64,000 nt of DNA from Pseudobacteriovorax sp. (lineage in GTDB: Bacteria > Bdellovibrionota_B > Oligoflexia > Oligoflexales > Oligoflexaceae). Shown in pieces: positions 1 to 64,000 of this stretch. Under the pieces are notes generated by a model. It worked only from the letters and a program-made list of their open reading frames with translations, was not told the origin of the DNA and did not search any database. The translations under genes and the position numbers were made by a program. Each line of letters starts with the position of its first letter. Within the stretch, counting starts at the first letter, position 1. Where the stretch lies: positions 1 to 64,000 of the forward strand of contig JABSRP010000012.1 of NCBI GenBank assembly GCA_013215145.1, given 5' to 3'.

Positions 1-1
1 T

Positions 2-196
2 CACCAAGAAGTACCTATAAATATTACGGTTCTAACTGGTACTGGGAGCTGAATCCAGCCTTAAGTTAACAGCATTGGAACGTCTATCTTGCAAAGCATT
101 TAGACAGGCGAGTTTAATATTGACGTATTCACTTCTGAGGAAATAGACGTTGGCAACCAGGAGTCTGACTTAATGGTAATGATAAAGCTTGATTAA
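2..196 (+). pseudogene. Possible decayed C-terminal remnant of a protein gene
   Basis: No intact gene lies in the first 340 bases, but protein-like reading can be followed across frames. Frame 2 is open from 2 to a TGA at 50-52. Frame 3 then reads AESSLKLTALERLSCKAF over about 51-110. Frame 2 resumes at 104 and reads NIDVFTSEEIDVGNQES, ending in TAA at 194-196. Two frame changes would join these into one C-terminal segment, as in a decaying gene or an assembly with indels. The alternative frame 1 reading of 22 codons ending at 67-69 is also open, so chance cannot be excluded. Bases 197-340 show nothing I can name. Confidence 0.33.
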
Positions 197-340
197 GTCT
201 TATAAATTTAGTTGCTTATAGAAATGTTTAAATGTTTTGACCGATGATTCGATAATCTGTTTCTTGTGGCATGGAGGTTGCTTTTTAACCTACATAGCCA
301 AAAGGCATATTTACTTATGATTTAAACCGGGGGAATTCTG

Positions 341-604
341 ATGTTACTTAGACTTATTGCTATCGCAAGTTTTGCTACTTCTTGTATGACCTATGACAGT
401 AAGATTGAACAATATGATTTTACTTATCAAGGTAAGGAATCACTGTCTGAGAATCAGGAGTTCTCCAAGTTTACCCAAGACGACAAGTTTTGTAATAACA
501 ACGCCGCTAAGGTTTACGTAGAGGCGCGAAACGAAAATGCCAGTGATACCGACAAGTTTGTTGGTTGTATGAAGTCACGAGGATGGACAGCTGACTTACG
601 TTAA
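341..604 (+). CDS. Small putative lipoprotein
   Basis: This 87-residue protein is of unknown function. Its N-terminus has a short hydrophobic stretch ending in FATSC, a loose lipobox match with the cysteine at residue 15, so it may be a lipid-anchored envelope protein. The mature part is polar and holds two further cysteines (DKFCNN near 51, VGCMKSRGW near 76) that could form a disulfide. The ending CMKSRGW resembles other small lipoproteins that finish in a conserved CM..RGW motif. The ATG at 341 follows the ribosome-binding site GGGGGA. The gene stands alone. Confidence 0.7.
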   Translation: MLLRLIAIASFATSCMTYDSKIEQYDFTYQGKESLSENQEFSKFTQDDKFCNNNAAKVYVEARNENASDTDKFVGCMKSRGWTADLR

Positions 605-808
605 TTCACGGTTATTGTCCTTCCCCATTTCAATAGGGCTGGCTGCGGCCTAGCCCATTTGAAAAAGTGCCCACCAGTTTCAAAGAATAACCTTTATATT
701 TCAATTAGTTAAAAATTAGCGTCAAGCTTCTTTGGCTGCAGACTGAAAAAAAGGAAAGACCTGCCGATATCCTCCGTGTGACGGAATTTATGATCGACGA
801 GGTTATCT

Positions 809-2065
809 GTGCTGCAGAAGCGCAAACGGTTTAAAACAGGTGAGATAATTTTCGCGGAAGGTGATCCGGGAGACAGCGCATTTATTATCGAAAGCGGTCA
901 GGTAGAGATGTTTGTAGGTCCTCCGGACGACTCCGTCTGCATCATGACTTTCGGGATAGGAGAGATCTTTGGTGAGATGTCGGTGATCGACGGATCCACT
1001 CGCACCTCTTCTGCTCGCGCGACGGAGCCCTGCGAGCTCATTATTGTCTCAGCGGAAGCTTTGGCTGAACGTATCGAGGATGCCGATCCCATAGTACGCT
1101 TCCTAGTCACTATGCTGTTGAAACGGATGAGGTCAGTTGGAAAAAATACTAGTAATTCAGCTCTTTTAGATGTCGATGGCAACAACCAATCGAGGCTTTT
1201 GACCGTTAGCGGACTGACTGGAGAGGGAGAAAAGGAGCGGACCCTTAAAGTCATCGAAAAGATGCGCATCGAATCCGAGCTTAAGCAAGCTCTTCATGCT
1301 GATGAATTTGCCTTACATTATCAACCTATCATCGATCTCCGCTTTGGCAGTATTGCAGGGTACGAGGCTTTGATCCGTTGGAGCAGTCCTGAACGCGGTC
1401 TCGTTCGGCCAGATATATTTATGGGAATAGCTGAGGAGACATCGCTTATCGTTCCCATCGGGCGATGGGTAATCGAACGAGCCTGTAGGGATCTGAAAAC
1501 CTTTCTAGATCGCATGAAGGAATTGAACTCCAACGAAGAGCCAGATCTTTTCGTGAGTATTAATATCTCTGGCAAACAGTTTTTAGACGGCAACTTCTTT
1601 AGTCATCTGACAGAGTCAGTGAAAGCTTCGGGAGTGAGAAACTCACAGGTGAAACTCGAAGTAACGGAAAGGATTTTTATGGAAGGCCCTAATGCCTTGC
1701 ATTCAATCAAGCGGTGCCGTGAATTAGGATTCCACGTTTCGTTAGATGATTTTGGAACAGGCTATTCGAGCCTCAGCTATTTAGCTCAATTTCAGGTGGA
1801 TAGTATAAAAGTCGATCAGTCCTTTGTTAAAAGGATGCTAGCGGACCCCAAAACTTTCGTCATCACTCAGGCCATTATAGCTATGGCGAACGGTCTTGAC
1901 ATACCCGTGATTGCTGAGGGTATCGAAAATGAAGAGGAGTTCTATACACTTGGAGAGGATATGCTTTGCCGGTACGGTCAAGGCTACTGGTTCAGCCGTC
2001 CCACTCCTCTCGCTGATGCCTTAAGTTTATTGGGGCACCCACTACCCGTAAAGAAAGTGTCTTGA
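809..2065 (+). CDS. Cyclic-nucleotide-binding domain fused to EAL c-di-GMP phosphodiesterase
   Basis: A two-domain cytoplasmic signalling protein of 418 residues. Residues 1-110 form a CRP-like cNMP-binding beta-roll (FAEGDPGDSAFIIESG, IFGEMSVIDG). Residues about 160-410 form an EAL domain, which in this family hydrolyses c-di-GMP to pGpG. The catalytic and metal-binding motifs all look intact: EAL at about 186, NISGKQF, EVTE, DDFGTGYSS near 312, KVDQSF and AEGIEN. There is no DNA-binding domain. The start is GTG at 809 with CGACGAGG just upstream; an earlier ATG at 790 is in another frame. A ligand of the beta-roll probably tunes the phosphodiesterase, but the ligand cannot be told from sequence. 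Confidence 0.92.
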   Translation: MLQKRKRFKTGEIIFAEGDPGDSAFIIESGQVEMFVGPPDDSVCIMTFGIGEIFGEMSVIDGSTRTSSARATEPCELIIVSAEALAERIEDADPIVRFLVTMLLKRMRSVGKNTSNSALLDVDGNNQSRLLTVSGLTGEGEKERTLKVIEKMRIESELKQALHADEFALHYQPIIDLRFGSIAGYEALIRWSSPERGLVRPDIFMGIAEETSLIVPIGRWVIERACRDLKTFLDRMKELNSNEEPDLFVSINISGKQFLDGNFFSHLTESVKASGVRNSQVKLEVTERIFMEGPNALHSIKRCRELGFHVSLDDFGTGYSSLSYLAQFQVDSIKVDQSFVKRMLADPKTFVITQAIIAMANGLDIPVIAEGIENEEEFYTLGEDMLCRYGQGYWFSRPTPLADALSLLGHPLPVKKVS

Positions 2066-2209
2066 GGTTCGTTTCTTTGTCTCTGGAAGCTGGAATCCCT
2101 CTGCCTTAGACTGGAATATGACTAGATCTCAGCTTTATTAACGTTCTATAACATGCTATAAAGTGCCGTTTTGACGCTTGCTCCGGTGACGAAGAGAAGG
2201 ATTCAATAT

Positions 2210-2827
2210 TTGGATAAGACCCAAACCACCGACCTGAAAATTAAACTTTATTCCGAAACTAGTCTACCTACCACCTGGGGTATGTTTCAGATCTCGGTGT
2301 ATCGAGATAATAAAACTCAAGACGAAACTATTTTAATCAGTAAGAATTTAGATTCGGTGGAATCTCCCTTTGTGAGGATTCATTCCGAATGTATCACGGG
2401 TGAGGTTTTTGGTTCCCTCAAGTGCGACTGTCGTGAACAATTAAACCTAGCATTGGCAAAAATTGAAACTGATGGTTCTGGAGCTGTCGTCTATTTACGT
2501 CAAGAGGGCCGTGGAATTGGGCTAGGAAATAAAATCAAGGCCTATGCCCTACAAAATCAGGGTTTGGATACCATTGAGGCAAACCATAAGCTGGGATTTG
2601 GAACAGATCTGAGAGAGTTTGATATTGCTGCATTGGTTCTTAAGGATAAAAAAGTAACTTCCGTGAAACTCAATACCAATAATCCTGAAAAACTATCATC
2701 TCTTGAATCGAACGGGATCGAGATAAAAGAAAGGATTCCATCGATTACCTCTGTCAACTCTCATAACGAACCATACCTAGAAACGAAATATAAAAAACTA
2801 GGGCACCTGCTAGGTAAACTCTTTTAG
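2210..2827 (+). CDS. ribA: GTP cyclohydrolase II (riboflavin synthesis)
   Basis: RibA opens the imidazole ring of GTP and releases formate and pyrophosphate, the first step of riboflavin synthesis. The zinc cysteines are present in CITGEVFGSLKCDC, followed by the substrate-binding run YLRQEGRGIGLGNKIKAY and GFGTDLREF. At about 205 residues it is a stand-alone RibA, not the RibBA fusion. I chose TTG at 2210 because GAGAAGG lies 9 bases upstream; a TTG at 2171 would add 13 residues but has no clear ribosome-binding site. No FMN riboswitch is visible upstream. Its 3' end overlaps the convergent export lipoprotein by 4 bases. Confidence 0.93.
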   Translation: MDKTQTTDLKIKLYSETSLPTTWGMFQISVYRDNKTQDETILISKNLDSVESPFVRIHSECITGEVFGSLKCDCREQLNLALAKIETDGSGAVVYLRQEGRGIGLGNKIKAYALQNQGLDTIEANHKLGFGTDLREFDIAALVLKDKKVTSVKLNTNNPEKLSSLESNGIEIKERIPSITSVNSHNEPYLETKYKKLGHLLGKLF

Positions 2828-3435
2828 TTAATAAAAATGATGTCTCCGCGCTCTAGGACGAAATTATCGATGATAGATTTCTTTTCTGCCATCTCTTCCA
2901 GTGATGTTGTATATCGTTGCCTTAATCCAGTCTTATCTGAGCGTATGAGAATTACGCGAGCACTGTCTCCCACTGCACCGCCTGCTCGAGCTAGACCTTC
3001 GAGCAAAGTGGTTTTCTCGCTGAAGGTGTAAACTCCTGGACTACGAATATTACCAGAGAATGTTACTTTGTAACTATGAGACGAGGCCGCAGCGACGGTA
3101 ACTCTAGGGTATTTAACATGAGGTTTAAGCTTGATTTGGATCGCGGTTTTGAGAAGGCCTACCGATCGATTCTTGGCGAATACGGGGCCAATGCCAGGTA
3201 GTATTATGTGTCCGCTCTGTTTGACTAAAAATCGACCTGAATATTTAGGCTGCCGATGCACGTAGACTTCAATGACGTCATCGGGAGCGAATATATAGTC
3301 GCCACTATTAGCCGAAAACGTCGTTCCTACAGGAGCTCTAGAAATATCTGGCAAGACAACAGGTTTTTCCTCGGGTGTTGTTTTGCATCCCAAGATAAAA
3401 ATTGATATGAATGCAAAGATAGAGAAAAATCTCAC
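2824..3435 (-). CDS. Wza-like polysaccharide export lipoprotein
   Basis: An outer-membrane lipoprotein of the polysaccharide biosynthesis/export family. The signal peptide ends in FILGC, a good lipobox with the cysteine near residue 17. Residues about 45-120 are a Poly_export domain (YIFAPDDVIEVYVHRQPKYSG, VKQSGHIILPGIG), and about 125-200 form one SLBB beta-grasp domain (FSGNIRSPGVYTF, LARAGGAVGD). At 203 residues it is about half the length of Wza, so it lacks the further SLBB and channel-forming helix and may be an adaptor rather than a full pore. No glycosyltransferase or Wzc-type kinase is next to it. Confidence 0.85.
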   Translation of the reverse strand: MRFFSIFAFISIFILGCKTTPEEKPVVLPDISRAPVGTTFSANSGDYIFAPDDVIEVYVHRQPKYSGRFLVKQSGHIILPGIGPVFAKNRSVGLLKTAIQIKLKPHVKYPRVTVAAASSHSYKVTFSGNIRSPGVYTFSEKTTLLEGLARAGGAVGDSARVILIRSDKTGLRQRYTTSLEEMAEKKSIIDNFVLERGDIIFIN

Positions 3436-3589
3436 GGTACTCTCCTACGACTGGTTCTTTCGTGATTTCGGCAGAATTTACCTAGTGTTAAGTGCTGTGT
3501 AGGTAACTATTTGTTATTTAAACGAATATATTTACAGGTAGGTGAGAAATTTTGGTTTATCCACAGGATATCCCCAAGGATTTATTGAC

Positions 3590-4144
3590 ATGCTAGGGAT
3601 TTATTTTGCGACAAAATATGGGTACGCGGCTTTAGCCGTTGATAGTGACGAGCTCCAGAGGCTTTGGTTGCCTTACAGCAACCTCGACAGGCTGCGGCAA
3701 GAGCTAGTAGACGAAGGGTACTATCCTTTTGAATGGAACAAAGAGACCCCTGAGTTTCCTTCCTGGGTTGATCATCTAGTGGAACTCATTCAAAGGTACT
3801 TCCGAGGTCTACTCACTCATCCCGACTTTTCCTTTGTGCCGCTGAATAAGACGTCTTGGTCGAGATTCCAAAATTTGGTTTATAAGGCCTTGCATGAAGT
3901 CCCTTATGGAATGACCATGACCTATAGGGAACTAGCAGATAAAATTGGTTCGCCTGGCGCGGCTCGGGCCGTGGGGACTTGTATGGCCAAAAATAAGTTC
4001 CCGCTAATTATGCCATGTCATCGGATAATCAAATCTGATGGAAAGATTGGTAATTTCACTGCGGATGGCAGCGTGCAGCTGAAACAAGCTATGCTTTCCA
4101 TAGAATCGTCAGGATTTGCAACCGACGATATAGGCAACATATGA
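3590..4144 (+). CDS. Methylated-DNA--[protein]-cysteine S-methyltransferase
   Basis: A suicide DNA-repair protein that moves the alkyl group of O6-methylguanine onto its own cysteine. The C-terminal half has the helix-turn-helix part (YRELADKIGSPGAARAVG) and the active-site loop PCHRII, with the acceptor Cys in PCHR. The N-terminal half resembles the Ogt/Ada-C ribonuclease-like domain. I start at ATG 3590, preceded 9 bases upstream by AAGGA; a GTG at 3542 would add 16 residues. The 3' end overlaps the convergent methyltransferase gene by 36 bases. Confidence 0.92.
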   Translation: MLGIYFATKYGYAALAVDSDELQRLWLPYSNLDRLRQELVDEGYYPFEWNKETPEFPSWVDHLVELIQRYFRGLLTHPDFSFVPLNKTSWSRFQNLVYKALHEVPYGMTMTYRELADKIGSPGAARAVGTCMAKNKFPLIMPCHRIIKSDGKIGNFTADGSVQLKQAMLSIESSGFATDDIGNI

Positions 4145-4897
4145 CTCGCAGAGCTCGCCTTCGGTTGTCTTATCGAATACTCCGTTGCCGTCGCCCTCTT
4201 CGTCTGTTCCTTCCCAATAGATGTGATGGCTAGCAAATCCTGCTTCATCCAAAAGATCACAAATTTCAGGAATAGACCAAAGGCGCCAGTCATAGGTGAA
4301 CACTTTCTCCCGCTTTTCCTCGCCATTGCGCTTTATGTGAATATAAAACATGGCTTCGTGTGTCAGTGGATGAAAGCTATCCTGATCCCAAAAATAGGAA
4401 AAGTCGTCATGTTCAGTCTCTTGTTCATTGGGCTCCATACAATCCGGACCACCAAAGCAATCTAACACCAGTATGCCGTCGTCTTTGAGACTTGCTCGAC
4501 AAGCTTTGAAGTAGTCGAGCAGCAGAGATCGTTGTTTGAACCCGAAGTAGGAAAAGTTCAAGGCGGCTATGATATCAGCCTGTGGTAGCTCGTCAGATAG
4601 AACATTTGTTTCGAGGATGGTGACACGCTTTTTTTGCTCTTCATTCAGTTGGCTAAAATAGTTTGCCATCCCGTATTGAACTGGCTCTGGATCTAGGTCG
4701 ATGCCGGTAGCTATATAGGAATCGTTAAGCTTGGTCCAAGAGCAACACAAGGCAAAGGCGGCACAAAAATCTTCTCGCATGTGTTGAAAGGATTTTCCAG
4801 GATTGATCTCCTTGTACAGACGCTCTAAAAATTCGGCATCAGCCTCAGGTGACTGAACGGATTTTGCGTAATACTCATATTTATCAAACTCTTTCAT
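4109..4897 (-). CDS. Class I SAM-dependent methyltransferase
   Basis: A 262-residue protein with the Rossmann methyltransferase fold. The sequence REDFCAAFALCCSW followed by ATGIDLDPEPVQYG fits the subgroup whose motif I reads EDFC(G/A) and whose acidic loop (DLDPEP) binds the ribose of S-adenosylmethionine. ADIIAALNFSYFGF is motif IV, and DDGILVLDCFGG is the following strand. The substrate is unknown. GTG 4900 and ATG 4897 are adjacent; GAGG sits at the right distance for the ATG. The gene lies 7 bases after the SprT-like gene and is probably the last gene of the gluQ-thiL operon. Confidence 0.85.
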   Translation of the reverse strand: MKEFDKYEYYAKSVQSPEADAEFLERLYKEINPGKSFQHMREDFCAAFALCCSWTKLNDSYIATGIDLDPEPVQYGMANYFSQLNEEQKKRVTILETNVLSDELPQADIIAALNFSYFGFKQRSLLLDYFKACRASLKDDGILVLDCFGGPDCMEPNEQETEHDDFSYFWDQDSFHPLTHEAMFYIHIKRNGEEKREKVFTYDWRLWSIPEICDLLDEAGFASHHIYWEGTDEEGDGNGVFDKTTEGELCESYVAYIVGCKS

Positions 4898-4904
4898 CAC
4901 AACC

Positions 4905-5993
4905 TCATCTCAATAAAAGCTTTTGCGGGTTTGATTGTTTTATACCCTTGTTTATGGCTAGACGACGCCCATTTTTTTGACCTTCTGAGTAGCCTATCAT
5001 ATCTCTAAATCGGCTCCTTTGCGAGGTCTGTCTCAACTTTGGATAGCGTTTTCTAATAGCTAGATTGAGTGTTTGGGACTGCAATGCCCTGACTTCTACT
5101 TCTTGTTGGCTCAGATTATGCTCTTTGTCTGACTCGAGTTTCTCAGCAAGTCCCGCAATCACGCCTAATAAGTAGCTTTTCCGATTTGCGCCGGCGCCTG
5201 CTTGGCGTTTGTAAGCTTGCCACATCAGAGGGAGGCGATTCCAAACATAAAAATACAAATACTCTGCAAGTTCAACATTTTCCTTACGTCCAATGATTTC
5301 CAGAGATTTGTAAGTAGTCGTTTTTTTTGCACAATAGCTGGTTTGGAATACGATATCAACAAGATAATGCTCACAAAGGAGACTAGCTAATCGAAGCTGA
5401 TGGTGAGGGATAGATTTTTTCTCGTGACAAATCCGACGGAAGGTATAGTCCTCAGAATCAGACAGATTAGATGGCTCAATCTGAAACTTCTCTTGAAGTT
5501 TCTTTGCCATATGCATGGCAAGAAAGGCCTCATTTTCGTTGCTGGATTGAGAGAGAGCTTGGAGCTTTGCTAGTTTCGCTTCGATTTTTGTTAGCTGAGC
5601 AGACTTTTTCGTATCCGGTCCTACTGTTTTAGAGATGTCCCCTGTTGCCCTACGTGCCCAGTGAGCGACGGCTAATTGCTCACAAGCACAATGAAACAGC
5701 TCGTCATGATGATGGGTCTTGGAGGAAAGAATCTCTTGGGCGAATTGATGGGCTATTTCATGTTTGAAAATCTCTATCACTACGGTCCAGTCATACTGTT
5801 TGATTAGATTCGTATTAATATATATGCATCTTAGTAAAGGGTCCCATTTGCCCCACCATGAGTTACTGTCGCTGATCTGAATGGTTGGTTTCCTAAGTTT
5901 TGCCGAATATTGAAAGCAAATATCATCGAACTCGCGATAAAGTTGTAGCGTCCAGGCTTTTTTATAGTAAGAGGAAAAATCGCCATCAATCAT
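4905..5993 (-). CDS. SprT-like metal-binding protein with DUF2786 region
   Basis: A protein of about 362 residues. Residues about 5-120 resemble a SprT-like zinc metallopeptidase: the motif HEIAHQF is followed by further histidines (THHHDELFH). Residues about 135-180 (KIEAKLAKLQALSQSSNENE, then AFLAMHMAKKLQEKF) match the DUF2786 pattern, and the remaining basic C-terminus is of the kind that follows DUF2786. Similar combinations are known in phage and bacterial proteins, with no established role. The start is ATG 5993, which follows AGGAAG and overlaps the end of thiL by 8 bases, suggesting translational coupling; longer starts up to 6071 would run deep into thiL. A proteolytic role is inferred from the motif only. 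Confidence 0.78.
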   Translation of the reverse strand: MIDGDFSSYYKKAWTLQLYREFDDICFQYSAKLRKPTIQISDSNSWWGKWDPLLRCIYINTNLIKQYDWTVVIEIFKHEIAHQFAQEILSSKTHHHDELFHCACEQLAVAHWARRATGDISKTVGPDTKKSAQLTKIEAKLAKLQALSQSSNENEAFLAMHMAKKLQEKFQIEPSNLSDSEDYTFRRICHEKKSIPHHQLRLASLLCEHYLVDIVFQTSYCAKKTTTYKSLEIIGRKENVELAEYLYFYVWNRLPLMWQAYKRQAGAGANRKSYLLGVIAGLAEKLESDKEHNLSQQEVEVRALQSQTLNLAIRKRYPKLRQTSQRSRFRDMIGYSEGQKNGRRLAINKGIKQSNPQKLLLR

Positions 5994-6891
5994 TGGACTT
6001 CCTTTTATGTTCGTAGCCCCGTTCATCGACGATGGATTTATCGTCTGACCATCGAATGACCTCGTCTTCATCAGTTATAAATCCAATTCTTATCAATTGA
6101 GGGTATTTTTTGAGCAAAGTCTCGGCAATACTTGAGTTTACGGTAAAGCAGATTTCAAAGTCCTCTCCGTCGCTTAAGATCCGTTTGATTTGCTCGGGCT
6201 TGCTCAGATTCTGAATAGTATCTCTGGCTGGTAAAGCATCTTTGATCAAGAAAGCTCCGACTTTGCTTTGCTTTAAAATATGCCTCAGATCTGTGGCTAA
6301 ACCGTCTGATATATCTATCATACTTGTTATGGGGAACTGTCTGACTAGTTCATGGACTAGTTCCATAGGAGGAGAAAAATCTAGGTGATGACCTGCCAGG
6401 CTTCCTCCTAAAGCTCCAGTAACGAATATATGATCATTCATACAAGCGCCGCTGCGTCTAATGGGTTGTCCTTTGATTGGTCTCCCAGTTAGGTTTATGG
6501 AAACCACTAGGGGCCCATCCCAAAAATTTGTATCACCACCTGCGACGGCAATACTGTAGGTATTCGTTAAAGATAGAAACGATTCTAAGAACTCTTCCAC
6601 AAACGACGGATTTAAGCTCTTAGGTATCGCTAGTGAAAGAGTCAGATACTCTGGTACCCCACCCATGGCGAGGATATCACTGATGTTCACGCATAGAACC
6701 TTGTTCGCTAGTTGTCTGGCGGTGATCTGACTAACAATAAAATGGGTGCCGTCCATGAGACAGTCTGTGGTCACCAAGCCAATCGCCGGATGAGAGGGTA
6801 AGATGGCACAGTCGTCCGCTGGGCCAAGTGTTACCAACGGGGACCGACTAAGGGATGTCTCGATGCGATTGATGATCTCAAGTTCGTCCAT
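5986..6891 (-). CDS. thiL: Thiamine-monophosphate kinase
   Basis: ThiL phosphorylates thiamine monophosphate to the cofactor thiamine diphosphate, using ATP. Family signatures are visible: LGPADDCAIL near the N-terminus (usually GDDxA), TTDCLMDGTHF, LCVNISDILAMGG, VAGGDTN and MIDISDGLATDLRHIL, with GEDFEICF near the end. The likely start is ATG 6891 (MDELEIINRI) with GAGGAA 7 bases upstream; it overlaps the end of gluQ by 14 bases. No other thiamine gene is adjacent, which is common for thiL. Confidence 0.95.
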   Translation of the reverse strand: MDELEIINRIETSLSRSPLVTLGPADDCAILPSHPAIGLVTTDCLMDGTHFIVSQITARQLANKVLCVNISDILAMGGVPEYLTLSLAIPKSLNPSFVEEFLESFLSLTNTYSIAVAGGDTNFWDGPLVVSINLTGRPIKGQPIRRSGACMNDHIFVTGALGGSLAGHHLDFSPPMELVHELVRQFPITSMIDISDGLATDLRHILKQSKVGAFLIKDALPARDTIQNLSKPEQIKRILSDGEDFEICFTVNSSIAETLLKKYPQLIRIGFITDEDEVIRWSDDKSIVDERGYEHKRKSND

Positions 6892-7783
6892 TCCAATATT
6901 CCTCAATGAGTTCTGATAACCCAATAGGGTTCTTCCGTTCCCCTATACCGATTTCCTTGGCGATTTGTCTAAAGACTTCCTCTGGCTCGATTCCCTGCTC
7001 TCTTAAACTCGAGATGGTAGTGCTTCTAAGTCTTTTGCTTAATTTGAGATGATCAGGCCCCACAATAAGAGGGTGGTGTCCATACACAGCGCCACAGTCT
7101 TTGCCATGAATTAAAGACTTAATGTAGGATTGACCGCCTGTGGCGTGGGTAATATCCTCTCCTCTGATGATTAAGTTCATAGATTCTACTAAATCGTCTA
7201 TAGCCACTGCGAACTGATAGGTCCAATTACCTTGGCGCTCCCGGATGAGCGGATCACCTGTCAAGCCATCAAAAGTCTGGACTTGTGGGCCTAGAAATAG
7301 ATCTTTCCATGAAAAGGTGTATGACTCCTGCCTGATCCGAACACCTCTCCCCTCACCCGGGCCGAGATTGCGATTACGGCAGTAGCCATCGTAGGTCAGT
7401 TGGCTTTTATCAGTCCCTATACGTCTTGAGATGGTCTTCCGGCTACAGTCACAATAGTACGTGTAACCTAACTCATGGAGTTTTTGAAAGTAGGATTCAT
7501 ATCTGTCAAAATGATCGCTCTGGAGGTAGATATGGGAGCTCTCGAAATGGAACCCTAACCATGTCAAGTCTTCGAGAATTCCATCAATGTGGCTTTGACG
7601 ACTGCGACCTTGATCATGATCTTCAATGCGCAAAAAAAGCTGGGCACTAACTTTTTTACCTATAGCATAAACTAAAAATGCCGACAGTACGTGCCCCAAG
7701 TGAAGCCTACCTGTTGGGCTAGGGGCAAATCGGGTTTTGATATTTTTGATGGATGTCACTTGAGTGAGGTCGGGAGGTCTCAT
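6878..7783 (-). CDS. gluQ: Glutamyl-Q tRNA(Asp) synthetase
   Basis: GluQ-RS is a truncated glutamyl-tRNA synthetase paralogue that attaches glutamate to the queuosine base of tRNA(Asp) rather than to the tRNA end. The class I signature appears as HLGH in FAPSPTGRLHLGH, and the second motif as KLSKR. The zinc-binding cysteines CDC and YDGYC are present. At about 301 residues it has the catalytic domain and no anticodon-binding domain, as expected for the family. I start at ATG 7783, which has AGGAAA upstream; an upstream ATG at 7837 adds 18 unlikely residues. It is divergent from murI. Confidence 0.92.
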   Translation of the reverse strand: MRPPDLTQVTSIKNIKTRFAPSPTGRLHLGHVLSAFLVYAIGKKVSAQLFLRIEDHDQGRSRQSHIDGILEDLTWLGFHFESSHIYLQSDHFDRYESYFQKLHELGYTYYCDCSRKTISRRIGTDKSQLTYDGYCRNRNLGPGEGRGVRIRQESYTFSWKDLFLGPQVQTFDGLTGDPLIRERQGNWTYQFAVAIDDLVESMNLIIRGEDITHATGGQSYIKSLIHGKDCGAVYGHHPLIVGPDHLKLSKRLRSTTISSLREQGIEPEEVFRQIAKEIGIGERKNPIGLSELIEEYWNGRT

Positions 7784-7865
7784 TCCATGTTTCCTACGGC
7801 ACGCAGTAGCTTTTTTCTCGAGCAGTATATATATCATGGTCTTGAAAAAAGGAGGAGTTTTCGCG

Positions 7866-8693
7866 GTGAGTCATAGCAAGGTTTCTCAAAAAGACGTACT
7901 GATACTAGATTCTGGCATAGGTGGCCTAAGTGTTGCCCGTGAAATTCACCTTGCACTGCCCGATGTTTCGACCGCCTATTTGGCAGATTTTTCCTTTTTT
8001 CCCTATGGAGAGAAGTCTCAGCCCGAATTGAATCACCGGGTCACAAGTATTGTGTCCCAGTGTATAAAACTCTTCGAGCCGAAAGTTTTAGTGGTGGCCT
8101 GCAATACGGCAAGTACTGTGGTCCTGCCCACTTTACGCAAAGAATTTGAGGTGCCTGTCGTAGGGGTTGTGCCTGCAATCCACCCTGCGGCTCGGCTAAC
8201 AAAAAGCGGCGTAATTGCCCTGCTAGCCACTAAAGGCACGATAGAAGGAAATTATATCGACGGCCTTGTTCAATCTGCTGGGCGCGAGTTACGCCTAGTA
8301 AAAGTCGCTAGCCAAAGACTAGTGGAAATTGCCGAAGAAAAACTTCGCGGTATTCCACCCAATCCAGAAGAATTAATATCGATTTGTAGACCTATATTTT
8401 CGAGTCATCTGGGTGTGCCTGATGTTGTTGTATTGGGTTGTACTCACTTCCCTCACCTTACCAATGAACTATTAAGTTCGGTTTCGTCACAGATTTCTTG
8501 GATTGATTCAGGAAAGGCCATAGCGAATAGAGTTGGTGTCCTGCTTCAATCTAGCAACTGTCATCAGCTTGACAATAGCCACGTCTTTACCGGTACAACT
8601 CCAGTGCAGGACCTTCCAGAAAAATTAAAGCTATCCATCGAAACTATGGGTTTTGACCTATTGCCTTGGCGTTGCGACGAGCCGATTGCTTGA
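7866..8693 (+). CDS. murI: Glutamate racemase
   Basis: MurI interconverts L- and D-glutamate to supply the D-Glu of peptidoglycan. Both catalytic cysteines sit in their usual contexts, VVACNTAST and VVLGCTHFPHL, and the N-terminal LDSGIGGLSV carries the conserved Asp-Ser. At 275 residues it has normal length. The start is GTG 7866, 8 bases after GGAGGAG; an in-frame ATG at 7836 lies upstream of that ribosome-binding site. The 3' end overlaps the convergent lipoprotein gene by 36 bases. Confidence 0.95.
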   Translation: MSHSKVSQKDVLILDSGIGGLSVAREIHLALPDVSTAYLADFSFFPYGEKSQPELNHRVTSIVSQCIKLFEPKVLVVACNTASTVVLPTLRKEFEVPVVGVVPAIHPAARLTKSGVIALLATKGTIEGNYIDGLVQSAGRELRLVKVASQRLVEIAEEKLRGIPPNPEELISICRPIFSSHLGVPDVVVLGCTHFPHLTNELLSSVSSQISWIDSGKAIANRVGVLLQSSNCHQLDNSHVFTGTTPVQDLPEKLKLSIETMGFDLLPWRCDEPIA

Positions 8694-10106
8694 AGACGGA
8701 CGCTTGAAAAGTGGCAGAAGACGGTCTCCTTGAATCGAGAAAAGGAAAGTCGGCCAATGACTGCGGTGTCTCGGGTCAAAAACAGTACTTGATTCAAAAA
8801 AAGGTGTTTGGGAATTGGTTTTCAGCGACTTGATATGGGAGGCGACTTCCAGTCTAGATACGGGAAGGTTTCTCAGAGCTCTAATGGCAATTTGAATCGA
8901 ATGCCTTGCGATAAGCCAGTAGTCTACCATCTGGGCTTCCCTAGAGTGAGCAAAAAAACCGTCTTTGTCACTATTTACTTTCAACCTATATGGCAACTCG
9001 TTGTAGCTCCCGATATAGTCCACGAAAACGCTGCTGCTTAGGTAAGGGTCCTTTGGTTCTACTAGCTCTTTGGCTCGCCAATTTTGGCTGCCTAGTAGCG
9101 GCATTTTGGGGACATTATAGTACTTGAGAATACTCGCAATGTGACGAAGATTCTTAAAGTGATCGAGAACCACCAAGCCGTCTATTTCAATAATCGGAGG
9201 TAAGATAATCTCTTTGTTTTCATAGCCATCTGGGTACTCCTCTTCTTTCTTTTTAATGAGGTCGAGTAATTCCTGCTCCCTGCCTGTGACGTCATCAATA
9301 GCAAATACAGATTTGACCGCCGCTTCAATTGATTTAATATTTAACGGATCGTAGGACTGGTTTGCCTGCTTAGTTAGCCCGATTTTTTCACCGTGACTTG
9401 TGAGCTCCGCGATAAAATTACTATGCTTTTCCTTTGGATGAATGATCGCATAACGTCTAAGTCCCCTTCCAAACATATAGGTTGACAGCGTGCGTGCCAT
9501 TTGTCGTTGGTCTGGGGAAACATAGAAACTAAATTTCGTCGATAGAGCATCCTGTGAAAACCACTTATTCCTCATGATTAGTGTTGGAATTTGTAAGGTT
9601 TCTGACCAGACCCGTAAAAGTTTTGCCTCTTTAAGGGTGACGCCTCCAAGTAAAATTGCGGGTTTATGTATGAAAACCATATCCGCAACAGCTCTATGGA
9701 ACTTGGTTTTGTTGCTTTTACTGTCAACAATAATGACCTTGTCGTCAAAGGCTTTTTGGTGGTTTTTGAAGAGTGTGCGTATAGAGTCCTCATACTGCAG
9801 ACCAATAATACTATCCACTCCAGTGAGAGGTAGTATGATCCCAATCTTATTTTTATGTCCCATTGCGAGATCAATGAGTCCCTGGGAAGGTGTCTCACAA
9901 TCATTTGCTTTAGATAATAGGACAGATTCTAGATCCGGATCTCTTAACTCTGGCGAGAGCTTAGTCTGAAGCCGATACAACTTTTTGTAAAGGGGCAATT
10001 TGGATTGAACAAACTGCTGACATTTCACTTGCCCTGTACTGACGGGTGATTCGGTAGCTAAGAGACTGCAACTTATCGTTAGCATTGTAATCAAGATAAT
10101 TTTCAC
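8658..10106 (-). CDS. Periplasmic-binding-fold (LpoA/LivK-like) envelope protein
   Basis: A secreted protein of 482 residues. The N-terminus (MKIILITMLTISCSLLA) is a signal peptide; TISC is a weak lipobox. From about residue 90 the sequence follows a type I periplasmic-binding fold: KIGIILPLTGVDSIIG, PAILLGGVTLKEAKLL, RYAIIHPKEKHS and EIDGLVVLDHF. This fold is shared by branched-chain amino-acid receptors and by LpoA/LppC, the lipoprotein activator of PBP1A. The gene starts 3 bases after the stop of the bifunctional PBP gene, so a role as a PBP regulator is a reasonable inference. No transporter genes are adjacent, which argues against a solute receptor. Confidence 0.78.
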   Translation of the reverse strand: MKIILITMLTISCSLLATESPVSTGQVKCQQFVQSKLPLYKKLYRLQTKLSPELRDPDLESVLLSKANDCETPSQGLIDLAMGHKNKIGIILPLTGVDSIIGLQYEDSIRTLFKNHQKAFDDKVIIVDSKSNKTKFHRAVADMVFIHKPAILLGGVTLKEAKLLRVWSETLQIPTLIMRNKWFSQDALSTKFSFYVSPDQRQMARTLSTYMFGRGLRRYAIIHPKEKHSNFIAELTSHGEKIGLTKQANQSYDPLNIKSIEAAVKSVFAIDDVTGREQELLDLIKKKEEEYPDGYENKEIILPPIIEIDGLVVLDHFKNLRHIASILKYYNVPKMPLLGSQNWRAKELVEPKDPYLSSSVFVDYIGSYNELPYRLKVNSDKDGFFAHSREAQMVDYWLIARHSIQIAIRALRNLPVSRLEVASHIKSLKTNSQTPFFESSTVFDPRHRSHWPTFLFSIQGDRLLPLFKRPSSSNRLVATPRQ

Positions 10107-10109
10107 AGA

Positions 10110-12200
10110 TTACCTTTCGAATATCTCTCTGAATTTGCCGCTAAGGGAAATTGCCTTTAAGTTAGTATCTGTCTTTTTAGGTTCTAAACCTTCAAGGAAG
10201 TGCATCGTCACCCCTGCGTTATCCAAGGAACCAAAATTTGGATGAACCTTGTGAGATTTGATCTTTTTTGGGGCTTCAAAATCTAGAGTCTGGTGTAGTT
10301 TTTCGATTCTTTTTGCGAAATTTGCCCAAATTGGTAGAGCTAGCTTTACGGCGGATACGCTAGACCCTTCGAAGCCGATGTTGCCGTCCAGCCCTGCCCA
10401 TAAGATTGCTGTTGTTTCGGGTGTGATGCCACAAAACCAGTTATCTTTAGCGTCGTTAGATGTTCCGGTTTTGCCAATAGCAAAATGTGAAATATTACGG
10501 AAAGCATAGCCAGTTCCGTATCTCATAACCGATCGCAACCCCTCTAGCATAAGGTAAGCGATTTGCTCGGAAACCACCTTGGTCTCTCTTTCGCTCGCGG
10601 GAGGCGCTTCGTACAATACCTGACCTTCTCGATCCGTGATTTTGGTGATAGCGATAGGCTCGACTAACACTCCTTTGTTGGCAAAGATACTGTACATCCT
10701 TGCCATATCTAGCATGGTGACTTCCGATGCACCGAGCATCGTTCCGATTTCATCCTTTAAGGTGGATAGGATTCCAAGCTTTTTAGCGTGATTAAGGACC
10801 TCCTCCATACCTAGATCCTGACCCAATTCAATCACAGTGGTATTGATGGATTTATAAAATGCTTTCAGGAGTGTTGCTTCTTGGAGGTAGCTATCGGAGC
10901 TATAGTTCTTGGGTCGATAGTCATCTACTGCAACAGGTGAGATGTAAAACATGTCAGACCATTTATATCCTTGTTCTAGTGCCAAGGAATAAATGACTGG
11001 TTTGAATGCTGAGCCCGGTGATCGTCTTGCCTGAACGGCCCTGTTAAACTGCGAATGGTTGTAATCTCGCCCTCCCACCATAGCTAAAATTTCACCAGTC
11101 TGAGGCTGAGTTACAAGGAGAGATGCTTCTAGTCGATTGTCTTTTGAGAGACGTGATTCTTCTATGTAGGCTCTAGCTCGATCTAGCGCATGCGCACTTT
11201 TATGAATCGTCGTTTGCGCTGCCATTTGTATCTCGCGATCAAGTGTTGTGTGTATTCGTAGGCCTGTGTTCTTGATCTTTTTCTGAATGAGATTTTTTGC
11301 TTGCTCGCGAACATAATCGATAAAATAGGGTGCAATTTGCGTGTTGATAGAATTGTATCCCGTATAAACAAGCTTAGTGTTTAGCATCTTTTTAGCTTTC
11401 CGTGCTGAAACCTTTTTTGAAGCCACCATCGCCCTGATGACCTGTTTTTGTCGTTTTTTAGCCTTTTTTGGAAATCTCTGTGGGTTGTATCGACTAGGGG
11501 ACTGAAACAAACCAGCGATCAAAGCACTTTCAGCCGAATTTATTTCACTTAGGGGTTTACCAAAGTATCTTTGGGCTGCGGCAGCAACTCCGTAAGAGCC
11601 ATTCCCAAGAAACAGCGAATTTAGATAGATCTCTAGAATCCTTTGTTTGGATAGTTTCCTTTCTAGGCGCAGGGCTAGATAGATTTCTTTTACCTTTCGA
11701 GCCATAGTCTTTTCTCGGGTAAGAAGGAAATTTCTCACGAGTTGCTGGGTCAGGGTGCTAGCTCCCTGCCTTAGTCTGCGAGTCTTGATATACTGGAGTC
11801 CTGCGCGAAACATAGCTCTAACATCAATGCCCGAATGGGAAAAAAAACGACGATCCTCCACGGCTATGACAGCTCTGACCAAGTCTCGTGGAATATCTTC
11901 AAGGGGTGTATAAACGTAATGTGTGGAATAAAATTCACCGAATTTCTCTCCATTGCGATCGAATACAATCGAGTTGTCCGGTGATTCGTAGGTCACGATA
12001 GATTGAAGCATATCGTCGTTAAGAGCAAAAAAATCGATCTTATCCAGCCACTTAAAGCTGACGTAACCTGCTCCTGATAAACCGAGAACGGAGCAAATCC
12101 CGATCAGCCAAAGCCATACCCGCCTGGGGCGGTTGATTTGGGAACCAATCGGATCGACGAGTGGATCTTGGTTTTTGTTGGCTCTATCTTCGTATGTCAT
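10110..12200 (-). CDS. Class A penicillin-binding protein (PBP1A type)
   Basis: A bifunctional peptidoglycan synthase of 696 residues. One N-terminal membrane helix (WLWLIGICSVLGLSGAGYV, about 29-48) anchors it in the inner membrane. The GT51 glycosyltransferase domain follows, with AVEDRRFFSHSGID carrying the catalytic Glu and GASTLTQQLVRN. The transpeptidase domain carries SAFK (SxxK), SIN and KTGT. It polymerises lipid II glycan and cross-links peptides, and is the target of beta-lactams. The C-terminus is short, with no added domain. It heads a two-gene operon with the periplasmic-binding-fold protein. Confidence 0.96.
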   Translation of the reverse strand: MTYEDRANKNQDPLVDPIGSQINRPRRVWLWLIGICSVLGLSGAGYVSFKWLDKIDFFALNDDMLQSIVTYESPDNSIVFDRNGEKFGEFYSTHYVYTPLEDIPRDLVRAVIAVEDRRFFSHSGIDVRAMFRAGLQYIKTRRLRQGASTLTQQLVRNFLLTREKTMARKVKEIYLALRLERKLSKQRILEIYLNSLFLGNGSYGVAAAAQRYFGKPLSEINSAESALIAGLFQSPSRYNPQRFPKKAKKRQKQVIRAMVASKKVSARKAKKMLNTKLVYTGYNSINTQIAPYFIDYVREQAKNLIQKKIKNTGLRIHTTLDREIQMAAQTTIHKSAHALDRARAYIEESRLSKDNRLEASLLVTQPQTGEILAMVGGRDYNHSQFNRAVQARRSPGSAFKPVIYSLALEQGYKWSDMFYISPVAVDDYRPKNYSSDSYLQEATLLKAFYKSINTTVIELGQDLGMEEVLNHAKKLGILSTLKDEIGTMLGASEVTMLDMARMYSIFANKGVLVEPIAITKITDREGQVLYEAPPASERETKVVSEQIAYLMLEGLRSVMRYGTGYAFRNISHFAIGKTGTSNDAKDNWFCGITPETTAILWAGLDGNIGFEGSSVSAVKLALPIWANFAKRIEKLHQTLDFEAPKKIKSHKVHPNFGSLDNAGVTMHFLEGLEPKKTDTNLKAISLSGKFREIFER

Positions 12201-12387
12201 TAATATTCATGGGTTTTATATTATTGACCCCTCTAAAACCTGCTAGGGTCCCAATACCTTTACGAGAACGTCATCTAACCACCGGAAAATACAAAGGTTA
12301 CATTATAATCATTAAGATACCTGATGGTCTGCCGATGCCATTTATAGAAGAGGCGATGCGTCTATCTACCATCCGGAGGGAACGTCT

Positions 12388-13467
12388 TTGTCAACGGACA
12401 CAGAGACATCGATGAGAGTTTTGATCGTAGAAAGTTCGAATACGAACAAGCATCTTAGTTCTGTATTTTCCCCACATACTAAGTATAGCGCAGAAAACGG
12501 GTTCGGGATAACTTGCGTATTTAAGTCTGCCTCAAGTTTTGCTGAAGCTATCAATCATTTCCAAGATATGCATCCTGATCTAATTGTGATCGAATTAGGG
12601 GCAAATTTGACTGAAGCTTGCGAGTTCGCCAAGTTGATTAGAGTCGAGGAAGATCAACGCCATACAGGGATCATCTTTCTCCAAGGTAATCAAGCCATGT
12701 CCGAGCAGCTCCCTGCGATTTGTTTAGAGGCCGGAGGGGATGAATTTATTGAGAGCAAAGCCTCAGATCGGGAAGTTTATGCCCGGGTGAGTTCTGCCTA
12801 TCGATACAAGATCATGACGGACAAACTAAGGTCGGCAAATCATCGATTGAAGGAATTGTCTCTGACAGACGAACTCACAGGGCTTCATAACATGCGTTCG
12901 TTTAATAAAAAGTATCGGCAGATATTGAAGTCCGCACAAGAGTTGCAAAAAGGCTTTGGAATCATCATGCTAGATTTGGACCATTTCAAGTCTATAAACG
13001 ACACCACAAATCACCTGATGGGAAGTTTTGTGATTGGTGAGGTCGGACGTCTTATAAAAGAAGAGGTCGCTTCTATTCAGGATAGCGTCCCAGCTCGATA
13101 CGGCGGTGATGAGTATGTGATCTGCTTACCCTCTGATGATCCACAAGAGGTCATGGCTGTGGGGCAATCGATTTGCAACCGCATTCGGCTTCATGGCTTT
13201 AATCATGATGGGTTTTTAGTATCAGTAACCGCGAGTATCGGTCTTTCCTGGGTTCCCATGGGCTTTAAAGGACTGGCTGATGATCCTTTGAAGGGTGCTG
13301 ATCTTATGCTCTATAAGAGCAAAGACCAGGGCCGTAATTGTGTTAATGGGATGATGTTAAGGGATTCTATTGATCTTAACCATGTTAGTGGGCTTCATTT
13401 GATTGATGGGAATCCCAGCGGTAATCACAACAACGTCGTCGCTATCAACAACCTTAAGGTCTTTTAA
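12388..13467 (+). CDS. Degenerate receiver domain plus GGDEF diguanylate cyclase
   Basis: Residues about 9-130 look like a response-regulator receiver in which the acidic pair and phospho-acceptor are altered: VESS replaces the usual acidic pair and IELG puts Glu where the phosphorylated Asp should be. Residues about 155-320 are a GGDEF domain (LTDELTGLHN, MLDLDHFKSIND, GGDEY), so c-di-GMP synthesis is likely. The RxxD inhibitory site is absent before GGDEY. The start is TTG 12388, 7 bases after GGAGGG. The last 37 codons overlap the end of pyk on the other strand and may be a non-conserved extension. Confidence 0.9.
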   Translation: MSTDTETSMRVLIVESSNTNKHLSSVFSPHTKYSAENGFGITCVFKSASSFAEAINHFQDMHPDLIVIELGANLTEACEFAKLIRVEEDQRHTGIIFLQGNQAMSEQLPAICLEAGGDEFIESKASDREVYARVSSAYRYKIMTDKLRSANHRLKELSLTDELTGLHNMRSFNKKYRQILKSAQELQKGFGIIMLDLDHFKSINDTTNHLMGSFVIGEVGRLIKEEVASIQDSVPARYGGDEYVICLPSDDPQEVMAVGQSICNRIRLHGFNHDGFLVSVTASIGLSWVPMGFKGLADDPLKGADLMLYKSKDQGRNCVNGMMLRDSIDLNHVSGLHLIDGNPSGNHNNVVAINNLKVF

Positions 13468-14832
13468 CGCCTGAGGTAAATCCTGAACAAGAGAATCCGT
13501 GTTGTAAAATGAAGGGTTGGGTATCCCGTAGACACCCCAAACCAGAGAGAGCCGATTGGCTACATCTCGCCGAGGGCTGATGGCAAATATTGGGCACTGT
13601 GGTCGCCATTTAGATATAGATTTCGCAACTGATCCTGTCAGAGTCAGGCAAACAATCGCCTTAGCATCTATAGCGTGGGCAGCTTCACAAGCTGAGATGG
13701 CAACAGACTCGTTCACTTCCCAGTCCTGAGTCTTTGGGTTTTCTAGGTAACTGTAGCGAGGGTTATGCTTAAAGGTCCATGCCTCCACTTTTTCGATAAT
13801 AGAAGCCATGCGCTCGACGCATTTTATGGGGTACTTGCCGCTAGCCACCTCTCCGGAAAGCATTAGGCAGTCTGCTCCATCTAATACACCATTGGCAACA
13901 TCAGCAATCTCCGCCAAACTTGCTCGTGAGTTGGTGATCATGGACTCCAGCATCTGAGTAGCGATAATGACGGGCTTTCCTTTTTTGACGGCAGCATCAA
14001 TGATTTTTCTTTGAAGTATCGGTACGCGTTCGACATTGGCTTCGACTCCTAAGTCACCTCTCGCGACCATCAAGCCGTCAGCCAATTCAGCGATCTCGTC
14101 AATTTTGTCAATGGCAGGTAACTTCTCAATTTTTGCCACAACTGGGACATCCGAACCCAATGCTTTAATCATAGCTTTTATTTGGCGAATGTCTGAAGGG
14201 TCTTGTACGAAGGAAAGCGCCACATAGTCAACGTTGTTAGCGATTCCAAAAAGCAGGTCCTTCGAATCTTTGTCTGTCATTGCGGGTAGGGAAAGCTTCG
14301 AGTCAGGAAAATTCACTCCCTTGCGATTTTTTAAGAGCCCGCCCTCTAGGACCTTGACATCGACACCCGCGCTTTTTACCTTTTGCACCTGCAAAATCAA
14401 CAAACCATCATCCATCATGACGCGTTGCCCTTCGGATACATCGTGGATAAGGCCGCGGTAATCGATGGGTATTATGTTTTTGTCTGTTTGCTCCGTCCCA
14501 AACCTAAGCTCGTAGACCTCACCGCTTGTTAAAGTCATTTGGTCGCCCAAAAGTTTTCCAACGCGGATCTTAGGTCCCTGTAAGTCTTGGAGTATTGCGA
14601 TCGATTTGCCGGTTTCTTTAGCAATTCGTCGGATCGACTCGATATTTCGCAAATGCATGTCGTGATCACCGTGGGAAAAATTTAACCGCGCGATGTTTAA
14701 ACCTGCTTCCACCAACTTCTTCTGGGTTTCGTAATCAGAAGAAGACGGCCCAAGGGTTCCAATGATTTTTGTATAACGCATTGACTTCGTTTGGTTTTCT
14801 TCTAAGTCTTGAGCAGCAGGAGCACCGGACAT
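13357..14832 (-). CDS. pyk: Pyruvate kinase
   Basis: Pyruvate kinase converts phosphoenolpyruvate and ADP to pyruvate and ATP, the last step of glycolysis. Family marks include TLGPSS, ARLNFSHGDH, the metal and PEP site VAKIEK and MVARGDLGVE, and TQMLESM. The C-terminal allosteric domain is complete and ends in the typical VITAGIP...TNMVKI. ATG 14832 has AAGGAT at good spacing; the first 17 residues extend beyond usual starts, so ATG 14781 is an alternative. A short inverted repeat at 14879-14904 lies in its upstream region. Confidence 0.97.
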   Translation of the reverse strand: MSGAPAAQDLEENQTKSMRYTKIIGTLGPSSSDYETQKKLVEAGLNIARLNFSHGDHDMHLRNIESIRRIAKETGKSIAILQDLQGPKIRVGKLLGDQMTLTSGEVYELRFGTEQTDKNIIPIDYRGLIHDVSEGQRVMMDDGLLILQVQKVKSAGVDVKVLEGGLLKNRKGVNFPDSKLSLPAMTDKDSKDLLFGIANNVDYVALSFVQDPSDIRQIKAMIKALGSDVPVVAKIEKLPAIDKIDEIAELADGLMVARGDLGVEANVERVPILQRKIIDAAVKKGKPVIIATQMLESMITNSRASLAEIADVANGVLDGADCLMLSGEVASGKYPIKCVERMASIIEKVEAWTFKHNPRYSYLENPKTQDWEVNESVAISACEAAHAIDAKAIVCLTLTGSVAKSISKWRPQCPIFAISPRRDVANRLSLVWGVYGIPNPSFYNTDSLVQDLPQALKDLKVVDSDDVVVITAGIPINQMKPTNMVKINRIP

Positions 14833-14878
14833 ATTCGATCCTTATTAATTGACATGGTTGGCTCATAGTAAAAGCACC

Positions 14879-14904
14879 TCTTGTTTTAACAGTAACAAAC
14901 AAGA
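14879..14904. promoter_or_regulatory. Inverted repeat in the pyk/kinase divergent region (candidate operator)
   Basis: TCTTGTTT and AAACAAGA form a perfect 8-bp inverted repeat around a 10-base spacer, about 47 bases upstream of pyk and 125 bases upstream of the large kinase gene. The arms and spacing suit a dimeric regulator, but nothing in the window identifies one. Confidence 0.3.
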
Positions 14905-15028
14905 AGTAAAGAGTGAATCAAATCAGTTTTCTTAAGTTCACGTCTTTGCTACCGATGAGTAGATCACGTTCTACAGCAAAATTTTGTTTTGAACATGCGT
15001 ATACTTCGTCACTTTGTTGAGGGTAGGC

Positions 15029-18000
15029 TTGTCGAGAAGTAGCAAACTTATTGGTGCTATTATCGCTGATCGGTATTGTATCACTGGAGAAATTGGCTCT
15101 GGTGGTATGGGTAAAGTCTATCGCGCGATTCCTTTCGACGATCCTTCCCAAAATGTCGCGATTAAGGTCATTCTTCGCAATCGTCAACTGAATTACGAAG
15201 ATATGCTAAGATTCCAACGCGAAGCTGCCCTGATGAGCCGCCTTCACCATCCAAATATCATTTCGTTTCACGAGCTTGGCTTGATAGAAGCGGGTGAGGT
15301 TAAAGGGCTATCCGGCGGGTATTACATCGTCATGGAAATTGCCAGGGGCGAGGATCTTAAGCAGGTCCTAAAAAAAGGTCGAAAAGGACTAGACTTTTTT
15401 TTCCAGCTTGGTCTGCAGGTCACGTCTGCCTTGGAATATACCCATAGCAAAAATATTATTCATCGGGATATCAAGCCGCAAAATATTATAGTTGGCAACA
15501 CTTGGGATGACGATGATCAGGAGAACGAGGAATTGATTGTCAAAGTCCTCGATTTCGGGATTGCCCAGCTGACAGAGATCTCGGATTCAGAATTAGGTTC
15601 AAAAGATGTGGCGGGTACCCCTCTTTATATGGCTCCTGAAACCTCGGGGTACACCACAGCAGCTGTCGACCACAGGTCTGATCTTTACGCTCTTGGCTGC
15701 GTCTTATACGAGTCTTTGGCAGGTCATCCGCCTTTTACAGCAAATACCCGGGAAAAACTGGCTAGAGAACACGCCCAGACACTTCCCGAGCCACTGACCC
15801 AAATCCGGCCTGAAATCCCAAAGTTTGTGAATGATATCGTTTCCAAACTCCTTGCCAAAGACCCTGATGATCGTTATCAAACTGCCTTCGGACTGCAAGT
15901 GGATCTCCAAAATGCCCGACGTTGTATTGAGCAGGATAAAGATTTTTTTGTCGAATCTAAAGAGCTAGCCAGCTACGACAAGCTACGCATCATGACTGGT
16001 AGCCTAGATTTGGTTGGTCGAAATAATGAGTTTGAAATCCTATCGGACAACTACGGAGAAATTGCAAAAGGCCGTGGTCGGAGTCGACTGACAGTTGTAC
16101 GAGGAGGGGCAGGCACAGGGAAGTCACGGCTCCTTATCGAGTTTAAGTCCTATCTTTCCAAACATAAGATTCGATATATTTCTACATCTTTCTCCCGCCA
16201 TGAAAACAACCTACCCTTTAATGCACTAGCTAATGGTTTTAATGAATATCTCATACGAGTCTTTAAAACTCAGCAGGTGGAAACCGACGAGATAAAACGG
16301 AAGGTCAAGACTCTACTGGGGCCTACGGTTCAACTAGTGGCAAAAGTTGTCCCTGGTTTAAAGCCGTATATTGATGAGGAAGACCAGCAGCTCGACCTGG
16401 ATAATCATGACGAAATAGATAGTAAGATCGATTTTGCTGAATTTGCTAAAGCATTTTCTGATTTCACACGTTGCTTGACGACGGAAAATCATCCTATTGT
16501 TTTTATCTTTGATGATATGCACTGGGCAGATCAAAAGAGTATTGAGCTTGTTGATAAATTCTTCTCTCACAATAACTCACAAAGATTCTACCTCATCATC
16601 GGGTATAGACCTGAGGAGATACAAGGAAACTTAGAGTTTGACAAGTTTTTGCGAAAATTCGAAAAGTTGCGCCGTCGCTATTCTCAGATAGAGCTTGGCC
16701 CCCTCGAAGGTAATGATATATCAGAACTCACTATGCAGATGTTGAATACTGAACAACAGTTGGATCCCGAGTTTGTTGGGTATCTTGCCGAAAAAACTAA
16801 AGGAAATCCGCTGTTTTTGGTTGAGTTTGTCAGAAGTCTGATTACCAAAGACTTTCTATTCTTCAATCGTAATGAGAAGATTTGGGAGTACGATCTTAAA
16901 ACGATAAAATATACCAACATTCTTCTCGACTCTATTGATCTCACCCTCAATCGAGCGACTCAATACGAGGGTGCAGACCGTGCGGTTCTAGAGGTAGCCT
17001 CAATTCTTGGCACGAGCTTCAACTTTGAAATGCTACTAATTGACGAAAGCTTTCCTTCTATTGCTGTTCTGAGATCTTTACAAAAGGCCATGACCGATTA
17101 CTTGATTGTTCGGTCCACTGATGTAGTCGATTTGAAACACCTCGGAAAAGCTTTCGCGTTTTCTCACTCACGCATTAGAGACTCGATTAGGGATGCGATA
17201 AGTCCTGAAAGACAGAGACAACTTCATAGGAAAATCGCCTATAAATTGCAGAATTTAGTTCCCAAACCAAGTACTCAAATGGTTTTTACCTTTGCCCATC
17301 ATTTTGTTCAGTCATTGCATTTCGAACAGAGACGTTTGGTTGATGTCGATATGAAACTAGTGATGTTGGCACTGAAGTACAGTATTGTCGCGGGCGAAGA
17401 GGCGTTTAAAATCGGAGCTTTAGTTTCAGCTGAGAGATACTACAGAAATGCGTATGGCATCTTTCCAGCTCTCACCGAAAAAGAAACCTTAGCTACTAAG
17501 AAATACGTTCTTAATAAGCTTGGCGATATTTTGGGTCGACGTAAACAGTACACTTCGGCTTCGCGCTTTTATCAGGAATTACTAGTTCTTGAACCAACCC
17601 GAGCGGAATACGCTTCTATCTCATATAATCTCAATTACTTTGGAATGCTGAATGGTAAAGTTTCGGAGACTATAAAACAGCTATCAAAGGTTTACCGTAG
17701 ACTCAAAATGGAAGTTCCTTTTTGGAATCGGAGCGTTGCCTTTTATTTATATCTACGGATTTTTGATATCCTGGTCTTTAAAAAGTCTAGTAAAGTATTC
17801 CGTCGCTTTACCACCGTATACTCAGCTTTAAAAGTTCGGAAATACTCCCGTGAAGAGTCATTTCATCCTGTTAAGCTCTATCATTTAGGACAAACAATAA
17901 GCCTTAATTACGATTTCAAGGAAGCCGTTGCATACCACTGTGAAGCACTAAAAATGTGCCTTGCAGGTTATGCTACACCGGATGCGATTTTGAGAACTCT

Positions 18001-20485
18001 GGGTGATCATGCTGTTATCATCGGTTACTTGGGTTTCCGTAAGACAGCTTACTTTTTGCTTGATACGGTATTGTTGAGTGCTCGAGAGCTTGGCTTTAAA
18101 CAAAGTTTTGGGTATCTGCTTGTTCAAAGAACCTTAACTCTAGACCACCTACAAGGAAAATTCGAAGATTATAAACAAAATATGAACACAGCCTTATCGA
18201 ACCTAACCTTCGAGCAGAATCAGCAGCTAATTGTTCAAGGCATCGTGTTTCAATTGTACCAGGCACTTATTGAATGTGATCAGCAAACGATTCGAAGCTT
18301 AATGCGTCTATTGCCCGTACACTTGCGCACCAGGCACTGGTTGAGTCCAAGGGCCATTAGTATCTACATCTTTTCACTTTTGCTTCAAGATTCACGAGAA
18401 CAAATTGTGTTGCATCGATCATATTTACGAAGACGAGAACAGGTAGGATCACGGAAGGCTGGCCTTTACGTCTCAATGATTGAAGCTATGATCAATTTTG
18501 CTGCCGGAGAACCCGAAAAAGCATTTGCGAACTACCTGCAAGTACTCAATAACTATCATGCTAAGCAGTCGCGTTTTCTCTATCCCTTCGAAGAGGACTT
18601 TGCTTTGCTGTTTATCGTGTTTTTTCCCGCTGTTATTCAGCACGAGTATCGATTTTTTCAGTTGAATCTACGAGGCGTTAAAGAAGTCTTTCAACGAATT
18701 TATGAGAGAGTGCAAAAAGATGATTTCTCGAGGCGCGCTGTTCCTGTCCTTGTCGTAGCTAGAATTGAGGAGCTGTTTGGTCTAAAAAATATCAAATCCA
18801 GATACGATGCCTCAATGAAAGCTGGACGCTTTACGCGATCTACTTTGGTTGAATTGATGACTCACTTTTGGTTTGGAAAATTCTTGTTAGGTGAGAAGCA
18901 ACATCATCGCAGAGAATACATCTACCATATGCTAAAAGCCTCCAAGGAGAGAGGACTTTCATTATTAGAAGGTATGGCTGTTGGGCTATTGGAGGAGTAT
19001 AGATTCCCTATACCTGAAACCGCCAGAAAAAAATCTGCATCGGAGCCCACTTATGAGTTTAGCCTGCTTCTTACAGATGCGTTAAATTTGACTCATAAAG
19101 TCTTCAGTGATCGTATTTCTCAGGTCCAAGGGCTCAGCTCGATGCTACGTCTCTTACGGAAAAGCTACCGTTACGATTCCGTTCATATCGTTTTGGGTGA
19201 TCATTTAACCCATAAGAAATCTCGGCCTTTCTCAAGCGAAAGGAGAGACCCAGAAACCTATCTGAAAATTATAAATTACGTTAAGAGTTATTTTACGATT
19301 CGCTCGGCACTCTTCATTCCGGAGGGGGATGCTCCTTGGAATAAGTCTGAGGGGGAGGCTACTTCCACGTCCAATGAGATGATGCCTGAAGAGGATGCGA
19401 ACCTACAGAATCCCGAAGAAAATATCGATTTGGAAATGACAGCCAAACTGGATGAGGATGATGATTTACAGTCTACGTTAATCCTTGAGGGAACCTTGCC
19501 TAATGGTGGCGACGTTGATCTTGGTGAGGCGCCACGGGTTCGAAAACGATCGACAGATTCTCGCTCACCTGGTTTGAATACCATTATTCCGATGAAGGAT
19601 AATGGAACCAACATTGGAGTTGTTCTGTTAGAGAAGGTCGAAATTGCCGGCGGCGACTCAGCTCAAGCACGCACCGATCTAGACTATTTCGGTGCCTACT
19701 TGGGTCTTTGGCTTCGATATTCGGGTATGGCAGGACAAAGTAGTCCACCTAGTCGATATCGCTACGAGTCTGGTGGACACTATATGGAAGATTGTTCATG
19801 GCTTCATGTTTGGCCGGAAGGGAATCTGAGAGCTCGACGGGAATCTACTTGGTACTTGGGACTTGCGACGTCTGAGGAAGACTATCTGGTCATCTATTGC
19901 CGTCTCAATGGCCCTGAGCTTGACCGAGAGTCCGTAAGCTCTCACCTTTGGTTCCACTTAATCGGAGTCCGTAGTCTTATCGTTTCGAAAAGTAAGGCAG
20001 GCGTCTCATGGGAAGACATCTATGAAGAAATGATGAAAGTCTTAACAAATGGGACTCACGTTAAGCGCTTGGAGGGCGTAGCTCTTTCCTTCAGTCTGTT
20101 TAATCGAAAAAAGAAGTCCGTGATTAGTGGACATTTTGGACCATCAAGGCCGGTTGTGATTGGAGCCGAAAATGAAATTATCCCTCAGAATAAGGCAGTG
20201 ATGACTTTAGGCCATGGGCGGGCGCTCCGCTTCTGGAAAGTTGTGGTAGAAAACGGCGAGCAAGGCGTGTTTATTCAAACACATGACTCGAGTATATTAG
20301 ATAGCCTCAACATTAGGTCGTTGCGTCAATCGGATTTTTTCCGTGGTTCAAAGGAACATAAAAGGAAAACATTTTCCATTTATTTAAAACAGTTGCTTGT
20401 CGAGGGACATGTTCCGCGATATTTTGTAGCGGCAGTGTTTGCCGACCCTTTTGCTAAATTGCAGGCTTTAGAAAAGGCAGAATGA
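15029..20485 (+). CDS. Giant Ser/Thr kinase - AAA ATPase - TPR - GAF - SpoIIE-like protein
   Basis: A single protein of about 1818 residues. Residues about 8-290 are a complete Hanks-type kinase (GSGGMGKVY, VAIK, HRDIKPQN, DFGIA, APE). A STAND/AAA-like ATPase follows, with Walker A GGAGTGKS near 360 and Walker B FDDMHWAD near 495. Residues about 760-1300 are helical and TPR-like. A region near 1360-1580 looks like a GAF domain interrupted by a very acidic linker. The last 220 residues follow the SpoIIE/PP2C pattern (GGHYMED, ALSFSLFNR, GHFGPSRP, TLGHGRAL, QTHDSS), but the metal-binding aspartates appear lost. I start at TTG 15029, after GAGGG; TTG 15014 is the alternative. It is probably a cytoplasmic integrator; its signal is unknown. 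Confidence 0.88.
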   Translation: MSRSSKLIGAIIADRYCITGEIGSGGMGKVYRAIPFDDPSQNVAIKVILRNRQLNYEDMLRFQREAALMSRLHHPNIISFHELGLIEAGEVKGLSGGYYIVMEIARGEDLKQVLKKGRKGLDFFFQLGLQVTSALEYTHSKNIIHRDIKPQNIIVGNTWDDDDQENEELIVKVLDFGIAQLTEISDSELGSKDVAGTPLYMAPETSGYTTAAVDHRSDLYALGCVLYESLAGHPPFTANTREKLAREHAQTLPEPLTQIRPEIPKFVNDIVSKLLAKDPDDRYQTAFGLQVDLQNARRCIEQDKDFFVESKELASYDKLRIMTGSLDLVGRNNEFEILSDNYGEIAKGRGRSRLTVVRGGAGTGKSRLLIEFKSYLSKHKIRYISTSFSRHENNLPFNALANGFNEYLIRVFKTQQVETDEIKRKVKTLLGPTVQLVAKVVPGLKPYIDEEDQQLDLDNHDEIDSKIDFAEFAKAFSDFTRCLTTENHPIVFIFDDMHWADQKSIELVDKFFSHNNSQRFYLIIGYRPEEIQGNLEFDKFLRKFEKLRRRYSQIELGPLEGNDISELTMQMLNTEQQLDPEFVGYLAEKTKGNPLFLVEFVRSLITKDFLFFNRNEKIWEYDLKTIKYTNILLDSIDLTLNRATQYEGADRAVLEVASILGTSFNFEMLLIDESFPSIAVLRSLQKAMTDYLIVRSTDVVDLKHLGKAFAFSHSRIRDSIRDAISPERQRQLHRKIAYKLQNLVPKPSTQMVFTFAHHFVQSLHFEQRRLVDVDMKLVMLALKYSIVAGEEAFKIGALVSAERYYRNAYGIFPALTEKETLATKKYVLNKLGDILGRRKQYTSASRFYQELLVLEPTRAEYASISYNLNYFGMLNGKVSETIKQLSKVYRRLKMEVPFWNRSVAFYLYLRIFDILVFKKSSKVFRRFTTVYSALKVRKYSREESFHPVKLYHLGQTISLNYDFKEAVAYHCEALKMCLAGYATPDAILRTLGDHAVIIGYLGFRKTAYFLLDTVLLSARELGFKQSFGYLLVQRTLTLDHLQGKFEDYKQNMNTALSNLTFEQNQQLIVQGIVFQLYQALIECDQQTIRSLMRLLPVHLRTRHWLSPRAISIYIFSLLLQDSREQIVLHRSYLRRREQVGSRKAGLYVSMIEAMINFAAGEPEKAFANYLQVLNNYHAKQSRFLYPFEEDFALLFIVFFPAVIQHEYRFFQLNLRGVKEVFQRIYERVQKDDFSRRAVPVLVVARIEELFGLKNIKSRYDASMKAGRFTRSTLVELMTHFWFGKFLLGEKQHHRREYIYHMLKASKERGLSLLEGMAVGLLEEYRFPIPETARKKSASEPTYEFSLLLTDALNLTHKVFSDRISQVQGLSSMLRLLRKSYRYDSVHIVLGDHLTHKKSRPFSSERRDPETYLKIINYVKSYFTIRSALFIPEGDAPWNKSEGEATSTSNEMMPEEDANLQNPEENIDLEMTAKLDEDDDLQSTLILEGTLPNGGDVDLGEAPRVRKRSTDSRSPGLNTIIPMKDNGTNIGVVLLEKVEIAGGDSAQARTDLDYFGAYLGLWLRYSGMAGQSSPPSRYRYESGGHYMEDCSWLHVWPEGNLRARRESTWYLGLATSEEDYLVIYCRLNGPELDRESVSSHLWFHLIGVRSLIVSKSKAGVSWEDIYEEMMKVLTNGTHVKRLEGVALSFSLFNRKKKSVISGHFGPSRPVVIGAENEIIPQNKAVMTLGHGRALRFWKVVVENGEQGVFIQTHDSSILDSLNIRSLRQSDFFRGSKEHKRKTFSIYLKQLLVEGHVPRYFVAAVFADPFAKLQALEKAE

Positions 20486-20495
20486 GACGAAACAA

Positions 20496-20524
20496 TTGTA
20501 TTCCTGTTATCATGGGTACATAAA
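20496..20524 (+). promoter_or_regulatory. Candidate promoter for tatA
   Basis: TTGTAT and CATAAA are separated by 17 bases, about 38 bases upstream of the tatA start. The -35 match is weak, so this is tentative. Confidence 0.35.
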
Positions 20525-20562
20525 GAGGTTCACTCTCTTAAAGAATTAGAGGAGTTTTTGAT

Positions 20563-20757
20563 ATGGGTTTACCCGGCGTTCCAGAAATGTTGATTATCGG
20601 TGGTGTAATTGTTCTTCTTTTTGGCGCATCTAAGTTGCCAAAATTAGGTGGTGCGATCGGTGAAAGTATTAAAAACTTTAAAAAAGGGGTTAACGACGAC
20701 AGCCCAAAGATCACCGAAGAATCTGAAAAAAAGAAAGATGGGTCGTCCGATACATAA
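20563..20757 (+). CDS. tatA: Sec-independent translocase subunit TatA
   Basis: A 64-residue TatA/E-type protein. It has the short N-terminal membrane helix (MLIIGGVIVLLFGASKLP), the conserved FGASKLP hinge, an amphipathic helix (IGESIKNFKKG) and a charged tail. TatA oligomers form the membrane pathway for folded twin-arginine substrates. AGGAG lies 9 bases before ATG 20563. No tatB or tatC is in the window, so the other components must be elsewhere. It precedes the ArsA-like pair by 212 bases. Confidence 0.93.
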   Translation: MGLPGVPEMLIIGGVIVLLFGASKLPKLGGAIGESIKNFKKGVNDDSPKITEESEKKKDGSSDT

Positions 20758-20969
20758 CTCGGGCCCAGTTGGGCAGGTCACTGTGCAACAAAGAGCCAGT
20801 CTTAGTTGATTGACTTGTCGATGCGAAACCGTCTAAGTTACTTGGCGTAGCTATGGAGTTTATGGCTAAGTGCTAATGACTCGGGATGCCTCGATGCGAA
20901 TAGGAGCCGCAGTGACACCCCTAAATTCTCCATGCAGATGATCCAACGGCCTTTCCTGGAGAATCCCAA
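20758..20969. other. Intergenic stretch with a 10-base direct repeat
   Basis: The 212 bases between tatA and the first ArsA-like gene hold no ORF. TCGATGCGAA occurs twice, at 20818-20827 and 20891-20900, a spacing of 73 bases. I see no clear terminator or RNA structure. It may contain the promoter of the ArsA-Mla operon. Confidence 0.3.
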
Positions 20970-21902
20970 TTGAATTTTCTGAATAACATTCTGAAACGCA
21001 AAGTCATTTTAATCACCGGCAAAGGCGGGATTGGAAAGACTACCGTCGCTGCTGGCCTAGCTCAGTATGCGGCTGCCCAGGGAAAGAAAGTCTGTCTAGT
21101 AGAATCTAGCAGTCGCGATCAACTCTCTCCCTTATTTGGCGTTGACGCCGTTGGGCACAATCTTTCAGAACTACAAAAAAATATTTTTGCGATCAATCTC
21201 AAACCTGCAGAAAATTTTCGTGATTTTGTGACGATACATCTTGGTTTTGCAAAACTTTTCGAAAGAGTGTTTACGAAGGCAATCGTACAAAGTTTTATCA
21301 AAATGCTCCCGGGTGTCGCCGAACTCACACTTCTTGGTAGGCTTTTCTATTTTAGCGAACTTGAGAAGGATCAATCCTTTGATTTGATCATTTTTGATGG
21401 TTTTGCCTCTGGTCATTTTTTAAGTTTATTGAAAACACCAGATGCCGTTTTGAATTCGGGCATGGTTGGCCCCATTATCAAAGAAACCCAGCGTGTTCGA
21501 GATTTTCTACTCGACCCACAGAGAGTGGCTACTGTCATTGTAACTATGGCAGAGAAGATTGTTATGAAGGAAGCCGTAGACTTCGCCGTTCGATTGGAAA
21601 AAGAGGTTGGTGCTGGACCTCAGGCTGTTATCGTCAATCGCTGCCTACCATCGACCCTAGACCAGCCATCAAGCGAAATTATTGAGGATAACAGTCTGGA
21701 TCAGAATCAAGCTTGGCAATATCTCAAGCTTAGACAAGATATGGAATATGCGGCGGTAAAAAGTCTTAGCAAAGCCTTGTCAGACTCCCAATATCACAGT
21801 GAGACTGCCGTCACTCTCATGCCAGATATTGGTTGGGTAACAGAGCCACTGGCCGATAATTTTGCCGAGACCTGGTTTGCTGCGGCGAAGGAGGCCCACT
21901 AG
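20970..21902 (+). CDS. ArsA/Get3-like ATPase, first of a pair
   Basis: A 310-residue P-loop ATPase of the ArsA/Get3 (SIMIBI) group. The deviant Walker A reads GKGGIGKTT and includes the signature lysine that contacts ATP across a dimer interface. FDGFASGHFLSLL stands where Get3 has its switch II DTAPTGH. Family members insert tail-anchored proteins or power arsenite efflux, but in bacteria most have no assigned role; there is no arsB or arsR here. The start is TTG 20970 behind TGGAGAA. The stop overlaps the GTG of the second ATPase by one base, so the two are made together. Confidence 0.85.
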   Translation: MNFLNNILKRKVILITGKGGIGKTTVAAGLAQYAAAQGKKVCLVESSSRDQLSPLFGVDAVGHNLSELQKNIFAINLKPAENFRDFVTIHLGFAKLFERVFTKAIVQSFIKMLPGVAELTLLGRLFYFSELEKDQSFDLIIFDGFASGHFLSLLKTPDAVLNSGMVGPIIKETQRVRDFLLDPQRVATVIVTMAEKIVMKEAVDFAVRLEKEVGAGPQAVIVNRCLPSTLDQPSSEIIEDNSLDQNQAWQYLKLRQDMEYAAVKSLSKALSDSQYHSETAVTLMPDIGWVTEPLADNFAETWFAAAKEAH

Positions 21903-23014
21903 TGAGTGATGATGCGGCAAACTCTTTTGCCAGAGATTTGATAGCGAAACACCGAGTCATAGTCGCTGTTGGTTCTGGTGGGGTTGGAAAGACAACAACA
22001 TCAGCCGCTTTGGCAACACTTGGGGCTAAGATGGGCCGAAAAGTTGCTCTGATCAGTATCGATCCGGCCAAACGCCTTGCCGATGCCATGGGAATCTCCT
22101 TAGGTAGCACCTTTAGTAAGGTTGAGTTTCCTGAAAATTTGGAGGTTTCAGGCAGTGTTTTCGGAGCGATGCTGGACCAAAAGGCGGTATTTGATGAGAT
22201 GGTCCAGAAGTGGGCGAAATCCGATAAAGTCAGAGAGAAAATCTACGCTAACAGTATTTATCAGGCTGTGTCTGAGAATTTGGGAGGGCCACTTGAATAT
22301 ATGGCGCTAGCAAAACTTCACGCTATATCTGAGGACTCAACATTCGATCTCATCATCGTTGATACTCCCCCTGATACCCACGCCTTGGATTTTTTGGATA
22401 GGCCAAACGCTCTCGCAGGCTTTATGGAGAGAGGTGTGATGACATGGTTGATCAAACCGTTTCACATTGCACAAAAACTTGGAGCGGGAAGGATCATTAG
22501 GGCAGGCGGTAAAATGATGTCAGGCATCGCTGCGGTCACTGGAGTCAAAATGCTGCAGATGTTAGCTGAGTTTCTTATCTTAATAGAGGATGTGATTAAG
22601 GGATTTAGCGAGTCTGGTAAAGAAGTTGTTAAACTACTTCATCAAAAAGATACCAGCTTCGCCCTTGTCACAACGGCTCAGAACTCCTCGCTACGTTCAA
22701 CCAAGATGCTTGCGCAAGAGCTGCAAGCGAAAAACTTTTCTTTGGGTGCTGTTTTTATTAATCGGTGTTTTCCAGAAGAGCTTTTGAAACATATCGAGAC
22801 CGCTCTAAACCAGTCATCGGATGACACCCGTTATAGTCACCACGATCTAGAGATTCTAGCTAAAAAAGGTTATAGTATAGAAGCTAATGTCAAGAGTTTG
22901 GGCCCAATTTTGCATGCTCATGGATTTGGTGATGTGCCCGTTGGCAAGGTTAGCGAACGTAAGGAAAACATTCATACCCTGGAATCCTTGGCGCGCTTTG
23001 CTGATGATCTTTAG
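21902..23014 (+). CDS. ArsA/Get3-like ATPase, second of a pair
   Basis: A 370-residue paralogue of its neighbour. Walker A reads GSGGVGKTTT, with Ser in place of the signature lysine. SIDPAKRLADAMG and DTPPDTHALDFL match the switch I and switch II regions of Get3 (DPAHS, DTAPTGH). The pair differs at a key intersubunit residue, so an asymmetric heterodimer is a fair inference. GTG 21902 is preceded by AAGGAGG at ideal spacing. The gene is followed by mlaE after 42 bases, and the direction and spacing suggest one operon with the lipid transporter. Confidence 0.87.
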   Translation: MSDDAANSFARDLIAKHRVIVAVGSGGVGKTTTSAALATLGAKMGRKVALISIDPAKRLADAMGISLGSTFSKVEFPENLEVSGSVFGAMLDQKAVFDEMVQKWAKSDKVREKIYANSIYQAVSENLGGPLEYMALAKLHAISEDSTFDLIIVDTPPDTHALDFLDRPNALAGFMERGVMTWLIKPFHIAQKLGAGRIIRAGGKMMSGIAAVTGVKMLQMLAEFLILIEDVIKGFSESGKEVVKLLHQKDTSFALVTTAQNSSLRSTKMLAQELQAKNFSLGAVFINRCFPEELLKHIETALNQSSDDTRYSHHDLEILAKKGYSIEANVKSLGPILHAHGFGDVPVGKVSERKENIHTLESLARFADDL

Positions 23015-23056
23015 CCTACGTCTACGTAGAGGAGGACGGAAATAGCTTCTATTGTA

Positions 23057-23818
23057 GTGAAGAGCGGTAGTTTTATTCTAAGTCGTATCCAATCCTTCGG
23101 CGCGAGTTTTGTGTTTTTGGGGAAAGTACTAAAATGCCTGGTACGACCGCCATTCCGCATTCAATTGATCTTGCAGCAAATGGAGTTCATCGGAAACAAA
23201 TCATTCATGATTGTTCTTATCTGTGGCTTTTTTATTGGTGCAGCGGTAAGCCTCCAGGTGGGAACTATATTTGTCATATTCGGTGCAGAAGGCATGCTGG
23301 GGGCGGCGAATGGCAAGGCCCTTTCGAGGGAGTTAAGCCCCTTAATCACTGGCTTCTTATTAGCTGGAAGAGCGGGCGCCGCGATCACGGCAGAAATTGC
23401 GTCGATGAAAGTGAACGAGCAAATCGATGCTATGGAGGCCATGGCGGTCGACCCTATTGACTATCTAGTCGTTCCAAGGCTTATCGCAGGAGTCGTCATG
23501 CTGCCGATGCTTGTGGGAATTTTTAACCTTGTGGGACAAATTGCTTCAGTCATTGTTGGCGTTATGATTTTTGACATCGATCAAGGGGCTTTTTTTCAGA
23601 AAATGACCACGATTGTAACGCCTGAAGATATTTGGAGTGGGCTGCAAAAAGCTGTTATTTTTGGGGGCATCATCAGTTTGTTCTCCTGTAAGTTTGGGTT
23701 AGAGGCTTCCGGTGGGGCCAAGGGTGTGGGTGTGGCGACGACGACTTCTGTAGTCACGATTCTCCTAATTCTGCTTTTTGTCGATTTTGGAATCACTTAT
23801 ATTCAGATTGCGTTGTAG
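23057..23818 (+). CDS. mlaE: MlaE-type lipid ABC transporter permease
   Basis: The membrane subunit of an MCE-type ABC transporter that moves phospholipids between inner and outer membrane. It is 253 residues with five or six hydrophobic segments and the family signature LSRELSPLITGFLLAGRAGA, followed by ITAEIASMKVNEQIDAMEAM. Start choice is uncertain: GTG 23057 lies about 20 bases after the strong site GGAGGACGG, with no better in-frame ATG, GTG or TTG between. mlaF begins 2 bases after its stop. Confidence 0.93.
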   Translation: MKSGSFILSRIQSFGASFVFLGKVLKCLVRPPFRIQLILQQMEFIGNKSFMIVLICGFFIGAAVSLQVGTIFVIFGAEGMLGAANGKALSRELSPLITGFLLAGRAGAAITAEIASMKVNEQIDAMEAMAVDPIDYLVVPRLIAGVVMLPMLVGIFNLVGQIASVIVGVMIFDIDQGAFFQKMTTIVTPEDIWSGLQKAVIFGGIISLFSCKFGLEASGGAKGVGVATTTSVVTILLILLFVDFGITYIQIAL

Positions 23819-23819
23819 T

Positions 23820-24569
23820 ATGATCCGTTTTGAAAACGTAGTGAAGCAGTTTGGAACTAATCGGGTATTGGATGGCCTAGACCTAGAAATCCCCGAGGGG
23901 AAAATCACAGTAATTATAGGTAAGTCTGGTGAAGGCAAGTCGGTTACTATTAAGCACATTATGGGGCTTTTGACCCCAACATCAGGACGAGTTTTTGTCG
24001 ATGATCGGGACTTGAGTACCTTTAGTTTCGAGCAGTTGATGGACTTAAGGCGTTCTATAGGAATGCTTTTTCAACATGCTGCGTTGTTCGACAGTCTTTC
24101 CGTTTTCGAGAATGTCGCCTTTCCTTTAAAAGAGAGGAGATCGATGAAGGAGAGTGATATTAAAAAGCGCGTTTTTGAAGTTTTGGACCAAATCGGATTA
24201 CCTGATATTGCTGATAAATTCCCAGGTGAACTGTCCACCGGAGAGAAAAAACGTGTGGGGCTCGCCCGAGCTTTGTCGCCAAATCCTCGGATTATCATGT
24301 ATGACGAACCCACAACTGGGATGGATCCGTTAGTCTCGGAAATGATAGACAACTTAATCGTCGATGTGGGGCGCTGGAACCCAGAATTAACCAGCATAGT
24401 CATTTCCCATGACCTAAAAGCGGCATTGGAGACAGCAGAAAATGTTGTGATGCTTTACAAGGGAAAAGTTCAGCTTGCGGGTGCGCCAGACAAGTTTCGC
24501 AAGGTAGATGACCCGATTATCCGTCAGTTTTTTGCAGGAAAGGTCGAGGGACCTATGGAATTTATGTGA
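23820..24569 (+). CDS. mlaF: MlaF-type lipid ABC transporter ATPase
   Basis: The ATPase that drives the MlaE permease. It is 249 residues, with Walker A GKSGEGKS, the ABC signature LSTGEKKRVGLARAL, Walker B IIMYDEPTTGMDP and switch His in ISHD. In family members the Gly-to-Glu change in the P-loop (SGEGKS) is common. ATG 23820 lies 2 bases after the mlaE stop; a longer reading from 23778 would sit inside mlaE. Confidence 0.94.
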   Translation: MIRFENVVKQFGTNRVLDGLDLEIPEGKITVIIGKSGEGKSVTIKHIMGLLTPTSGRVFVDDRDLSTFSFEQLMDLRRSIGMLFQHAALFDSLSVFENVAFPLKERRSMKESDIKKRVFEVLDQIGLPDIADKFPGELSTGEKKRVGLARALSPNPRIIMYDEPTTGMDPLVSEMIDNLIVDVGRWNPELTSIVISHDLKAALETAENVVMLYKGKVQLAGAPDKFRKVDDPIIRQFFAGKVEGPMEFM

Positions 24570-24673
24570 ATTTTTAGACTTTTTTAACCATCTCCCAACT
24601 ACTATGATTCATGTTTTTTGTAGGGTTGACGAAACGGGAGATGAGCTTTGTTAGGTCAGGAGATCTTTACTAG

Positions 24674-26116
24674 ATGAGCAGCAAATCATTAGAATATCGC
24701 GTCGGACTCTTTAGCCTATTTGGGGTTGCGACCACTGTTCTAGCCATTTTTGTGTTGTCGCCTGATATGTTCAGCAGAAAAGAGCAGATCAACTACCACA
24801 CGGTTTTGAAAGATGCCACAGGTATACTCGAAAAGACACACGTGAAAACTAATGGTGTCACAGTAGGTAAGGTACGCAAAATTTCATTGAGTAGAGATGC
24901 CACTCGAGTTGATTTTCAAGTGGATAAGGAAGTGTTTATTCCTGAAGGCTCAAAAATTATCGTTCGAACGGTTGGGTTCTTGGGCGATAAGTTTATCGAG
25001 ATCAAGCGACCCAGTAACGTCGAGAATGGCGTTGGGCCAAACGGGTTTATTCCACAAGCAACGGATGCTGCCGACCTCCAAGAGGTCATCTCTTTGGTCG
25101 GTTCGATTGCAGAAGACATCAAGAAAGTAACCACGAATCTTTCAAGTGTTCTCGGCGATAGTCAGGGCGAGAGGACCATGGCAAATATTGTCGATAATAT
25201 CGAGCAATTTACCAAGGATGCTAGAGGTATCCTTGAAGATAATCGGGAGGATGTACGCACACTTGTTGCCAATATCAGAGATTTCTCAGACTCGATGAAA
25301 GAGGTTATGAATGATGAGAACAAAGAGAGGATCGATCGGATTCTAGCCAATTTTGACACTTCCATGGAAGACGTCAGGGGAGCGACGAAAAACATAAATC
25401 TCATTTCCGAAAAGGTCGAAAAAGGCGAGGGTACCTTAGGTAAGCTGATCAACGAAGACGATGCCTTAATCGAGATCGAAGGCGCACTTAAAGACCTCCG
25501 TAAAGTCCTCGCTCCTGTGACGAAAATGGAAATTGCTGTGGATACTCACTCCTTCATACGTCGCGATGAGTCATCTCAAACCTATTTTAATTTGGTTTTT
25601 CGTACCCGGCCGGACGCCTATTACATCATAGGGTTTACAGACTTTGCCGAAAGGACACTGGACACGACCACCGAAACCATAGATGGCGATAACAGTGATG
25701 GTACCGTGCGGAGCCGTGAAACGATAGTTGAGAACAAAGAACTCCGCTTCAACCTGCAGCTAGGCAAACGTTGGGGATGGATTGGGGCTAGATTAGGGAT
25801 GTTTGAATCGTCAGGAGGTGTTGCCGGTGACATGTTCTTTTTCAAGGATAGGTTCCGAGTCTCCCTCGAAGTATTTGATTTTGCTGACAAAGATAGCGAA
25901 ATCCGGAAAACGGCTCATATAAAAGCCTATGCATCTGTACTTTTCTTCAATCATCTCTATGCCTTAATAGGTGTTGATGATCCCACACGCCTAGACCCAG
26001 AAACGGGAAAAGTTGATAAAGATATCAATCATTACCTCGGAGCTGGATTAACCTTTACAGATCAAGACCTTAAGGCGCTCTTTGGAATGGCGGCCGTGGC
26101 TGCAGGTGGTCCATAA
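24674..26116 (+). CDS. MCE (MlaD-like) substrate-binding protein with long C-terminal region
   Basis: A 480-residue MCE protein anchored by one N-terminal helix (about 9-28, LFSLFGVATTVLAIFVLS). The MCE domain spans about 38-125 (LKDATGILEKTHVKTNGVTVG, FIPEGSKIIVRTVGFLGDKF). A coiled, helix-prone stretch follows at 130-290. The last 190 residues alternate polar and hydrophobic residues with many aromatics (YFNLVFRTR, RFNLQLGKRWGWIGARLG, ASVLFFNHLYALIG), resembling outer-membrane beta-strands. It is roughly three times the length of E. coli MlaD. The gene follows mlaF by 104 bases and should work with it in lipid transport. Confidence 0.9.
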   Translation: MSSKSLEYRVGLFSLFGVATTVLAIFVLSPDMFSRKEQINYHTVLKDATGILEKTHVKTNGVTVGKVRKISLSRDATRVDFQVDKEVFIPEGSKIIVRTVGFLGDKFIEIKRPSNVENGVGPNGFIPQATDAADLQEVISLVGSIAEDIKKVTTNLSSVLGDSQGERTMANIVDNIEQFTKDARGILEDNREDVRTLVANIRDFSDSMKEVMNDENKERIDRILANFDTSMEDVRGATKNINLISEKVEKGEGTLGKLINEDDALIEIEGALKDLRKVLAPVTKMEIAVDTHSFIRRDESSQTYFNLVFRTRPDAYYIIGFTDFAERTLDTTTETIDGDNSDGTVRSRETIVENKELRFNLQLGKRWGWIGARLGMFESSGGVAGDMFFFKDRFRVSLEVFDFADKDSEIRKTAHIKAYASVLFFNHLYALIGVDDPTRLDPETGKVDKDINHYLGAGLTFTDQDLKALFGMAAVAAGGP

Positions 26117-26185
26117 CCTATTTGATTTATGTCCAATCTCTAGGTGCCGGCCTAAGTAGTTAATAAGAAACAGTTATATGTTATA

Positions 26186-26214
26186 TTGACATATCTTGCC
26201 AAATATGAGATAAG
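26186..26214 (+). promoter_or_regulatory. Sigma-70-like promoter for the acidic-tailed membrane protein
   Basis: A perfect TTGACA at 26186-26191 is followed, after 17 bases, by GATAAG at 26209-26214. Transcription would begin near 26221, 25 bases before ATG 26246. The surroundings are AT-rich. Confidence 0.65.
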
Positions 26215-26245
26215 TCTCCTGGGTTTTAAATAGGAGACCGTTGTT

Positions 26246-27115
26246 ATGAAGTTGTTCCCGTTGTTTGCTGCTGTATCTCTATTCCTTTCACCAATGACCA
26301 TCAGCCTGGCTCAAGAAGCCTCGCCTAAGCTTTCTGATGGAAGCGCTCAGTACTTTGAAAAAGATAAGATTTGGGTTACCCCACCGGCTGGTTGGGAAAT
26401 CCTAGAAAACAAGTTTGGTAAGGCTGTTATCTTGCAAGAGCCTAAACCTGAAGACGTCGTTTACGGGGTAGCCACCTACCAACGTAATATTACAGTTGCG
26501 GTATCAAATGAATCGACACCAATCGATGAAACCACGATAGCCCAACTTAGGGAAAGCCTTCAGGAAACATTTGGAAAGTATGGTCAAGACTTTACCCTAG
26601 CTACGGATCATGAACTCTTTGATTACCGAACAGAAAAAGACGGTGTCATCATCTACAGTTTTCTAAAGGTAAACGGATATGATTTGACTCAGCTTCACGT
26701 TTACGTTTCGGGAAGCTCGCAAAATGTACTGCTAACCTACACCGATTTGACAGATAAGTTTGATGCGGAAAGCGAAACTTTCGCTCAGGCGTGGAATGCT
26801 TTGACATCAATCCAAGTTGAGGGAGTTCCTGAGCCCAGATTTCAAAAGTTAATCTTGATTGGTTCAGTGTCCGGTGGGCTTTTTCTACTTATCTTACTGG
26901 TCAGTATGATCCGTTATTATCGTGCTAAAAAAGCGTATGAATCTGAAGAAGACGTCCTGTTTTCGGACGACGACGCAGCGTCATCGGCTGATGATGAAGA
27001 CTACGATGATGACGAAGATGATGCCATTGATCTAGGTTCATTCGATGATTTTGATAATGATCACGAAGATTTACCCAAAACAGTCACAAAAGTTCAGACT
27101 ATTACGTCTTGGTAG
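26246..27115 (+). CDS. Secreted-domain membrane protein with acidic cytoplasmic tail
   Basis: Function unknown; 289 residues. A signal peptide (about 1-22, ending SLAQ) precedes an extracytoplasmic domain of about 180 residues (WVTPPAGWEILEN and following) that is rich in short beta-strands. A membrane helix at about 206-225 (LILIGSVSGGLFLLILLVSM) is followed by a basic stop sequence RYYRAKKAY and a strongly acidic tail (DDDAASSADDEDYDDDEDD). This is a type I topology: outside domain, one helix, inside acidic tail. TAGGAG precedes ATG 26246. A stem-loop follows at 27132. Confidence 0.82.
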   Translation: MKLFPLFAAVSLFLSPMTISLAQEASPKLSDGSAQYFEKDKIWVTPPAGWEILENKFGKAVILQEPKPEDVVYGVATYQRNITVAVSNESTPIDETTIAQLRESLQETFGKYGQDFTLATDHELFDYRTEKDGVIIYSFLKVNGYDLTQLHVYVSGSSQNVLLTYTDLTDKFDAESETFAQAWNALTSIQVEGVPEPRFQKLILIGSVSGGLFLLILLVSMIRYYRAKKAYESEEDVLFSDDDAASSADDEDYDDDEDDAIDLGSFDDFDNDHEDLPKTVTKVQTITSW

Positions 27116-27131
27116 ACTTACCTTATTCCGG

Positions 27132-27165
27132 CTTAAGGACCTATCAACGGTCCTTGAGTCTCTTT
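27132..27165 (+). terminator. Probable rho-independent terminator
   Basis: CTTAAGGACC and GGTCCTTGAG pair as a 10-bp stem with one G-T pair and a TATCAAC loop, followed by TCTCTTT. It lies 16 bases after the stop of the preceding gene. The T tract is interrupted, so efficiency may be moderate. Confidence 0.6.
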
Positions 27166-27400
27166 GGCAACCGTCCTGGTGCAAATTTTCCTTCATGTAA
27201 TTCTCAGTATAATCATGCTAGTCTTATAGTTGTTATCTTGTAACCAAATTTAATATGATAAAAATAAAAATAAACTTGGTTGAAGAAGTACAGCATATTC
27301 TAGAGACGTTTAGTTACTTGGCCATTTCGGGTACTATTTGCTCTGGGCAAATTAGCTGATAATAAAAACACTTTAGTCGGTCGACGTAGTGGAGGATTTC

Positions 27401-29482
27401 ATGACCAAACTTATTTCTAATCTGAGGCGTATTGGGATCACGGCCGGACTTAGTATATTTTTAGCCGTTTCCTTGGCTCCACGAGCACAGGCCTTAACCT
27501 GCTCCGAAGTCCGTCAGTTGACTCTACTCTACTTCAAGATGCATTTTTCCCACGATAAATTCGATGACGAAATCAGTAAACGCACTCTAGATACATTCAT
27601 CAAGAGTTGGGATACTTGGAAACTCTATTTCTATAAAAAAGATGTGGATGAATTTAGAGCCAAATATGAAACAAAACTTGATGACATGATTAATGGTAAC
27701 CTTGATTGCTCTGCAATAGATTCTATCATGAACCGTTACGCTCTCAGGTTTAAGGAAAAGCAAAAGTACATCAATCAACTGCTCAAAACACATAAATTCG
27801 ATTTTACCAAAGACGAATATATGAATGTAGATATGGAGTCTTTCGACTACCCAAAAACTACAGAGGAAGTGAACGAAAGGTGGCGTAAGCGAGTCAAATT
27901 CCAATTGCTGAGTCTTAAGATGAGTGTCGGCGATATGAAAAAGGCCAAAGAAAAGTTAAAAAAGCGCTATGAATTGGCCCTAAAACGCCACAACGATCTG
28001 ACATCAGATCGGGTTTATGGGATTTTTCTAAATGCCTTTTCTAGCTCCCTAGACCCTCATTCGAGTTACATGCCGGCAGCAGATCTTGAAGACTTCAGAA
28101 TTCGAACAAGACTATCCCTGGAAGGCATCGGTGCAAGTTTACGGTCCGAAGATGGATTCACCATAGTAGTTAGTTTGGTTAAAGGAGGAGCCGCTAAGAA
28201 GGGTGGACAGCTCAAAGTCAACGATAAGATCATTGCAGTGGCACAGGGTGACGGTGAACCTGTTGATGTGATCGATATGGATCTTCAAGAAGTCGTTAAA
28301 AAAATTAGAGGAGCTAGAGGAACCACTGTAAAACTGAGCATCATTAGGGAAGGATCCAAGTCGACGAAAAAGATGGTGGTCCCCATCGTAAGAGAAAAAA
28401 TTCAGCTTGTCGAACAGCAAGCTTCATCCAAGATCGTTGAAGTCTTAGCTGCGGATAATAAAAAATTAAAAGTTGGCGTCATTACTCTGCCTTCATTCTA
28501 CATAGATTTCGAGGGTCGTCAGAAAAGACTGAAAAACTATCGATCGTCATCCAACGATACAAAAAAAGAAATCGAGAAGCTCAAGAAAAAAGGGATCGAC
28601 GCTCTAGTGATTGATCTTCGTAGTAACGGTGGCGGTAGTTTAGAAGAATCCATAAATATGGCTGGACTTTTCTTCGACGAAGGCCCTGTAGTTCAAGTCA
28701 AAACTGATGATGGCGATATCGAAACTTACTATGATCGAGATGGTCGTACCTACTACGATGGACCGTTGGTGGTTATGATAAATCGGCATTCAGCAAGTGC
28801 TAGTGAGATTTTTGCAGGTGCCATCCAAGACTATCAAAGGGGCATCATCGTTGGCGACTCTCACACCTTTGGAAAGGGAACGGTCCAAAACCTTAACGAT
28901 CTAGCTCCCCAATTAGGAGCAATCAAAGTCACAGTTAATCAATTTTACCGGGCTGCAGGGGAAAGTACCCAACTAAGAGGTGTAGAATCAGACATTGTAT
29001 TACCAAACGTAGTCGATGTACTAGATATTGGTGAAAAATACTACGATTACGCCCTACCCTTTGAGAAGATTAAGTCAGCAAAGTTTGAAAAATTCAATCA
29101 AACCGGTCTCTACAAGAAACAGTTGGCTGACAGAAGCAAGGCTCGCGTCAAAAAGAACAAGGACTTCGATGAGGTCTATGATGAGATCAAAAAATACAAA
29201 GAGAATGAAAAAGAGCGCTCCCGAGTCAGTCTAAAAGAAAAGCCAGAAGATAAAGACGCCAAAGAGGAAGAAGAAGAGGTTGATGAGGACGATGAAGTCA
29301 CCTTAGCTGATGACTTTTACCTACAAGAGACTCTCCATATTACCGCAGATTACCTGTCTCTGTTAAAGGGGGACAAGCTAAAGGGACAGTCGACGATCCC
29401 AGCACTTGTGGAAAACACGAAAAAGAAACCGTCTCAAACCGGAGTGGGGACGGCGGTGAATTCTAAGAAAAAAGATAACTAG
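27401..29482 (+). CDS. prc: Tail-specific protease (Prc/CtpA family, S41)
   Basis: A periplasmic carboxyl-terminal processing protease of about 693 residues. It has a signal peptide (ending near AQA), an N-terminal helical domain, a PDZ domain (about 220-320, LSLEGIGASLRSEDG and GGQLKVNDKIIAV) and an S41 core. The catalytic Ser lies in HSASASEIFAG and the Lys in FGKGTVQ near residue 491, the classic Ser/Lys dyad. A C-terminal DUF3340-like region carries a Lys/Glu-rich segment. Prc trims lipoproteins and peptidoglycan hydrolases in E. coli. ATG 27401 is preceded by GGAGG; the GTG at 27389 overlaps that site. Confidence 0.94.
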   Translation: MTKLISNLRRIGITAGLSIFLAVSLAPRAQALTCSEVRQLTLLYFKMHFSHDKFDDEISKRTLDTFIKSWDTWKLYFYKKDVDEFRAKYETKLDDMINGNLDCSAIDSIMNRYALRFKEKQKYINQLLKTHKFDFTKDEYMNVDMESFDYPKTTEEVNERWRKRVKFQLLSLKMSVGDMKKAKEKLKKRYELALKRHNDLTSDRVYGIFLNAFSSSLDPHSSYMPAADLEDFRIRTRLSLEGIGASLRSEDGFTIVVSLVKGGAAKKGGQLKVNDKIIAVAQGDGEPVDVIDMDLQEVVKKIRGARGTTVKLSIIREGSKSTKKMVVPIVREKIQLVEQQASSKIVEVLAADNKKLKVGVITLPSFYIDFEGRQKRLKNYRSSSNDTKKEIEKLKKKGIDALVIDLRSNGGGSLEESINMAGLFFDEGPVVQVKTDDGDIETYYDRDGRTYYDGPLVVMINRHSASASEIFAGAIQDYQRGIIVGDSHTFGKGTVQNLNDLAPQLGAIKVTVNQFYRAAGESTQLRGVESDIVLPNVVDVLDIGEKYYDYALPFEKIKSAKFEKFNQTGLYKKQLADRSKARVKKNKDFDEVYDEIKKYKENEKERSRVSLKEKPEDKDAKEEEEEVDEDDEVTLADDFYLQETLHITADYLSLLKGDKLKGQSTIPALVENTKKKPSQTGVGTAVNSKKKDN

Positions 29483-29502
29483 TAAAAGCGCAGTTCGAAC
29501 GA

Positions 29503-31257
29503 CTAAGAGTTAACTCCTGCAGAATAAAGGTCAAAGTAGTGCCCTTTTTCTGCGATGAGAGTCTCGTGGTTGCCTTTTTCTAGAACCTTACCGTTCTGCA
29601 GGTAAAGTATTTCATCACAGCTTTGAATCGTTGAAAGTCTGTGGGCAATGACGATGACAGTCTTATTTCTTAAGATCGTTTCAATTGCAGATTGTACTAG
29701 ACGTTCTGAAGCTGGATCTATGGAAGATGTTGCCTCGTCGAGAATAATGATGTCTGGATTGCGAGCTAAAGCTCTAGCAAAGATAATAAGCTGTTTTTGT
29801 CCCTGAGATAAATTGCCTCCATCTTCGGCGACTTCGAATTCCATATCACCGGGAAGACTTTGTAGTAGGTTATCTAAACCTACTAAAGCAGCGGCTTCCT
29901 TTGCCGCTTGTTCTGAAATCTTTTCATTATCTAATGTAATATTAAATCGAATGCTACCGCGAAACAGGACGATATCCTGGGGGACAATGGATAATGATTG
30001 TCTTAGCTTTGTAGGATTGATCTCAGAAATACTTTGCCCACTAAAACTAATTTCGCCGTCATAACCCTGATACATTTTCGATAGAAGCTTGATGATGGTG
30101 GATTTCCCTGATCCTGTTCTTCCTACAAGTGCGAGGGATTTTCCCTGCTGAAGATCGAAAGAAATGCCTTTAATAATCTCTTCCCCACTGTTGTATCCGA
30201 ACCGAAGGTTTTTCACCTGTATTGAGCCGTCACCTGGTTCCAGAGCTTTAGTTCCTTCAATAAAGTCTTTAACATCAAAGACCCCAAAAATCCTATCCAA
30301 GGAGGTGAAGGCGCCTTGTAACATGGCGATTTTATTACCTAACTGCTTTAATGGATCAAACAGATTTTGGATGTACTGAACGAAAGCTACCATGACTCCT
30401 ACAGTAACGGTGCTTTCAGTGGATCCAAATATCTGGCTAACGGCAAACCAAAGAATAACGCCAATTGTAATTGAGGCGATGCCATCTAAAAATGCAAATA
30501 ACAGGGCATCTATGATAACGGATTTCATTTGTGCGTTGCGAAACTCTTCTGAGAGTTCGGCGACTTGTTTGGTAGCCTGTCTATTTGCGACTAAGAGTTT
30601 GATAGTTTTACTGTTGTAGAAGCATTCCTGCGTAAAAGCATTGAGTGCAGCAATTTTCACACGAGCTGCGAGCATGGTGCGCTTTAGGACTTTTGAGGTT
30701 TGAGTGATCAGCAAAACGACAAAGGGTAAAATAACGATCGTACATAACGCGAGTTTCCAGTTCAAAACAAAAAGACCGACAATGGCGCCAATAAGTACGG
30801 CGAAGTCTACAACGGAATTGAGGACTCCAAGATTTAATGCATCACTTAGACTATCAAAGTCGCTGGTAGCTCTTGTAACTAAAGCGCCACTCATATTGCG
30901 ATCATGGAACTTGGGGGAAAGCCTGAGAATATGCTGGATAAGCGATTCACGCATATCTCGAATCATAACATGAACAGACTGAGCAATGGTGATGCTTTGA
31001 GTCGCTCTAACAATATACTCGAGAAAAATAAAAATGAGACCGGCCACCGAACCATAGATCAAGGCATCCAGATCTTTAGGAACGACTCCATTGTCAATAA
31101 TCCATTTAATCAACAGAGGCATGGAAGTTTGGAATAATGAAATAATTGGAATCAAAGCGATAGAGAAATACAGCTTTTTTTTGCTTCTCCTTAAATATGG
31201 CCACAGCCTTTTCAGACCAATGATATCATTCCAAAGCTTATTTTTCGATTGAGTCAC
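29503..31257 (-). CDS. ABC exporter half-transporter, catalytically complete subunit
   Basis: A membrane domain with six helices fused to an ATPase domain, about 584 residues. Walker A is GRTGSGKS, the signature LSQGQKQ, Walker B IIILDEATSSID with the catalytic Glu, and H-loop IAHRLST. It pairs with the gene just upstream, whose ATP site is degenerate, in the manner of heterodimeric exporters such as TM287/288 or MdlAB. I start at GTG 31257 behind GAGAGG, overlapping the previous gene by 20 bases; the TTG at 31296 has no clear ribosome-binding site. The substrate is unknown. The end faces prc across 20 bases. Confidence 0.9.
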   Translation of the reverse strand: MTQSKNKLWNDIIGLKRLWPYLRRSKKKLYFSIALIPIISLFQTSMPLLIKWIIDNGVVPKDLDALIYGSVAGLIFIFLEYIVRATQSITIAQSVHVMIRDMRESLIQHILRLSPKFHDRNMSGALVTRATSDFDSLSDALNLGVLNSVVDFAVLIGAIVGLFVLNWKLALCTIVILPFVVLLITQTSKVLKRTMLAARVKIAALNAFTQECFYNSKTIKLLVANRQATKQVAELSEEFRNAQMKSVIIDALLFAFLDGIASITIGVILWFAVSQIFGSTESTVTVGVMVAFVQYIQNLFDPLKQLGNKIAMLQGAFTSLDRIFGVFDVKDFIEGTKALEPGDGSIQVKNLRFGYNSGEEIIKGISFDLQQGKSLALVGRTGSGKSTIIKLLSKMYQGYDGEISFSGQSISEINPTKLRQSLSIVPQDIVLFRGSIRFNITLDNEKISEQAAKEAAALVGLDNLLQSLPGDMEFEVAEDGGNLSQGQKQLIIFARALARNPDIIILDEATSSIDPASERLVQSAIETILRNKTVIVIAHRLSTIQSCDEILYLQNGKVLEKGNHETLIAEKGHYFDLYSAGVNS

Positions 31258-32959
31258 GCTGCTCGTCCTCTCTGATGTCAGGATGTTTTTTGGCAAGCTC
31301 TTGGTAGCTGCCTTCGTCGATGATTTTACCCTCTTTCATGAGAAGGACTCGGTCACAGGATCGCAAGACAGATGTTCTGTGGGAGGCGATTAATAGGGCG
31401 GCATCTTGCTTTTCAATGGCTTGGATGATGTTTTTCTCGGTTTCATTATCCACTGCCGACAAAACATCGTCAAAGAGCATGAGCTCATGTTTTCTCAAGA
31501 ATAGGCGTGCTAGGGCGAGTCTTTGCTTTTGTCCTCCTGAAAGTCGCACTCCTTTCTCACCAATTTGTGTATTCCAATTTTCAGGAAGGTTTTCGATATC
31601 TTCGGTCACCTGGGCAATTTCAGTAGCCTTAGTAAGCTGTCCTTTGCTCAGCTTGTTTTCGAGACCAAAAGTGAGATTATCTTCAATGCTGGCTGAGAAT
31701 AGCTCTGGATTTTGTAAGGCATATCCAATAGTGTTTCTTAATTGGTCAGGTTCAATATTGTAAATATCTTGGCCATTTATAAAAACTGACTGCGGATTGG
31801 CATCGAGGATGCGCGTGATGATGCTAAATAAAGTTGATTTACCTGAACCTACCGGTCCGCAGATTCCCACCTTTTCCCCCCTTTCAACCCTCAATGAAAT
31901 GTGATCAAGCACTGGTTTTTCGTTGTCGTAGGAAAAACTAAGGTCTTTTATGCGGAGTAAAGATGCGGCCATTATGTCATTTTCAGTTTCCTTGAAAGAC
32001 TGAGTCGGCTCGTCGGCTAAGGGTGCGATCCTTTGAATCGCGGTTTTGGATCTTTGAAAGATGGATAAGACGATGCCCAAAGACGTGAGTGGGAAAGCTA
32101 AATATCCAAGGTATATATTAAAGGCCAAAATATCACCGACAGTGATGTTGTTTTGAAATACTTGATATCCACCAAAACCTATGACACATATTTGTGCCAC
32201 ACTGGTCATACTCGTAAGTAGAGGAAAGTATAGCGTCCGAAACACAACCAATTTCATATTTGTCTGAAACACATCCTCGTTGTTTACCTGTATCTTTTCA
32301 CTAAAACTCTTCTCTGCGCTGTTAGTTTGAATCACATGAACATGATTGAATGCTTCTGTAACCTGCGTCGTCAAATGTCCGATGGATTCTTGGTTTTTTC
32401 TTGAAAACTTATTCAACATAGGCATCAAAAATCGTGAGGAAACCAGCATAAGCGAAATGGGAAAGAGGCATAAAATCGTCAGAGTCACGTGTACCGATAG
32501 CATTTGATAAATGGTAAAGATGCTCAGAAAAATCAAATTCAGAATCTGCAAGGCAGCGAAAGAAAAGAAAACTCTGACTTGCCCAAGGTCATTGGACAGT
32601 CGAGATATAAGGTCACCCATCCCAAAATTCTCTAAGAAACTGTAAGGGAGTTTCATAGTGTGGGAAAAGAGGTCCGTTTTAGATTCGGCTTCTAATTTTC
32701 TTCCCGGGAAAAAAATTAGGATTCTAGAAAGACTTCTTGCAAGAATCTGCATAGCCCCCAGAAATATAATGCCAATACTCAAAGAGACTAGATGATTTTT
32801 TTCGATGGATTCGGCATCAAGTGCATTGATAATTTCTTTGGCTAACTGCGGAATCTCTAAGGTTATGAGGTTAGTGAGAGCGAGGAAGATGGTACCTATG
32901 AGATACCAGCGCCAAAGAGGAAGGGCATATTTAATTGCGAAGGTTTTGATATTTAACAT
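31238..32959 (-). CDS. ABC exporter half-transporter, degenerate-site subunit
   Basis: A 573-residue exporter subunit with a six-helix membrane domain and an ATPase domain. Walker A is GPVGSGKS and the signature is LSGGQKQR, but Walker B reads LMLFDDVLSAVD, with Asp instead of the catalytic Glu. The same change marks the non-catalytic partner in known heterodimeric exporters, such as MdlA. ATG 32959 overlaps the stop of the upstream ATPase gene by one base (TAATG), indicating coupled translation. Confidence 0.92.
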   Translation of the reverse strand: MLNIKTFAIKYALPLWRWYLIGTIFLALTNLITLEIPQLAKEIINALDAESIEKNHLVSLSIGIIFLGAMQILARSLSRILIFFPGRKLEAESKTDLFSHTMKLPYSFLENFGMGDLISRLSNDLGQVRVFFSFAALQILNLIFLSIFTIYQMLSVHVTLTILCLFPISLMLVSSRFLMPMLNKFSRKNQESIGHLTTQVTEAFNHVHVIQTNSAEKSFSEKIQVNNEDVFQTNMKLVVFRTLYFPLLTSMTSVAQICVIGFGGYQVFQNNITVGDILAFNIYLGYLAFPLTSLGIVLSIFQRSKTAIQRIAPLADEPTQSFKETENDIMAASLLRIKDLSFSYDNEKPVLDHISLRVERGEKVGICGPVGSGKSTLFSIITRILDANPQSVFINGQDIYNIEPDQLRNTIGYALQNPELFSASIEDNLTFGLENKLSKGQLTKATEIAQVTEDIENLPENWNTQIGEKGVRLSGGQKQRLALARLFLRKHELMLFDDVLSAVDNETEKNIIQAIEKQDAALLIASHRTSVLRSCDRVLLMKEGKIIDEGSYQELAKKHPDIREDEQRDSIEK

Positions 32960-33669
32960 TATGTCTCGTTTTTGAAAAAGAATGATTCCACTATCTCGAT
33001 TTTTTCAAGTGCTGATTTGTCACCCCAAGGCTCCACTGGAAGTAGCTCTCCCCTGCGAATTCCCACTAGTCGCGAGCACAAGCTGGCAGTGTATGGGGCA
33101 ATATGAGTCGAAAGTATAGTAATAAGTTTTTGTTGTTTTCGTTCCTGAATATTATCTTGAAGAGCCTTTATATGGAACAAGTCGAGTCCAGAGAAAGGTT
33201 CATCTAAAATTAGGATATCAGGGCTGTGGATAGTGGCAAGGCCGAGGCTAACTCGCTTTTTCATTCCATGTGAGCATGCTGTCAGTGGACGGTCAGCAAA
33301 ATGACGGATATCCCAATAGTCGAGACTGCTCTCAATGATATCCTGGCTGTTTTGCAATTCGTAAAGGTTGGCAGCATAAGAGAATAACTCCTTGGCCGAT
33401 ACCCACTTTGGTAGCTCTAAGTTCTGAGGCAGATAGCCAAATCTCTTTTTTAAAGCGTAGTTGCTGATTGATATGGGTTGATCACCAAATCTTGCGCTTC
33501 CTTCGGATAGCCTGAGGTTTCCCGTAAGGATCTGAAAGAGGGTGGACTTGCCTGCTCCATTTTGTCCCATAACACCCAGGCATTCGCCTGGCTGGACATC
33601 AAGATTAAATGGACCAAGCCGGAAGTCGCTATTTGCGTAATGATGAGAGAAATTTTCAAGTGAAAGCAT
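32959..33669 (-). CDS. ABC transporter ATP-binding protein
   Basis: A stand-alone ATPase of 236 residues. Walker A is GQNGAGKS, Q-loop YLPQN, and Walker B LILDEPFSGLD with switch His in STH. The signature is degenerate: SHGMKKRVSLGLA replaces LSGG, a form common in ATPases paired with ABC-2 type permeases (CcmA/NatA group). The permease gene ends 27 bases upstream, so the two probably form one transporter. The last residues (ESFFFKNET) are typical of the short tail of these proteins. Confidence 0.88.
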   Translation of the reverse strand: MLSLENFSHHYANSDFRLGPFNLDVQPGECLGVMGQNGAGKSTLFQILTGNLRLSEGSARFGDQPISISNYALKKRFGYLPQNLELPKWVSAKELFSYAANLYELQNSQDIIESSLDYWDIRHFADRPLTACSHGMKKRVSLGLATIHSPDILILDEPFSGLDLFHIKALQDNIQERKQQKLITILSTHIAPYTASLCSRLVGIRRGELLPVEPWGDKSALEKIEIVESFFFKNET

Positions 33670-33695
33670 GGTTGAATATCCCGCCTAGGTTCCAT

Positions 33696-34832
33696 CTATT
33701 TATAAAAAAGATCTTTCTGATACTTCATGCCGTAATATAACAGGATTGGAATCGCTGCTGCGAACAACCAGTGAGCAAAAATTCCAGTACCTAAAAACAA
33801 ACATACAAAAAAACACAAGAGCATCTGCACCAGTGATTTCTCAGGATCGATCTGAAACATGAGTGGTGCTACTGCAAGGGGGCCGATAGACGAAATGGGA
33901 ATGACCTTTAAGCTTGTTACAAGATCGAAGGACTTACCCAAGACAAAATATAGTGTAAAGATGGTGAGACATAGAAAAATAGACATGGTTAGCGATGCTA
34001 GAATTCCTACCTTAAGGTAAGCGCTTGTGTACCTCTCATGAGAGATTCCAAGAGTTTTCTCCAACCAACAATGCTTCATATCTTCTTCGATCTGAAAAAT
34101 GATAGCGGACCCAACAAAAAAACCCATAGCCATGGAAAGAAGTATGATCAAGGAGTCCGCCTTATTCAAAAATAAGCTTATGACTAGTAGCGCGGCGGAA
34201 CCTCCTCCAGCGGTAAGAGCTATTCTGCTGGATCTTTGTCTGAATAAGATCTGTTGCCATCTCCAGGCAACCAAAGCTTGAGAGGGAGAGTGTTGTTTGT
34301 GTTTTTGAGATCCTCGATAGGCTGTATGCTTTTTGATCTGCGGTGATGACCATTTTAAACTAAGAAACAGAAATGCACTTATAAGAGTTTGAAGGCCAAG
34401 GATTTGACCGATACTGAAGGGGTAGAAAAAACTATTTATGATCACCCATTGAGAGACGAAGCAGCAGATCTGAATCAGCGTGCTTTGGATCAGCCGGTAC
34501 CAGGCTACCGTAACCTTATCGGTCCCCAGTCGAGTGGCAGTTTGGCCAATCGTAGAGAATTCGAGCTTACTTTCTCCTCTTGTCCACTTTGTGACTGCAT
34601 ATGCAGTGACGAATAATAAAATATAGGAGAAGGTTTTGGCAAAATTTTCCCTAGTGGATGCATCTAAGGCGGCCATTTTAACGTGAATAAAGTCCTGAAA
34701 CATATAGTAAAAGAGAAATAGCAGTACTGACGAACAGACTAGTACAACAGACTCACTGATAAAATCATAACGAATTTTTCGAATGAATGACGAAACAAAA
34801 ATCTTTACGAGCAGTAGGCTTTGTCGAAGCAT
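33696..34832 (-). CDS. Multi-pass membrane protein, probable ABC permease
   Basis: A 378-residue hydrophobic protein with about eight membrane segments, for example VLVCSSVLLFLFYYMF, IALTAGGGSAALLVISLFL and LASLTMSIFLCLTIFTLYFVL. A basic loop (about 170-205, rich in Lys, His and Arg) separates the halves. I recognise no specific family. Its place directly before an ATPase gene of the NatA type makes it the likely permease. It is the first gene of a four-gene leftward operon with the heterodimeric exporter. Confidence 0.78.
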   Translation of the reverse strand: MLRQSLLLVKIFVSSFIRKIRYDFISESVVLVCSSVLLFLFYYMFQDFIHVKMAALDASTRENFAKTFSYILLFVTAYAVTKWTRGESKLEFSTIGQTATRLGTDKVTVAWYRLIQSTLIQICCFVSQWVIINSFFYPFSIGQILGLQTLISAFLFLSLKWSSPQIKKHTAYRGSQKHKQHSPSQALVAWRWQQILFRQRSSRIALTAGGGSAALLVISLFLNKADSLIILLSMAMGFFVGSAIIFQIEEDMKHCWLEKTLGISHERYTSAYLKVGILASLTMSIFLCLTIFTLYFVLGKSFDLVTSLKVIPISSIGPLAVAPLMFQIDPEKSLVQMLLCFFVCLFLGTGIFAHWLFAAAIPILLYYGMKYQKDLFYK

Positions 34833-34949
34833 AATGGGGTCAGACCTTCTGTATCGAAGCTTCTTTGGGGCTTAGAGAATCAATTAGCCAATCAAATTGA
34901 CGACTATAAACTAGATTGGCGGGTAAAAAATGTCAAGGTGGGCACGATA

Positions 34950-34993
34950 ATATAAGAAAATTCAACAATAGGTCTGCTTCACCTATTGTTGAA
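34950..34993 (-). terminator. Rho-independent terminator of the H1-like gene
   Basis: TTCAACAATAGGT (34961-34973) and ACCTATTGTTGAA (34981-34993) form a perfect 13-bp inverted repeat with a 7-base loop. Read on the minus strand the stem is followed by TTTTCTTATATTAT. It lies 35 bases after the stop of the H1-like gene and before the ABC operon. The outer AAAA/TTTT can extend the stem with a small bulge. Confidence 0.75.
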
Positions 34994-35027
34994 AATTTTC
35001 CTCAAAAACATATGTAGTTTAGAAGGA

Positions 35028-35402
35028 TTACTTTTTAGCAGCTTTAGATGTTGTTTTCTTTTTAGCGACTTTTTTCTTGGTGGCTTTCTTCTTTACTGCC
35101 TTTTTCTTCGTGGTTTTTTTCTTAGCAGCTGTTTTTTTCTTCGTGGTTTTTTTCTTGGTGGCTGTTTTCTTGGTGGCTTTCTTTTTAACAGCTTTTTTCT
35201 TTACTGCTTTCTTTTTGGCTGCTTTTTTCTTAGCGGCCGCTTTCTTCTTTGCAGTAGTCTTCTTTTTCTTCGTTACTGCTTTCTTTTTCTTGGCGACTGC
35301 TTTCTTCTTTGTAGATTTTTTCTTAGCAACTGCTTTCTTCTTCGTGGCTTTCTTTTTTGTTGCGGTTTTCTTCGCAACTTTCTTCTTCTTTACTGCTTTC
35401 AA
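35028..35402 (-). CDS. Lysine-rich histone H1-like nucleoid protein
   Basis: A protein of about 124 residues made almost wholly of Lys, Ala, Thr and Val in KKAVAKKK- and TKKK-type repeats, like eukaryotic H1 tails and bacterial Hc1/AlgP-type proteins. Such proteins bind and compact DNA through charge; a nucleoid role is inferred from composition. TTG 35402 is the start: AGGAGG lies 6 bases upstream, whereas an ATG at 35480 would put that site inside the gene. The long Phe-rich ORFs on the opposite strand are shadows of this repeat. An A7T7 tract lies upstream and a terminator downstream. Confidence 0.87.
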   Translation of the reverse strand: MKAVKKKKVAKKTATKKKATKKKAVAKKKSTKKKAVAKKKKAVTKKKKTTAKKKAAAKKKAAKKKAVKKKAVKKKATKKTATKKKTTKKKTAAKKKTTKKKAVKKKATKKKVAKKKTTSKAAKK

Positions 35403-35568
35403 GACTTCCTCCTGACGATCAACATGAATGACTGTGATTAATGCACTAATAGTGTTACCCAAAAAAATTTTTTTATTCAATCTTTTTAGCTTGATTTTTT
35501 TTAGGTGACGATCGTTTTACAAAAAATTTAGAGGAAAAGCTAGTTTAAGAAATCAAATTGAAAAAAAA
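35403..35568 (-). promoter_or_regulatory. Upstream region of the H1-like gene with A/T tract and small palindrome
   Basis: The 166 bases are very AT-rich. CACTAATAGTG (35444-35454) is a 5-bp inverted repeat about one base, 42 bases before the start codon. AAAAAAATTTTTTT fills 35461-35474, a tract expected to bend DNA. I cannot place a convincing -35/-10 pair. Confidence 0.3.
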
Positions 35569-35901
35569 TTATTTCAAGCAGCCGGCTTCTTGGAATTCTA
35601 ACTCGAGATTGATTGATTGATCTATGCAGCTAAGTCCATAACGGACTAGATTGTGTTTGCCAAAGTCTTTGCGAGAATAAGTAACGACAAGTTCAATCTT
35701 TTTGGATTTAGACTCAAGGATCAAAGTATCATCGACTTTGAGGACGTCCTCAGAAATGACACCGATTCCATGTTCGGAAATATCCACTGGCTTACAGGAA
35801 ACCCCCTCACCTCCGGCTGCTCTCACCAGACGACCAGGTAATAGACCTGTTAAGGCCTTCCGCGGACGAAATCGTTTTTCTTTGAGTTTGAAAGCGTTCA
35901 T
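35569..35901 (-). CDS. PilZ domain protein (c-di-GMP receptor)
   Basis: A single-domain protein of about 110 residues. The two c-di-GMP-binding motifs are visible: an Arg-rich start (RFRPRKA, the RxxxR element) and DISEHGIGV (the D/NxSxxG element). PilZ proteins bind c-di-GMP and pass the signal to motility, export or gene-expression machinery. I start at ATG 35901, with AAGG upstream; an ATG at 35925 adds eight residues. It fits with the EAL and GGDEF enzymes in the window. Confidence 0.85.
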   Translation of the reverse strand: MNAFKLKEKRFRPRKALTGLLPGRLVRAAGGEGVSCKPVDISEHGIGVISEDVLKVDDTLILESKSKKIELVVTYSRKDFGKHNLVRYGLSCIDQSINLELEFQEAGCLK

Positions 35902-36109
35902 AAGCACCTTGCAACTGTGGACCATATATATTTTTTCGGACTAATTTACGTAAACTTAAGTCGGAGTCAAAAATGCAGTAAATACAGTTAGTTGGATGAT
36001 ATTCATTTGGCCGCGAATCGGATGCCTGAATCAGGTTTTTATTTTTTTTGGCAGTTTGAGACCCCTCATGCAGGAATAAGGTAAAATAGTAGCGAAGGAG
36101 GATTGTCGC

Positions 36110-36964
36110 ATGTTAGCTATTTTTCCGGAAATTGCCGCTACAGCAGGCCAAGGTGATATTGAACTACTGTCTTGTCTCGTTCGTAAGTATTTTGCTGGTA
36201 CCAATGTGTACAATCCAAGACTAAATGTAGAAAGCATCGTCTCTGCAGTGGGTATTTCCTATTCAAACACCGCTATGCCATATTATGGAGTCCTCGCTGC
36301 CAAAGATGAAGGCGGTAGAATGCTTGTTACCATAGCGAACCAAGATAGTGATTTGAGCCCGCTGGAAAAAAACTTTTTATTGGGGCATCAACTTGGTCAC
36401 TTCTTTTTACATGTACAGCCGTATTTAGTCAGAGGAGAATGGAAGAACACCGGATTTAAGGAAGACTATAAGCCCATGCAGCGCTATCTTCAACCTAACT
36501 ACGAGGTGCTTACCGAATCTGCAGCGAACTTAGAGAGGCAAGCAGACGAGTTTTCTGCGGCTCTACTGATGCCCATGGGTATGGTGAAGAGAGCTGTCGA
36601 GAAGCTACAGGATACAAAGAAAGTTGCGGAACTTTTTGCGGTCTCAGAGCCTTTGATATCTAGAAGGTTGGAAGACATTGGCCTTTTAAGTCGAACTGTA
36701 CGGGAGAACGTCTTAGACGAGTTGCCGAAAGAGCAAAGAGAAAACGAAAATCAAAAGGCAAGTTCTGTGAATCTCAAAACCCAAAACATAGAAGCCGGTT
36801 CTGGTGAAAGGGGATTCAGTCCTCCTAAGGCCTCGCCTGGAAGCATTAAACAACCGCCCAAAGTAGACTCTCAGTCCAGTCATTCAGAGAAAAATCCCAT
36901 AGAGAATAGTCTAAAAATGTTTCGAGAATTGGCCAAAAAACTGGACAAATCGGTAGATCCATAG
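36110..36964 (+). CDS. IrrE/ImmA-like protein with altered HExxH motif
   Basis: A 284-residue protein whose residues about 30-205 resemble the ImmA/IrrE metallopeptidase domain. The usual HEIGH motif reads HQLGHFFLH, so the catalytic Glu is Gln while both zinc histidines remain. The downstream third-ligand segment is present (RQADEFSAALLMP). After it comes a helix-turn-helix-like stretch (AELFAVSEPLISRRLEDIG), as in family members, then a polar disordered tail. IrrE/ImmA proteins cleave repressors; here hydrolysis is doubtful and a binding or sensor role is possible. GGAGG precedes ATG 36110 by 8 bases. Confidence 0.82.
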   Translation: MLAIFPEIAATAGQGDIELLSCLVRKYFAGTNVYNPRLNVESIVSAVGISYSNTAMPYYGVLAAKDEGGRMLVTIANQDSDLSPLEKNFLLGHQLGHFFLHVQPYLVRGEWKNTGFKEDYKPMQRYLQPNYEVLTESAANLERQADEFSAALLMPMGMVKRAVEKLQDTKKVAELFAVSEPLISRRLEDIGLLSRTVRENVLDELPKEQRENENQKASSVNLKTQNIEAGSGERGFSPPKASPGSIKQPPKVDSQSSHSEKNPIENSLKMFRELAKKLDKSVDP

Positions 36965-37036
36965 AACCTTGCGAAAAATCTAAAAAGTCGCTAGATATAC
37001 CCCATAATGACAAATTCCAAGGTTTGAGGGGGTATC

Positions 37037-39049
37037 ATGGTCGAGAGTCAGCAGAAACTGCTATGGTCACCGGATAGTTTGAGTCAAAAGACTCAAATGG
37101 CACTTTTTCAAAATTTCATCGGACGTCAGCATAAGATTGACATAGCTAACTACTGGGACCTTCATCAATTCTCGATTGAACAACCTGAATTATTTTGGTC
37201 CTCTCTTGTGGAGTTTCTAGAGGTTCGCTGGCAGTTTCTTAATGAGGCCGTGTACGAACAGGAACATGAGGAGTCCCCTTTCTTATCCAGCCGCTGGTTT
37301 TCTAATTGCTCTTTGAATTTTGCGGAAAATCTTCTTTCCGGCCCTGAACGCGATGATGCAATCATTTCCATTGTGGAAGGTCTCGAGAAACCAGTAAAAC
37401 TCTCATTGGCGGATCTAAAAGTTGAAGTTGCCATTCTATCTTGTTTTTTAAGACGAAAGGGTGTCATTAAGGGTACTAGAGTTGCTGCCGTCGTTGGAAA
37501 TACTGTGGAAGCTCTAGTGGGGATGTTGGCAACGACGGCATTGGGTGGTGTCTGGTCATCATGTTCACCGGATTTTGGTAGTGATCCCATTCTACAAAGG
37601 TTTCGCCAGGTCGATCCTGAAGTTTTATTCTTTACCCACGAATACCAATATAATGGGAAGACGATCGATTGTAGTGGGACGATGACCGAGGTTCGCCGCG
37701 AATTGCCGTCACTAAAGACAACGATTATAGTCGATCCTTTGCAGTCTTTTGCCAAAGATATTAGAGACGATGATTCTCTATACTCCTACAACGAAATTAG
37801 ATTGATGAATATTGTTCCTGATCTTTCCTTTGCCTCTGTTGGTTTCAATGATCCTTTATTTATTATGTTCTCTTCTGGAACCACAGGAGCTCCTAAGTGC
37901 ATCGTACATGGTGTTGGTGGAACTCTTATTCAACATCGTAAGGAGCATCAGCTACACTGCGATCTGGGTCCAAGTAAACGTTTGATGTTTTTCACGACAT
38001 GTGGATGGATGATGTGGAATTGGATGGTATCAGCTTTGGCATCGGGTAGTGATTTACTCTTATTTGAAGGTAGCCCGAGTTACCCTGATGTTGGTTTGCT
38101 ATGGGAGCTTGCCGAACAGTATAAGGTGCATAGTTTCGGCACGAGTCCCAAATTTTTGAGTGCTTGCGAAGCTAAGGGTTTTTCTCCAAAAGAAAAATGC
38201 GATCTCGGTGGCCTTTATCAGGTGCTTTCTACTGGGGCTCCCTTGTTGCCAGAACAATTTGATTGGTTTTATGAGCATGTGGGCGGCGAACATCGCTTAG
38301 TCTCTATTAGCGGTGGTACCGATATCATATCCTGCTTTATGTTAGGGGTGCCGAATCTTCCTATCTACCGTGGTGTCATTCAAGCTGCTGGCTTGGGAAT
38401 GGCTGTCGAAAGTTGGGTTAACGGACAGTCCATGATCGATCAAAAAGGTGAGCTTGTATGTATCAAGCCTTTTCCTAGTCAACCGCTTGGTTTTTTAAAC
38501 GATGATAATCAAGAACGTTATGCTAACGCTTATTTCCGAGAGTACTCAGACCGAGAGGTTTGGCACCACGGTGATTTTATCGAAGTGACACAAAACAAAG
38601 GTATTATTGTACATGGTCGTTCGGATGCTACCCTGAATCCAGGGGGAGTGAGGATTGGCACGGCTGAAATCTATCGAGCGGTTGAGTCTTGCTCAGGGGT
38701 TTTGGATTCTCTCTGTATCGGAAGGCCTGTTTCAGGGGACTCGGAGATTCTTTTATTTGTGCAAACAGATGCTTCCTTACCATTCGAAGGTGTTGCTTCT
38801 GAGATCAAATCTAAAATTAAAACTGAGCTAACGGCTAGACATTTACCAAAGCATATTTTTTCCGTAGGCTCGATTCCTTACACAAGAAGTGGCAAAAAGC
38901 TAGAAATTCCCATTACTCGAATATTTGCTGGTGACGGCAGTATCAATAAATCAACAGCAGTGGATGAAAGTTCCTTCGACCAATATGAAGCGATTCATAG
39001 GCAGCTAGAAGGTGAAGGTGGCGCCGAGTCTATCCCATCGACGGTATAG
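37037..39049 (+). CDS. Acetoacetate--CoA ligase
   Basis: A 670-residue ANL-superfamily enzyme that activates acetoacetate with ATP and CoA, feeding ketone bodies or polyhydroxybutyrate breakdown products into metabolism. Signs of the AacS branch are the N-terminal YWDLHQFSIEQPELFW and ALGGVWSSCSPDFG. The adenylation loop is MFSSGTTGAPK, and the catalytic lysine lies in YTRSGKKLEIP near the C-terminus. ATG 37037 follows GAGGGGG. The 3' end overlaps folK by 55 bases on the opposite strand. Confidence 0.94.
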   Translation: MVESQQKLLWSPDSLSQKTQMALFQNFIGRQHKIDIANYWDLHQFSIEQPELFWSSLVEFLEVRWQFLNEAVYEQEHEESPFLSSRWFSNCSLNFAENLLSGPERDDAIISIVEGLEKPVKLSLADLKVEVAILSCFLRRKGVIKGTRVAAVVGNTVEALVGMLATTALGGVWSSCSPDFGSDPILQRFRQVDPEVLFFTHEYQYNGKTIDCSGTMTEVRRELPSLKTTIIVDPLQSFAKDIRDDDSLYSYNEIRLMNIVPDLSFASVGFNDPLFIMFSSGTTGAPKCIVHGVGGTLIQHRKEHQLHCDLGPSKRLMFFTTCGWMMWNWMVSALASGSDLLLFEGSPSYPDVGLLWELAEQYKVHSFGTSPKFLSACEAKGFSPKEKCDLGGLYQVLSTGAPLLPEQFDWFYEHVGGEHRLVSISGGTDIISCFMLGVPNLPIYRGVIQAAGLGMAVESWVNGQSMIDQKGELVCIKPFPSQPLGFLNDDNQERYANAYFREYSDREVWHHGDFIEVTQNKGIIVHGRSDATLNPGGVRIGTAEIYRAVESCSGVLDSLCIGRPVSGDSEILLFVQTDASLPFEGVASEIKSKIKTELTARHLPKHIFSVGSIPYTRSGKKLEIPITRIFAGDGSINKSTAVDESSFDQYEAIHRQLEGEGGAESIPSTV

Positions 39050-39516
39050 TAGCGACAATGCTTCATGGCATTTGGCAAATCGAGGGCTTCGTTAATCCAT
39101 GGGATTTGAAGCTCCGCGGCTGGGATTAATACGAAATCCCTGTTTTTAGCCTCAGGATGAGGAATCACTAGGTTTTGCGAGTTAAAGCTTTTCAGCAGGC
39201 GGTTTATTGGATCCCGACAAAGAATAATATCTAGATCAATGGTACGGTCGATCCAATGACCGTGTCTTTGTCGTCCTAAGTTATTTTCAATATCTTGTAG
39301 AATCGTGAGAACATCAGAGGGTGTGGCGTTATGTCGACAAAGGGTGATTCCGTTAAGAAACGTATTGTTGCAGTTTCCGATGGGCTTTGTCCGATAGATA
39401 TGGGACGCTTGAATCATTTGAAAACCATTTTTTGCCATAGCATCGAAGGATTGCTTAATGTAGGTTGAGCGAGGTTCAATGCTAGAGCCGAAGGCGATTA
39501 AATAGTCAAAACTCAT
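38995..39516 (-). CDS. folK: 6-hydroxymethyl-7,8-dihydropterin pyrophosphokinase
   Basis: HPPK transfers pyrophosphate from ATP to the pterin, a step in folate synthesis. The signature RTIDLDIIL, the earlier LGRQRHGHWIDR, and IPHPEAKNRDFVLIPAAEL are all present, including the metal-binding Asp pair in DLD. At 173 residues it has normal length for a monofunctional FolK. No other folate gene is adjacent. The C-terminal 18 residues overlap the acetoacetyl-CoA synthetase gene. Confidence 0.94.
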   Translation of the reverse strand: MSFDYLIAFGSSIEPRSTYIKQSFDAMAKNGFQMIQASHIYRTKPIGNCNNTFLNGITLCRHNATPSDVLTILQDIENNLGRQRHGHWIDRTIDLDIILCRDPINRLLKSFNSQNLVIPHPEAKNRDFVLIPAAELQIPWINEALDLPNAMKHCRYYTVDGIDSAPPSPSSCL

Positions 39517-39625
39517 CAGAAAGGGCTATCTTTCACGAAAGGGGTTGCACCACATAATTGCAGGCTGGCAATGTACAGAATTGGCCGTAAAATTCCTATT
39601 AGTTTTAGCAATCGAGAGCAGCAGT

Positions 39626-40483
39626 TTGAAGACGATTCGAGATATTGAAGAATTATTGAATAAATTTAGTGGGTTTCTGTTTGATGCATTTGGCGTTTTG
39701 ATGGATGGAGATGGTCTGTTACCCGGAGTCCTTGCGCTGTTGGAACAGATACAGCTGCAAAATAAGCCTTTTATGATATTGAGTAATGGCAGTTCTAAGA
39801 CCTTGGAGCAGACCGTCGAAAGGTATCATAGTCTCGGACTCAATGTGGATTCATCTCAAGTTATAACTTCCGGGACACTTTTGAAAGGCTACTTGGAGGA
39901 GCATACCCAGCCTAATGACCCCGTGGCTTTTCTTGGAACTACTGGCTCGTCCCAGCTCATAGAAAACAGCGGGCGAGTTCCCAGGCTGGTCACGTCATCA
40001 AATGTGGAGGCCGAAATATTAGTTATTGCTAATCAGACGGAGTTTCCTTTCTTAGAAAGCCTAGATGGAGCACTAACCATGATCTCTGATCGAATTGATG
40101 CAGGTAAGCCCATCACTGTGGTTGTGACCAATCCTGATTTAATTTATCCTTCTGGTTCTGGAGGGTTCGGTATCACGGCCGGCTCTCTGGCGACGGCTCT
40201 TCGAGAAGGGTTGAAGGTTCGCTATGGTCAGGGTATCGCCTCTATTTTTGTTGAATTGGGTAAACCAAGCACTAAGATGTTCGACCATGCCATCAATGTC
40301 CTAAATACGAAGGACCTCATTATGTTTGGGGATCAAATCTATACCGATGTGCTAGGCGCAAAGAGAGCTGGTTTGGCATCCGTACTTATGGGAACGGGAA
40401 TCACCTCAACGCGTCATCTGGAATCGTTTCCCGTAAGCGATCTTCCTAACTATTTTTTACCTTCGTTAAAGGGGAATATATGA
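39626..40483 (+). CDS. HAD-superfamily class IIA hydrolase
   Basis: A NagD-like phosphatase of about 285 residues. Motif I is FDAFGVLMDG, where the second Asp is replaced by Phe; this DxFG/DxWG form is typical of one class IIA branch. Motif II is ILSNGSSK, and motifs III-IV are LGKPSTKMF and MFGDQIYTDV. The substrate is unknown; NagD relatives act on nucleotides and sugar phosphates. The start is unsure: TTG 39626 fits domain length, TTG 39545 is the longest reading. It overlaps pdxA by 4 bases (ATGA), so a link to pyridoxal-phosphate metabolism is possible. Confidence 0.85.
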   Translation: MKTIRDIEELLNKFSGFLFDAFGVLMDGDGLLPGVLALLEQIQLQNKPFMILSNGSSKTLEQTVERYHSLGLNVDSSQVITSGTLLKGYLEEHTQPNDPVAFLGTTGSSQLIENSGRVPRLVTSSNVEAEILVIANQTEFPFLESLDGALTMISDRIDAGKPITVVVTNPDLIYPSGSGGFGITAGSLATALREGLKVRYGQGIASIFVELGKPSTKMFDHAINVLNTKDLIMFGDQIYTDVLGAKRAGLASVLMGTGITSTRHLESFPVSDLPNYFLPSLKGNI

Positions 40484-41460
40484 TTTATATCACCCTTGGG
40501 GATCCACTCAGCGTGAATATTGAGTGTTTGAACAAAATTGGCGATCTTTTTGATAAGACCAATATGGGGGTGACCTTTATTGGGGACTATCACCAATGGG
40601 AAGAACAAAATGGAAGATGGGGGTCGCCAATCGATGCTCGTTTAGTTGATTCCATCAAGGGTCTTGATCCCTCGAAACGAAACTTCGTCCATGTTGAGAC
40701 ATCCGCCCCGAAAATAAACACTGAGGCTCTAAGCAGTCGACATAGAGGTGAGATTGCTTTGGGTAGTTTAGAAACTCTAAAACGCTTGGATTTAACAACA
40801 GCAAGTATATTAACTGGTCCTATCGATAAATCTGTCTGTCACCATGTCGGCTTTTCGTTCCCTGGACAAACAGAGTTCTGTGAGTCCATGGCGGGATCTC
40901 AAGGCATAATGATACTCGCGGGTCCAAAACTTAAGGTGGGCTTAGTAACAAATCATCTGCCGATCAGCCAAATAGCTAATACGCTTACGGAGGACCTGGT
41001 TTACCGTAAGCTAAGATTACTGGCGCAAACGATGGGAACACTGATCCATTCTACGTGTCCCCGAATCGCAGTTGTGGGGTTGAATCCCCACTGTGGTGAC
41101 GGAGGGGCTTTTGGTGTTGAGGATCAGGAGATCGTTTTGCCAGCCATCGAGAAGGCTAAGAAAACGGATGCCCGTTGCAAACAGGTTGTCGGTCCGATTC
41201 CTGCAGATACCGCATTTTTTCGTTGCCTTGAAGGAGAGTTTGATGCGGTCCTCGCTATGTATCACGATCAGGGCCTTGGTCCGTTAAAAACAGCCCATTT
41301 TTATGATGCTGTGAACATTACTGGGGGACTGCCGTTTCTTCGTGTTTCTCCTGACCACGGTCCGGCAGCTGATAGGTTCGGTAGCAATTCTGCTAATCCC
41401 GCTAGTTTTAGAGAAGCCTTAAAGCTCTGCATTAGGAGACAACATGAACTCGTTGGATAG
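40480..41460 (+). CDS. pdxA: 4-hydroxythreonine-4-phosphate dehydrogenase (PdxA)
   Basis: PdxA oxidises 4-phosphohydroxythreonine in pyridoxal-phosphate synthesis, in the branch used with PdxJ. Three metal-binding histidine contexts are kept: VTNHLPI, GLNPHCGDGG and AMYHDQG. ITGGLPFLRVSPDHGPA is diagnostic. Two departures are visible: the N-terminal GDP(A/S)GIGPE motif reads GDPLSVNIE, and PGHTEF reads PGQTEF. It is 326 residues. AAGGGGA precedes ATG 40480. It lies between the HAD hydrolase and the uvrA-like gene with overlaps of 4 and 17 bases. Confidence 0.9.
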   Translation: MIYITLGDPLSVNIECLNKIGDLFDKTNMGVTFIGDYHQWEEQNGRWGSPIDARLVDSIKGLDPSKRNFVHVETSAPKINTEALSSRHRGEIALGSLETLKRLDLTTASILTGPIDKSVCHHVGFSFPGQTEFCESMAGSQGIMILAGPKLKVGLVTNHLPISQIANTLTEDLVYRKLRLLAQTMGTLIHSTCPRIAVVGLNPHCGDGGAFGVEDQEIVLPAIEKAKKTDARCKQVVGPIPADTAFFRCLEGEFDAVLAMYHDQGLGPLKTAHFYDAVNITGGLPFLRVSPDHGPAADRFGSNSANPASFREALKLCIRRQHELVG

Positions 41461-43948
41461 TTCTTATATTGAGGTTAAAAACGCAAGAGAACACAATCTT
41501 AAGGGGTTTAATGTAAAAATTAAACGCAACGCAATCACTGTGATCACCGGTGTAAGCGGGTCAGGAAAAAGCTCCCTCGCCTTTGACATTGTTTTAGCCG
41601 AATCGAACCGACGTTTTTTTTATACCTTATCAAATTATACGCGACAGTTTCTTGATATGGGCTCAAAGCCCGATGTGGGAAATATAACCGGGCTTTCCCC
41701 TGCGGTTTCGTTAGCACAAAACGAGACTCAACCGTCTTCACGAGCTACCATCGGAACCTTGACGGATTTAAATGAGCTAATTGGGGTTCTCTTCGCAAGA
41801 TACGCAACTAAAATATGTCCAGATCACTTTGAGCCAACAGAAGCAACCACTGTAGATCAGATTGTGTCGACTATGGTCCCCCGATACGAAGGTAAGGTAC
41901 TCGCGATATGTGCGCCAATCGCAAACCAGAAAAAAGGGAATTTTAAACAACATTTCAAAAGATTCTCTAAAAAAGGATATTCCAAGGCATACGTCGATGG
42001 CAGTATTGTTTCAATTTTAGAACCGATCGAACTAGATCGTGAATATCGGCATGATATCAAAATAATTGTTGACTACGTCCCCGTAAAGGCCAACAAAACG
42101 GATCGACTCGCTAGAGCTTTGTCGACGGCATTTGAATTATCGGAAGGTTTTTGTGAGCTGTTTGAAAGCTCCAAAGACGGTGATGTTGACGGTGATTTTG
42201 TTAAAGTTTCGATCAATGATGGCTGTCCTGTTTGTAATTTTTCTTGGCCAAGGCTCGATGCTCGTTACTTTTCTATGAATTCGCTGGGGAAGTGTCTGGC
42301 CTGCAATGGGTCCGGGTTTATTTACGATGAGGATACTGAAGCCGAAGAAATTTATGATACTCCTTGTAGTGTTTGCCGGGGTACAGGTATTCGTCGCGAT
42401 ATAGATGCCATACAGTATCGAGGTTCTGGTATCCATAAGGTTCAGAAAAGTTCGGTAGTTTCACTGATCAAATTTTTTGAGCGTGAGCGACAATCCAAGC
42501 AAACCGAAGAGGCGGAAGATCGGCTGATAGAAGAAATCTTAAGCCAATTGAAGCGAATAGAAAATATTGGTTTGGGTTATTTAACGTTAGAACGGAGATT
42601 ACGTAGCCTTTCGAGTGGCGAGCTTCAACGATTAAGACTTAGTAGTTCTCTGGCAGAAAATCTTCGTGGCGTATTGTATGTCTTAGACGAACCAAGCCAA
42701 GGGTTGGGAGCCGTTGAACTGGATAGATTATGGGAATCTATTGATTATTTAAAACGTCAAGGTAACACAATCCTTATTGTCGATCATGACGAAACCATCA
42801 TGAAGCGTGCCGACTTTATCATCGATTTAGGGCCTGGAGGAGGACTGGCAGGAGGTGAGATTATGGCCCAATTTTCGCCAAGTCAGGCGGGGAAATTCAA
42901 GTCTCAATCACTGACAGCAGCTTACCTCGCAGAGATAAACGATGATATAGAAGTGTCGATACCCGAAAAAATAGAGTCCTCCGGCAAGTTCATAAAGATA
43001 GTGGGACCAAACCTAAACAACTTGAAGATACCCGAGGTTTCCATACCTAGTGGACAACTAACGGTAGTGACGGGAGTAAGTGGAGCAGGAAAAAGCTCTT
43101 TAATTTCTGGCGTTCTTTTTAGGAATCTAAAGCAGGCATTAAATGAAGATTTTCAGGTGAAATTTGCCAAACGAATCGAAGGGATAGAGCATTTCGAAAG
43201 AGTATCATTGGTGAATCGTAAACCAATCGCCAAAAGCAGTGTCAGCATGCCCGCGACATATTTAGATATTTTCACGGATTTACGCCAATTATACGGAAAA
43301 TTGCCCCATTCCCAAATCTACGGGCTAACTGCCAGACACTTTTCTTTAAGTACAGACTTAGGCCGCTGTGAAGCCTGCAAAGGAAGAGGGTATCAACTAT
43401 TAACAATGAAATTTCTCGCTGATGCCAAGATCACCTGTGACGTGTGTCTGGGTGCCAGGTATAAGCCACAGGTTTTGCTTGCTCAGTACCGTGGTAAGTC
43501 CATTGCTGACCTACTATCTATGAGCATATCCGAGGCCGCGGAACATCTTAAAAGCTTCAAAAAGATAACTCGCAAGTTGCAGCCAGCCATCGATTTAGGG
43601 ATTGGCTATCTAAGGTTGGGTCAGCCAAGTAACTCATTGTCTGGTGGAGAATCTCAACGATTGAAACTGGCAGCCGAATTCAAAAAAACATTCACAAATG
43701 GGCACCTCATCATTCTAGACGAGCCTACCACAGGATTGCACATATCGGATGTTGAGAAATTATTGAATCAATTGATGAGACTACGATCACTAGGTGCCAC
43801 AGTCATTGTTATTGAGCACCATCAACACCTAATCAAAAATGCGGATTGGTTGCTGACTCTCGGTCCTGGCCCCGGAGCAGAAGGTGGCAACCTGGTTTTT
43901 TCTGGTCCCCCTTCTAGAGTAGAAACTGGTAAAACCCTGCTTCAATGA
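41444..43948 (+). CDS. UvrA-family ATPase lacking the insertion domain
   Basis: An 834-residue relative of excinuclease UvrA (940 in E. coli). Both ATP sites are present: Walker A GVSGSGKSSLAFD and GVSGAGKSSLISG, signatures LSSGELQRLRL and LSGGESQRLKL, and Walker B VLDEPSQGLG and ILDEPTTGLH. Zinc cysteines are found as CPVC-CLAC, with PCSVC after only about 20 residues, and CEAC-CDVC. In E. coli UvrA about 120 residues of insertion domain lie at that point; here they are missing. A UvrB-binding-like region remains (about 115-250). It is either the repair UvrA of a divergent type or an accessory paralogue. AGGAG precedes ATG 41444. Confidence 0.9.
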   Translation: MNSLDSSYIEVKNAREHNLKGFNVKIKRNAITVITGVSGSGKSSLAFDIVLAESNRRFFYTLSNYTRQFLDMGSKPDVGNITGLSPAVSLAQNETQPSSRATIGTLTDLNELIGVLFARYATKICPDHFEPTEATTVDQIVSTMVPRYEGKVLAICAPIANQKKGNFKQHFKRFSKKGYSKAYVDGSIVSILEPIELDREYRHDIKIIVDYVPVKANKTDRLARALSTAFELSEGFCELFESSKDGDVDGDFVKVSINDGCPVCNFSWPRLDARYFSMNSLGKCLACNGSGFIYDEDTEAEEIYDTPCSVCRGTGIRRDIDAIQYRGSGIHKVQKSSVVSLIKFFERERQSKQTEEAEDRLIEEILSQLKRIENIGLGYLTLERRLRSLSSGELQRLRLSSSLAENLRGVLYVLDEPSQGLGAVELDRLWESIDYLKRQGNTILIVDHDETIMKRADFIIDLGPGGGLAGGEIMAQFSPSQAGKFKSQSLTAAYLAEINDDIEVSIPEKIESSGKFIKIVGPNLNNLKIPEVSIPSGQLTVVTGVSGAGKSSLISGVLFRNLKQALNEDFQVKFAKRIEGIEHFERVSLVNRKPIAKSSVSMPATYLDIFTDLRQLYGKLPHSQIYGLTARHFSLSTDLGRCEACKGRGYQLLTMKFLADAKITCDVCLGARYKPQVLLAQYRGKSIADLLSMSISEAAEHLKSFKKITRKLQPAIDLGIGYLRLGQPSNSLSGGESQRLKLAAEFKKTFTNGHLIILDEPTTGLHISDVEKLLNQLMRLRSLGATVIVIEHHQHLIKNADWLLTLGPGPGAEGGNLVFSGPPSRVETGKTLLQ

Positions 43949-43991
43949 CATAAGTCCTCGATATCGCTTATGTAAAAAAACCAAAAAAAAC

Positions 43992-44019
43992 TTGCATAAA
44001 AGCCAAAACATGCCATAAT
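43992..44019 (+). promoter_or_regulatory. Extended -10 promoter for the 44058 lipoprotein
   Basis: TTGCAT (43992-43997) and CATAAT (44014-44019) are 16 bases apart, and TGC before the -10 gives an extended TGn element. An A-rich tract (AAAAAAACCAAAAAAAA) lies directly upstream, like an UP element. The start codon is 39 bases beyond. Confidence 0.7.
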
Positions 44020-44057
44020 AGCGGCACTTACGAAAAGTTTGAAGCAAGAGGTTAATT

Positions 44058-44858
44058 ATGGCTATGAGATTTACCTGTGGAATTATTTTGTCCACCCTTC
44101 TGCTATCGGTGGGATGCGCGACAAAGGAAGACAACAGCAAAAATGGTAGTGAAAGCTCCTGTATTGCTGGAGAAGACTGCGCCGACAATAAATTGGTTCT
44201 CCGCGATGGCAACGGAGTGGTGATTGAAAATGATGACGTTACTGCGGAATCGATTCTTCGTTCGGCAGACAGTTATTCCTACATGATTGATCCAGAGGCA
44301 CCAGCCATGAGTATCGAGGCCGTCAGGTCTTTTGAAAATTTCTTTATCGAAGACAACGATATCGAAAACGAGGGGTGTCTTGAGAGCCTCGCCATTAGAA
44401 ATAACATTCTTATAGTTAAGTTAAAAGATTTCGATTGGCGCGTTAGTGCCGAAGTTTCCTCCCAGCGAATTAAGAACTGCTTAGTTAATATAACCCTGGA
44501 ATATCCGGAAGATTTGGCATTCAGTATCGATAAATTCGACTCTTCACTTGTTCAAGGTAGCTTTAGTGGGCTCCCAGTTTCCGGTGAAGGAAAGGTTCTA
44601 TACTCTAACAATGCGACTCCAGAACGTTCGGTTAAGCTGATTAGGAACGTGTCCGGTGACAACGGTGAATCTGATTTTGTAGGTACCGTCAATAATAGTT
44701 TGTGGTCAGATTGCTCTGGTAGATCCACGATTGGACTAAAATCCATTTTCACCCAGGAGTTTGCCAATCAAAACTTTGATATTGGTGTATTAGAGAATGG
44801 AATGAATTTTAAAGAAAACACTTTTGTATTTTCATTACGATGGAAATCGTGTGACTAA
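44058..44858 (+). CDS. Putative lipoprotein of unknown function
   Basis: A 266-residue protein with signal peptide and lipobox LLSVGC (Cys near residue 20), so it should be lipid-anchored. The mature protein is acidic and has several cysteines (SSCIAGEDCADN, NEGCLES, KNCLVN, SDCSGRS) that could form disulfides in the periplasm or at the surface. No known domain is recognised. It is a single-gene unit with its own extended -10 promoter and a strong terminator right after it. Confidence 0.83.
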   Translation: MAMRFTCGIILSTLLLSVGCATKEDNSKNGSESSCIAGEDCADNKLVLRDGNGVVIENDDVTAESILRSADSYSYMIDPEAPAMSIEAVRSFENFFIEDNDIENEGCLESLAIRNNILIVKLKDFDWRVSAEVSSQRIKNCLVNITLEYPEDLAFSIDKFDSSLVQGSFSGLPVSGEGKVLYSNNATPERSVKLIRNVSGDNGESDFVGTVNNSLWSDCSGRSTIGLKSIFTQEFANQNFDIGVLENGMNFKENTFVFSLRWKSCD

Positions 44859-44879
44859 ACTTACTCTTGCAACTCGCGG

Positions 44880-44915
44880 CCTCCCCCAATCTAGCGATTG
44901 GGGGAGGTTTTTTTT
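44880..44915 (+). terminator. Strong rho-independent terminator
   Basis: CCTCCCCCAATC and GATTGGGGGAGG form a perfect 12-bp GC-rich stem with a TAGC loop, followed by eight T residues. It starts 21 bases after the lipoprotein stop codon. Confidence 0.96.
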
Positions 44916-45110
44916 ATCCTTTCCTGTGATTAGGGTGTCAGTTTTTTTGACATCTGTCCAGGGCAATCACCAGGTCATCATTTTATTAACTTAGTTAATA
45001 CAGGAAGTTATGCTTGGCTTAGTCCTTGCTCATCTATGGCTACGGGCACTACCTAGCCCAAAATGTTGTTGCTACTCCTGTTGTTGTTATTTGCTGTTGT
45101 TGAGGTATTT

Positions 45111-45704
45111 ATGTTGTTGTCGTTGAATCGTAAAAAGTTCCGAAAAATATCGGATCGCATCCCTACTTTCCTATACTTTTGCCTAACCGTGTTTTCCTTC
45201 GTTACCTTAATGGTGGCTAAGCAAGACTATGATGCTCGCCGCAGTATGATCAATCCCACCGAAAGCATCGCAATTCAACTCCCAAGCACTAAGCCAAAAT
45301 TATCGCAGGAGTCAGTCGATATTGCTCTTGCCATGTATAATATCGAAGTCCCTAGTAATGTGAAAAAACCTTACTACGACCCTACATTCGAAGATAGAGG
45401 CCTGACAACACTGAGAGGCTGGGGTAAGAAATTAGAGGTTTCTGTGGGGCCGGCAGCCTTCGAAAGTTGGGCTCTACTAGGTTCAACACTAGCTCACGAA
45501 ATTGAAGTTCATTGTAAGCAGAATTTTACTGCGATTCGTATCCAAGATCTAGTTGGGCTTGACGGAACATCTAATGCCGAACGCGAAGCTTACAGTCATG
45601 AGCTTAGCAATGCCGAGAGATTTGGTCTTAGTGATAAAGAAGCGGCAAGCATCGAAGCAACTATGAATTTCTACTACCCCGAGTCAGGTGACTTAGCACT
45701 ATAG
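45111..45704 (+). CDS. Membrane-anchored protein with HExxH motif
   Basis: About 197 residues, function unknown. One hydrophobic segment lies near the N-terminus (FLYFCLTVFSFVTLMVA), followed by a soluble domain. The motif AHEIEVH is a possible zinc site, and AEREAYSHEL about 30 residues later could give the third ligand, as in zincin families that carry HExxH and a later E..AY. The start ATG 45111 has GAGG 5 bases upstream; ATG 45063 would add a Leu-rich run with no ribosome-binding site. Peptidase activity is a guess from the motif. Confidence 0.72.
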   Translation: MLLSLNRKKFRKISDRIPTFLYFCLTVFSFVTLMVAKQDYDARRSMINPTESIAIQLPSTKPKLSQESVDIALAMYNIEVPSNVKKPYYDPTFEDRGLTTLRGWGKKLEVSVGPAAFESWALLGSTLAHEIEVHCKQNFTAIRIQDLVGLDGTSNAEREAYSHELSNAERFGLSDKEAASIEATMNFYYPESGDLAL

Positions 45705-46153
45705 TTTAGGCAGCTTCGATCTATTCTAAGATCTGAAAAACCCTCTTCTAAAAAGTAGAGGGCTACCGAGATGGCTTGATTTGAGTTTTCCGCAAGTATC
45801 CTTAGCGGCCGATCTTGATCCCGACTTTGAAAGTCCTTCAGGTCAACCGTTTTGATGTTTACTACCTCTTTGGCACTATCAATGACTTCGGCTTCACTGA
45901 GTCGACTATCAAATACCCTGGATACATCATCTGATCCGCACCAAGATACTTTGGCTCTTTGTGCTAAAAGCCAGTTTATATAGGTAATAAACTTTGTCTC
46001 GCTCCAATCTGTCAATTGCCATAGATCCTCAAGCCGATTAAGTCTAACGCTGTTCAAAACCCAAGGGGCTACTAACAGCTTTTGACAGACAAATGGTTCC
46101 CAGAAAGGCATCTGAATATGGTAAAGAGGAGTCTTAAGGCTAACTTGGTACAT
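45674..46153 (-). CDS. Rhodanese-like protein without catalytic cysteine
   Basis: A 159-residue protein. The C-terminal half follows the rhodanese pattern: SRVFDSRLSEAEVI resembles the VIDVREPEEY strand, VVNIKTVDL the loop before the second helix, and RILAENSNQAISVALYFLEEGF the active-site loop and helix. Where active rhodaneses have Cys (CxxGxRS), this one has Ala/Glu, so sulfur transfer is unlikely. The N-terminal 75 residues are unassigned. It overlaps the carbonic-anhydrase-like gene by 14 bases and the convergent membrane gene by 31 bases. The family call is my reading of the pattern only. Confidence 0.62.
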   Translation of the reverse strand: MYQVSLKTPLYHIQMPFWEPFVCQKLLVAPWVLNSVRLNRLEDLWQLTDWSETKFITYINWLLAQRAKVSWCGSDDVSRVFDSRLSEAEVIDSAKEVVNIKTVDLKDFQSRDQDRPLRILAENSNQAISVALYFLEEGFSDLRIDRSCLNYSAKSPDSG

Positions 46154-46670
46154 AGTTGCTTTTGTACTCGATATAGTAAGCAGACGACGTCAGTAAAAAA
46201 CTTTTTTCCTCTTCGCTGACCTCGCGAACAACTTTTCCTGGGTTACCTTTAATCAAAGAATTTTCTGGAAATACCTTACCCGGTGGCACAAGGGTGCCTG
46301 CGGCTACGATACTGTTAGCGCCAATGACACAACCATCCATTAAAATCGCACCCATGCCGATTAAGGAGGGACCGTGGACTTCGCAACCGTGAATGGTTGC
46401 GTTATGACCAATGGTGACATCGTCGCCGATGATTGTGGGATGCTTGCCGTTGGTGACGTGAATCACAGCTCCGTCTTGAACATTGGTGCGGGACCCTATG
46501 CGAATATGACAGCAATCTGCCCGCACAGCGGTATTAAACCAAAAACTACATTGGTTACCGACGATCAAATCCCCAACCAAATGGGCTCCGCTAGCTAAGA
46601 AAACTCCTTCACCTAGCTGCGGCAAAACAGATTTATAGGGTAGTAAACTCGAGCCTGGCATTAAATACAT
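46140..46670 (-). CDS. Gamma-carbonic-anhydrase-like hexapeptide protein
   Basis: A left-handed beta-helix protein of about 176 residues of the YrdA/gamma-CA family. Hexapeptide turns are clear (VGDLIVGNQCSFWFNTAVRA, IGMGAILMDGCVIGANSIVA). The three zinc histidines sit in IHVTNG, IGHNAT and IHGCEV. Related proteins are carbonic anhydrases or have unknown roles. ATG 46670 has GAGAGGAA upstream; the longer reading to 46742 would enter the preceding gene. It is downstream of the NAD(P)HX repair gene by 14 bases. Confidence 0.91.
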   Translation of the reverse strand: MYLMPGSSLLPYKSVLPQLGEGVFLASGAHLVGDLIVGNQCSFWFNTAVRADCCHIRIGSRTNVQDGAVIHVTNGKHPTIIGDDVTIGHNATIHGCEVHGPSLIGMGAILMDGCVIGANSIVAAGTLVPPGKVFPENSLIKGNPGKVVREVSEEEKSFLLTSSAYYIEYKSNYVPS

Positions 46671-46684
46671 GGTATATTCCTCTC

Positions 46685-48238
46685 TTAATGAACCACAATT
46701 TGATTGATGATGTCCTCTATGGTTCCATGACCTCCCTTGCAAACCTGTAAGGTACGGTAGGCAGCTTGAACTAGTAGCAGTTGCGCAATGACAACACTCG
46801 TACTCAAAGGTAACCCTGCTGCAGCAATGGCTGCTGTGACACCGACCAGCACATCACCAGACCCCGCTTGGCCTAAAATGGGTGCTGACTCTGATATCAA
46901 AAGATTGGGTGTATTGGACTCTGAACCTAGCATGATTGGCGTCGCTGTTTTGTAAAATATGTCCAACCCGTGTGTTTCACATTTGTTTTTTAGCTTCTGC
47001 AGATCTTTCAGGCTCTTTGGCGTTGCGCAGACTAATTGACTCTTGATTGCTTCGCCAGGATGAGGGGTCAAAAGAAAGCGAGATTTTGGTAGTTTACCTC
47101 CAAGACTGCCACCGATCCCATGAATCGCACCGGCGTCTAAGATAACTTTAAGATCCTGCTCGTCGCAGATCCTTGCTAATTCTGAAAGAAATGCCTCTGT
47201 TAGGAGTGACTGCGACATGCCAGGCCCAATGACAAGGACTCTAACCTTGCGACTTAGAATGTGGTTGAAGATGTCATCTTCTTTGAGATGACCGCGAGCA
47301 TCAAAAAAGTCTTCTCTAACAATAAAAGGAGGTGTGTGTTGAGCCCTATCAGGCAGCGATAAACTGGTCCAACCGGCCCCTGCTTTAGCACAAGCTTTGG
47401 CTGACAGAATGGGAGCACCTGTTTTACCAACGCTTCCACCAATAATAAGAACATGACCTCTCTGGTATTTATGTAGATCCTTGCTAAGTTTCGACCAAAT
47501 CCTGGGGATTTGCCCTGGTTTGACTCGAACCTGTCTGATCGTATGATGGGATTCTACATCGCGAATAGCCTGGGGAGAAAAATCGACGGGAACAACGATC
47601 ACGTCCCCACACAGGGTTCGCGAGGGGCTCATAACATGACATGGCTTCTTTCTGCCAAATGTGATCGTAGTATTCGCAGGTAATATCGGTGCGAAATCAT
47701 CATCGATAGAATCAGGATGGAGACCACTGGGCACGTCTACAGCGATCACATATGCGGGCTGCCATTGCCGAATTTGGCTAAGAGCATCTGCCCAAGGGCC
47801 GCCTGTCAAAGGACGGGTGATGCCAATTCCAAAACAACCGTCGACGACCACTGTTTTTTCTCGCACGAATGCGGAGAGATTGAGGTCGGTAATAGGTCTA
47901 AGATCTAGGCCCCGAGTTGGCTTGGGAAATGGACGTTCTTCGGCTTTACCTGACCCGGAAAAGGCGCATACGGGAATCTGATGCTTGTGCAAAAGGTTGG
48001 CAAGAATTAAGGCGTCCCCTCCGTTCCCGCCCTTACCGCAGAAAATGAGGTACCGAAAGCCGAGCTTATGCTGGCTCATAATGACTTTAAAAAGCCCCTC
48101 TGCTGCCTGCTGCATCAAATGAGACAGCGGAATCCCATGCCTCTCAATCGACTGTTGGTCGATGGATTGGGCTTCGAATTGAGACCAAATCGTGTGAGTC
48201 TCTAGTTCGTCTGGCAAACTGAAGGGGTGGGAGGTCAT
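46685..48238 (-). CDS. nnr: Bifunctional NAD(P)HX epimerase/dehydratase
   Basis: A metabolite-repair enzyme that restores hydrated NADH and NADPH. The N-terminal YjeF epimerase domain is marked by CGKGGNGGDALILANLL and VDVPSGLHPD. The C-terminal ADP-dependent dehydratase domain (kinase-like fold) is marked by KYQRGHVLIIGGSVGKTGAP, LLTPHPGEA and GQAGSGDVL. It is 517 residues, normal for the fusion. ATG 48238 overlaps the stop of the upstream 99-residue gene by 4 bases. Confidence 0.95.
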   Translation of the reverse strand: MTSHPFSLPDELETHTIWSQFEAQSIDQQSIERHGIPLSHLMQQAAEGLFKVIMSQHKLGFRYLIFCGKGGNGGDALILANLLHKHQIPVCAFSGSGKAEERPFPKPTRGLDLRPITDLNLSAFVREKTVVVDGCFGIGITRPLTGGPWADALSQIRQWQPAYVIAVDVPSGLHPDSIDDDFAPILPANTTITFGRKKPCHVMSPSRTLCGDVIVVPVDFSPQAIRDVESHHTIRQVRVKPGQIPRIWSKLSKDLHKYQRGHVLIIGGSVGKTGAPILSAKACAKAGAGWTSLSLPDRAQHTPPFIVREDFFDARGHLKEDDIFNHILSRKVRVLVIGPGMSQSLLTEAFLSELARICDEQDLKVILDAGAIHGIGGSLGGKLPKSRFLLTPHPGEAIKSQLVCATPKSLKDLQKLKNKCETHGLDIFYKTATPIMLGSESNTPNLLISESAPILGQAGSGDVLVGVTAAIAAAGLPLSTSVVIAQLLLVQAAYRTLQVCKGGHGTIEDIINQIVVH

Positions 48239-48534
48239 TTTTCGACCGTGCCACCCGCACGCTCAACGACTTTGATGATTTTACCAGTCACGTCAGACTT
48301 TAAAGGCCGGTGGGAAAGCGCGATTTTTTCCTTGGCTAGGGTGTACGTGGTGCCATCTGCCGATTCACTGCGATCGAAGCTAAGGGTAGAGGTGCCAAGT
48401 TTAGATAAGGTCACAATGAGCTGTTCGTTTTTCTGGCTAAAGCTGACGATTTTACTGAGAGCTCGGTCTCCCATGGCAGTTTCGAGAGAGGAAACAATGG
48501 AATCTGGGTTTTTCTCGGGAAAAAATATTTTCAT
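48235..48534 (-). CDS. Small conserved-looking protein of unknown function
   Basis: A 99-residue soluble protein with no recognised domain. The sequence is a mix of short strands and helices with no cysteine, signal peptide or membrane segment. ATG 48534 follows CAGGG at good spacing. It overlaps nnr by 4 bases and follows the next small gene by 10 bases, so it belongs to the same leftward operon. Confidence 0.7.
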   Translation of the reverse strand: MKIFFPEKNPDSIVSSLETAMGDRALSKIVSFSQKNEQLIVTLSKLGTSTLSFDRSESADGTTYTLAKEKIALSHRPLKSDVTGKIIKVVERAGGTVEK

Positions 48535-48544
48535 AGTGACCCTG

Positions 48545-49018
48545 TCATTTTTCTAGGACTGCACTCCAAATATCATGCAGAAGTTGTTTGATAATCATGT
48601 CGTCGGTCACGAATAATTTGTTATCCATGCACCACCTTATGCCACCAAGAGCATCCAATCTCGCCTCAAACTGGTGCAAAACACGACGCCTCAGTTGGAA
48701 CGATTCGGTGAATTCTAGTATCGCCATAAGTTTTGTGCCAGATCTTTCTACTTTTAGCTGAATATTTTCTGCTAAGATAACGAATCCCTGTAACAAGCCA
48801 TCTGCGTCTTTGTCCATAGGACAAAGGTTGAGTTGGCGGTCGTCTTGGGTGTGCTCATTAAACGCAGCGACGCTCATTAAAAGGTCTTGGTAAATAGAAG
48901 AGACCTTTTTTGAGATAGCTCTTTTGTTGTGTTTTTGAACTTCGTCGGGGTTGTCCAAGAACCACTGGCCATCTTTAAGCTTGGACTTCGCCAGAGTTTT
49001 AACCCAAAAAAGATCCAT
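48545..49018 (-). CDS. Protein of unknown function
   Basis: A 157-residue soluble, mostly helical protein, not recognised. It has three cysteines and no signal peptide or membrane segment. GGGAGG lies 6 bases before ATG 49018. It sits 23 bases after the TPR/beta-barrel gene and 10 bases before the next small gene, within one leftward run. Confidence 0.72.
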   Translation of the reverse strand: MDLFWVKTLAKSKLKDGQWFLDNPDEVQKHNKRAISKKVSSIYQDLLMSVAAFNEHTQDDRQLNLCPMDKDADGLLQGFVILAENIQLKVERSGTKLMAILEFTESFQLRRRVLHQFEARLDALGGIRWCMDNKLFVTDDMIIKQLLHDIWSAVLEK

Positions 49019-49041
49019 AATGCGCCTCCCATTTTACAGGC

Positions 49042-50751
49042 TCAAAAGGAGTAGGATGCCGTAATGTTCCCATAGAAGTCTGTCAAAAAAGTGGGGAATT
49101 CGTCACGAAGCGCTGTTTTCACTGCTTTCCTTAGCTCTTCTGGGTTGTCTGGTTTGATCTCCTGTACTTCACGATCGTAACCAGCAACATGGAGGCTAAT
49201 TGATAGCCAATTAGAAAACAAAACTTCAATCGTTGCGATACCAGCCAAATTTTGGTGAGAAAAATCGGCGTCGGTATTCTCTTCCCCGGGCTCGGTGGCT
49301 TCTATGATATCGTTGCGTCGATTACCCTGAACCTGCTCGTAATATCCATCGAGGGATAGTTTCAGGTTTTTTGTAAAGTCGTATGTGGCTCGGATCCCGA
49401 GCCTATTATACCAGTCAGGTCCATCAGTCTCGGTTATCACGTAATTAAACTGGCTTAAATCGGCTGAGGCTAACACCCGAAGCCTTTGGTTGACCTGGAG
49501 GTTGAGAGAAAGGTGCTCGCTAGTTTGTTCCAGCCTTCGAGCCTCGAAATAATTTTGTATGTGATAGTCAACTTTTAGGAGGATCCAGTACTTAGGGTTC
49601 TTTTGTCCGAGACTCAGCGTAAAATTAGGCAGTGAGCTTTGAAGCTTGCTGTCATTGTCGGGAAGAAAAAGAAGATACTCTCCCTTCAGTCCCAACCAAG
49701 TGTTGTTTCCAATATTCCACTCAGGACCCATAGCAACAGCCACATCGGAAAAGGACTTGGCCTGGGTGGTATTGATAATCTCTCCGCGAAATGTCTCCCT
49801 CGGTGAGGCTAATATGTCGCGAACGTTATCTTTCAACTGCAGCTGACTGGACTGGACAGACAAGTTGGAATGAAAATGGCTGCGTTTGCTTTTAGAACCG
49901 AAGTAAAAATCTTTCCCGTACTGAGCAAAAACTCCGAATTCCGTGCGTTCTGCTTCGGCTTGACTGTCTCCTGAAAAGTCCTGACTTTGGCTAAGGTGCT
50001 GAGCAAAGATGCCGGCTTTGTTATCGGTTAGTAGAAAGCCTTCAATCTCCACCGTAGGTGCTTGTTGGCGTTGCTGGCTTGAGCGCCGATCGTTTCGTTT
50101 TGATTTAGCCAGCTTTTGCCGTTCGCGCTCGCGTTCCCTCTCCTTCTCTCGCCGCGCAGCTTCTTTTCTTTCCTGTATTTCTAATAGCTTAGACTGAGCG
50201 AAGCGCTGATAATTGCGTTTGCTTTTGATGAGCTTGCTCGGCAGGACGACAGCCTGTTCCATAAGCGTGAGGCCAAGCTGATAATCCTTGGTTTTTATCG
50301 CACAAACGCCGCCATAATAGCTTGATAAGTCAAAGAGAGCATGGCCGCTCGGTACGATCTGAAACCCTCTGAGGGCCTTCTCGTACTTCTTTTTTTTGAG
50401 GAAGGTCTGACCGTACTCATATGCAGTCTCGGGGTCGAAGTTCTCGACCACAAGCTGCGAGAAGATTTTGGCTGCCTGATCAATTTTACCAAGTCGATAA
50501 TAAGATTTTGCAATATGAATCCGCGAGGGCTCGTGGCTAGGATAGCTCCTCAAAATAATGGTAAAGGCGCTGATCGCATCGTCAAAGCGACTTTGTTGAA
50601 ACAGCTGAGAGGCCTTTTTATACATTTTTAATACGCCAGTTTGCTTGCTGCCCGAGGATTGAGCGAGCGATACAGTTCCTGGCAGTCCTGTCCCGATGAC
50701 CATGGCAAAGGCCCATAGGCAAATGAGAGGCAGAACTGTTAGCTTTGGCAT
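49042..50751 (-). CDS. TPR protein with C-terminal outer-membrane beta-barrel
   Basis: A 569-residue secreted protein. The signal peptide ends near SLAQ. Residues about 40-185 hold four or five TPR-like repeats (QLFQQSRFDDAISAFTIILR, SYYRLGKIDQAAKIFSQLV). A highly charged Arg/Lys/Glu helix (about 190-225) leads to a C-terminal region of about 330 residues with alternating strands that ends in NITASYSF; a final aromatic Phe is the outer-membrane insertion signal. The order resembles surface-assembly or export barrels with periplasmic TPRs, but the family is unassigned. Confidence 0.83.
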   Translation of the reverse strand: MPKLTVLPLICLWAFAMVIGTGLPGTVSLAQSSGSKQTGVLKMYKKASQLFQQSRFDDAISAFTIILRSYPSHEPSRIHIAKSYYRLGKIDQAAKIFSQLVVENFDPETAYEYGQTFLKKKKYEKALRGFQIVPSGHALFDLSSYYGGVCAIKTKDYQLGLTLMEQAVVLPSKLIKSKRNYQRFAQSKLLEIQERKEAARREKERERERERQKLAKSKRNDRRSSQQRQQAPTVEIEGFLLTDNKAGIFAQHLSQSQDFSGDSQAEAERTEFGVFAQYGKDFYFGSKSKRSHFHSNLSVQSSQLQLKDNVRDILASPRETFRGEIINTTQAKSFSDVAVAMGPEWNIGNNTWLGLKGEYLLFLPDNDSKLQSSLPNFTLSLGQKNPKYWILLKVDYHIQNYFEARRLEQTSEHLSLNLQVNQRLRVLASADLSQFNYVITETDGPDWYNRLGIRATYDFTKNLKLSLDGYYEQVQGNRRNDIIEATEPGEENTDADFSHQNLAGIATIEVLFSNWLSISLHVAGYDREVQEIKPDNPEELRKAVKTALRDEFPTFLTDFYGNITASYSF

Positions 50752-50941
50752 AATTCAGGGCTTCCATGTTTTGTGCTGTCAATATTGTATCATCAAAAGC
50801 ACAGATTTGCTGGGGTTCGCAGGATAAGAAAATTTTGAAAATCAATAATTTTAATGGGTTCCCAGTTGCACCATGGTTCTGGTATCATCTTTCTATCCAT
50901 TACAATTACTATCATTTCCCTAGTAATAGTTTACTCAAAGG

Positions 50942-50970
50942 TTGACGTGGTGGATTTGCTTATATATAAG
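50942..50970 (+). promoter_or_regulatory. Sigma-70-like promoter of rpoZ
   Basis: TTGACG (50942-50947) and TATAAG (50965-50970) are 17 bases apart, each matching consensus at five of six positions. Transcription would start near 50977, about 27 bases before the rpoZ ATG. Confidence 0.78.
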
Positions 50971-51003
50971 CAGAAATTCACCTTTTCACAGGAGTCTTTA
51001 TCT

Positions 51004-51237
51004 ATGGCCCGAGTTTCCATTGAAGATTGTTTAGAACACATCGAGAACCGTTTTGCACTAGTTTCGGTGGCATCGCATCGTACAAGGCAGCTAATGGAAG
51101 GAAAAGCGCCACTCGTTAAGACTAAGAATAAAGAGGCGGTCACAGCACTGCGTGAAATCGCTGAAGGAATGGTTACCTCAATGGGTGATCGAGTTGTGAA
51201 TAATGAAATAGTTGATCATAATCCGATGGAATCTTAG
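51004..51237 (+). CDS. rpoZ: RNA polymerase omega subunit
   Basis: A 77-residue omega subunit that aids RNA polymerase assembly and forms part of a ppGpp site in many bacteria. The family pattern is clear: MARVSIEDCLEHIENRFALV, then ASHRTRQL and KEAVTALREIAEG. The start is ATG 51004 with AGGAG upstream; a reading from 50854 would include the promoter. No spoT or gmk is adjacent. Confidence 0.95.
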   Translation: MARVSIEDCLEHIENRFALVSVASHRTRQLMEGKAPLVKTKNKEAVTALREIAEGMVTSMGDRVVNNEIVDHNPMES

Positions 51238-51251
51238 GCTGATCGTTTGGC

Positions 51252-51617
51252 TTAGAGTTCACCGCCTGACACGGCAGCACCGATTATAAATAGGCTTGTC
51301 AGCCGATCGAGAAGTTCTTCCTTGGACACGTATTGTGTTTTAAACCAGGGTTGGCTTCTTATGTCCTTCCAAATTTCATCTCCCAGAACTTCGGCTATGG
51401 CTTCTCCGACTATGTCTCTAAAATCCAGATAATCCCAAGCCATCTCGTTTTGGCACTGCATCTCACTCAAATAGCGATTGCAAAAGACATCGTAGCTCAT
51501 ATAGCTGTTCGCTGTGATGTAGCCGCGGATGTAGTCATCCAATAGGCTTTTGTTTTTTTGCAGGTACTGTTGCTTCCGCTTTTTTCGTACCTCTGCTAGG
51601 TAAATAATCTCGCTCAT
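51252..51617 (-). CDS. Protein of unknown function
   Basis: A 121-residue soluble protein, not recognised, convergent with rpoZ across 14 bases. The N-terminus is basic and helical (VRKKRKQQYLQKNKSLLDDY) and the rest is helix-prone with many aromatics. AGGAAG lies 6 bases before ATG 51617. Confidence 0.68.
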   Translation of the reverse strand: MSEIIYLAEVRKKRKQQYLQKNKSLLDDYIRGYITANSYMSYDVFCNRYLSEMQCQNEMAWDYLDFRDIVGEAIAEVLGDEIWKDIRSQPWFKTQYVSKEELLDRLTSLFIIGAAVSGGEL

Positions 51618-51816
51618 AGGATCTTCCTAACCACAGATCAGTAAGTGTAACTCTCATTCATCAAGGATAATATCGGCGAATATTCAGGTTAACTTAAGCT
51701 CGATATCTCGAAATAACCCATAAGTTTGCCTAGTTTAATAGGAAAAATCTGATTGGCTGTAGCCATTGGTATGCTTAGGATTCGTGGATATACTGGTATC
51801 AAGGTTAGGAGGCCTG

Positions 51817-52185
51817 ATGAAATATGATGTGGGCAGTATGGTTTTCGATCGGATTGGTCGGCCTGGGGTGGTGGTCAAGCGCAACTCCGATGGGTCAGCT
51901 GTGGCCGAAAAATCTGGCGAACGCTTTGAGCAGGCGAAACTGAATGGATTTATCAACGGATTAAACCCCACTGATCGGAAAGATTTTAATCAGGTATCTG
52001 CAGAAGTTAGGCAACGCAAGATCCCAGAGGAAAAAGTCGCTTTTCTTCAAGAGAAAGTCGAGCAGCTTCGTCAAGATCCCACGCGGTGGGTCTTGAAGCG
52101 GTACTTAGAAAGCGAAATGGCATTCATTATGAACTCAGAGGGTATTCATCCTCCTGATTTTGTATTTACAGACAAAGATATTTAG
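51817..52185 (+). CDS. Unknown protein, first of a tandem paralogue pair
   Basis: A 122-residue soluble protein of unknown function. It aligns by eye with the next gene: GSMVFDRIGRPGVVVKRNSDG against GDLVPKAGIYTNPGVVVEKKDDG, then FNQVSAEV against FNEILDQI, and LRQDPTRWVLKRYLESE against LKVDPANTKIVQYLRNQ. The N-terminal part looks like a small beta-barrel (KOW/Tudor-like at most), followed by helices. ATG 51817 has GGAGG 4 bases upstream. It precedes the paralogue by 13 bases. Confidence 0.75.
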   Translation: MKYDVGSMVFDRIGRPGVVVKRNSDGSAVAEKSGERFEQAKLNGFINGLNPTDRKDFNQVSAEVRQRKIPEEKVAFLQEKVEQLRQDPTRWVLKRYLESEMAFIMNSEGIHPPDFVFTDKDI

Positions 52186-52198
52186 AGAAGGAGAACCC

Positions 52199-52594
52199 AT
52201 GTCGAATATTGGAGATTTAGTGCCTAAAGCCGGGATTTATACCAATCCTGGAGTGGTGGTGGAAAAGAAAGATGACGGTACCGTGGTCATTGATACCGAA
52301 CCAATGACGATCCATAAGTACCACCGTTACACCAATACAACAGGTTTGGATGAAGCAGAAAAAAATAAATTTAATGAAATCCTCGATCAGATCTATACTA
52401 GCGAAGATGACGTCGAGAAAATCAATGGTATCCAACAAAACATCGATAAGCTCAAAGTAGATCCCGCAAACACTAAAATTGTCCAGTATTTGCGTAATCA
52501 GCAGTCTCATTTAATTCGGAAAGCGCAGGAATTACCCCGGTCTTACAACTGGGATACTTCTAACATTCGCGGTCTTAAGCGGGATGAAGTCTAA
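52199..52594 (+). CDS. Unknown protein, second of a tandem paralogue pair
   Basis: A 131-residue soluble protein, paralogous to the gene before it, with the same layout of a short beta-rich N-terminus (NPGVVVEKKDDGTVVI) and a helical remainder. AGAAGGAG lies 6 bases before ATG 52199. The two genes form a small operon and may make subunits of one complex. Both faces are polar and no catalytic motif is visible. The gene is convergent with the receiver-like/TPR gene, whose stop is 2 bases away. Confidence 0.76.
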   Translation: MSNIGDLVPKAGIYTNPGVVVEKKDDGTVVIDTEPMTIHKYHRYTNTTGLDEAEKNKFNEILDQIYTSEDDVEKINGIQQNIDKLKVDPANTKIVQYLRNQQSHLIRKAQELPRSYNWDTSNIRGLKRDEV

Positions 52595-52596
52595 GT

Positions 52597-53811
52597 CTAG
52601 ATCGCTTTAGGAGTAATCTGCTCCAGCAGCCGACGAGCTTTCTTGTAATTGGGCTCCTTAATTAGGGCTAGCTGAAGAAACTGTTTGGCCATATCGACTT
52701 TTCCCCAACGTGAGTAACAGAGCCCCATGTTATAAAAAAGCATGGGGCTTTTGTCTTGCTGGGGCAGCACATACTGGGCCTTTGAGTAATGTGAAAGAGC
52801 TTCCTCATATTTTTCTTGCTTGACTAAATGAATCCCTTTTTGATTGAGCGTTGACGCAACCTTTGATGCTGTCGCAGACTTAGCTAGTAGGTCTCGGCTT
52901 TCTTCCAATCGACCTTGCTCAAACCTAAGTGTTGCAAGACCATTGAGTGCAGATCCACAATTTGCATCTTTGCTGAGAGCGACTCGGTAGTAGTGCTCGC
53001 CCTTTTGCGCATCGTTGAGTTGTTGATGAATCTCACCAATTTTCACCAATCGGGAAATATTGTTTTTATTGCGCCTTTGGAGCATCCTTAACGAATCTAA
53101 GGCAGCTCTGTGGGAGCCATTGGCGATCATCAACTCTATCATTTTTAGTTTTGCGGGATAGTAGTTTGCGTCAAGCCCAAGAGCTTTTTTGTAAAAATCT
53201 TCAGCCGATTCGCTGCCTTCACTAAAATGGGCAAGAAGGCCTTTTCCATAGAAATATCTGGCTGACTGATGTTGATCAAGTATACCCGCTTTTTCAATTT
53301 GCTGAGATATTCTCTCTACCAGGTCGGGATCAGTTCCGGGGCGTAGTAGATCAAGAGAGTGAAGCACCTTGCGCCAGAGTTTTTCTCGCTTCACGTTTAT
53401 CGACGATGGGTTTAGAAGGCAGTCTTTAATTTGCCGTAATCCGTTTTTGATTTCTGATTTCATATTTGGCATGTAAACCACGTTATGAATACCCAGTTCC
53501 TTGAAGTAGACTTCGTCCTCCGCCTGTGTCTCGGAGGTTATCACGATGAGCCGTTCGTCAATGTCAAACTTAGGGCTGATTTCGAGCAGCTCCTCGATGA
53601 TGGCTCCACCGATTCTGTCCTTACATTCCCAATGAATAATAATTTTTGGGGTGTTATGGATGCGAGACCAGGCTGAACGCAATGGAGTATCTGAACTCAG
53701 ATTAATCACGGGTATTTTTAAATGGTCGAGTAGTCGCCTGACCTGAAGGGAAACCCAGTGCATATTACGATCGCAAATAAAGACTGTTTCGTTGAATACT
53801 TTGGCTGTCAT
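52597..53811 (-). CDS. Receiver-like domain plus TPR protein
   Basis: A 404-residue protein. Residues about 8-130 look like a receiver-type alpha/beta domain: VFICDRN, KIIIHWECKDR, RLIVITSET and NVVYMPNM fall where receiver strands 1, 3, 4 and 5 would be. The usual phospho-Asp is not clearly present (IIIHWEC), so it may be a pseudo-receiver. Residues about 180-400 hold six or so TPR repeats (EHYYRVALSKDANCGSALNG, SHYSKAQYVLP, FLQLALIKEPNYKKA). It probably acts as a protein-protein adaptor in the cytoplasm. Confidence 0.8.
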   Translation of the reverse strand: MTAKVFNETVFICDRNMHWVSLQVRRLLDHLKIPVINLSSDTPLRSAWSRIHNTPKIIIHWECKDRIGGAIIEELLEISPKFDIDERLIVITSETQAEDEVYFKELGIHNVVYMPNMKSEIKNGLRQIKDCLLNPSSINVKREKLWRKVLHSLDLLRPGTDPDLVERISQQIEKAGILDQHQSARYFYGKGLLAHFSEGSESAEDFYKKALGLDANYYPAKLKMIELMIANGSHRAALDSLRMLQRRNKNNISRLVKIGEIHQQLNDAQKGEHYYRVALSKDANCGSALNGLATLRFEQGRLEESRDLLAKSATASKVASTLNQKGIHLVKQEKYEEALSHYSKAQYVLPQQDKSPMLFYNMGLCYSRWGKVDMAKQFLQLALIKEPNYKKARRLLEQITPKAI

Positions 53812-53905
53812 AGTTCCGGCGGTCCTCTATCTGTTTATCACTCGGACACCATCGACAGACTTTGCCGTAGTATTAAGAAAACAATTATTTGTCCAATAAA
53901 ATTCA

Positions 53906-56071
53906 TTACATAGAGTGTTTTTTTGCCGCTAGCCAAGCAGCCTCAGTTCGGAAGAGTGCGATAGCTCTTTTGGCTCCATTGTGTGAGAATTTTAGGGCTT
54001 CGTTGAACGCTTGTTTACCAAGCTCAAAATCTCCTTGTCTCATAGCTCTTTGACCAATCCATCGAAACCACTCAAACCTTAGGTTGTCAGTCAAATAATC
54101 TGGCAACTCCTCCTGAACAAGGAGGCCAAGAGTCTGGTTTTTGATTTTGGCCTTTGATCTTATGTACAAGTATTTGTGAAGCCAAGTTTTATTAAGAAAG
54201 TCCTTCGGAATCCCCACGCTGCCCATGAGGTAGGCGAATATTTCTTTGTATTGAGTCTGCTCGAGTTGTTTCAAAACGAGGGTGCGAAATACGATCTGCC
54301 TTGTGAGGCTGAGCCCTAAATCCGTTGTTTGGCTTTTTTCGAAGACTGATAGCAATAAGTTTTCAGCTCCTGCATAATCTCCGGTTATCATGAGGCGATC
54401 CACTTCGGTAACTCTTTGTTGGAAGTCTTCCAAGTATTTTAAGCGGTTTGCAGGAAAAAGATCCGAGGACGAGTCCTCTTGATTTCTTAAGCGCCATCGC
54501 CAGAGAGCTAATTTTATAGCTTGGTCGTTTGGATTGATAGCAAGACGCCAATCTAGGTATTTTTGATAGCTCCAGTCCTTAGGTTGCCTCCAGCTGGGAA
54601 ATATATCACTGCGAGGCTGTAAGCTTGCTTTACTGTGAGGGCATTGATCTCGAAAAACTCCAGGGAAACGAAACACTTTTTGCTCGTACGGACTAACCTT
54701 TTTTTCATCCCATTTAGCAAAGCTCTGCTTCCACGTAGTCACAAGGTCATCGCGACTTTTACCAAATGCAGGTCCCCAAGCTTTTCCATTGTATAGTTTT
54801 AAAACTGGTTCAGGTCCGTAGGTTTCTTTTAGGAAAAGCAAAAAAGATGCCGCGGTTCTGTAGGCGATACGACCCGACTCGAGCCAAAAAAGTGGCCCAA
54901 AAATACGATTCATATCCGGAAGTTTATTCTGTTTTATGAGAGATGATACACTCTCATTTTCACTAAAATCTCGGATATTTGGAGCTAAAGCTGTAGCAAT
55001 TCCTTCGGTTAATGCCATGTTGGGATGAAACCCTAACCCGAAATAAGCGTCACCTGAAGTGATGGCATGAACCAACTCATGCCGCAGGGTTGAATGAGGC
55101 CAAGGCTCCAATTGAATGTGTATGGACGGGCTTACGACATCGGCTAAATCCGTTGCACCCCCACCAAATAAGAGCTTTTTTTGACTTGAATTGTTATAAA
55201 CATATATGTCGACTTTATGGTCAATGGAAGACCAGGGAATCATATCGTGTATATGAAAGTCTGCTTGGTGCTGAATGTCTTTAAGGTAATTCCTACCTTT
55301 TTCTTTGATCCGGGATTCATCGTAGTGGATTCTGTAGAGGTCACCCTCGATAGTCCCATTAAGCTCGTTTTTTATCGCAGCATGACCGTGACCTAGCGAG
55401 GCCTTAGAGTAATCAAATTGACTAGCGACTAAACAAAGTAACGTGCAGACAATCAGGCTTTTTTTGGTAAGACCGCTCGGGCGGGCAAGGAACAGCCATA
55501 TTAGCCCCAACCCTATGAATCCATGCAGAGCTCTTAAGAGTACGATGCTCTCATCGACAGGAATCCATAGATCGTAGATGGGCCCATGTATAAAGCCGAA
55601 TAATAAAGTTGTAATGCGCTTTTGAGGAAAAAACCAAAGATACATTGAGGGGACGATGACGAAGACAAATAGCAAACCAGACCAAATGAAAAAAAATTTA
55701 GTCTTACTATCAAGCGACTCTCTCCATCGGCTCATAGCTAGCATAAAACCTGTTAGTACCATGAGAGATGGCGTTAGGTTGATTAGGAGCCAAAGTAGGG
55801 ATTCTCGGGGTGAGCACACTGGGTCTGCAAATAAAGACCAAAAAAAGGGGAGAGTGGGCCAGACTACTAAAGAAAGTAAAATCGGCTTTTTACCCACAAC
55901 TAAAGTCTGATGGGATAAGGTTTTCGATAGGGGGACTAAAAAAGCGATTAAGGCAAATACAATAGTGGTGGAAAAAGCGTATTCGTATTCGAGATTCCGA
56001 TTTATTTGGAGGGTTAGTGGTGCTACTAGGGCCGCTAACCCACCCAATAGATATATGAGACTTCTTCTCAT
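53906..56071 (-). CDS. Multi-pass membrane protein with gluzincin-type peptidase domain
   Basis: A 721-residue protein. The first 230 residues hold about seven hydrophobic helices. The remainder is extracytoplasmic and has the zinc motif LRHELVHAITSG, followed by ALTEGIATAL about 25 residues later as third ligand, matching the HExxH...E pattern of the peptidase MA (gluzincin) group. The C-terminus is helical, perhaps TPR-like. The substrate is unknown. ATG 56071 overlaps the stop of the preceding gene by 4 bases, so the two are translated together. Confidence 0.83.
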   Translation of the reverse strand: MRRSLIYLLGGLAALVAPLTLQINRNLEYEYAFSTTIVFALIAFLVPLSKTLSHQTLVVGKKPILLSLVVWPTLPFFWSLFADPVCSPRESLLWLLINLTPSLMVLTGFMLAMSRWRESLDSKTKFFFIWSGLLFVFVIVPSMYLWFFPQKRITTLLFGFIHGPIYDLWIPVDESIVLLRALHGFIGLGLIWLFLARPSGLTKKSLIVCTLLCLVASQFDYSKASLGHGHAAIKNELNGTIEGDLYRIHYDESRIKEKGRNYLKDIQHQADFHIHDMIPWSSIDHKVDIYVYNNSSQKKLLFGGGATDLADVVSPSIHIQLEPWPHSTLRHELVHAITSGDAYFGLGFHPNMALTEGIATALAPNIRDFSENESVSSLIKQNKLPDMNRIFGPLFWLESGRIAYRTAASFLLFLKETYGPEPVLKLYNGKAWGPAFGKSRDDLVTTWKQSFAKWDEKKVSPYEQKVFRFPGVFRDQCPHSKASLQPRSDIFPSWRQPKDWSYQKYLDWRLAINPNDQAIKLALWRWRLRNQEDSSSDLFPANRLKYLEDFQQRVTEVDRLMITGDYAGAENLLLSVFEKSQTTDLGLSLTRQIVFRTLVLKQLEQTQYKEIFAYLMGSVGIPKDFLNKTWLHKYLYIRSKAKIKNQTLGLLVQEELPDYLTDNLRFEWFRWIGQRAMRQGDFELGKQAFNEALKFSHNGAKRAIALFRTEAAWLAAKKHSM

Positions 56072-56511
56072 AAGGATTCGAAAAACTCCCGGTTGCGATT
56101 ACCAAATTTGCAAATCGAGATAAGAGAGAGTTTGTGTTGTCGCGTTCTCCGCACGATTTCATGTTGCGTATTTGATTGCTCTCTCATCTCTATGAGCTCC
56201 GTCAGGCGAGAATTTAGTTCTTTGAAAAGGCTACTGATGCGCCAGGTCAATAAACATTCCCCTTGAGGTATCCTGATATTGCCAGATGTGGCTGATACTT
56301 TAAAGTCGTCAAAACAGTCATCCAGATCATCATCGTCAAATAGCTTTACGACCAGCTCCAATTCCCATAATCGTCCATTGATCTGATCTTGAGTTTCGGA
56401 TTTGTAGACACTGGCTCGATAATAGGTCAAATGACCCATAATGTCTTGTTGAAGGTCTTTACAGAGTGCAACGAGTTCGTTGATGATGTCCTGATCACGG
56501 CGATTTATCAT
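56068..56511 (-). CDS. Protein of unknown function, coupled to membrane peptidase gene
   Basis: A 147-residue soluble acidic, helical protein, not recognised. GGGGGG lies close before ATG 56511. Its stop overlaps the start of the 721-residue peptidase by 4 bases, which suggests it is a partner or regulator of that protein, though nothing in the sequence proves it. Confidence 0.7.
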   Translation of the reverse strand: MINRRDQDIINELVALCKDLQQDIMGHLTYYRASVYKSETQDQINGRLWELELVVKLFDDDDLDDCFDDFKVSATSGNIRIPQGECLLTWRISSLFKELNSRLTELIEMREQSNTQHEIVRRTRQHKLSLISICKFGNRNREFFESL

Positions 56512-56677
56512 TACTGTTCCCCCCTAAGACTTGCGTACAGTCTCAAATATTCCCTCTAAATATTTTACCAGGTCTTGGGGGTTGTGTGTCGAAAGTGGCA
56601 TGTTTGAGCTTTTGCAAATGGCAAAGCACATACTAATACTAATTGTATTCTAGGGATTTGGAGTCACGTTGCATCGG

Positions 56678-57271
56678 TTACCAATTGAAGGAAACTTTTG
56701 CGTGACGGTTAGATATCATAAGTCTAACAGCGTCTTTTTGAACAAGCTTTTCGGAATCTCCGAAACTACTATCAAACAAAACTAGATACTCTTCCGTCCA
56801 GAGGTTAACCTCGGGAAAGAACGCCTTCCACTGCTCTTTTTCTCTGAGCTTTTTGATAAGAACCGGTTGTATGGGACCGCTAGGAGAGTCGACAAAGATG
56901 TTCCATAGCCTCTCGTCTCGTAGATCTGCCAGATCCTCGTTACTTACGTGGGCGCTAATAAAGAACCCGGCTTTGTCTGAGGCTTCTCCAAGAACTGGTT
57001 GGCTTTCTTGAAACAACTCCAAATGCCTTTTAGCCATAGCATTCCTGAAATCAGTGGTCAGGAATGTAGACGTGATCGAAAATCGAGTTTTGAACTCGTC
57101 GTGTACCGTTTTTGATCTGGTAGCTTTTGTGTAGGAGCTGTAGTAATCCGTATCTGCTTCGATGGCTGTGGCTGTTTCGACACCTTCATCATTAGTGGTT
57201 TGGCAGGCGGCTACCGTCACGAGGACTAGAACACCGGTGACTAGTTTAAATAGTGACTTGGTTTCGGCCAT
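56678..57271 (-). CDS. Putative lipoprotein
   Basis: A 197-residue lipoprotein of unknown function. The signal peptide ends in LVTVAAC, a good lipobox. The mature domain (from about residue 45) carries an alpha/beta pattern with no known motif. The likely start is ATG 57271; ATG 57304 would add 11 polar residues before the hydrophobic core. It overlaps the FHA-GGDEF gene by 26 bases and is probably in its operon. Confidence 0.8.
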   Translation of the reverse strand: MAETKSLFKLVTGVLVLVTVAACQTTNDEGVETATAIEADTDYYSSYTKATRSKTVHDEFKTRFSITSTFLTTDFRNAMAKRHLELFQESQPVLGEASDKAGFFISAHVSNEDLADLRDERLWNIFVDSPSGPIQPVLIKKLREKEQWKAFFPEVNLWTEEYLVLFDSSFGDSEKLVQKDAVRLMISNRHAKVSFNW

Positions 57272-58127
57272 TTGTTTTAGATTGATATAGTTTTTGATCT
57301 GCATCTTCCAATAGATCCTTAGGCGAAGACATGGACTGATTTAACTGCGACACACCAAGGGAAATCGTTTGTTTTATGACGTGTCCCTCAGATTTGAAAT
57401 CGTGTTGTTCCGTTTGTATGCGAATGCGCTCGGCTAAATCGTACGCCGTCTTCGCATCTGTTGCCGGCAAAAGAATAACAAATTCTTCTCCACCAAATCG
57501 ACAAAAAATATCGTCCTTCCTGATCATCGATTTCACTAATCCTGAGGTCTCTCTGAGAATAAAATCTCCGACATTGTGGCCATAGGTATCATTCACTTTC
57601 TTAAAGAAGTCTAAATCGAAATAAATTAGCGACAGATTGCGGCTGTAAGTCCGGCTAAATTTAAACTCGGATTCTAAGGCTTCGATGAGATACTTTTTGT
57701 TAAATGTCTGGGTGCCGCCATCGATAGTTGCCATGCGATAAATTTTGTCGTGGAAGACGTTTTCTATGTTTCCTTGAGCAAAAAACTTGAAAACAATATT
57801 ACCGAGTCTAATGATGTCGCCATCATGGAGGGTGTGTTGCTCTGCGATTCTCTTGTCGTTGACGTAGGTTCCGTTCGAGCTTCCTAAGTCAGTTATGGCA
57901 ACGTTATCTCCTAAAGCAAGACATTGGGCGTGATTCCGAGAGACGCTTTGCTCGTTGACGACGATCTGAACGTTCGGCGATCGTCCTACAACCATGTCTT
58001 TTTGGTCTAATACATAGCGTTTACCTAAGTTCGCTCCACTATATTGAACAAAGCACGCGGCCGTTTTTTTGGGCGGATTGAAAATACTGGCCCCAGGGTC
58101 AGCAATAATGGTCTTATCGTCAGCCAT
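57246..58127 (-). CDS. FHA domain plus GGDEF diguanylate cyclase
   Basis: A 293-residue cytoplasmic protein. Residues about 22-115 are a forkhead-associated domain (VGRSPNVQIVV, SVSRNHAQ, DLGSSNGTYVN), which binds phosphothreonine. Residues about 150-293 form a GGDEF cyclase with GGEEF, and RKDD five residues before it gives the RxxD inhibitory site, so product feedback is expected. The FHA-GGDEF pairing links Ser/Thr phosphorylation to c-di-GMP; the big kinase at 15029 is a possible source of the phosphate. Confidence 0.94.
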   Translation of the reverse strand: MADDKTIIADPGASIFNPPKKTAACFVQYSGANLGKRYVLDQKDMVVGRSPNVQIVVNEQSVSRNHAQCLALGDNVAITDLGSSNGTYVNDKRIAEQHTLHDGDIIRLGNIVFKFFAQGNIENVFHDKIYRMATIDGGTQTFNKKYLIEALESEFKFSRTYSRNLSLIYFDLDFFKKVNDTYGHNVGDFILRETSGLVKSMIRKDDIFCRFGGEEFVILLPATDAKTAYDLAERIRIQTEQHDFKSEGHVIKQTISLGVSQLNQSMSSPKDLLEDADQKLYQSKTNGRNQVTI

Positions 58128-58378
58128 ATTAGTAACTTACCTGCTCTAATTGCGAATTTGCCGTGAGTTTATACCTATTTAGAGGATACCACTAGGGCTA
58201 GGTGACTTGCAAACCTATCCAGAAGGTCCTGAAGCCCCATATGTGCGAACGAGAGGAGGGCAACTTTGTTTCGTTACTTTCCAGAATAAGTCATATTTGT
58301 CGGCTTGTTATTGCGGGGATGGTTTGTAGGGTGTATACCTAAAGATCACTGAAATTTACCGTTTTTTGGGAGCATTTC

Positions 58379-59752
58379 ATGCAGGTTGCAATGGTCGGTA
58401 CAGGATATGTGGGTCTGGTTTCGGGAAGCTGTTTAGCGGAGGTAGGGCATACCGTTACTTGCGTTGACTTAGATTCTGAGAAAATTGAAAATCTGAGAAA
58501 GGGCATTTCTCCTATTTTTGAGCCGGGTTTGGAAGCCATCATAGAACGAAACCTCGCTCATGAAAGGCTTTACTTTACTACTCAATTGCAAGAGGCTTTG
58601 CCATCCGCCGAGATTGTTTTTATCGCCGTAGGGACTCCTCAAGGTGAGGATGGGTCTGCTGACCTAAAATATGTATTAGATGTTGCGCAATCCATTGGAC
58701 GTCTGATGACTTCAGATTTAACTGTGGTTGTTAAATCGACAGTTCCTGTAGGGACTTGCGATCTAGTCGAGTCTGTTATTGATAGAGAACTGAAGCGACG
58801 ATCGCAAAAATACTCCGTCACTGTGGTGTCAAACCCTGAGTTCTTGAAGGAAGGGGATGCCATCAAGGATTTTATGAAACCAGATCGGATTGTGGTCGGA
58901 ATTGAAAATGCCGAGAAAGAGTTGCAGTTCAAAGATTTGTACGGCCCCTTCGTTCTTGATGACATCGGCAAACTCATGTTCATGGACCGGAGGTCTAGTG
59001 AGCTGACTAAATACAGTGCCAATGCCATGTTAGCGACCAGAATTTCTTTCATGAACGAAATGGCTCGTCTTTGCGAGAAAGCAGGAGCCAATATCGACAA
59101 GGTAAGGATGGGGATTGGAACCGATCCAAGGATCGGAAAAAAATTCTTATTCTCTGGTCCAGGGTACGGCGGTTCTTGTTTTCCTAAGGACGTGGCAGCG
59201 CTGATTAATACTGGAGCAGATTATGGAGTCGAACTTGAGGTTTTAAATGCCGTTTCCCGAGCTAACGAGAGACAAAAAGCGTTTGCAGCAGAGAAAATTA
59301 TTAAAAGCCTCGGAAGTCTTGAAGGTAAAATAGTTACCATCTGGGGACTTGCCTTTAAGCCTGGTACCGACGATGTTCGGGAAGCGCCTGCAAAAACCGT
59401 TGTGAAGTCTCTGATCTCTAAAGGAGCCACCGTGGTGGCTCACGATCCTGAAGCGGTCCCAAATTTTGCTAAAGACCTCGGAAATCATGATCGCATTAAA
59501 TATGTGGATAACAGTTATCGAGCTCTTGATAAATCCCATGCATTAGTTTTGCTCACGGAATGGGGTGAGTATCGTAGGCCTAATTGGCAGAAGATTTCAA
59601 AGATAATGGCTAGAAAGCTTGTTTTTGACTTTCGGAATCAATATAAGGGCGAGGAGTTGACGTCTCTGGGATTTGAGTATCACAGCATGGGACGGCCAGA
59701 TTCCTCGCCGCAAAAATATCTACGTAAGGAAACATTAAGTGAATTGGAATAG
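58379..59752 (+). CDS. ugd: UDP-glucose 6-dehydrogenase
   Basis: Ugd oxidises UDP-glucose to UDP-glucuronate for capsule and LPS sugars. The NAD site is VGTGYVGLVSG, the catalytic Cys lies in GGSCFPKD near residue 262, and GLAFKPGTDDVREAPA is the third-domain signature. It is 457 residues. ATG 58379 follows GGGAG. It lies after a 251-base gap in which I see no other feature. The next gene overlaps its end by 14 bases. Confidence 0.95.
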   Translation: MQVAMVGTGYVGLVSGSCLAEVGHTVTCVDLDSEKIENLRKGISPIFEPGLEAIIERNLAHERLYFTTQLQEALPSAEIVFIAVGTPQGEDGSADLKYVLDVAQSIGRLMTSDLTVVVKSTVPVGTCDLVESVIDRELKRRSQKYSVTVVSNPEFLKEGDAIKDFMKPDRIVVGIENAEKELQFKDLYGPFVLDDIGKLMFMDRRSSELTKYSANAMLATRISFMNEMARLCEKAGANIDKVRMGIGTDPRIGKKFLFSGPGYGGSCFPKDVAALINTGADYGVELEVLNAVSRANERQKAFAAEKIIKSLGSLEGKIVTIWGLAFKPGTDDVREAPAKTVVKSLISKGATVVAHDPEAVPNFAKDLGNHDRIKYVDNSYRALDKSHALVLLTEWGEYRRPNWQKISKIMARKLVFDFRNQYKGEELTSLGFEYHSMGRPDSSPQKYLRKETLSELE

Positions 59753-60398
59753 ACACAAAAAAGCCCTTCAAAGAACGACACTTGTTTTCATTCTATGTGC
59801 GATTCCCATAGGGTATTTGGCTTATCAATACAAGAATAGGATTGACCTGAATATCGAAGAGTTTGGAGTCGTACCTGATTTTCAACTCTTGTTTAGCAAT
59901 AATCCCGTAGGGATGAACCATAATGATACAGCCAAACACCTAACCATCGTCGCGGCAGTTGGTAATGCTTGTGATACAGGTTGTCCAGAGTTTGTCGCCC
60001 AAATGGGGGAGGTGCAATCATATTTTGAGCGCGAGCTTAGCCCAAAAAAGGACGACAAGTATGCGCCTCGTTCAGCTAGGTTCATCGTCCAGGGGACAGC
60101 TGACGACTCGGTCTTTCCTAAAGGTTGGGACGTTGCCCTTATGATGGACGATAGCCCCTATTTGATACCTGACGTGAAAAAAAATGAAGCTCTTCCAGCT
60201 TTCGTACTCATCGATGATGGGAGTTTTTACCGTGGATTTATTACTCCTGATACTCCTAATGGCATGGAAAAATTAAAGCGCGAACTGGTCCGTATGACCT
60301 CAAATCAGTATTTATATCACTATGTAAGCCAGCAGACACTCATGTGGCGCCGAGCAAACGGAAGAGATATTAAAGAAAAAAATAACCAAACTCATTGA
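59739..60398 (+). CDS. Sco1/thioredoxin-like membrane-anchored protein
   Basis: A 219-residue protein with one N-terminal membrane helix (TLVFILCAIPIGYLAYQY) and a periplasmic domain. GNACDTGCPEF matches the CxxxCP motif of Sco/SenC copper chaperones, and the surrounding order (VVPDFQLLFSNN, LTIVAAVGNACDTGCP) follows a thioredoxin fold. Copper delivery to cytochrome oxidase is the family role, but no oxidase gene is nearby, so the call is only by motif. GTG 59739 follows AAGGAAA and overlaps ugd by 14 bases. Confidence 0.72.
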   Translation: MNWNRHKKALQRTTLVFILCAIPIGYLAYQYKNRIDLNIEEFGVVPDFQLLFSNNPVGMNHNDTAKHLTIVAAVGNACDTGCPEFVAQMGEVQSYFERELSPKKDDKYAPRSARFIVQGTADDSVFPKGWDVALMMDDSPYLIPDVKKNEALPAFVLIDDGSFYRGFITPDTPNGMEKLKRELVRMTSNQYLYHYVSQQTLMWRRANGRDIKEKNNQTH

Positions 60399-60468
60399 TT
60401 CAGCGAATGTATGCCTTGTGATAGTTTGAGAACAAAATTTCAATTTTGAAAGCCATAACGAGGACATA

Positions 60469-61902
60469 ATGAGCGAGAATTACAACATAATTGTTATTGG
60501 TGCCGGCTCAGCTGGTTTGGTAACGGCCTACATTGCAGCTGCAGTAAACGCAAAAGTAGCCTTAATAGAGAAAAAGAAAATGGGGGGAGACTGTCTCAAT
60601 TATGGCTGTGTTCCTTCCAAAGCTATCATAAAATCCGCTCGTTACGTTCAGGAGCTTCGAAGGCACAAAGAGTATGGCGTGAATTCCGTAGATTTTGATG
60701 TTGATTTCGCCAAGGTCATGGATCGAGTTCATGAAAAGATTGAAAAAATTGCCCCCCACGACAGCGTCGAGCGCTACACTGGCTTAGGAGTCGAGTGCTT
60801 CCAAGGCGAAGCTAAAATCATCGATCCTCACACGGTGGAAGTGGATGGCAAGGTGCTTAAAGGCAAGAACATTGTTTTGGCTATGGGAGCATCACCTTTT
60901 GTCCCTCCCATTGAAGGCCTAGATAAAATCAAATACCTTACCTCGGAAAATCTTTGGGACCTACGAGAGCTACCCAAACGTCTAGTTGTTCTGGGTGGAG
61001 GACCTATCGGTTCAGAAATGACTCAGGCTTTTCAAAGGCTAGGCTCCAATGTTACTCAGATCGAAATGCAGGATAGGATCCTTGCTCGTGAAGATGATGA
61101 CATTGCTAAGTTTGTGATTGACCGATTTTCCGAGGAAGGTGTCAATCATGTGACCAAAGCTAGGGCAGAAAAAATTGAAGTCGTCGATGGGGAAAAAATC
61201 CTGATTGCAGATCAGGGCGGCGAAAAAATTCGGATACCTTTCGATGAGATTCTTATTGCTGTAGGTAGGAAAGCCAATACTGATGGTTATGATTGGGATA
61301 AGCTAGGTATTGAACTCAATAAGAACGGTACCATAAAGGTGGACGAATACTTGCGGACAAATCAAAAACACATATATGCATGTGGTGATGTTGCCGGACC
61401 ATATCAGTTTACTCATACTGCTTCACATCAGGCTTGGTATTGTGCTGTCAACGCGCTGTTTTCTCCCTTCAAAAAGTTTAAGGTTGACTACAGGGTGATC
61501 TCCTGGTGTACCTTCACGGACCCTGAAATTGCTCAGGTGGGGCACAACGAGAGTTCGGCCAAGGCTGCGGGTATCCCTTACGAAGTGACTACCTACGGTA
61601 TCGATGAATTAGATCGTGCGATCACCGAATCGGAGGACTATGGTTTGGTAAAAGTTCTGACGAAGCCTGGCAGTGATGAAGTCATCGGAGCGACGATTGT
61701 TTCCCATTTGGCAGGAGAGATGATTGGTGAATTTGTTACGAGCATGAAGTATGGGATTGGGTTGAATAAAATCTTGGGGACCATACATGCTTATCCGACT
61801 TATATTGAAGCCAACAAAGGTGCTGCTGGAATGTGGAAAAAAGCCCACGCACCTGATTGGGCATTGCGACTTTTGGCTAAATTTCATGCCTGGCGTCGGT
61901 AG
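60469..61902 (+). CDS. FAD-dependent pyridine nucleotide-disulfide oxidoreductase
   Basis: A 477-residue flavoprotein of the dihydrolipoamide dehydrogenase/mercuric reductase group. FAD site GAGSAGL, redox disulfide GGDCLNYGCVPSK, NAD(P) site LGGGPIGSE and second FAD site YACGDVAG are present. The C-terminal active-site segment reads HAYPTYIEANK, which differs from the HxxPT.SE of true Lpd and is like RclA- and MerA-type relatives. No mercury-binding Cys pair is seen at the C-terminus. It may reduce a thiol or disulfide compound. GAGGA precedes ATG 60469. rmuC follows after 16 bases. Confidence 0.9.
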   Translation: MSENYNIIVIGAGSAGLVTAYIAAAVNAKVALIEKKKMGGDCLNYGCVPSKAIIKSARYVQELRRHKEYGVNSVDFDVDFAKVMDRVHEKIEKIAPHDSVERYTGLGVECFQGEAKIIDPHTVEVDGKVLKGKNIVLAMGASPFVPPIEGLDKIKYLTSENLWDLRELPKRLVVLGGGPIGSEMTQAFQRLGSNVTQIEMQDRILAREDDDIAKFVIDRFSEEGVNHVTKARAEKIEVVDGEKILIADQGGEKIRIPFDEILIAVGRKANTDGYDWDKLGIELNKNGTIKVDEYLRTNQKHIYACGDVAGPYQFTHTASHQAWYCAVNALFSPFKKFKVDYRVISWCTFTDPEIAQVGHNESSAKAAGIPYEVTTYGIDELDRAITESEDYGLVKVLTKPGSDEVIGATIVSHLAGEMIGEFVTSMKYGIGLNKILGTIHAYPTYIEANKGAAGMWKKAHAPDWALRLLAKFHAWRR

Positions 61903-61918
61903 TTAAGGAAAATTTTTT

Positions 61919-63181
61919 GTGAATGAACTCTATGTTGGAATCATGATTGGGGCAGCCAGTTTGGGGCTGCCTCTACTTATTATAATGGTAGTGCTTATTG
62001 TTCAAAAATCTAAGCTGAAAACCACATTCACCTTAACCAACAATGAGAAGGAACTTCAGTTAGAGTTACTTCGCTCTAAGATAAAGAATCATGCCGAGAT
62101 GGAAGAGTCACTCTCTCATCTATTTAAATCTCTGGCAGCTACCAGCTTATCTGAGAGTCAGCAGACGTTTTTGTCTTTAGCTAAGGCTTCATTTTCTCAA
62201 TTAGAGCAGGCCTCTTCCCAGCGGCTGAGTCAAAAAGAAGACGCCGTAAGTCGTTTGGTCCAGCCTATATCGCAAGCACTAGATCAGGTTAAACAGCAAG
62301 TCGGTAATATTGAAAAAGAGAGAATCGCATCGTTTCAGGTTCTTAAGGAGCAGGTGGGTCATCTTAAAGATTTGAACCTCAACCTCCTTGGAGAAACGTC
62401 AAAATTGGCCACTGCCTTAAAGTCTTCCACAGTAAGAGGTAGCTGGGGAGAGGTGCAGCTGAAGCGAATTGTTGAATTATCGGGCATGCTTGAGCATTGC
62501 GATTTTTCGACTCAGGAAACAGTAACGGATGAATCAAGTCAAATCCAAAGACCTGATATGATTATTAGGTTGCCGGAGGACCGATTTATTGCGGTGGACT
62601 CGAAGGTTCCTTTAGACTCTTATTTAAAAGAAGTTGAGGCCGATTCAGATAAGGACCGTGATAAACTCAGGCAGGATCATGCCGCTGCAGTGAAAAGACA
62701 GATACAGCAGTTGTCTCGTAAGGCTTATTGGAAAGCCTTAAAGAAAACGCCAGAATTTGTCCTATTATTCATGCCAGGAGAGAGCTTTTTTAGTGCAGCC
62801 CTTTCAGCAGATCCAACTCTCATTGAAGAGGGGATCAGGCATAACGTTATTATCGCTACTCCTACGACTCTATTAGCATTGTTGCGTACAATTGCATATT
62901 CTTGGCGGCAAGATACACTTGCCACTAACACGGAGCTTATAGCGAAGTTGGGAGCCGAGCTATATCAGCGTATGGCGGATTTTTCCCTTCACATGGAAGA
63001 TTTAGGAAAAAACCTTTCCTCGGGAGTCGCATCTTATAATAGTGCGGTGGGTTCGCTTGAAAGAAGGCTGCTAGTCACTAGTCGCAAGTTTGCAGATTTA
63101 GGCGTTGCCACAGGTAAGAAACAGATCGCTCAAATACCGCCTGTGGAAAAGGAAACAAGAGTACTGCGCTCAGACTTCTAA
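61919..63181 (+). CDS. rmuC: DNA recombination protein RmuC
   Basis: A 420-residue RmuC with one N-terminal membrane helix (about 7-28), a long coiled coil (about 35-165) and the conserved RmuC domain (RGSWGEVQLKRIVE, RPDMIIRLPEDRFIAVDSKV, PGESFFSAAL, ATPTTLLALLRTIAYSW). RmuC limits inversions at short repeats; it has a restriction-endonuclease-like fold. The start is GTG 61919, with AAGGAAAA upstream. It faces xseB across 9 bases. Confidence 0.93.
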   Translation: MNELYVGIMIGAASLGLPLLIIMVVLIVQKSKLKTTFTLTNNEKELQLELLRSKIKNHAEMEESLSHLFKSLAATSLSESQQTFLSLAKASFSQLEQASSQRLSQKEDAVSRLVQPISQALDQVKQQVGNIEKERIASFQVLKEQVGHLKDLNLNLLGETSKLATALKSSTVRGSWGEVQLKRIVELSGMLEHCDFSTQETVTDESSQIQRPDMIIRLPEDRFIAVDSKVPLDSYLKEVEADSDKDRDKLRQDHAAAVKRQIQQLSRKAYWKALKKTPEFVLLFMPGESFFSAALSADPTLIEEGIRHNVIIATPTTLLALLRTIAYSWRQDTLATNTELIAKLGAELYQRMADFSLHMEDLGKNLSSGVASYNSAVGSLERRLLVTSRKFADLGVATGKKQIAQIPPVEKETRVLRSDF

Positions 63182-63190
63182 CAAAATACG

Positions 63191-63391
63191 TCACTCATAT
63201 TTGTTGTGAAGTTCCTCGATTCTCATTTTTGTGTGGCTAAGACGCTCCTTCATCGCCTCGATGAGCTGATACCCTTTCTCTACCTTAGTCACCATATTAT
63301 CGAGATCCAAGTCTGGTGAAGACATTTCTGTTACGATAGTCTCTACTTCTTCGAGCATTGATTGATAGCTTTTTGGCGATTCTTCTGTCAT
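63191..63391 (-). CDS. xseB: Exodeoxyribonuclease VII small subunit
   Basis: A 66-residue XseB, the small helical subunit that joins XseA to form exonuclease VII, which digests single-stranded DNA from either end. The family pattern (YQSMLEEVETIVTEM, LDNMVTKVEKGYQLI) is clear. ATG 63391 overlaps the xseA stop by 4 bases (ATGA), so the two are coupled. Confidence 0.93.
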   Translation of the reverse strand: MTEESPKSYQSMLEEVETIVTEMSSPDLDLDNMVTKVEKGYQLIEAMKERLSHTKMRIEELHNKYE

Positions 63392-64000
63392 TTCTGTCTC
63401 CCTTCAACAAGGTGTTTTACCTCAAGTTCTGCATGTCCATCTTTTAGTCGGAAATGAACGGTATCACTCAATTTAAGATCCTTGATGGATTTAATTCGCT
63501 GTTTATTTTTGGTAATCTGTGTCCAACCTTTACTCATCCAGGGGCTAGGATCCAAGCTCTTTACTAGGGATGCTTTATGATTAAGCTCAACTTCAGCCTT
63601 GTGCAGAGAGCTCAATGTAGACTGTCTGAGTTGATAGGTTTTTTGATTTAGACTTTCATTATAGTTTGCGATTCTCTGTAGGCTATTGCGATTCACATAG
63701 TTTTCCAAATTTTGCAACTTACCCTGTTTGACTTGATAGTGCCTATCAGCCAAATGGTAAATGCGCAGCTTGTGGTTGTTCAGAGTATCAAACACGCGAT
63801 TTAGCTGTTGAATAGAGTTTTGCTGCAACTTTGCAAGTAGTCCTTGGAGATGGTGAAAGAAATCAGAAAGGTGCTTGATGAGCAATAATTTTATATTTTT
63901 ACTTTGTGACTCCAAATGTTCGGCGAATCTTTGGAGATTTAGTCGGGACACTTCCTGAATTCTTTGTCGGGAACGGTCGATCCTAAGGATAATGCTCTGG
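63388..64000 (-). CDS. xseA: Exodeoxyribonuclease VII large subunit, C-terminal part
   Basis: The C-terminal 203 residues of XseA; the reading frame stays open to the window edge at 64000, so the gene starts outside. The visible part is the long coiled coil (many Leu, Gln and Arg, HLQGLLAKLQQNSIQQLNRV) and the closing strand-rich motif with VHFRLKDGHAELEV, the usual end of XseA. The nuclease core and OB domain are not in the window. A GTG at 63951 is internal and not the start. Confidence 0.9.
   Translation of the reverse strand, partial: QSIILRIDRSRQRIQEVSRLNLQRFAEHLESQSKNIKLLLIKHLSDFFHHLQGLLAKLQQNSIQQLNRVFDTLNNHKLRIYHLADRHYQVKQGKLQNLENYVNRNSLQRIANYNESLNQKTYQLRQSTLSSLHKAEVELNHKASLVKSLDPSPWMSKGWTQITKNKQRIKSIKDLKLSDTVHFRLKDGHAELEVKHLVEGRQK

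Follow-up and report, generated by a model that had tools for sequence, protein, structure and literature searches.

The locus described here raises the question of whether a protein that begins with a complete Ser/Thr kinase really ends in a PP2C-type phosphatase domain and, if it does, whether that domain can still work as an enzyme. The locus lies in the window, by which we mean the whole stretch of 64,000 nucleotides that was analysed. In the window, positions 15014-20485 (plus strand) form a single uninterrupted open reading frame of 1823 codons. An earlier note on this DNA had given the frame as 15029-20485. The open frame is real and starts with the TTG codon at 15014; the TTG codon at 15029 is a possible alternative start. 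The parts of the protein are as follows.

15014-20485, plus strand: the entire kinase / AAA_16 / helical-TPR / GAF-like / PP2C-like protein, 1823 aa, TTG start
15083-15880, plus strand: Hanks-type Ser/Thr kinase domain, residues 24-289 (Pfam PF00069, E = 2.6e-46)
16010-16594, plus strand: AAA_16 P-loop ATPase, residues 333-527 (PF13191, E = 4.3e-20)
16811-19003, plus strand: helical region with a weak TPR signal, residues about 600-1330
19046-19723, plus strand: putative GAF-like stretch, residues about 1345-1570
19766-20443, plus strand: predicted pseudophosphatase tail of the PP2C/SpoIIE fold, residues about 1585-1810 (AlphaFold2 and Foldseek)

Orthologues that span the full length were found through the order Oligoflexales. 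They share 27-57% identity with the window protein, and the domain order is identical in all of them, always in a single polypeptide. We aligned 32 orthologues and read the metal positions of the tail in a core set of 23.

The complete Hanks-type kinase proposed for the front of the protein and the ATPase proposed for its middle are both borne out by the profile matches listed above. The kinase contains the glycine loop, the VAIK lysine, HRDxKxxN, DFG, and APE, and its residues K51, D152, N157, D180, and E209 are invariant in 32/32 orthologues. The ATPase carries a Walker A motif (GGAGTGKS) and a Walker B motif (FIFDD), the first Asp of the latter being replaced by His in five orthologues of the alignment. 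The TPR part is less firm. In the window protein, the Pfam profile TPR_2 matches near residue 832 with E = 0.0016, which is below the cut-off, whereas TPR_12 is matched at 5.6e-5 in orthologue L067. As for the GAF domain that had been proposed, Pfam gave no GAF match for the window protein, nor for any of five orthologues that were searched, and what stands is a GAF-like stretch. This assignment is drawn from its position, from the 'IPMKDNGTNIGVVLLEK' stretch, and from the Pfam GAF matches of two paralogues (L009 and L010) at the equivalent place. In the window protein, the stretch is interrupted by a long acidic insert, which is poorly conserved.

Sequence profiles do not recognize the tail. 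No Pfam or NCBIfam profile matched it, and the SpoIIE profile PF07228 gave no match at E ≤ 1 in the window tail or in any of the 25 orthologue tails. When the tail family was compared by hhalign with eight intact SpoIIE domains of its own genome, neither the local nor the global mode returned a usable alignment (probability 0.3%), and the tail profile found only chance matches among the PDB sequences. The predicted structure is more informative. An AlphaFold2 model made from the alignment of 25 orthologous tails (pLDDT 88.8, pTM 0.85) is a beta-sandwich with flanking helices, and as the best 50 Foldseek matches among 350,542 PDB chains are all PP2C-fold, the PP2C/SpoIIE fold of the tail is confirmed by predicted structure. 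The best matches are B. subtilis SpoIIE (5mqh, 5e-4), P. aeruginosa RssB, RsbU of Rv1364c, and RsbX; tPphA and TAB1 are also among the PP2C matches, and the credible matches in a library of viral structures are likewise PP2C. Judged from the modest Foldseek E-value (5e-4, as compared to 3e-15 for the intact SpoIIE domain of paralogue L009), the modelled tail is a very remote PP2C relative. The PP2C-like C-terminus of the earlier note thus holds, on the strength of AlphaFold2 and Foldseek and not of sequence profiles.

The tail model pairs element by element, and in order, with the AlphaFold2 model of the L009 SpoIIE domain. It includes a helix pair (73-97 and 104-117 in tail numbering), a candidate equivalent of the switch helices in the SpoIIE phosphatase core. 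The long linker helix of the paralogue model (H2-27) is missing from the tail model, and no SpoIIE switch-helix linker was recognized ahead of the tail. The element-by-element agreement bears on the idea that the tail is no PP2C homologue but an alpha/beta sandwich that arose by convergence and is grouped with PP2C by Foldseek on overall topology. The failure of the profile searches and TM-scores of only 0.4-0.5 to the PDB PP2C matches would suit convergence, which we nevertheless regard as improbable: all of the 50 best matches share the PP2C fold, the paralogues have SpoIIE at the equivalent place, and the strand order, the helix pair, and the in-register residues W1613, G1633, GH1706-1707, and D1758 agree with SpoIIE.

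We mapped the metal positions by strand register and common landmark residues against the L009 model, not by superposition. The landmarks in register with SpoIIE are W1613 (GGDW), G1633 (xGHG), SGH 1705-1707 (AGH), and D1758 (TDG). In B. subtilis SpoIIE, the metal residues are D628, D746, and D795 (PMC5468089). The four positions in the tail are given below.

T1612 (19847-19849, plus strand): This is the place of the GGD Asp (metal Asp 1), which is lost. The adjacent W1613 aligns with the Trp of GGDW. The core orthologues have S, A, V, T, G, or L at this position.

R1630 (19901-19903, plus strand): The bridging Asp of GDVxGHG (metal Asp 2, D628 in SpoIIE) is lost, with G1633 aligned to the Gly of xGHG. 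Three divergent orthologues (L057, L059, and L060) have Asp at this position in a weak alignment, which would fit a stepwise loss from an active ancestor.

D1758 (20285-20287, plus strand): The TDG Asp (metal Asp 3, D746 in SpoIIE) is kept. It sits two residues after the strand end in both AlphaFold2 models. The earlier claim that this Asp is replaced is wrong: D1758 aligns with it and is Asp in 20/23 core orthologues.

R1802 (20417-20419, plus strand): The Arg of PRY replaces the Asp of the C-terminal DD (metal Asp 4, D795 in SpoIIE), as placed by the register of the strand start. It is Arg in 21/23 core orthologues.

Three of the four metal aspartates of an active PP2C (those in GGD, GDVxGHG, TDG, and DD) are hence gone from the tail, and positions 1, 2, and 4 are acidic in none of the 23 core orthologues. 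As no core orthologue retains the bridging Asp, a two-metal centre should not form, and the reading of the tail as a degenerate SpoIIE/PP2C domain, i.e., a pseudophosphatase, stands. Its details had to be corrected in part. The motif equivalents in the tail are ESTW 1610-1613 (for GGDW), CRLNG 1629-1633 (for GDVxG), SGHFGPSRP (for AGHPPP), and QTHDSS (for YTDG). Two of the five motifs proposed earlier were misassigned: GGHYMED is poorly conserved and sits at the tail start, the real equivalent being ESTW, and TLGHGRAL lies past the AGH-equivalent loop; neither of them is a PP2C motif. GHFGPSRP was identified correctly, and QTHDSS was put in the right place, but its Asp is not lost. Accordingly, the expected absence of metal ligands applies to Asp 1, 2, and 4 in 23/23 core orthologues but not to Asp 3.

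H1707 of the AGH-type motif is kept in 21/23 core orthologues, D1758 and R1802 occur jointly in 19/23, and the motifs SGHFGxxRP and PRYY are invariant. In active enzymes, the residues in the places of D1758 and R1802 hold a single metal between them, and a salt bridge between D1758 and R1802 may replace this metal. Conservation of D1758, H1707, and R1802/Y1803 around the old site could also point to an enzyme with a rebuilt centre, either a single-metal or metal-free phosphatase or another hydrolase. We give this explanation little credit, as the bridging and the GGD Asp are lost, uncompensated, in every core orthologue.

A contig scan with a tail profile (a 10-row subset of the tail alignment) detected the tail in 30/43 Oligoflexales genomes, with one copy per genome and always within the kinase reading frame. 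The named tail-bearing relatives include Oligoflexales and Oligoflexus MAGs. No tail was detected elsewhere in the phylum or in the remaining genomes of the 383-genome sample. Genomes of group f12, which belong to another order of the same class, also encode a kinase-ATPase orthologue, the tail of which has diverged too far to be picked up by the profile. Across 22 orthologues, nearly every comparison with the window protein gave a higher similarity in the PP2C-like segment than in the TPR and GAF-like parts. Given that the dead tail is kept across the whole order, its role is probably docking or regulation rather than catalysis. Precedents are E. coli RssB and TAB1, which are pseudo-PP2C proteins with a PP2C domain that docks or adapts (PMC5468089).

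On balance, we favor a signalling hub with an active Ser/Thr kinase under the control of the AAA_16 part and a helical/GAF-like sensor, and with a dead PP2C adaptor or docking domain at its end. Signals received by the helical/GAF-like region and by the ATPase would set the kinase. The tail would bind a protein instead of dephosphorylating it, as the PP2C domains of RssB and TAB1 do, and thereby may bring a substrate to the kinase or may switch or clamp the kinase as the sensor part dictates. It is conceivable, though we consider it rather doubtful, that the tail is an intramolecular regulator with no outside docking partner, which binds the autophosphorylated segment of its own kinase or the ATPase and so locks the kinase in the off (or on) state pending release by the sensor part. 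The fixed order of domains in one polypeptide, the single copy in each genome, and the two invariant motifs are in line with such a regulator.

The same genome (G000) holds about 16 SpoIIE domains over the cut-off and also paralogues of the window protein. L009 (G000:C107, 4120-9300, minus strand) consists of a kinase remnant, AAA_16, a weak GAF match, and an intact SpoIIE domain; the remnant is devoid of the VAIK Lys, and HGRVSPGH replaces HRDIKPQN. L068 (G000:C69, 431-6358, plus strand) has a kinase remnant and AAA_16 and ends in Hpt and a histidine-kinase-type ATPase (HATPase). Up to the output domain, the paralogues L009, L010, and L068 (kinase-AAA_16-TPR-GAF-SpoIIE or kinase-AAA_16-GAF-Hpt-HATPase) have a domain order like that of the window protein. 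Their output domains are intact, and L009 and L068 have only kinase remnants, whereas in the window protein it is the kinase that is intact and the output domain that is dead. Within a shared architecture, degeneration has thus struck the output enzyme in one case and the input enzyme in others. Separately, a 249-aa frame (L011, G000:C34:81500-84500), about 62 kb from the kinase gene, matches only part of the SpoIIE profile (positions 104-174), and weakly (23 bits), and is possibly a second degenerate PP2C.

We next describe the neighboring genes. A divergent pyruvate kinase gene lies upstream of the kinase frame; its frame is overlapped on the opposite strand, by about 110 bases, by the 3' end of a GGDEF diguanylate cyclase frame (12388-13467, plus strand). 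Downstream, the following genes were found.

20563-20757, plus strand: tatA, the next gene, 64 aa (TIGR01411, above cut-off)
20970-21902, plus strand: first ArsA/Get3-like ATPase (PF02374)
21902-23014, plus strand: second ArsA/Get3-like ATPase (PF02374)
23057-23818, plus strand: MlaE-type lipid transport permease (PF02405, E = 4e-71)
23778-24569, plus strand: MlaF-type ABC ATPase (PF00005)
24674-26116, plus strand: MlaD/Mce-type substrate-binding protein (PF02470)

Most orthologous loci have a TatA-like frame at the equivalent position. Among 26 genomes that encode the kinase as well as the first ArsA-like ATPase, the two genes are less than 2 kb apart in 22; the four exceptions (G021, G028, G031, and G034) are all of one genus. 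In G022, the kinase directly precedes MlaE, and ArsA is missing. Since the kinase gene usually precedes tatA, the two ArsA-like genes, and MlaE-MlaF-MlaD, the target of the kinase may lie in the lipid transport of the envelope or in the targeting of membrane proteins; we take this as a lead only. The ArsA-Mla cluster itself is conserved in the class irrespective of the kinase (it is kinase-free in f11 and f12 genomes); hence, the kinase is accessory to it at most. A literature search for the ArsA-Mla pairing found no paper. We put forward only tentatively that the tails form a so far undescribed, PP2C-derived pseudophosphatase family confined to Oligoflexales, the substrate-docking arm of an active kinase that controls an Mla-type lipid transporter with TatA/ArsA partners. 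If this is true, a bacterial kinase has recruited the phosphatase that would oppose it as a targeting subunit.

STAS proteins are the substrates of SpoIIE, and MlaB is a STAS protein as well. Docking of the tail to a STAS protein was considered and is not supported: the genome has no STAS_2 match, and none of its three PF01740 (STAS) matches is near the kinase cluster. Most SpoIIE phosphatases of this genome are hence without an evident STAS partner.

Pseudo-PP2C adaptors and multidomain kinases are each already known. The pairing of an active kinase with a dead PP2C, and the tail family itself, were not found in the profile libraries or the literature searched. In bacteria, pseudophosphatases seem to be much less well documented than pseudokinases are. 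The present protein joins a dead PP2C to the enzyme of opposite function; selection has maintained this domain across an order, although the profile libraries searched do not recognize it. The mirror image, a dead kinase with an intact phosphatase (L009), is encoded in the same genome. The protein provides a defined case for the study of pseudo-PP2C function and a candidate regulator of Mla-type lipid transport.

Among known systems, the TOMM system kinase/cyclase fusion (TIGR03903) resembles the protein in its central AAA/helical part, which is matched by residues 316-790; the NCBIfam match reaches 204 of 706 bits, far under the cut-off, and TIGR03903 has no PP2C tail. With the SpoIIE/RsbU-type PP2C domains (PF07228; B. 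subtilis SpoIIE and Rv1364c RsbU), the tail shares the predicted fold, the order of strands and helices, the AGH loop, the TDG Asp, and the C-terminal place after a GAF-like stretch, but it differs by the absence of a profile match, the bridging Asp, the GGD Asp, and the C-terminal DD, and no switch-helix linker was recognized. Like the putative role of the tail, the main role of the PP2C domain of RssB, the sigma-S adaptor, is protein docking and not catalysis (PMC5468089). RssB is a receiver-domain protein and has neither kinase nor ATPase. In the composite PP2C-kinase proteins of Pseudomonas, the PP2C is N-terminal and treated as a phosphatase domain, and an ATPase/TPR/GAF part is not described; as in the window protein, PP2C and Hanks-type kinase are joined in one polypeptide (PMC1262709).
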